A stretch of DNA of 32,653 nt. Source: an uncultured SAR86 cluster bacterium. Its GTDB lineage: Bacteria > Pseudomonadota > Gammaproteobacteria > Magnimaribacterales > D2472. The stretch covers positions 1 to 32,653 of the forward strand of contig CACEHH010000010.1 of NCBI GenBank assembly GCA_902559345.1, read 5' to 3'. Position 1 is the first letter of the stretch; every line of letters begins with the position of its first letter. A program made the translations under genes and the position numbers. Positions 1 through 32,653 of the stretch are shown here, in pieces. The notes beneath the pieces were generated by a model. It ran no database searches and was not told where the DNA came from. It saw only the letters and a list, made by a program, of their open reading frames with translations.

Positions 1-690
1 TTGGATGTTGATTATATGGTTGTGGTTGCGTATGGGAACCTTATTCCTGGTTGGTTGCTTGAACACCCAAAAATAATGGCAATAAATATACATTTTTCTA
101 TATTGCCAAAATATAGAGGGTCGTCTCCAATACAATCAACTCTTTTAAACGGCGATAGACGAACAGGAGTAACCTTTATGAAAATGTCAAAGAGGTTAGA
201 TGAGGGAGATATCATATCAACCTACAATTTAGATATTCTTGCAGATGACAATAAAGTAACTTTAGAAAATAGATTAGCTGATCTTTCTATTGAAAAAATA
301 AATGAAGTATTAGTTAAAACAAATACGAAGGATATAGCTTTTAAAAAACAAAACCATGACATGGCGTCATACTGTGAGAAAATTTTTAAAGAGAACTCAG
401 TAACAAATTTTGATGATAGTTCAATAGATATAATTAATAAGTTTAAGGCATTTTTTGAGTGGCCAGGGATGAGTTTTATATATAATGATACTGTTATTAA
501 AATACATGGAATTCGAATATCTGGAGAAAAAAGTTGTAATTCTCCAGGCACTATAGATAGAATTGATAAGTCAGGAATGTACATCAATACAAGGGATAAT
601 AAGATAGTAATTACTCACTTACAGTTTCCTAATAAAAATAAAATTACTTCATTGGATGTTTTTAACTCTTATTCATCTTTTTTTAAATAA
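1..690 (+). CDS. fmt: methionyl-tRNA formyltransferase, 3' part (N-terminus outside window)
   Basis: The open frame runs from the first base, so the gene starts upstream of the window and the TTG at base 1 is not a start. 229 residues are visible; the family usually has about 310. Fmt formylates the methionine on initiator tRNA using 10-formyl-tetrahydrofolate. The visible part holds the catalytic core: Asn29 and His31 in INIH, followed by SILPKYRGSSPIQ, and Asp67 in LDEGD. The N-to-D spacing of 38 equals that of E. coli N106/D144. After about residue 130 comes the C-terminal tRNA-binding domain (GTIDRIDKSGMYI). In many gammaproteobacteria rsmB lies between fmt and trkA; here trkA starts 57 bases downstream with no rsmB between them. 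Confidence 0.95.
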   Translation: MDVDYMVVVAYGNLIPGWLLEHPKIMAINIHFSILPKYRGSSPIQSTLLNGDRRTGVTFMKMSKRLDEGDIISTYNLDILADDNKVTLENRLADLSIEKINEVLVKTNTKDIAFKKQNHDMASYCEKIFKENSVTNFDDSSIDIINKFKAFFEWPGMSFIYNDTVIKIHGIRISGEKSCNSPGTIDRIDKSGMYINTRDNKIVITHLQFPNKNKITSLDVFNSYSSFFK

Positions 691-747
691 AATTTATTTT
701 TAAAATAACTCTTTTAATTATCGAGAAAGAGGTTTAATTTACACAAT

Positions 748-2103
748 ATGAAAGTACTAATACTGGGTGCTGGAAGAGTTGGTGGAAGTCTTGCCAGAGC
801 TTTGGTTAATAACAACTATGATGTTTCAATAGTAGATCAAAATAAAAATACCCTTTCTTCTTTGGAAGAAAAGTTAGATATTATGACAGTAGAGGGACAT
901 GCTGCGCATCCTTTATCTATAAAAAAATCTGGCGCAGATGAATCAACTATAGTAATTGCTGTTACTTCTAATGATGAAGTAAATATAATCGCATGCCAAG
1001 TTGCTAAAAGAGAATTTAATGTTAAGAAAACTATCTGCAGATTAAGCGAAGGCTCATATACTGATAATCTTGATATTTTTGGTGAAAATGTAATTGATAT
1101 GGTTATCAGTCCTGAAAATGAAGTGATGAATCACTTAAAAGAATTAATTATCCATCCTGGAACTGAACAAATTGAGAAGTTTGCCGACGGCAATGTAAGT
1201 CTAGTATGCGTTAAAGCTAAAAAGAAAGGGAAGCTTGTTGGGAGAGAGCTTAAAGAATTTAAAGACGACATGCCTGAAACAGATGCTTTTGTTGCATCTA
1301 TTTATAGAGACGGAAAGCCTTTTATACCTTCTGGTGATACCAAGGTTAAGGCAAGAGATGAAATCTACTTTATATCATCTGAGTCTAATGTTGATCAAAT
1401 TGTTAATGAATTTAGAGATAAAGAGGATGATTTTTCAAGAGTAATGATTGTAGGAGGGGGTAAGGTTGGGTTTTCTTTGGCAAAAGAAATTGAAAATGAC
1501 TATAAGATAAAATTGATTGATTCTAATGAAAAAAAATGTAGTGATCTATCAAAGAAACTTGAGAAATCAATTGTTCTTCATGGATCTGCAACAGATGAAG
1601 ATTTATTAAAAAGTGAAGGAATTGAAAATATAGATATTTTTTGCGCCATAACCGATGATGATGAAACAAATCTAATGTCATCTCTCCTCGCCAAAAAAAT
1701 GGGAGCCAAAAAAACGATGATAATATTAAATAACCCATCATATTTAGGTTTAGTGCCAGGATTTATTGATATATATATTGCTCCATACCGACTTACTGTT
1801 TCGTCTGTTCTTCAGGATCTGCGTGAAAGTGATGTTGCTCAAGATGTATTGCTTAAAATGCATACTGGCGCCGAGGCTATCGAAGGCGTTGTTCATGCAA
1901 ATGAGTTTACATCTAATTTATTTGGCAAATCTCTTAAAGAGATTCCATTGCCAGAAGGAGCGTCTATTGGTGCAGTTGTAAGACATGGCGAACTTATAAT
2001 GCCTGATTCTAATGTTGAGCTCTGTCTAAATGACCATCTTATAATTTTTCTTGCAAATAAGGATATGATGTCTGAAGTAGAAGTTCTATTTAAGATAAAT
2101 TAA
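748..2103 (+). CDS. trkA: Trk potassium uptake regulatory subunit TrkA
   Basis: Cytoplasmic NAD-binding ring protein that gates the TrkH potassium channel. The 451 residues contain two RCK units. The first Rossmann motif is GAGRVG at residues 7-12, with the acidic ribose-binding Asp in SIVDQN near residue 30. The second is GGGKVG near residues 236-241, followed by LIDSN. Each is followed by a TrkA-C-like segment (for example NVSLVCVKAKKKGKLVGREL in the first half). The length matches E. coli TrkA (458). The ATG is 57 bases after the fmt stop. The stop codon shares one base with the ATG of trkH (TAATG), which implies translational coupling of the two subunits. Confidence 0.96.
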   Translation: MKVLILGAGRVGGSLARALVNNNYDVSIVDQNKNTLSSLEEKLDIMTVEGHAAHPLSIKKSGADESTIVIAVTSNDEVNIIACQVAKREFNVKKTICRLSEGSYTDNLDIFGENVIDMVISPENEVMNHLKELIIHPGTEQIEKFADGNVSLVCVKAKKKGKLVGRELKEFKDDMPETDAFVASIYRDGKPFIPSGDTKVKARDEIYFISSESNVDQIVNEFRDKEDDFSRVMIVGGGKVGFSLAKEIENDYKIKLIDSNEKKCSDLSKKLEKSIVLHGSATDEDLLKSEGIENIDIFCAITDDDETNLMSSLLAKKMGAKKTMIILNNPSYLGLVPGFIDIYIAPYRLTVSSVLQDLRESDVAQDVLLKMHTGAEAIEGVVHANEFTSNLFGKSLKEIPLPEGASIGAVVRHGELIMPDSNVELCLNDHLIIFLANKDMMSEVEVLFKIN

Positions 2104-3539
2104 TGAATCCTAAGTCAATATTAAATCTCTTTAGTATATTAATATTGTTATTTAGTTTTTCATATATATTCCCAATAATTGTTTCTGTAGCATTTGATGA
2201 TGGTGCTCTTAGCTTATTTACAACAACATTAGGCTTTGTTTCATTTGTAGGGCTTGTTGGCCTTTTTCTTACTAGAAATATTAAAAAAGATCTATCACAA
2301 AAGGATGGCTTTGTTATTATCGTTATGTTTTGGATAGTGCTGTCATTGGCTGGATCTGTTCCATTTTATTTAAGCGGAATGAGTCTCATAGATTCTATAT
2401 TTGAATCAATGTCAGGAATTACAACAACTGGCGCGACGGTGATATCCGGTTTAGATAGTATGCCAGAATCATTATTGTTTTACAGACAGCTGTTACAGTG
2501 GATGGGTGGAATGGGGCTTATTGTTCTTGCTATTGCAGTAATGCCTCTTTTAGGAATAGGTGGTGGTCAAATTTACAAAACAGAAGTGCCTGGAGCAATG
2601 GGCGAACAAAGACTAACACCAAGAATCAAAGAAACTGCTCAAGCTTTGTGGTTGATATATTTTGCGCTAACCCTTATTTGCGCAGTCTTATATTATTTTA
2701 ATGATATGTCAGTCTTTGATGCTATCTCACACTCTATGTCAACAGTCGCAATTGGAGGATTTTCAACTCACGATGAAAGTATTGGTTTTTTTAACAATAT
2801 ATATATAGAGGTTATTTGTATCGTATTTATGTTTTTGTCTGCTTTTAGCTTTGCCTTACATTATTTTGCTATATATAAGAAAAAGCCTCTTAAGTATGCC
2901 TTTGACCCAGAGCTTAAGTTTTTCATGTCGTTTATTCTTCTAATATTCATTGTGGCCTTCCTTGTTAGTATTTTTAGCCAAAGCGATAACACTCCAACTA
3001 CTAGAGAGCTTACATTTCATACTGTTTCAATGGTTACTACAACAGGTTTTACAATTGGAAGTTCCTCAGAATGGCCTTTTTCAATATCATTCCTACTTCT
3101 TATAGGAGCCTTCGTAGGAGCTTGTTCAGGATCAGTTGGTGGAGGAATTAAGTCGTGGAGGGTGATGATTATGTTAAGCCATGCATATAAAAATATAATG
3201 AAAATAATTCACCCAAACTCTGTTACTTCTATAAAGCTTGGTTCTAAAAGCGTTGATGAAGAGGTGGCTACATCGGTATGGGGATTCTTTTCAATTTATG
3301 TAATTTCTTTTGTTATTCTCCTGGTAGGGGTATTGATATCAGGACTAGATTTTGAGTCAGCTTTTTCAGCCGTTGGCGCATGCCTGAATAATCTTGGACC
3401 AGGTCTTGGAGTTGTATCTGAAAATTATGCTGATATAAATTCGTTTTCAAAAGGGATATTAGCTTTTGCTATGCTCCTTGGTCGGTTAGAAATATTTACT
3501 TTATTGGTTATTCTTACGCCAATGTTTTGGGCTAAATAG
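2103..3539 (+). CDS. trkH: Trk potassium transporter membrane subunit TrkH
   Basis: Inner-membrane K+ channel-like subunit of the Trk system, 478 residues (E. coli TrkH 483). All four pore-loop signatures with their filter glycines are present: TTTGATV at residues 107-113, AIGGFST near 216-222, TTTGFTIG at 312-319 and NNLGPGLG near 429-436. Hydrophobic helices fill the rest. It overlaps trkA by one base, so subunit and regulator are probably made together. Its 3' end overlaps by 8 bases, tail to tail, with the acyltransferase gene on the other strand, leaving no room for a separate terminator. Confidence 0.96.
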   Translation: MNPKSILNLFSILILLFSFSYIFPIIVSVAFDDGALSLFTTTLGFVSFVGLVGLFLTRNIKKDLSQKDGFVIIVMFWIVLSLAGSVPFYLSGMSLIDSIFESMSGITTTGATVISGLDSMPESLLFYRQLLQWMGGMGLIVLAIAVMPLLGIGGGQIYKTEVPGAMGEQRLTPRIKETAQALWLIYFALTLICAVLYYFNDMSVFDAISHSMSTVAIGGFSTHDESIGFFNNIYIEVICIVFMFLSAFSFALHYFAIYKKKPLKYAFDPELKFFMSFILLIFIVAFLVSIFSQSDNTPTTRELTFHTVSMVTTTGFTIGSSSEWPFSISFLLLIGAFVGACSGSVGGGIKSWRVMIMLSHAYKNIMKIIHPNSVTSIKLGSKSVDEEVATSVWGFFSIYVISFVILLVGVLISGLDFESAFSAVGACLNNLGPGLGVVSENYADINSFSKGILAFAMLLGRLEIFTLLVILTPMFWAK

Positions 3540-4395
3540 AGGAATAAGGATTTAATTCGCCAGCCCTACTCTTCTTAAATCTCTTATATTCCCAAGAATA
3601 ATCGATGGGTCTTTTGTTAATCATTTTTTCAATATCAGAATTTAATAATAGTTTGTGCTTACTATCATCATAGATATCATTACTACATGATTTTAAAGAA
3701 ATTGATAAAAATCCTTCTTTGTTAGAGTTTAAATAAAAATATAATACTGAGGCATTTGTTTTAGCGGCTAATGATTGAACTAGTGTGGTGCTGTAAGCTT
3801 CTCTATTATAGAACTTAATATATTCTCCATGCCCTCGTTGTGGAACTTGATCTGCTGCAAAACATATAATTTCTTTAGACATTAATGCCTTTAAAATTTT
3901 TCTTACGCCATGTATTGATGTTTCAATGCTTTTTGAACCCCCGGCCTCCCTTTCTCTTTTGACAAATCTGTCTAAAGCATTAATTTTTATCTTTTTATAC
4001 AAACTTACGGTAACAAAATTAGAATTTAACCATCTTAACAACATATCCACGCTTCTGTTGTGAATGGCAACAGCAATTAATCCTTTTCTTTTATTTATAA
4101 GATTTTTTAATAAAAAGTTATTTTCAATTTTAAAAACTTGGCTATTCGATTCATGGCTACTTCTGCCCCAGGTATAAACTGTTTCGTAGCCAGATATAAT
4201 AGATTCTCTTATGCTTAGTTTTGAGAGAAGGTTAATATCTGATGGATTTAGTTCAGGATATGCTATCTTTAAATTAATTTTAGTTATTTTATATGATTTA
4301 AAAATTAAAAATAATTTTGAAAAGATATAAATATCAACCAAATATATAAAAAAAGTCTTGGGAAAAAGAGAAATTATGTAAAATAGTGCTTTCAT
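3532..4395 (-). CDS. LpxL/HtrB-family lipid A acyltransferase
   Basis: Predicted late acyltransferase that would add a secondary acyl chain to lipid A at the inner membrane. The 287 residues start with a hydrophobic N-terminal segment (about 4-31) typical of LpxL/LpxM. The catalytic HX4(D/E) motif is His112-Asp117 (HNRSVD), followed by basic residues (VKREREAGG) and AADQVPQRG. The end reads YSWEYKRFK, like the family's conserved ...W.YKRFK tail. Which acyl position it serves (LpxL, LpxM or LpxP type) cannot be read from sequence. In P. aeruginosa an htrB homologue (PA0011, from memory) sits in the same interval between trkA and the glycyl-tRNA synthetase genes, so this is probably the positional orthologue. 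Confidence 0.85.
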   Translation of the reverse strand: MKALFYIISLFPKTFFIYLVDIYIFSKLFLIFKSYKITKINLKIAYPELNPSDINLLSKLSIRESIISGYETVYTWGRSSHESNSQVFKIENNFLLKNLINKRKGLIAVAIHNRSVDMLLRWLNSNFVTVSLYKKIKINALDRFVKREREAGGSKSIETSIHGVRKILKALMSKEIICFAADQVPQRGHGEYIKFYNREAYSTTLVQSLAAKTNASVLYFYLNSNKEGFLSISLKSCSNDIYDDSKHKLLLNSDIEKMINKRPIDYSWEYKRFKKSRAGELNPYSSI

Positions 4396-4517
4396 ACTAA
4401 GCTAAATGATAATGCATGATATATAATCATAAATATCAATAATATACAAAAAAATTTAAAAATAATTTGATATATAAAATTAAGAGACAAATGTCGAATA
4501 ATATTAGGAGAATTTAA
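4396..4517. other. divergent intergenic region between acyltransferase and glyRS
   Basis: A 122-base, very AT-rich gap that must hold the promoters for the leftward acyltransferase gene and the rightward glyRS-plsC pair. It contains a small inverted repeat ATGAT-atata-ATCAT at 4416-4430, which also includes a TATAAT on the + strand (4422-4427). No convincing -35 hexamer is visible. The only clear translation signal is AGGAG at 4506-4510, seven bases before the glyRS TTG start. No tRNA or structured RNA was seen. Confidence 0.5.
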
Positions 4518-5864
4518 TTGCCTGCAAAAAATATGGATGAATTGGTTGCCTTATGTAAAAGAAGGGGTTTTATTTTTCAATCTGGGGATATTTATGGAGG
4601 CTTACAAGGCGTATATGATTTTGGTCCACTAGGGGTAGAGTTAAAAAATAATATTAAACAGTCATGGTGGGAGTCAATGGTCTATGAGAATGAAAATATT
4701 GAAGGATTAGACTCTTCAATACTTACAAACCCATTAATTTTAAAGTATTCAGGCCATGAAGACACATTCTCAGACCCTATGGTTGATTGCAAATCTTGTC
4801 AGAAAAGGTTTAGAGCAGACCAAGTGCCACCTGAATGTAAAGAAGAGGATCTTACTGAGCCTAGACAATTTAACCTAATGTTTAAAACAAATGTGGGCCC
4901 AATAGACGATGGTGATAACTTTGCATATTTAAGGCCAGAAACAGCACAACAAATTTTTACTAATTTTAAAAACATAATAGATTCTACATCCAAAACACTG
5001 CCATTTGGTATAGCTCAAACTGGCAAAGCTTTTAGGAATGAAATAACGCCAAGAAATTTTATTTTCAGAGTGCGTGAGTTTGAACAAATGGAGCTAGAAT
5101 ATTTTGTTACCCCAGGAGATGATGAAGAAGCGCATTCTTCATGGGTACAAAAAAGGCTGGATTGGTGGGTAAATCAAGGTGTACCCATGAAAAGCATTCA
5201 ATTATATGATGTACCCAAGGATGAGCTTGCTCATTATTCTAAAAAAACGATTGATATAATGTACGAATTTCCACATGGTGTTGAAGAGTTGGAAGGTATA
5301 GCAAACAGAACTGATTTTGATCTTGGATCACATTCAAAAAAACAATCAGAGTTAAATATAAATGCTTCTGTAACAAAAAATAAAGATTCAAATAGTAAAC
5401 TAGCAATTAAAGATGAAAATGGAGGTTGGGTTGTTCCATTTGTTATTGAGCCATCCGCTGGAGTTGAAAGGGGTTTTTTAGCAATTTTAAATGAATCATT
5501 CACTGTAGAAAAACTTTCAGATGGCAAAGAAAGAATAGTCCTTAAATTAAAACCACATCTTGCACCTATCAAAATAGCTGTTATTCCTTTGAAGAAAAAT
5601 AATGCCGAAATGGTAGCTTATGCTAAGAAAATTATAAAAAAATTACAAGCTTTAAAAATAGGCAGAGTGGTACTTGAAAATACAGGAAATATAGGAAAAA
5701 GCTATAGAAAGCATGACGAAATTGGCACACCAGTATGCATAACGGTTGACTTTGAAAGCCTGGATGACAAAAGCGTTACCTTAAGAGATAGAGACTCTAT
5801 GGAGCAATCAAGAGTAGATTCTAATAGTCTTAATGAAATTGTAACTAAAAAGATAAAGCTTTAA
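4518..5864 (+). CDS. glycyl-tRNA synthetase, single-chain (homodimeric) type
   Basis: Charges tRNA-Gly with glycine; class II synthetase. This is the single-chain alpha2 type, as in Gram-positive bacteria, archaea and eukaryotes, not the GlyQ/GlyS alpha2beta2 enzyme usual in gammaproteobacteria. Visible signatures are [16 protein letters not shown] near the N-terminus, CKSC at 91-94, motif 2 with [19 protein letters not shown] from 172, and motif 3 GVERGF at 315-320. The C-terminal anticodon-binding domain begins near [10 protein letters not shown] (about 352). At 448 residues it is at the short end of the family. The TTG start at 4518 is supported by AGGAG seven bases upstream and by the family-like N-terminus. 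plsC starts one base after its stop, so the two are probably co-transcribed. The locus is where P. aeruginosa has glyQ-glyS, suggesting displacement in place. Confidence 0.95.
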
Positions 5865-5865
5865 A

Positions 5866-9567
<3,702 letters not shown>

Positions 9568-9568
9568 T

Positions 9569-10672
9569 TTATACTAACAAGGGCATAACGACATATTTAA
9601 GGTTATCAAAACCTGGGTCTGTTATTAAACAGCTTTTGTCAGAACCGAAGAAATTAATTTGAACATTTTCTGAATCGAGTGTGGAGAGTATCTCCTGAAG
9701 ATAATTAACATTAAATGCTATATCTACCTGCTCACCTTTATATTCGCATTCTATAATTTCTTCCCCTTGTTCTTTTTCTGGGTTGTTAGCAGAAATATTT
9801 ACTGAGTCTTCTCCTGTTAATATTCTTACGCCTTTATATTTCTCACCTGACAAAACACTAACCCTACTAAGACTATCTGATAAAAGTTTTCTATTAATAT
9901 TTAAGAGGGTGCTGTCACCCGAGGGAATAACTTGTTCGTAGTCTGGAAATTTTCCTTCAATCAGCTTACTAATAAAAGTTGTTCCTAAAATATAAACAGC
10001 TATTGATGTTGTACCAAGTTTAATTACAACATTTTCTTTTTCATCTCCAACAAGCTTTCCAATTTCGTTTATTGATTTTCTTGGAACTATGCCGCTTATA
10101 TTTTCAGATGATGCTTCGTTTAAAGATGAGATAGCCAAAGCCAGCCTATGAGCATCGGTCGCAACACTTGTAATATTTTTATCGTCTATAAGCAAATATA
10201 GGCCATTAAGATAATGCCTCCAGTCTTGGTTTCCCATAGCAAATGTAGTTTTTTCTATAATGGTTTTAAGATTTTGTGCTGAGATATTTATTTGTGCTTG
10301 GGTCTCTTCATGCTCAAACACTGGGAAATCTTCACTTGGTAAGGTTGATAGGTTGTATTTTCCTGCTCCTGACTCAATTTTTAGGTTGTCTCCATCAAGA
10401 AAAAAGTGTATTTCAGCCATATCTGGCAATAATCTACATAAGTCATTAAGCTTTCTTGCAGGAGCTGTTGTTTTACCACCGCTTTTAAAGTTTGATATTG
10501 TTGAGGTTGTAGAGATTTCGCTTTCTAGGTCTGTGGCGGTTAGTTTTAAAGAAGATTCGTCAACCTCAAACAAAACATTTGAAATTATTGGAAGTGTTTG
10601 TCTTTTTTCAACAACCCCAAGTGTAAGGCTTAAAGATTTAACAATTTCTTCTTTTGTGATGTAAAAATCCAT
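9569..10672 (-). CDS. dnaN: DNA polymerase III sliding clamp (beta subunit)
   Basis: Forms the ring that tethers DNA polymerase III to DNA. The 367 residues match the family length (E. coli 366). The N-terminus has the EIVKSLSLTLGVVEKR.TLPIISNVL pattern, and three clamp repeats of about 120 residues follow. The C-terminus ends YVVMPLLV, comparable to E. coli YVVMPMRL. Its ATG shares one base with the dnaA stop (TAATG on the coding strand), and recF begins one base after its own stop, so dnaA-dnaN-recF are tightly coupled. Confidence 0.97.
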   Translation of the reverse strand: MDFYITKEEIVKSLSLTLGVVEKRQTLPIISNVLFEVDESSLKLTATDLESEISTTSTISNFKSGGKTTAPARKLNDLCRLLPDMAEIHFFLDGDNLKIESGAGKYNLSTLPSEDFPVFEHEETQAQINISAQNLKTIIEKTTFAMGNQDWRHYLNGLYLLIDDKNITSVATDAHRLALAISSLNEASSENISGIVPRKSINEIGKLVGDEKENVVIKLGTTSIAVYILGTTFISKLIEGKFPDYEQVIPSGDSTLLNINRKLLSDSLSRVSVLSGEKYKGVRILTGEDSVNISANNPEKEQGEEIIECEYKGEQVDIAFNVNYLQEILSTLDSENVQINFFGSDKSCLITDPGFDNLKYVVMPLLV

Positions 10673-11964
10673 TAATTTGTTAGGGCTCTGTTTAAGTTTC
10701 TATAATCTTCTTCGTGTGAGGGGTTTTCCTGTCTAAGCTCTGCAATTTTTTTACATGCATGAAGGACTGTTGTGTGGTCTCTTCCATTAAAAGCCTCACC
10801 TATTTCTGGTAGGCTGTGGTTTGTAAGCTCTTTGGTTAGAGCCATGGCCATTTGTCTGGGCCTTGTAATTGATCTGCTTCTTCTTTTTGATAAAAGATCT
10901 GATAGTTTTATATTGTAGTATTCTGCTGTAGTTTTTTGTATATTTTCAATGCTTACCATTTTTGCTGATATTACAAAAAGGTCTTTAAGAGCATCTTTAA
11001 CCAATGCCAAATCAATCTCTTGATTTGTAAATCTTGCATTTGCAACAACCCTTTTCAAAGCGCCCTCTAACTCCCTAATGTTTGATCTTATTCTTTGCGC
11101 AATATAGATTGCACAATCGTTAGGAAGGACGACCCTCATCGAAGATGCTTTCTTTAGAAGAACAGCTGCTCTTGTTTCTAGTTCTGGTGGGTCAATCACA
11201 ACCGGCAACCCCCAACCAAGCCTGGATTTTAACCTCTCCTCTAAACCCTCGATTTCTTTTGGGTATTTATCACACGTGAGAATCATCTGATTATTTCTGT
11301 CTAATAATGCATTAAATGTATGGAAAAACTCTTCTTGGGACTGCTCTTTTCCAGCAAAAAATTGAATATCGTCTATCAACAACGCATCTGCGTTTCTGTA
11401 AAATGACTTGAACTCATTCATTGCACCAAGTTGTAGAGCTTTTACCATGTCAGAAACAAACTTCTCTGAGTGGACGTATACTATTCTTTTGTTTGGTTTG
11501 TTATTGAGAATTTCATTTCCAACCGCATGCATTAAGTGAGTTTTACCCAAACCAACCCCGCCATATATAAACAGAGGGTTATAGTCTCCCTTAGGATTTG
11601 CTGCAACCTGCTTTGCAGCTGCCAGGGCTAAGTGGTTGGACTTTCCCTCAACAAAGTTTTTAAAAGTATATCCCTCAACAAGTTTAATTGATGGTTTTTT
11701 GTTTTTCTTATATTTATCAACAAATGTTTCTTTTGTGTGTGTTTTAAAAACTAGGCTTATATCGATTTTTGATTGTTTTTGAACAATATCTTGAATCTCT
11801 TTAGAAAAATTTTTTTCTATGTAGTCTAAAATAAATTCATTGGGCGCAACCAACTCAAGTGTATTATTGTCAATAGTAGCTTTTAAAGGCCTTATCCAGG
11901 TATTAAAATCCTCTTGTGTTAAACTGTTTTCGAGTTTTTGCGAGCACTTATTCCAAAGTTCCAA
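10672..11964 (-). CDS. dnaA: chromosomal replication initiator DnaA
   Basis: AAA+ initiator that binds DnaA boxes and opens oriC. The 430 residues begin with domain I ([25 protein letters not shown]), then a short domain II linker. Walker A is GGVGLGKT at 135-142 and Walker B LLIDDIQF at 195-202. The C-terminal helix-turn-helix signature [14 protein letters not shown] begins at 394. E. coli DnaA has 467 residues; most of the difference is in the linker. The start is TTG at 11964, chosen because GGAGA lies six bases upstream on the coding strand (11971-11975 on +) and the N-terminus aligns with the family. It heads the leftward dnaA-dnaN-recF-gyrB group. Confidence 0.97.
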
Positions 11965-11978
11965 TTACTATCTCCTAT

Positions 11979-11994
11979 TAGACTAGATAGTCTA
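11979..11994. promoter_or_regulatory. inverted repeat in the dnaA leader
   Basis: TAGACTA-GA-TAGTCTA: exact 7-bp arms around a 2-base centre, immediately upstream of the dnaA ribosome-binding site on the dnaA coding strand. With so short a loop it is more likely a binding site for a dimeric regulator than a hairpin. It does not resemble a DnaA box. The regulator is unknown. Confidence 0.45.
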
Positions 11995-12039
11995 TTAAAA
12001 AATTCACAAGATATCTACAGAATAAATATAAGAATTTTC

Positions 12040-12048
12040 TGTGGATAA
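12040..12048 (-). promoter_or_regulatory. DnaA box (perfect consensus)
   Basis: TGTGGATAA on +, which is TTATCCACA on -, the high-affinity DnaA box. It lies about 75 bases upstream of the dnaA start, so it could serve origin initiation, dnaA autoregulation, or both. Confidence 0.75.
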
Positions 12049-12110
12049 GTTGTATATAAAAAAAATAGAAATAATATTGTTGTTTTTGTGGTTTTAAAAA
12101 AATATTAAGC

Positions 12111-12116
12111 TATAAT
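12111..12116 (+). promoter_or_regulatory. -10 element upstream of rpmH
   Basis: TATAAT 27 bases before the rpmH ATG. The best upstream hexamer is TTGTGG at 12086-12091, at a long 19-base spacing, so only the -10 is convincing. It would drive rpmH, rnpA and perhaps the genes that follow. Confidence 0.45.
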
Positions 12117-12143
12117 TCCCAAACTTTTTGACCTAACAATATT

Positions 12144-12278
12144 ATGAAAAGAACTTTTCAACCAAGCAACCTTAAACGAAAGAGAACACACGGTTTCCGA
12201 GCCAGGATGTCAACCAAGGCTGGAAGATCTATTTTGTCTAACAGAAGAAAAAAGGGTAGAAAAGTCCTAAGCGCATAA
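12144..12278 (+). CDS. rpmH: 50S ribosomal protein L34
   Basis: 44 residues, starting [18 protein letters not shown] and ending GRKVLSA, the standard L34 pattern: basic, with the conserved RTFQPS start and a THGFRARM-type centre. L34 is a small protein of the large ribosomal subunit. The gene lies directly upstream of rnpA, the usual pair, with one base between the rpmH stop and the rnpA start. No clear ribosome-binding site precedes the ATG. Confidence 0.97.
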
Positions 12279-12279
12279 T

Positions 12280-12588
12280 TTGTCTTTTTCAGAACAAAAA
12301 TATAAATCTTTTAAACCTATTTATTCTTGTAAATATTTTCGCATATTACATAAAAATTCTTCCAAACAATCTTTGGATATATCAATTTCTAGAAAATATT
12401 TTAAACTTGCTGTAAATCGAAATAAAATAAAAAGAAGAATTAAGGAGATTTTTAGAGAGGGTTCTTTGTTGGAGGTTTTTGGTGGGCATATTGTTTTTTG
12501 TGTATTTGGTCCTTTAGAGAAGCTGTCATATACTCAAACCAGACAAGAGGTTGTCTCTGCTAAAGAGTTTTATTTGAAAGGAGAATAG
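12280..12588 (+). CDS. rnpA: ribonuclease P protein component
   Basis: Basic protein subunit that helps the RNase P RNA process tRNA 5' ends. The 102 residues are slightly short (family about 115-120). The RNase P signature is clear in the middle: SISRKYFKLAVNRNKIKRRIKEIFRE, with the RNxxKR core. The start is TTG one base after the rpmH stop. The G/T-rich + strand zone begins inside this gene, near base 12450: its first half is A/T-balanced, its last 45 codons rich in GTT/GGT/TTT-type codons. Its last codons contain the AAAGGAG that serves the next gene. Confidence 0.93.
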   Translation: MSFSEQKYKSFKPIYSCKYFRILHKNSSKQSLDISISRKYFKLAVNRNKIKRRIKEIFREGSLLEVFGGHIVFCVFGPLEKLSYTQTRQEVVSAKEFYLKGE

Positions 12589-12592
12589 GTTG

Positions 12593-13120
12593 ATGATTTT
12601 TAATAATGGTGTTTTGGTGAAGGGTATTTTTTTAAGGTTTGTTTTTTTGTTTTCTTTAGTGCTTGGTGTTGGTGGGTGTAACTACATTGGCAACCCAAGT
12701 GTAGATGGCGTTTTGCTTGCTTCTGATGTTTCTAGCTCTAGCAGAAATTATATTCAAGAGTCTGGGGTTGTTAATTTAAATAGAGAGAGGCTTGTAGCTT
12801 ACTATGATGCAACAATTTCTTTAGATGATTCCGAGTCCTATATTCTTACAGACAAAAACCTTGTTATATATTGTGATGGTACAGGCCCTTGGGTGGAAAC
12901 GCTTGATTGTTTGGGTACTGACCCGCACAACACAACCGTAATTCCTTTAAACACAATTACAGATGTTTATAAAAGCGATGTTTATTATGATGACACGAGT
13001 TGTGGGGCTATAATGGGTACGTGTTTTTATGTTGAAACATATTATGCTACTTACTTTTTTGTTATAGCGCCATGGATGAACGCGGATTTGTTTATTGACG
13101 CATTGCTTGCTGAGTTGTAG
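12593..13120 (+). CDS. predicted lipoprotein of unknown function in the yidD position
   Basis: 175 residues that I do not assign to a named family. The N-terminus is basic then hydrophobic (GIFLRFVFLFSLVLGVGGC), with a lipobox ending VGGC at about Cys29, so a lipid-anchored envelope protein is likely. The mature part includes ATISLDDSESYILTDKNLVI and TTVIPLNTITDVYKSD, a beta-rich pattern that recalls bacterial PH-like domains (inference). It has several further cysteines (YC, DC, SC, TC), possibly disulfide-forming outside the cytoplasm. I prefer the ATG at 12593; an in-frame TTG at 12590 is also possible. AAAGGAG lies just upstream. Relatives carry yidD, encoding a small membrane-insertion helper, between rnpA and yidC. 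Codon use is strongly G/T like its neighbours, so it does not look recently acquired. Confidence 0.8.
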   Translation: MIFNNGVLVKGIFLRFVFLFSLVLGVGGCNYIGNPSVDGVLLASDVSSSSRNYIQESGVVNLNRERLVAYYDATISLDDSESYILTDKNLVIYCDGTGPWVETLDCLGTDPHNTTVIPLNTITDVYKSDVYYDDTSCGAIMGTCFYVETYYATYFFVIAPWMNADLFIDALLAEL

Positions 13121-13165
13121 TTTTTTTTGTTAGTTTTAATATAGGTTTTTTATTATGGGTGAACA

Positions 13166-14698
13166 GTGGGTTTAAGAAATTTTTATTGGGTTGTTGTGGT
13201 TGTCCTTTCTTTGGGTCTTTTGTTTGAATGGACTTCTGAAAAAAGATACCAATCCATTCAAAACCATGTTAATGAAGATTGGTCTTCTGGTTTTGATATG
13301 GGTGGTTCTAATACTTACATAGAAAATGATGAGTTATATGTGGTGATTGCTGTTGAAACTGGGGCTATAGTTGAAACAAGGCTTAAAAAATACCCAGTTG
13401 AAAAAGTGAATGACGCTGTTGGTTTTCGTGTTTTTGGTGAGTCAAAAGAGTCTGCTTTTAGTTATTATTTTAATAGTGGTTTCACCGGGGTTGTTCCCTC
13501 ATATCAACTGGAAAGTGGGGGTGCTGGAGAAAACTATGTTGAGCTTGTTGATCAAAAGCTGGGTCTTTCAAAAAGAATATCTTTTTTACCCGCTACATAT
13601 GAAATATCTATATCCGACTCTTCTTCTGGGGGTGTTCGTGGCAAGTCTTTTGCGGGGCTGTATAGAACCGAAGGAAGGGCTTTAGATCTAAAAAGAGAGG
13701 CTCTTAGTGGTGGAATGATGAACAACAGTTCATATGAGGGGATTGCTTTGAGTTCTGAAGCGGACCCATATTCAACAACCCGCCTTAGAAGGGTAGATGA
13801 ACCACAAGAGGTTTTGTCTAGATCTGGTTGGGTTGCTTTTATTCAAAAGTATTTTTTTGCGGCGATTATTGGTTCTGATGAATATATATATAACTACTAT
13901 GTTTTACCCAAAGAATCGGGGGTTTTTAGAATGGGTTATACGGTTGAGGGCTCTTCAACAAGCAACGTTACTTACGGCCATGAGCATAGGCTTTTTGTTG
14001 GCCCCAAAATCAGAAAAGACCTTATGCAGCGAGCGGAAAATCTTGAGCTGTCAATTGATATGGGTTGGTTTTGGTTTTTATCACAACCAATGGTTTGGTT
14101 TATGGATTTGCTTAATGGGTATATAAATAATTGGGGTTTAACTATAGTTGTTTTCACGGTTATGATTAAGTTGGTTTTTTGGCCAGTTACCTCAAAAAGC
14201 TTTAGATCAATGGCGGCTTTGCGGAAAATATCACCAGAGCTTAATGAAATTAAAGAAAGATATAAAGAAGATAGGCAAAAAAGCGCCGCTGAAACCATGA
14301 AGGTTATGAAGAAGCATGGGGCGAACCCCTTGGGTGGTTGTTTGCCGATGTTGATTCAAATGCCTTTTTTTATCGGCTTCTTTTTTGCTTTGAGAGAAAT
14401 GGTTGAGCTTCGACACAGCGATCTTGGTTTTTGGACAGATCTTTCCGCCCCGGATCCGTATTTTGTTTTACCGGCGATGTTTTGCTTTCTTATGATTATG
14501 ACACAAAGGCTTAACCCTCAGCCGGCTGGGATGGACGCTACACAGGCCCAGGTTATGAAGTATATGCCTGTGATGTTTTCAGTGCTTTTCATATTTTTCC
14601 CTGCTGCTTTGTGTTTGTATACGGTGGTTAATACAGGGGTTCAGCTCGCCCAGCAAAGCTACTTATATAAGCAACAGGGGGCCCTTGGGTCTGACTAA
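13166..14698 (+). CDS. yidC: membrane protein insertase YidC
   Basis: Inserts and folds inner-membrane proteins, alone or with SecYEG. The 510 residues have an N-terminal membrane segment (about 6-21, YWVVVVVLSLGLLFEW) and a large periplasmic domain to about 290. The conserved OxaA/YidC core starts at MGWFWFLSQPMVWFMDLL (299), with NWGLTIVVFTVMIKLVFWPV, GGCLPMLIQMPFFIGFFFAL and MKYMPVMFSVLFIFFPAAL. This is the proteobacterial form with a periplasmic domain (E. coli 548). The start is GTG at 13166: the ATG at 13155 runs into a stop after six codons. The gene is part of a strongly G/T-rich zone, which shows in many Val, Gly and Phe codons ending in T or G. Confidence 0.96.
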   Translation: MGLRNFYWVVVVVLSLGLLFEWTSEKRYQSIQNHVNEDWSSGFDMGGSNTYIENDELYVVIAVETGAIVETRLKKYPVEKVNDAVGFRVFGESKESAFSYYFNSGFTGVVPSYQLESGGAGENYVELVDQKLGLSKRISFLPATYEISISDSSSGGVRGKSFAGLYRTEGRALDLKREALSGGMMNNSSYEGIALSSEADPYSTTRLRRVDEPQEVLSRSGWVAFIQKYFFAAIIGSDEYIYNYYVLPKESGVFRMGYTVEGSSTSNVTYGHEHRLFVGPKIRKDLMQRAENLELSIDMGWFWFLSQPMVWFMDLLNGYINNWGLTIVVFTVMIKLVFWPVTSKSFRSMAALRKISPELNEIKERYKEDRQKSAAETMKVMKKHGANPLGGCLPMLIQMPFFIGFFFALREMVELRHSDLGFWTDLSAPDPYFVLPAMFCFLMIMTQRLNPQPAGMDATQAQVMKYMPVMFSVLFIFFPAALCLYTVVNTGVQLAQQSYLYKQQGALGSD

Positions 14699-14700
14699 GC

Positions 14701-16017
14701 ATGTCTGTTGTTTATGCTTTAGCGACTCCGCCTGCTAAGTCTGCTATATGTGTTTTTAGAGTTACCGGGAAGGGTTGTCACAAATCTCTTAATAATTTTT
14801 TTGGTAGTCGTTGTTTTGAGCCGAATGTTTTTAATGTGGTTTTTTTTAGCGGCCTTGATGGGGTTGTTGATAGGGTTGGTTTGGTTGTTTTTAAAGCGCC
14901 AAAAAGTTATACCGGTGAAGATTCTTTTGAGGTTTATGCCCATGGGGGGCTTGCGGTTATGTCTAATATATCAAAAGCCTTTAGGGGGTTTGGTTTTGAA
15001 GAGGCTGTTGGCGGTGAGTTTACAAAGAGAGCTTTCTTAAATAACAAAATAAGCCTTAATGAAGCGGAGGCTGTATCTGACCTTATTGATTGTACAGATG
15101 AAAACGGGGTTGTTTTATCAACAAACTCTTTGCTTGGGGGTTTGGCATCACAAGTTTCTTTTTTTGCTGGTGAAATAGATGGAATAAGGGTGAGGATTGA
15201 GGCTGAGATTGATTTTTCTGATGAGGGTGAGAGTTTTTATGATGTAGCTGGTCTTCTAGATGATTTAAAAAATCTTAAAAATAGGTTTGATCTTTTTGTT
15301 GGTGGTTGTGTAAACAAGAAGGTGGGGTCCCAGAAGAAAAATATTGTCTTAATTGGTCCGGTAAACTCAGGCAAGTCTTCTGTTTTTAATAGGTTGGTGG
15401 GCTTTGATAGAGCTATTGTTTCAAACACCCCGGGCACAACGCGGGATATGATAGAGTCTGAGCTTTTTTTTGAGTCTAGTGTTTTTTCTATATTTGACAC
15501 CGCTGGTGTTAGAGATGCTGAAGACGATGTTGAAAAGGCAGGTATACAATATTCTCTATCACAGGCGAATGATTCAGATTTGGTTATAGGTGTTTTCGAA
15601 GAGTCTGATCAGGGTGTTTTTGATTATTTTAAAGGGCTCTGTGAACATAATCGTTTTATATCGATACAAAACAAGGTTGATATAAACAAGCCCATAAAAG
15701 GAGTTTTTGATTGTTATGTTTCTGCTAAAACCGGAGCCGGTTTTGATGTTTTAAAAGGTGTTATTGGTAACTGCTTTCAGTCAGGTCTTAAATTAGAGAA
15801 ATATGATTTTCTAATAAGAGATAGGCATGAGGCTCTTTTTAATAAGTCGGTTTCAGATATTGAGCTGGCTGTTGCCGGGTTGTTGGATAATAAACCTTTA
15901 GAGTTGGTTGCTGAAGATTTAAAAAGCGCTCGATCTAATCTTGACGAGGTTGTTGGTGTTAAATATTCAGATTCTTTGTTGGGTGATATTTTTAGTAGTT
16001 TTTGTATTGGTAAGTAG
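14701..16017 (+). CDS. mnmE: tRNA modification GTPase MnmE
   Basis: Works with MnmG to add the aminomethyl or carboxymethylaminomethyl group at wobble U34 of certain tRNAs. The 438 residues have an N-terminal folate-binding domain (SVVYALATPPAKSAICVFRV, GGEFTKRAFLNNKISLNEAE) and an inserted G domain: G1 GPVNSGKS 219-226, TPGTTRD 243-249, DTAG 266-269, NKVD 324-327. It ends with the catalytic CIGK motif (435-438). E. coli MnmE has 454 residues. The ATG is two bases after the yidC stop. Third codon positions are overwhelmingly T or G, the reverse of the mnmG partner gene downstream. Confidence 0.97.
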   Translation: MSVVYALATPPAKSAICVFRVTGKGCHKSLNNFFGSRCFEPNVFNVVFFSGLDGVVDRVGLVVFKAPKSYTGEDSFEVYAHGGLAVMSNISKAFRGFGFEEAVGGEFTKRAFLNNKISLNEAEAVSDLIDCTDENGVVLSTNSLLGGLASQVSFFAGEIDGIRVRIEAEIDFSDEGESFYDVAGLLDDLKNLKNRFDLFVGGCVNKKVGSQKKNIVLIGPVNSGKSSVFNRLVGFDRAIVSNTPGTTRDMIESELFFESSVFSIFDTAGVRDAEDDVEKAGIQYSLSQANDSDLVIGVFEESDQGVFDYFKGLCEHNRFISIQNKVDINKPIKGVFDCYVSAKTGAGFDVLKGVIGNCFQSGLKLEKYDFLIRDRHEALFNKSVSDIELAVAGLLDNKPLELVAEDLKSARSNLDEVVGVKYSDSLLGDIFSSFCIGK

Positions 16018-16057
16018 TTATGTTGTTAGTATGTTGTTGTTAAGATTTGGTGATATT

Positions 16058-16071
16058 TTTTGTTAACAAAA
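16058..16071. repeat. perfect 14-bp palindrome
   Basis: TTTTGTTAACAAAA, symmetric about the TTAA centre, in the gap after mnmE. It could be a protein-binding site or part of an origin. It is not followed by a T-run, so a terminator role is unlikely. Confidence 0.5.
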
Positions 16072-16202
16072 TATCCAGCGTTTTTGGTTGGTGTTTATAA
16101 CAATTTATAAGGTTGTTTATATTGTTGTTCGCCTCCCGTTTTTCCTACCTTTTAAAGGCTTATTAACAAAAAAACCAATACTAATAGAAATAACAAAAAG
16201 TA

Positions 16203-16208
16203 TATAAT
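16203..16208 (+). promoter_or_regulatory. -10 element upstream of mnmG
   Basis: TATAAT 25 bases before the mnmG ATG. There is no good -35 at 16-18 bases upstream. It is placed correctly to serve mnmG, rsmG, parA and parB. No strong ribosome-binding site precedes the mnmG ATG. Confidence 0.35.
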
Positions 16209-16233
16209 GTAGATATTATTGTATTAATTAATT

Positions 16234-18081
16234 ATGGATAAGTTTGATGTTGTTGTAGTTGGTGGGGGGCATGCTGGTGTAGAGGCTGCGCACTCTGTTT
16301 TTAGGATGGGCCTTTCTTGTGCCCTTGTTACACTAAATATAAAAAACATTGGTCAAATGTCATGTAATCCAGCAATCGGCGGCCTTGGAAAATCACACAT
16401 CGTAAGAGAGATTGGTGCTATGGGAGGCATCATGCCAATAGCGACAGATATGTCAGGCATACAATATAGAACCCTTAACACCAGAAAAGGAGATGCTGTT
16501 CAAGCCCTAAGGGTTCAATGTGATAGAGATCTTTATAAAAAAGCTATACAAAAAATTCTAAAAAAAACAACCATAGAAGTTTTTGACGAAGAGGTTATGG
16601 ATATTATTATAGAAAAAAACCTGGTAAAAGGAGTTGTAACCAAAACCAAAACAATAAAAGGAGCAAAAACAATTTTAACCACAGGAACCTTTCTTAATGG
16701 GAAAATGTATACAGGAGACATAGTTTCAACAGGGGGAAGATCGGGCGACCCATCCTCGATTCCACTATCAAAAAAACTATATAAACTGTCATTGCCAATG
16801 GGGAGGCTTAAAACAGGAACACCAGCACGAATAAAACTATCAAGCATTAATATTCATAAAATGGAAGAACAGCCAGGGGAGAAACCAACCCCTTGGATGT
16901 CAACATATCAAAAACCAAAAAAACACCAAAAACAAATATCTTGCTTCATTACAAGAACTAACAAAAAAACTCACGAAATAATTAAGCAATCAACACACCT
17001 TTCAGCAATGTACTCAGGAAACATAACAGGCATAGGGCCAAGATATTGTCCCTCAATAGAAGACAAGATTAATAGGTTTAAGGAAAAAAACAGCCACCAA
17101 ATTTTTATAGAACCCGAGGGGATAAACAAAGACCTGGTTTACCCAAACGGGATATCAACAAGCCTACCCAAAAACATTCAAACAGAGTTCATACAATCAA
17201 TTAAAGGCCTAGAAAACTCAGAGATAACAGACTTTGGCTATGCAGTAGAATATGATTTTGTTGACCCGAGAAGCATCAAACCAACCCTTGAGCTTAAAAC
17301 CTTAAAAAACTTTTATCTAGCAGGACAAATCAACGGCACAACGGGCTACGAAGAAGCGGCGGCCCAAGGGCTAATTGCGGGAGTAAATGCAGCAGCTTCA
17401 ATCTTAAACAAAAAAGAGCTTATATTAGAAAGAAGCGAAGCCTACATCGGAGTATTAATAGACGATCTTACAAACCATGGGATAACAGAGCCTTATAGAA
17501 TGTTCACAAGCAGGGCAGAACACCGGCTGTTGTTATCTCAAAACAACGCAGAACAAAGGCTATTAAAAAAAGCTTATAAGGTTGGTTTGGTAGACAAAAA
17601 AAGGTATAACAATTTCAACGAACAAGAGGAAGAATACAAGCGTTTTGTAAACGACATTCTCAAAAAAACAAAAACAAAGAATTTTATTAACAACAAAAAA
17701 CAAAAAATAAAACTATCTGAAAACAAAAACATATATAAACTCCTGAAAAGAAACGATGTAGACAAACACAAGCTTTTTAAAACAAACAAAACAAACAAAA
17801 AACACTACAAAAGAGCAATAACCGAAACCAAATACCATGGCTACATAGAAAAACAACTAAGAGAGGTTAAAAAAACAAAAAAACAAAACAACAAAAAAAT
17901 ACCAACAACCACCAATTATTCAAACATTTCAGGACTATCAAATGAAGTTAAAGAAAGGCTTAACAAAAACAAACCAAGAACAATAGGGTCAGCCGCAAGG
18001 ATGGAGGGCGTAACCCCGGCAGCTGTAAATCTAATATTAATACAGCTTAAAAAAGAAGAACTATTAAAACAAAAAACCTAA
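16234..18081 (+). CDS. mnmG: tRNA uridine-5-carboxymethylaminomethyl modification enzyme MnmG
   Basis: FAD-dependent partner of MnmE in wobble-uridine modification; also called GidA. The 615 residues (E. coli 629) start with the FAD-binding fold (GGGHAGVEAA from residue 10). Family blocks follow: SCNPAIGGLGKSHIVREIGAMGG, LNTRKGDAVQALRVQCDR, GRLKTGTPARI, GYEEAAAQGLIAGVNAA and FTSRAEHRLLL. The C-terminal half is unusually rich in Lys, Asn and Thr (for example KTKTKNFINNKKQKIK). Third codon positions are nearly all T or G for about the first 31 codons, then switch abruptly to mostly A and C near base 16330. The conserved motifs are intact, so the enzyme is probably functional. Confidence 0.97.
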   Translation: MDKFDVVVVGGGHAGVEAAHSVFRMGLSCALVTLNIKNIGQMSCNPAIGGLGKSHIVREIGAMGGIMPIATDMSGIQYRTLNTRKGDAVQALRVQCDRDLYKKAIQKILKKTTIEVFDEEVMDIIIEKNLVKGVVTKTKTIKGAKTILTTGTFLNGKMYTGDIVSTGGRSGDPSSIPLSKKLYKLSLPMGRLKTGTPARIKLSSINIHKMEEQPGEKPTPWMSTYQKPKKHQKQISCFITRTNKKTHEIIKQSTHLSAMYSGNITGIGPRYCPSIEDKINRFKEKNSHQIFIEPEGINKDLVYPNGISTSLPKNIQTEFIQSIKGLENSEITDFGYAVEYDFVDPRSIKPTLELKTLKNFYLAGQINGTTGYEEAAAQGLIAGVNAAASILNKKELILERSEAYIGVLIDDLTNHGITEPYRMFTSRAEHRLLLSQNNAEQRLLKKAYKVGLVDKKRYNNFNEQEEEYKRFVNDILKKTKTKNFINNKKQKIKLSENKNIYKLLKRNDVDKHKLFKTNKTNKKHYKRAITETKYHGYIEKQLREVKKTKKQNNKKIPTTTNYSNISGLSNEVKERLNKNKPRTIGSAARMEGVTPAAVNLILIQLKKEELLKQKT

Positions 18082-18084
18082 TCA

Positions 18085-18678
18085 GTGGTAAGCCAAATAA
18101 ACTTTACAAAAAACCAAAAAGAAAAAATAAATATTTTTATCAACCTAGCTATTAACTTTAATAAAACCCACAACATTTTTTCAAGAAAATCCTCAGAAGA
18201 GGTTATGAAGAAAGATATTCTTGATTGCGCGCCAATAATCAACATAATACCAGCCAACAAAAACGTGCTTGACCTTGGCTCTGGGGGCGGATTCCCAGGA
18301 ATTCTTTTAGCCATAACAAAACCAAACAACAAAATAAACCTTTTAGAAAGCAGTAGAAAAAAGTGTTATTTTTTAAAACTAGTTGTTGAGACTCTTGAGT
18401 TAAAAAACACAACAATATTAAACACAACAATAACCAAAACAAACAAAATCGGCGTTTTTGACATAATAACAGCAAGAGCATTCGCTAGCATTAACAAGAT
18501 AATCAAACTCACCCAACAAAACCAAACAACAACAACAAAATATATTTTACTAAAAGGTAAAGAACAAAAAATCAAAGAAGAATTGAAATTATTAAACCAA
18601 AAAAAATTTAAATATGAAATAATCAAACAAAACAACACAAATCAAGAGAGAAACATTGTTGTAATTACAAATGAATAA
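18085..18678 (+). CDS. rsmG: 16S rRNA (guanine-N7) methyltransferase RsmG
   Basis: Methylates G527 of 16S rRNA with S-adenosylmethionine; formerly GidB. The 197 residues (E. coli 207) have the SAM-binding loop [13 protein letters not shown] at 61-73, then [13 protein letters not shown] and [10 protein letters not shown]. The start is GTG three bases after the mnmG stop. Its 3' end overlaps parA by 8 bases. Composition is extreme: bases 18481-18540 hold 17 C and 3 G on +, and the encoded protein has runs such as [10 protein letters not shown]. Confidence 0.95.
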
Positions 18679-19432
18679 AATTATCGCAATAGCAAATCAA
18701 AAGGGAGGGGTTGGTAAAACAACAACTGCCATTAATTTGTCAGCGAGCCTTTCCGCAACAAAAAGAAAGGTTCTCCTTGTTGACCTCGACCCCCAAGGAA
18801 ACGCCACAACCGCAACAGGACTTACAAAAAAAAACCCATCCACCCTTTATGACCACTATTTCGAAAACAAAAACATAAAGGAATGCATATATGACGCCTC
18901 TGATGGTTATAGTGTTATACCTGGGTGCGCAGACCTTATTGCGCTTGAGGTTGCTATCCGAAACGATGGAAAGCAAGGGTTTTTATCAAAAAGTCTCGAC
19001 CGCTTTAAAACAGTATACGATTACACAATCATAGACACCCCTCCAACACTAAACCAGTTAACAGTTGAGGGTTTGTCTTGCGCAGAGGGAACAATAATCC
19101 CCCTCCAGTGTGAATATTATTCTCTTGAAGGAGTAACAGGTTTAATGAACACCATTCAAACACTATCAGATAAAAACATGACAACAAACAGGGTGATAGG
19201 AATAGTTAGAACAATGGTTGATATGAGAAACAACCTTGCAAAAGAAGTCTCTGATGAGCTAGAAAAACATTTTTCAAACCTCTTATTTAACACACTAATA
19301 CCTAGAAATATTAAACTGGCTGAGGCTCCCAGCCATGGAACATCTGGTATAAAATATATGCCGAGCTCATTTGGCGCAAAAGCTTACCTTGCGCTAGCCG
19401 GCGAGCTTATAAGGAAGCTTGAATATGTCTGA
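18671..19432 (+). CDS. parA: chromosome-partitioning ATPase ParA (Soj)
   Basis: Walker-type ATPase that moves ParB-bound origins during chromosome segregation. The 253 residues carry the deviant Walker A KGGVGKTT at 11-18, [14 protein letters not shown] from 38 and the Walker B-like [10 protein letters not shown]. There is no N-terminal DNA-binding extension, so it is the chromosomal Soj type, not a large plasmid type. It overlaps rsmG by 8 bases and parB by 8 bases, so translation is probably coupled. The rsmG-parA-parB order matches the conserved origin region of pseudomonads. Confidence 0.96.
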
Positions 19433-20270
19433 AAATAAAAAAACACTTAACAAAGGGTTGGACGCACTTTTAGGACAAACAAACAGGACACAAAGATCTA
19501 TAAAAGAAGTTAGCGTAAAAAAAATAAAACCCGGAAGGTTTCAACCTAGATCAAATTTTGACAACCAAAAACTTGATGAATTAACAGAGTCTATAAAAAA
19601 ACAAGGTGTTTTATCACCAATTCTTGTAAGAGAGTTTGGGTTTAATGAATACGAGGTTATAGCAGGAGAGAGAAGGCTTAGAGCTTCAAAAATGGCTGGC
19701 TTAGAAACAATCCCGTGTTTAGTTGACCAAAAAAAAGACCAAGACGCCTTGATTTCAGCGCTTGTAGAAAACCTTCAAAGAGAAGATTTAAATCCTGTAG
19801 AAGAGGCTATGGGTTTAGATAGGCTCAAGAGAGAGTTTGGACTAACACAGGATGAGGTAGCATCATCAACAGGAAAAGCTAGAAGCACAATTGCAAATTC
19901 CTTAAGAATTCTCACCCTTCCAAAAAGCGTCTTAGAAATGCTTTCTCAGGGCACAATTGAAAAAGGACATGCAAAACTTTTAGCATCAATGAGTCAAGAT
20001 GATGCAGAAATTGCAGCAAAAAAAATAATCAAAGAAAAACTATCTGTAAAAGACCTAAGCTCGCTTGCGTCTAAAAAAACAACAAACAAAACAAACAAAA
20101 ACAAAACAAAAGACACAGATATTTTAAATATAGAAAGAGAAATGTCAGAGAGTTTTGGTCACAGGGTTGAGATAGAAACAAAGAATAAAAAATCTGGAAA
20201 GGTTTCAATTACATACAAGACACTAGATGAGTTAGATAACATTATTTCAAAAATAAAAAATAAACAATAA
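19425..20270 (+). CDS. parB: chromosome-partitioning protein ParB (Spo0J)
   Basis: Binds parS, spreads along DNA with CTP, and stimulates ParA. I use the ATG at 19425 ([17 protein letters not shown], 281 residues); an in-frame TTG six bases upstream is less likely. The N-terminal ParA-interacting end is KGLDALLG. The CTP-binding/ParB box has GERRLRA at 81-87 and ENLQRED at 115-121. The HTH that reads parS is [19 protein letters not shown] around 138-156. A Lys/Thr-rich linker ([13 protein letters not shown]) precedes the dimerisation domain. Its probable target is the parS at 8502-8515. The A/C-rich zone ends within this gene near base 20110. Confidence 0.96.
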
Positions 20271-20275
20271 ACACC

Positions 20276-20304
20276 TTGTTTATAGAATGATATATTTTTA
20301 TAAT
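20276..20304 (+). promoter_or_regulatory. predicted sigma70 promoter of the atp operon
   Basis: TTGTTT at 20276-20281 and TATAAT at 20299-20304, separated by exactly 17 bases, 43 bases before the atpI start. The -35 overlaps the right arm of a small stem ATAAACA-CCT-TGTTTAT (20267-20283) that begins at the parB stop; the stem is too AT-rich and lacks a T-run to be a good terminator, so it could instead be an operator. Confidence 0.6.
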
Positions 20305-20346
20305 TCTCTCCATTAAAACAATATAATCAACCCATTAACCGCTAGC

Positions 20347-21575
<1,229 letters not shown>

Positions 21576-21589
21576 TCCTCAACTTATAG

Positions 21590-21820
<231 letters not shown>

Positions 21821-21836
21821 AGATAGAAAATAAGAT

Positions 21837-22307
21837 ATGGATATAAACGCGACCTTAATTGCTCAAGCAGTTGTAATGATTGTTTTTGTAGCAATATGTT
21901 GGCGGTATATATACCCGCCAATTCTTTCGGTTATGCAAGAAAGAGAGAAAAAAATATCTGATGGTTTAGAGGCAGCAAAGAAAGCAGATGACTCCTTAGA
22001 GGAGGCAAAGCTTGCTTTTGACAAAGAGCTTAATAAAGCAAAAGAAGATGCTGCAGAGATTCTTGAAAAAGCTAATGCTAGAGCATCTAAAATTGTTAGC
22101 GATGCATCATCAAAAGCAGACCTGGAGGCTGAGAAGATAATGGCTTCGGCGTCTATAGCTGTTGAGAATGAAACCAACAAAGCTAAAGAAGAGCTAAGAC
22201 AGCAAATGTCAGAAATTATTATTGATACAACTCAAAAGATTCTCGGTGAAGAAATTTCTAAGGAAAAGCATGAAGAGATTCTTAAAAAAGCAGCAGAGGA
22301 ATTGTAA
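21837..22307 (+). CDS. atpF: F1Fo ATP synthase subunit b
   Basis: Peripheral stalk subunit, 156 residues, the length of E. coli b. It has one N-terminal membrane helix (about 7-26) followed by a long charged helix rich in Ala, Lys and Glu (about 35-135) that forms the right-handed coiled coil of the stator. The C-terminus (IIIDTTQKILGEEI) binds delta and F1. Only one b gene is present, so the stalk should be a b2 homodimer. atpH begins three bases after the stop. Confidence 0.95.
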   Translation: MDINATLIAQAVVMIVFVAICWRYIYPPILSVMQEREKKISDGLEAAKKADDSLEEAKLAFDKELNKAKEDAAEILEKANARASKIVSDASSKADLEAEKIMASASIAVENETNKAKEELRQQMSEIIIDTTQKILGEEISKEKHEEILKKAAEEL

Positions 22308-22310
22308 ACA

Positions 22311-22847
22311 ATGATTGAATTAACCCCATTAGCGAGACCGTATGCAAAAGCTTTATTTTCTTCAGCAAAAGATTCTAAAAAATTAGATCAAATGGCGGAT
22401 GAGTTAAAAGTTATGGCAGCAGCGTCTGCAACAGAGGGGGTTATAAACACAATCGAGAATCCATCACTTTCAAGACAAGAGATTGTAGATATTCTAATTA
22501 AATTATTTGAAGAAAATGTTTCAAGCAATTCTTTAAAACTTATTGAAATATTAGCAGAGAATAAGCGCCTCAACTTACTTGAACCCATATATTTTATATA
22601 TCAAGATTTATTAGAAAAACATAATGATCAAAACTCTATTGAGGTATTTGTTGCGGCCGAGCCTGGAGAAAAGGCAAAAGAAAATATAGAAAAAAAACTA
22701 AGAACTACATATGGCAAAGATGCCAAAATAAATTTTTTAAAAGACCCAAAGATGATGGGCGGCCTATCTATAAAGATAGGAGATGAAACACTTGATCTTT
22801 CAATTAGAGGAAAGGTCAATAAACTTGTAAACCAATTAAATTTTTAA
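22311..22847 (+). CDS. atpH: F1Fo ATP synthase subunit delta
   Basis: Connects the b stalk to the top of F1. The 178 residues (E. coli 177) show the family start LARPYAKALFSSA, a helical N-terminal domain and the C-terminal stretch DPKMMGGLSIKIGDETLDLSIRGKVNKL, matching the conserved D..l.GG...r.gd...D.Sv...l pattern. Located between atpF and atpA, as in other gammaproteobacteria. Confidence 0.95.
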   Translation: MIELTPLARPYAKALFSSAKDSKKLDQMADELKVMAAASATEGVINTIENPSLSRQEIVDILIKLFEENVSSNSLKLIEILAENKRLNLLEPIYFIYQDLLEKHNDQNSIEVFVAAEPGEKAKENIEKKLRTTYGKDAKINFLKDPKMMGGLSIKIGDETLDLSIRGKVNKLVNQLNF

Positions 22848-22856
22848 GGTGAAAAA

Positions 22857-24401
22857 ATGAGTCAATTAAATCCATCAGAAATTTCCAGCGTTTTAAAAGA
22901 AAAAATAGCTGGTCTCGACCTTTCAGCAGAAAGAAAAAATGAGGGCATTGTGGTTAGTGTCTCGGACGGCATTGTAAGAATACATGGCATGGGGGATGTT
23001 ATGTATGGTGAGGTTATAGAGTTTGAAAATGGCACAAAAGGCATGGCTCTCAATCTTGAACAGGATTCTGTTGGGGCTGTTGTTTTGGGAGACTACTTAG
23101 AGATTATTGAAGGTCAAAAAGCAGTTTGCACTGGAAAGGTTTTAGAAGTTCCTGTTGGAGAGGCTCTATTAGGAAGGGTTGTTAATACACTAGGCACGCC
23201 AATTGATGGAAAGGGAGAGATAAAAGCTGAAAAAAATATGCCAGTTGAGGTAGTTGCTCCTGGTGTTATTGCTCGTCAAAGTGTTGATCAGCCTGTTCAA
23301 ATCGGCTTAAAAGCCGTTGATGCAATGGTTCCAATTGGAAGAGGCCAAAGAGAGCTAATAATTGGAGACAGGCAGACAGGAAAAACCGCTGTAGCTATCG
23401 ATGCAATTATTAACCAAAAAGGTACTGGAATTAAATGTATTTATGTTGCGATTGGACAAAAACAATCAACAGTCGCAAACGTAGTAAGAAAGCTTGAAGA
23501 ATACGGCGCAATGGAACATACAATTGTTGTTTCAGCAACAGCTGCTGATCCTGCGCCAATGCAATACCTTTCAGCATACTCTGGCTGCACAATGGGTGAG
23601 TATTTTAGAGATAAGGGCGAAGACGCATTAATCGTCTATGATGATCTTTCTAAGCAAGCGGTCGCATATAGACAAGTATCACTTTTATTAAAAAGGCCTC
23701 CTGGCAGAGAAGCATATCCAGGTGATGTTTTTTATCTTCACTCAAGACTATTAGAGAGAGCGGCAAGAGTAAATGCCGAATATGTTGAACAAGTCACTGG
23801 TGGAAAAGTTAAAGGAAAAACTGGATCTTTAACAGCCTTGCCAATTATCGAAACACTTGCTGGAGATGTTTCTGCTTTCGTGCCAACAAATGTTATTTCA
23901 ATTACTGATGGGCAAATCTATTTAGAGACTGAATTATTTAACTCAGGCATTAGACCAGCAATTAATCCAGGCCTATCAGTTTCAAGGGTTGGGGGATCAG
24001 CCCAAACAAAAATTATGAAAAAACTCGCTGGCGGGGTTAGAACTGCATTAGCTCAATATCGTGAACTAGCAGCCTTCTCACAATTTGCTTCAGATTTGGA
24101 TGAGGCTACAAAACAACAACTCGCAAACGGTAAAGCATTTACCGAGCTGCTTAAACAAAAACAATACGCACCAATGAGCGTTGCTCAACAGGCTTTAAGT
24201 TTGTTTGCCGCTGACAGAGGTTACATGGCAGATGCAGATGTCGAAAAAATCTTAGATTTTGAAGAGGCCCTTCATGGCTATTTAACGTCTGAAAAAGGTG
24301 AACTTGAAGAGCAGATAAACTCTACAGGGGATTGGAATGATGATATTGAAAGTCAATTCAAGAATCTTGTTGAAGATTTTAAGAAAACACAAACTTATTA
24401 A
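22857..24401 (+). CDS. atpA: F1 ATP synthase subunit alpha
   Basis: Non-catalytic nucleotide-binding subunit of the F1 hexamer. The 514 residues match E. coli alpha (513). The P-loop is GDRQTGKT at 170-177, preceded by [14 protein letters not shown]; the family block [17 protein letters not shown] follows near 370. AAGGTGAAAAAATG provides the ribosome-binding site. The G/T versus A/C skew seen upstream is no longer evident here; composition is near neutral. Confidence 0.98.
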
Positions 24402-24403
24402 TA

Positions 24404-26675
<2,272 letters not shown>

Positions 26676-26676
26676 A

Positions 26677-27090
26677 ATGAGCACCATTAAAATTAATATA
26701 GTTTCATCAAGTGAAGAAATTTATTCTGGTGAAGCTACTATGGTTTATGCAACAGGAACACTAGGTGAGCTTGGCATAGCGCCTGGACATACACCGCTTT
26801 TAACTGGCCTAGCGCCAGGACCTGTTAGGGTACAAAATGGATCAGAAGAAGAAGCTTTTTTTTGCTCTGGTGGATTCTTAGAAATACAGCCTGATTTAGT
26901 AACTGTTTTATCAGATACTGCTGAAAGAGCAGACAGCCTTGATGAGTCTGAAGCAATCAAAGCAAAAGAAGCAGCAGAACAAGAACTAGCAAATAAAGAT
27001 GCCACGCTTGATTATGCAAAAGCAGCTTCTCAATTAGCTGAGGCAGTTGCTAGACTAAAAACTATTCAAAAACTTCGCAAAAAACAGTAA
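26677..27090 (+). CDS. atpC: F1 ATP synthase subunit epsilon
   Basis: Rotor subunit that couples and regulates ATP hydrolysis. The 137 residues have an N-terminal beta sandwich (IVSSSEEIYSGEATMVYATG, GELGIAPGHTPLLT) and a C-terminal helical hairpin from about residue 90 (AKEAAEQELANKDATLDYAKA), the inhibitory domain. The ATG follows the atpD stop by one base. Last gene of the atp operon; glmU follows after 22 bases. Confidence 0.96.
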   Translation: MSTIKINIVSSSEEIYSGEATMVYATGTLGELGIAPGHTPLLTGLAPGPVRVQNGSEEEAFFCSGGFLEIQPDLVTVLSDTAERADSLDESEAIKAKEAAEQELANKDATLDYAKAASQLAEAVARLKTIQKLRKKQ

Positions 27091-27112
27091 GGTATCTATT
27101 TAGCCTTATATT

Positions 27113-28468
27113 GTGAATATCCATACTGTTATATTGGCTGCAGGCGAAGGCTCAAGAATGCTTTCAACTAAAGCAAAATCCCTCCAACCTCTTGGGGGTC
27201 ACTCAATGCTAAAAAGAATTTATGATACCGCTTCAAAAATAAGCCATGAAATATCTTTTGTTGTTGGTTATGAAAAAGAATCAATAATAGAAGAAATTAA
27301 AAACTTTGATGGAAAGAACTATATAACAGAGCAAAAAAAAGCTATTGGAACAGCAGATGCTGTAAAAGCCTCTCTAGATTCAATATCGAATGACTCAAAA
27401 GTGATCGTATTATATGGGGATGTTCCATTAATAAAAGAAAATACCTTAAAAAGTTTAATATCAAATACTGATAATTCTTTAACAATACTTAGCACGAAAA
27501 TAGAAAACCCATTTGGTTATGGCAGAATAAAAAAAGATGCAGAGGGCTATGCGACTGCAATAGTTGAAGAAAAAGATGCCTCTGATGATGAAAAAAAGAT
27601 TCAAGAGATATTTACAGGCATTCTTTGTTGCAATAAAAAATTATTAGAAGAAGCCATTAATGAAGTTGGCAATGACAATGCAGCAGAAGAATATTATTTA
27701 ACTGATATAGTTTCAATTATTAGCTCAAAAGGGTATAAAATTAAAACATGTGTTGTGCCCAATAAAGAAGTTAAGGGCGCTAACACCAAAACAGAGTTAT
27801 CAGAACTAGAGAGCATATATAGAAAAATGAAAGCAGAGGAACTTTTAGAGATGGGCGTAACCCTATCAGACAAGACTAGGCTTGATATTAGAGGAAATAT
27901 CACAGTAGGCAAAGATTGTCATATAGACATAAATGTAATACTTGATGGAAATATTGTTCTTGGTAATAACGTATTCATAGGCCCTAACACTATCCTTAAA
28001 GATGTGGAGATAGGCGATAACTCTTCAATAGAGGCTTTTTCTCATCTAGTATCATCAAAAGTCGGTAAGAGCTGTTCCATAGGCCCTTATGCAAGATTAA
28101 GAGAGGGGAGCCACATAGATGATGAGGCAAAAATTGGCAATTTTGTTGAAACCAAGAAAACGAAACTTGGAAAAGCCTCAAAGGCTAATCATTTTGCATA
28201 TCTTGGAGATGCCGAAATAGGGACAGAGTCAAATATTGGAGCTGGAACAATAACTTGCAACTATGATGGCAAAAATAAAAACGAAACAAAAATTGGGGAT
28301 AATAGTTTTGTTGGTACAAACTCATCATTAGTTGCACCTGTGACTATAGGCTCTAACTCATATATTGCTGCTGGTTCTGTAATTACCAAGGACGTTCCAG
28401 ATAACGCTTTAGGGGTTAGCAGGGCTAAACAAGATAATAAAGAAAACTGGTCCAAAAAGAAGAGCTAG
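27113..28468 (+). CDS. glmU: bifunctional GlcNAc-1-P uridyltransferase / GlcN-1-P acetyltransferase
   Basis: Makes UDP-GlcNAc, the precursor of peptidoglycan and lipid A. The 451 residues start with the nucleotidyltransferase motif LAAGEGSRM (8-16); the usual GTRM reads GSRM and the usual PK before the conserved lysine reads AK (Lys22), both mild substitutions. The C-terminal left-handed beta helix is visible as hexapeptide repeats from about 255, with the acetyltransferase block KANHFAYLGDAEIG that carries the catalytic His, and GAGTITCNYDG. The start is GTG at 27113 with no obvious ribosome-binding site. glmS follows three bases after the stop. Confidence 0.97.
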   Translation: MNIHTVILAAGEGSRMLSTKAKSLQPLGGHSMLKRIYDTASKISHEISFVVGYEKESIIEEIKNFDGKNYITEQKKAIGTADAVKASLDSISNDSKVIVLYGDVPLIKENTLKSLISNTDNSLTILSTKIENPFGYGRIKKDAEGYATAIVEEKDASDDEKKIQEIFTGILCCNKKLLEEAINEVGNDNAAEEYYLTDIVSIISSKGYKIKTCVVPNKEVKGANTKTELSELESIYRKMKAEELLEMGVTLSDKTRLDIRGNITVGKDCHIDINVILDGNIVLGNNVFIGPNTILKDVEIGDNSSIEAFSHLVSSKVGKSCSIGPYARLREGSHIDDEAKIGNFVETKKTKLGKASKANHFAYLGDAEIGTESNIGAGTITCNYDGKNKNETKIGDNSFVGTNSSLVAPVTIGSNSYIAAGSVITKDVPDNALGVSRAKQDNKENWSKKKS

Positions 28469-28471
28469 AAT

Positions 28472-30298
28472 ATGTGTGGAATTATAGCTGCTGCCTCTGA
28501 AAGAAATGTTGGTAAGCTCCTGGTTCAGGGTCTTCATAAGATGGAGTATCGAGGTTATGATTCTGCAGGAATAGCATTACATCAAAATGATCAAATAGCT
28601 CATCTAAGAACTCTTGGAAAAGTTAAACTTCTTGAAGAGAAGATGATTGCAGAAAAACCAAAAAGCAAACTTGGTATTGCGCATACAAGATGGGCAACTC
28701 ATGGCGAGCCTTCTGAAGAAAATGCACATCCTCACAAATCTAATGAAAGAATTTATATTGTTCATAACGGCATCATCGAGAATTACATTGAGCTTAAGGA
28801 CTATTTAAAAAAAGAAGGATATAGCTTTTCCTCTCAAACAGATTCCGAGCTGATAGCTCATATGCTTGAATATTTCCTCAATCAAGGAAACACGATGATA
28901 GATTCAATGTATTTAACAAAAGAAAAACTTGAAGGAGCCTATGCGATTGCAGCAATAGATAGAGAAGATAACTCGAATATAATTATTGCAAGAAATAAAT
29001 CACCACTTCTTATAGGTATTGGCACAGATGAGATTTTGGCCGCCTCAGATCCGCTCGCAATAGGACAGCTAACCAATGAATTTATTTTCCTTGAGGACGG
29101 AGATGTTGCAGAGATTTCAGCGCAAAGTTTCGAGATTTATGACGATTTAAAAAAGAAAGTTGACAGAGAAATATCTCATATAGATATTTCAAACCAATCT
29201 ACATCTAAGGGTGATTACAGGCACTTTATGGAAAAGGAAATTTATGAACAGCCTGAGGCAATTTTAAACACCATAGATGGAAGGGTTGGAGGCGATGATG
29301 TATTAGATAATATATTCGGAATAGGTTCTTCAGATATTTTTGAAAAAGTTAAAAGAATCCAAATAATAGCTTGTGGCACTAGTCTTCATGCTGGAAGGGT
29401 GGCTGCTAACTGGTTTTCAGCAATTTCAGAACTCCCAACACAAATAGATTATGCATCTGAGTACAGGTATAGGAATCCACATGTGGATGAGGACTCTCTT
29501 TTAGTAACAATATCTCAGTCAGGCGAAACCGCTGATACATTAGCTGCATTAAGATATGGAAAAGAAAATGGATACTTGTCTACACTTACAGTTTGCAATG
29601 TTCCAACAAGCTCGCTGGCAAGAGAGTCTGACTATTCTATTTTTACTAATGCAGGTCCAGAAATTGGCGTTGCTTCAACCAAAGCATTTACGACTCAATT
29701 AGCTGCGCTAATGCTACTTGCACTTTCTCTAGCCAAAAGCAGAGACAGAAACCCCAAGCTAAGAAGTCGCGTTATTACAGCAATGAGATCTTTATCAGAT
29801 ACGATTGATGAAACCCTTAAGCTTAAAGATGAGATTCTTGAAATCGCCCCAGAGATTGCTAACAAAGATAATGCTTTATTCTTAGGAAGAGGAATTTTTT
29901 ATCCAATTGCAAAAGAGGGCGCGTTAAAATTAAAAGAAATCTCTTATATACATGCTGAAGCATATCCAGCGGGAGAACTAAAGCATGGACCGCTTGCACT
30001 AATTGATGAAGATATGCCAGTAATAGCACTGGCTCCTGAGAGCGAGATAGCTGAAAAGCTGGTTTCAAACTTAGAAGAGGTAAAGGCTAGAGGAGGAACG
30101 CTTTATGTATTCTCTGATCCATCTATTAGCATGGAGCTTAAATCTGGCAGGCTTATTAAAATGCCAAAATGTGATTTTTTACTCACCCCAATTATTTATA
30201 CTATCCCGCTACAAATTCTTTCATACGAGGTGGCTCTATTAAGGGGAACAGATATTGACCAACCAAGAAATTTGGCAAAGTCCGTTACAGTGGAGTAG
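28472..30298 (+). CDS. glmS: glutamine-fructose-6-phosphate aminotransferase (isomerizing)
   Basis: Makes glucosamine-6-phosphate from fructose-6-phosphate and glutamine, the first step toward UDP-GlcNAc. 608 residues. The mature N-terminus is the nucleophile Cys2 (MCGIIAA); the glutaminase domain has RGYDSAGIA, HTRWATHGEPSEENAHPH and HNGIIENY. Two SIS domains follow (IIACGTSLHAGRVAANW near 296-315; LFLGRGIFYPIAKEGALKLKE near 467). It ends NLAKSVTVE, as in the family. No glmS ribozyme is present upstream: the gap to glmU is only three bases. Confidence 0.98.
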   Translation: MCGIIAAASERNVGKLLVQGLHKMEYRGYDSAGIALHQNDQIAHLRTLGKVKLLEEKMIAEKPKSKLGIAHTRWATHGEPSEENAHPHKSNERIYIVHNGIIENYIELKDYLKKEGYSFSSQTDSELIAHMLEYFLNQGNTMIDSMYLTKEKLEGAYAIAAIDREDNSNIIIARNKSPLLIGIGTDEILAASDPLAIGQLTNEFIFLEDGDVAEISAQSFEIYDDLKKKVDREISHIDISNQSTSKGDYRHFMEKEIYEQPEAILNTIDGRVGGDDVLDNIFGIGSSDIFEKVKRIQIIACGTSLHAGRVAANWFSAISELPTQIDYASEYRYRNPHVDEDSLLVTISQSGETADTLAALRYGKENGYLSTLTVCNVPTSSLARESDYSIFTNAGPEIGVASTKAFTTQLAALMLLALSLAKSRDRNPKLRSRVITAMRSLSDTIDETLKLKDEILEIAPEIANKDNALFLGRGIFYPIAKEGALKLKEISYIHAEAYPAGELKHGPLALIDEDMPVIALAPESEIAEKLVSNLEEVKARGGTLYVFSDPSISMELKSGRLIKMPKCDFLLTPIIYTIPLQILSYEVALLRGTDIDQPRNLAKSVTVE

Positions 30299-30315
30299 TT
30301 TACAACAGTAAATAA
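30299..30315 (+). repeat. left copy of 17-bp inverted repeat flanking the 129-aa gene
   Basis: TTTACAACAGTAAATAA, directly after the glmS stop. Its exact reverse complement lies at 30720-30736. Each copy is itself a small dyad (TTTAC-4 bases-GTAAA), so it may be a protein-binding site or a short hairpin. Confidence 0.7.
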
Positions 30316-30327
30316 GCAGGGGTTGAA

Positions 30328-30717
30328 ATGGTTATAAACAACCAAGTTTTCATTAGAAGGTTTGTTATCTTTACATTTTGTGTGACTGCAATTCATTTCA
30401 TCTTAGAAAGTCTATACACAATACAATTCGGACAGTCATTTTTAGGACTCCTGCCTGACTTAATTGCCGACGCACTTCTAGTAACGGGTAGCGTGCTAGC
30501 TTTAAAAAACTCAAATGCGATAGGTATTTTATGCGGGGCATGGGGATTTACTTTTTGTCAGCATTATCGCTCTTGGGCATGGAGATTTGAGTCAGTGCAA
30601 GACGGTTCTGCAACATCAGTCGATGAAATAACAATGATCGTTTTGGCATCCACTATGTTTATTTCAATACTCTGCTTTATTTTGACTCTATTAATGTGTT
30701 TGCCAAAAAGAGATTAG
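30328..30717 (+). CDS. small membrane protein of unknown function
   Basis: 129 residues, not assigned to a named family. The ATG has AGGGG ten bases upstream. Hydrophobic stretches at about 10-28, 37-58, 63-77 and 100-123 suggest three or four membrane segments. The middle carries a distinctive GAWGFTFCQHYRSWAWRFE stretch, with aromatic and basic residues that could form a conserved site. It sits alone between glmS and an unrelated gene and is bracketed by the exact 17-bp inverted repeat at 30299 and 30720. Confidence 0.75.
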   Translation: MVINNQVFIRRFVIFTFCVTAIHFILESLYTIQFGQSFLGLLPDLIADALLVTGSVLALKNSNAIGILCGAWGFTFCQHYRSWAWRFESVQDGSATSVDEITMIVLASTMFISILCFILTLLMCLPKRD

Positions 30718-30719
30718 TA

Positions 30720-30736
30720 TTATTTACTGTTGTAAA
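30720..30736 (-). repeat. right copy of 17-bp inverted repeat
   Basis: TTATTTACTGTTGTAAA, three bases after the stop of the 129-aa gene, the exact reverse complement of 30299-30315. Confidence 0.7.
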
Positions 30737-30763
30737 ACACTCGATAACTGTAGAGTAGATTTG

Positions 30764-30773
30764 AACAGTGATT
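30764..30773 (+). repeat. 10-bp repeat at the start of the 147-aa gene
   Basis: AACAGTGATT, overlapping the GTG start codon. Its exact reverse complement AATCACTGTT is at 31216-31225, just after the same gene, and TCACTGTT recurs at 31239-31246. The AACAGT core is shared with the 17-bp repeats. Confidence 0.5.
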
Positions 30774-31211
30774 TATGAAGACTTCCTAACTTTGAAAGGA
30801 AAAGATTTTAAAGGAAGAACTCTCGAAGACATTTGGTCTTTTTCAGATAAAGAAATAGAAGAAAATCATGATTTTATTCAAATAGTTTTTCCACTGAACA
30901 AACCTAGTCAATCTGTATTCCATGGATATTATCTTGATAGTCAAGATATTGTTGATCAAATTAAAAAAAATAAAGAAGCAACAAATAATATTATTAAGTC
31001 TTCTCAATGGTTCTTTTCTTTTTTGGAGAGAAATATGTATTGGAATGATCAACATGATCATAATCAATTGAGAATTACCAGAGTTATAGAGTGTCTAAGA
31101 CTGTTAGTCTCCGATGAAGAAGCAGATAATTTTTATAAAAATGTTTTAGAATTAATTAAGGATAATAATCAAATAAACATGAGAACATTAAATTTTTGGA
31201 AAAATGCTTAA
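30768..31211 (+). CDS. hypothetical soluble protein
   Basis: 147 residues with no recognised motif, signal peptide or membrane segment. It is charged and probably mostly helical, with aromatic-rich stretches (SSQWFFSFLERNMYWNDQHD) and a C-terminal RITRVIECLRLLVSDEEADNF helix-like segment. The GTG at 30768 is the best visible start, as the next methionine is far downstream; no clear ribosome-binding site precedes it, so the true start is uncertain. It is bounded by short AACAGTGATT/AATCACTGTT repeats. Confidence 0.65.
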   Translation: MIYEDFLTLKGKDFKGRTLEDIWSFSDKEIEENHDFIQIVFPLNKPSQSVFHGYYLDSQDIVDQIKKNKEATNNIIKSSQWFFSFLERNMYWNDQHDHNQLRITRVIECLRLLVSDEEADNFYKNVLELIKDNNQINMRTLNFWKNA

Positions 31212-31215
31212 TAAT

Positions 31216-31246
31216 AATCACTGTTTTGTTCAAGTCAGTCACTGTT
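31216..31246 (+). repeat. tandem TCACTGTT motifs between two small genes
   Basis: AATCACTGTT at 31216-31225 and TCACTGTT at 31239-31246, two direct copies in the 45-base gap after the 147-aa gene. The first is the exact reverse complement of 30764-30773. Confidence 0.5.
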
Positions 31247-31256
31247 GAATGATTCT

Positions 31257-31535
31257 GTGAAAAAAATCTTATTAATTTTAATTGTTTTCTTTATTACAGG
31301 TTGTGCTAGCACTCCATTAGCAATAACTGGAGGAAAAATTATAAGTCACGATTTCAAGATATATCATTTTAGTGATGACGATTATCTAGATATTTTTAAC
31401 TTAAAAAATGGCGAAAGAATTACTAAGTACTGCACTAAACATGAAGAGCAAGTAGAAGTAAGAAAAATACGCACGAATCATGACGGTGTGGATAGAACTA
31501 TCTGGATAGTTAATATAGCAGAAACCGCTGAATAA
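31257..31535 (+). CDS. small predicted lipoprotein
   Basis: 92 residues starting at GTG 31257 (MKKILLILIVFFITGCAS), a compact lipoprotein signal peptide with lipobox ITGC (Cys16); an in-frame TTG at 31245 would add four residues before the basic start and is less likely. The mature part is polar with a paired-Cys-free core (YCTKHEEQVEVRKIRTNHDG) and no recognised domain. It lies between repeat-bounded unknown genes and a convergent XRE module. Confidence 0.7.
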   Translation: MKKILLILIVFFITGCASTPLAITGGKIISHDFKIYHFSDDDYLDIFNLKNGERITKYCTKHEEQVEVRKIRTNHDGVDRTIWIVNIAETAE

Positions 31536-31592
31536 AAATAATGAGCCATGAGAAAACCTGCTACGGATACTTTGTTGCGATGGAGCGGTTTC
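31521..31592 (+). repeat. 9-bp inverted repeat spanning the 3' end of the small lipoprotein gene
   Basis: GAAACCGCT at 31521-31529 and AGCGGTTTC at 31584-31592 are exact reverse complements 54 bases apart. CCAT (31546-31549) and ATGG (31580-31583) could pair inside. The first arm is in the last codons of the lipoprotein gene. It could form a long-range stem in the transcript tail. Confidence 0.45.
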
Positions 31593-31594
31593 GT

Positions 31595-31617
31595 TTGCCG
31601 AATTAATTATTTGGCAA
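31595..31617. terminator. stem-loop between convergent genes, possible terminator
   Basis: TTGCCGAAT-TAATT-ATTTGGCAA: a 9-bp stem with one G-U pair and a 5-base loop, followed by TTT on +. It sits between the + lipoprotein gene and the - XRE gene and overlaps the XRE stop codon. The T-tract is short, so termination would be modest. Confidence 0.4.
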
Positions 31618-31821
31618 TTTAAATAAATCCTCTACCTTACATCCAAGTGTTTTAGAAATTTTTAAAGCAAGAACAGTAGAAGGGACATATACTCCATTCT
31701 CAATTGCATTAATGCTTTTTCTTGAAACATCAGCACTCTCAGATAACTCCTGTTGAGTTAATCCTGCTTTCCTTCGAAGTTTCTCAAGATTGTTAAGAAG
31801 TTTTTTATGATCTTTGCCCAA
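31603..31821 (-). CDS. XRE-family helix-turn-helix regulator
   Basis: 72-residue single-domain DNA-binding protein. The HTH is LRRKAGLTQQELSESADVSRKSINAIENGVYVPS (about 15-48), followed by LALKISKTLGCKVEDLFKL, the small COG1476-like type. Such regulators often pair with small membrane proteins of unknown role, as here. The start is TTG at 31821, two bases from the stop of the upstream membrane protein gene. It is the last gene of a three-gene - strand set; it probably regulates its own operon (inference). Confidence 0.85.
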   Translation of the reverse strand: MGKDHKKLLNNLEKLRRKAGLTQQELSESADVSRKSINAIENGVYVPSTVLALKISKTLGCKVEDLFKLPNN

Positions 31822-31823
31822 AA

Positions 31824-32030
31824 TTATTTATTTTCAAACCTTTCAACTGCTCTATTAATTGATTCATACTCAGTTGTATATTTATTACCAAAAAACAAAC
31901 AAATAAAACCAATTCCCAAAATTATCAATCCTGCACCTTCATATATCAACCCCAAAGGATCATACAAGGCAATGCCTGATATGCTTATTAAAAGACCCAT
32001 ATGCATAACTAAATTTTTCTTATAGATCAT
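31824..32030 (-). CDS. small two-helix membrane protein
   Basis: 68 residues from the ATG at 32030 (MIYKKNLVMHMGLLIS); GGAGGG lies just upstream on the coding strand, right after the stop of the preceding gene, which decides this start over an in-frame one at 32069. Two hydrophobic stretches (about 9-27 and 29-48) form a membrane hairpin. The cytoplasmic-looking tail ends AVERFENK, closely matching the end of the upstream 129-residue membrane protein (AVEDFEKK). Function unknown. Confidence 0.75.
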   Translation of the reverse strand: MIYKKNLVMHMGLLISISGIALYDPLGLIYEGAGLIILGIGFICLFFGNKYTTEYESINRAVERFENK

Positions 32031-32040
32031 TATGTCCCTC

Positions 32041-32430
32041 CTATTTTTTTTCGAAATCTTCAACAGCACTTGTTAATTCTTCACTTGTATTTGGATAAAG
32101 ATAACCAGCAACTATCTGCCCTATACCAATAGCAGCAACTAGGGCCCCAACACCCTTGAGTACCGAACCCAGAAAAAATACTCCAAATAGAAACAGACCC
32201 ACACCAGTAAATAATGTAACAACCCCAGTTCTTCTATAATCAATTGGTTCTTTTTTTCTTTCATCAAGCATATCAATCATATCCCCTATCTTTGAGGAGT
32301 CTTCTAAATTTTTAGATATCTCTAATATAGTTCTATTTCTATCTTTGCTTTCTAAATAAAGCCATATGAATACTGAAACTGGGATTATAATTGACACAAG
32401 TATGCCTAAAATTGGCACTATATCATTCAT
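32041..32430 (-). CDS. membrane protein, possibly DUF6249-like
   Basis: 129 residues with an N-terminal membrane helix (about 4-26), a charged linker (SKDRNRTILEISKNLEDSSK to DERKKEPIDYRR) and two C-terminal hydrophobic helices (about 68-89 and 90-113). This one-plus-two helix layout with a helical cytoplasmic linker recalls DUF6249-type proteins; I give that low weight. The tail ends AVEDFEKK, like the downstream 68-residue protein. GGAGA lies six bases before the ATG. First gene of the membrane-membrane-XRE set. Confidence 0.7.
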   Translation of the reverse strand: MNDIVPILGILVSIIIPVSVFIWLYLESKDRNRTILEISKNLEDSSKIGDMIDMLDERKKEPIDYRRTGVVTLFTGVGLFLFGVFFLGSVLKGVGALVAAIGIGQIVAGYLYPNTSEELTSAVEDFEKK

Positions 32431-32509
32431 AAATATTCTCCTGTAAATAAAATGTAACGCAAACTTATCATTAATAATATGAGAAGTAAAGGTTACAAGT
32501 TAATTATTG

Positions 32510-32515
32510 TATAAT
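32510..32515 (+). promoter_or_regulatory. -10 element close to the last gene
   Basis: TATAAT ending seven bases before the ATG of the terminal lipoprotein gene. A start site at the usual distance would give a leaderless or near-leaderless mRNA. No -35 is recognised, so it may be fortuitous in this AT-rich gap. Confidence 0.25.
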
Positions 32516-32522
32516 TATTTAT

Positions 32523-32653
32523 ATGGATAAAAAAATAATTTTTTTCATAATGCTGTTTCTATTAGTTGCTTGTGGTCCAGCACCAATTAATCCACTTTCA
32601 CTTTCTCTAATTTCTGAAGAGGGAGTAGAGGTAAATCGCCCAAATAAACAACT
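32523..32653 (+). CDS. predicted lipoprotein, truncated by window end
   Basis: Open frame of 43 codons running off the window. It starts MDKKIIFFIMLFLLVACGPA: a basic start, hydrophobic core and lipobox LVAC (Cys17), typical of a bacterial lipoprotein. The mature start is PAPINPLSLSLISEEG. No function can be assigned from this fragment. It is divergent from the XRE/membrane module. Confidence 0.7.
   Translation, partial: MDKKIIFFIMLFLLVACGPAPINPLSLSLISEEGVEVNRPNKQ

Follow-up and report, generated by a model that had tools for sequence, protein, structure and literature searches.

A single-chain glycyl-tRNA synthetase gene in the place of glyQ-glyS in the SAR86 order

The window, a 32,653-nucleotide stretch of DNA from a SAR86-clade draft genome (922 kb, 34 contigs, 72% complete), contains a gene that very probably encodes the sole glycyl-tRNA synthetase (GlyRS) of this bacterium, a class II homodimer of the Thermus (alpha2) kind. 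With the same high confidence we propose that this gene replaced the two-chain glyQ-glyS pair before the order diversified and was then inherited with its locus, some of the neighbours being lost later.

The glyRS gene occupies positions 4518–5864 on the plus strand. Its reading frame is complete (448 aa, TTG start, no internal stops in the translation), and a likely ribosome-binding site, AGGAG, is located at 4506–4510 on the same strand, 7 nt upstream of the start. The N-terminus obtained with the TTG start, M-P-A, agrees with that of an Elusimicrobiota relative (L038), which begins with MPAT. The protein scored above the curated cut-offs of two glycine–tRNA ligase models, namely NCBIfam TIGR00389 glyS_dimeric (465.4 bits, cut-off 243.3) and PRK04173 (573.3 bits, cut-off 312). 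Against a third, the 539-position glycine–tRNA ligase equivalog PRK14894, it reached 630 bits, which is under the 1050-bit cut-off. The nearest solved structures were those from Thermus, 1ati (E 3.9e-174) and 1b76 (E 1.5e-169). A 25-residue stretch and the stretch EPSAGVERG aligned with 1ati, and the alignment extends to 1ati residue 499; we take the two stretches to be class II motifs 2 and 3, and the C-terminal part of the alignment to be the anticodon-binding domain. Among the matches listed, the nearest named relatives include eight SAR86-labelled genomes (67–74% identity). These results confirmed the gene as a complete single-chain GlyRS, nearest to the Thermus enzyme in the structure databases, and the first-pass annotation had named this very ORF as such. 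By analogy with the Thermus enzyme, the protein is expected to form a homodimer and to carry out both glycine activation and the charging of tRNA-Gly unaided.

The neighbouring genes were assigned by profile matches. Upstream are the C-terminal part of fmt, cut at the window edge (1–690, plus strand), trkA (748–2103, plus), trkH (2103–3539, plus) and an LpxL/HtrB-type acyltransferase gene (3532–4395, minus). According to the ORF list and the sequence, they are followed by an AT-rich gap of 122 bp (4396–4517), which is too small for a sizeable relic of glyQ or glyS. Downstream is plsC (5866–6570, plus), whose product belongs to the 1-acylglycerol-3-phosphate acyltransferase family with a TIGR00530 match below the cut-off; its first possible start lies 1 nt past the glyRS stop. 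Then come gyrB (6567–8528, minus), convergent with plsC with a 4-nt overlap and used below as the landmark of the locus, and recF, dnaN and dnaA (8491–11,964, minus). The flanks are those given by the first-pass annotation, with trkH, absent from its gene list, in addition. The GyrB of the window itself is 653 aa long and, as a gap between the matches indicates, has no counterpart to some 155 internal residues of the GyrB of the SAR86 genome G003. The best GyrB frames in 28 other genomes of the class measure 800–938 aa, and this comparison suggests the loss of an insert within SAR86.

Profile searches of the contigs of the draft genome revealed no match to GlyQ (PF02091) or to GlyS (PF02092). 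One single-chain GlyRS was found, and two further TIGR00389-type matches on contig 19 (E about 1e-4) were below the cut-off. Since the draft is only 72% complete, relatives in the SAR86 order were also searched, namely 199 genomes drawn evenly out of a larger group. TIGR00389 matched in 181 of them at E ≤ 1e-20 and over the cut-off in 175. The single chain was present in all 40 high-quality genomes and in all 22 genera; none of the 18 genomes lacking a match at 1e-20 is of high quality. GlyQ was over the cut-off in none of the 199 genomes, and the two weak PF02091 matches (E 6e-4 and 1e-3) both lie in frames containing stops. This order-wide search covered GlyQ, and the absence of GlyS rests on the PF02092 search of the draft itself and on tblastn in the single-contig SAR86 genome G003 (60 stretches), where one glyRS and neither glyQ nor glyS was found (best glyS match E 0.006). 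The glyQ and glyS queries, taken from the two-chain locus L168, recovered both genes in 40 of 40 two-chain loci, a set in which L168 is counted and to which one genome contributes overlapping loci. A glyQ-glyS pair elsewhere in the genome, for which the first-pass annotation had recommended a search, was thus found neither in the draft nor in G003. As the single chain occurs across the sampled order, it was most likely acquired before the SAR86 radiation. The displacement that the first-pass annotation had implied for this genome is upheld, but it is a trait of the order and not peculiar to the genome.

The gene order was compared with that of two-chain genomes; what prompted this was the Pseudomonas aeruginosa order, in which glyS-glyQ occupies this interval. 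The two-chain order was read from 20 stretches at loci from the GlyQ search, a non-random set in which glyQ is sometimes near a contig start. In all 20, glyQ adjoins glyS; plsC is present in 17, gmhB in 15, both in 14, gyrB in 8 and trkH in 2. The whole run glyQ-glyS-gmhB-plsC with gyrB beyond plsC was found in five stretches (L167, L168, L174, L177 and L185). In the reference locus L168, glyQ, glyS and gmhB are over their NCBIfam cut-offs and the plsC-type gene is under that of TIGR00530. Among 17 stretches of the SAR86 type (MED-G80 included), gyrB lies downstream of glyRS in every one, plsC occurs in 11, gmhB in 6 and neither in 4 (L026, L047, L202 and L204). SAR86 families thus have, beside gyrB, the variants glyRS-gmhB-plsC, glyRS-plsC and glyRS alone. 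In L008, L201 and L205, placed with family f2, glyRS-gmhB-plsC is the two-chain order with glyRS substituting for glyQ-glyS. Moreover, trkH adjoins or is near glyRS in 29 of the 30 best-scoring loci of the order, the remaining one lying at a contig edge and having plsC.

The shared neighbours and the variants of the run are what replacement in place predicts, with plsC as an old neighbour. A new gene stands between the same neighbours and the old enzyme is gone from the host clade, so the displacement of glyQ-glyS by glyRS at an unchanged position among the genes, as the first-pass annotation had suggested, is well supported. Its further suggestion of a later coupling to plsC has to be reversed. 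The pair glyQ-glyS already precedes gmhB and plsC in 14 of the 20 two-chain stretches and f2 keeps glyRS-gmhB-plsC; the contact between glyRS and plsC in the window arises from loss of gmhB from the old run, not from later joining. A related arrangement was observed in L009 (MED-G80, labelled Gammaproteobacteria), where glyRS-plsC lies beside gyrB and the GlyRS is of the SAR86 type. Its GyrB groups weakly with other gammaproteobacteria, and its far flank has a SpoU-type methylase gene and a short glutamine-synthetase-like gene in place of trkH-trkA.

The history that would best account for these data is as follows. Before the order diversified, a SAR86 ancestor would have carried the usual glyQ-glyS-gmhB-plsC run beside gyrB, and a single-chain glyRS would have been taken in at the place of glyQ-glyS, presumably in one event for all SAR86. 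If the incoming enzyme could charge the resident tRNA-Gly with U73, base 73 being left unaltered, glyQ-glyS would have become dispensable and been lost. From then on glyRS would have been inherited together with the locus, and later loss of gmhB, plsC or both may have produced the present variants, including that of the window's family, in which gmhB is absent and glyRS abuts plsC.

For phylogenetic analysis, relatives were drawn with 8-residue patterns taken from the window GlyRS (the best 80 of at least 594), a procedure that did not yield Thermus and its kin; one Thermus row was added separately. Trees of 108, 64 and 56 rows were built. The SAR86 GlyRS fell inside a mainly proteobacterial clade (support 100), which also has two Elusimicrobiota rows, one row labelled Verrucomicrobiota and the added Thermus; rows from Chloroflexota, Actinomycetota, Bacillota, Omnitrophota and other Verrucomicrobiota fell apart from it. 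Within this clade, SAR86, eight alphaproteobacterial rows (four of them labelled Pelagibacteraceae) and the family f145, which belongs to another order and has genomes of 1.0–1.1 Mb, form one group (96/98; 98/97 with fewer rows). In the best trees the SAR86 rows are not monophyletic, alphaproteobacterial and f145 rows being placed among them, and copies may therefore have been exchanged after the displacement. Constraining all 18 SAR86 rows to a single clade lowers the likelihood by 38 lnL units, which is borderline (p-AU 0.052). The phylogeny that the first-pass annotation had recommended for finding the donor lineage thus places the gene in a mainly proteobacterial clade, but it names no donor; the nearest rows are those of Alphaproteobacteria and f145, mixed with SAR86.

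The position of f145 allows two other accounts of the displacement. It is conceivable, though we would not favour it, that an ancestor shared by SAR86 and f145 underwent a single displacement, that both kept glyRS-gmhB and that gyrB was later separated from the locus in f145. Indeed, the f145 loci L192, L197 and L200 and the related named locus L010 have glyRS-gmhB, L197 also having plsC, and one clade of SAR86 and f145 is rejected neither for GlyRS (p-AU 0.212) nor for GyrB (p-AU 0.188). However, the best GlyRS tree nests f145 in SAR86 at two places (forks 95/92 and 84/81), and f145 is outside the SAR86 clades of GmhB and GyrB. In GyrB, 14 SAR86 rows without MED-G80 form one clade (100/98), and the best tree places f145 outside SAR86 and most other gammaproteobacteria, though with weak support (93/69).

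The other account, to which we give similarly tentative credence, assumes two or more displacements in the same place, with f145 independently exchanging its glyQ-glyS for a SAR86-like glyRS that arrived just ahead of the resident gmhB. In the GmhB tree, f145 forms with L010 a clade of its own (100/97), separate from the SAR86 clade (100/99), and yet its GlyRS is among those of SAR86. Its neighbours, glnA by Pfam and NtrB/NtrC-like genes by eye, are unlike those of SAR86 and recall the two-chain genome L168, with glnA about 5 kb from glyQ. Against this, the support for the nesting is uneven, one tree uniting all f145 rows and MED-G80 in a weak fork (97/62), and the topology tests for GlyRS and GyrB do not reject a single shared event. 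It is possible, at about the same level of doubt, that both things happened, namely that glyRS took over the position of glyQ-glyS ahead of gmhB on two or more occasions in small-genome gammaproteobacteria, in SAR86 and in f145, and that a SAR86-like glyRS passed between SAR86 and Alphaproteobacteria labelled Pelagibacteraceae. If so, several streamlined lineages would share one travelling GlyRS gene. In the three f145 loci and L010, glyRS-gmhB is divergent from glnA and the NtrB/NtrC-like genes, and the glnA of L168 hints at an older common neighbourhood with these loci.

In a census of 369 genomes of the class, GlyQ was found in 326, the single chain in 18, both in none and neither in 25; 12 of the last are of high quality (313 less 286 less 15), and the census of GlyRS types is incomplete because these 25 genomes match neither model. 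Four of the 18 single-chain genomes belong to the SAR86 order. Vertical inheritance throughout the host clade's relatives, which the first-pass annotation had set against displacement, does not agree with the rarity of the single chain outside the order (14 of 365 class genomes) and in the phylum (6 of 398 genomes, the draft itself counted). This rarity also bears on the idea that Gammaproteobacteria ancestrally had both enzymes and that lineages lost one or the other, which we consider improbable. The idea would fit the scatter of the single chain over the families f20, f34, f108, f133, f138 and f145, of which f108 and f138 contain both GlyQ genomes and single-chain genomes, as well as the 25 genomes matching neither model. 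However, GlyQ is absent from all 18 single-chain genomes of the class and from 44 of the 46 genomes reached through named single-chain loci, the two exceptions being Elusimicrobiota. In addition, no match to gmhB, plsC, gyrB or trkH was found in the stretches examined around single-chain gammaproteobacterial glyRS genes beyond SAR86, f145, L010 and MED-G80, some of these stretches being short; among 14 single-chain gammaproteobacterial stretches from outside the order (11–19 kb), f145 included, gyrB is in none and gmhB is beside glyRS in three, all from f145. An artefact (contamination, a chimeric contig, or glyQ-glyS missed through incompleteness) deserves almost no credence, even for a 72%-complete draft in 34 contigs, because the gene order is seen again in assemblies made independently, in genomes from single cells and in single-contig genomes, and every high-quality genome sampled from the order has the single chain.

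Two general explanations were considered and rejected. All 14 single-chain genomes of the class outside SAR86 measure 2.0 Mb or less; genome reduction as a general driver was rejected, since sizes of 2.8–6.0 Mb occur as well among single-chain genomes that have no GlyQ match (G568, G572, G576, G579, G587, G588, G589, G593, G596 and G607). The single-chain genomes G735 and G750 measure 3.5 and 3.9 Mb. As for carriage by phages, a scan of viral contigs, which demands exact 8-residue matches, gave two relatives of the window GlyRS with 43–45% identity, and a viral vehicle is not indicated.

A different arrangement was observed in Elusimicrobiota. In L038 (5936–8001; also L319), recO lies directly upstream of glyRS and divergent from it, and the GlyRS belongs to the same mainly proteobacterial clade as that of SAR86. 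Behind recO are a truncated GlyQ (164 aa; Pfam match to positions 69–188 of 278) and a truncated GlyS (267 aa; match to 120–319 of 536). In the genome of a relative (L035/L319), a GlyQ match of full length adjoins a glyS that is truncated where the locus ends, and a RecO-like frame was recognized by eye; this pair is apparently on a different contig from the glyRS of that genome. L038 looks like arrival beside an old operon followed by decay, possibly a frozen intermediate, and contamination of the Elusimicrobiota drafts is also possible.

The discriminator base of tRNA-Gly was considered as well. In a single-contig SAR86 genome, the tRNA-Gly genes with GCC and UCC anticodons both have U73, G1-C72, C2-G71 and G3-C70. 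A pattern for tRNA-Gly UCC matched in 18 of 26 genomes, the draft being among the eight without a match, and U73 was present in all 18 genes; of the genomes that gave them, 14 are single-chain, including 5 in the SAR86 order, and 4 are two-chain. Altogether, U73 was found in 20 of the 20 tRNA-Gly genes read. According to an excerpt of PMC3990555, alpha2 GlyRS usually pairs with A73 and alpha2beta2 GlyRS with U73, and bacteria have U73; the alpha2 enzyme of Thermus works with U73 and in vitro accepts tRNA-Gly with either U73 or A73. The retention of U73 suggests what made the swap easy.

The enzyme, and the mixture of GlyRS types in Gammaproteobacteria, are already known. Members with either form occur in this class among other groups, and the pattern was ascribed to transfer (excerpt of PMC4427996). 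The two types have separate origins and recognize glycine differently (excerpt of PMC4938167), and tRNA synthetases are highly prone to transfer (excerpt of PMC3937112). Four family-level SAR86 lineages are named in the portion of PMC11582366, on a SAR86 isolate, that was consulted, in keeping with our f1–f4, and the main text of that paper has no word starting with tRNA, glycyl or glyQ. No report of a SAR86-wide GlyRS swap in place was found in the open-licence PMC literature, as judged by titles or the starts of abstracts. The displacement is ancient and order-wide and adds one more case to a class of events already known; it is a good finding for specialists, and its mechanism is not surprising. 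Its value lies in an essential enzyme having been exchanged for one of separate origin in the same genomic place throughout an order, with graded states of the neighbourhood from glyRS-gmhB-plsC through glyRS-plsC to glyRS alone. The single-chain glyRS can serve as a fixed character for SAR86 and might help to trace gene flow between this group and Pelagibacteraceae.

Three known systems are comparable. The class-level mixture of GlyRS types is the closest in the literature, and the available part of PMC4427996 makes no mention of SAR86, the locus or in-place replacement. The heterotetrameric alpha2beta2 GlyRS (GlyQ/GlyS) carries out the same reaction and has the same place beside gmhB-plsC in relatives, but the window genome does not belong to this type, PF02091 and PF02092 being absent there and PF02091 over its cut-off in none of the 199 genomes of the order. 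The homodimeric alpha2 GlyRS of Thermus thermophilus (1ati, 1b76) is of the same family as the window protein: joined pieces of 1ati show 59–66% identity to the 29 best-scoring rows of the window GlyRS clade, and the Thermus chain has roughly 40–50 residues after residue 111 that are absent from the window GlyRS. The Thermus enzyme, with which the SAR86 single chain groups here, is likewise paired with U73 tRNA-Gly (excerpt of PMC3990555). The window gene differs from it in that its host is a gammaproteobacterium and it occupies the place of its relatives' glyQ-glyS.
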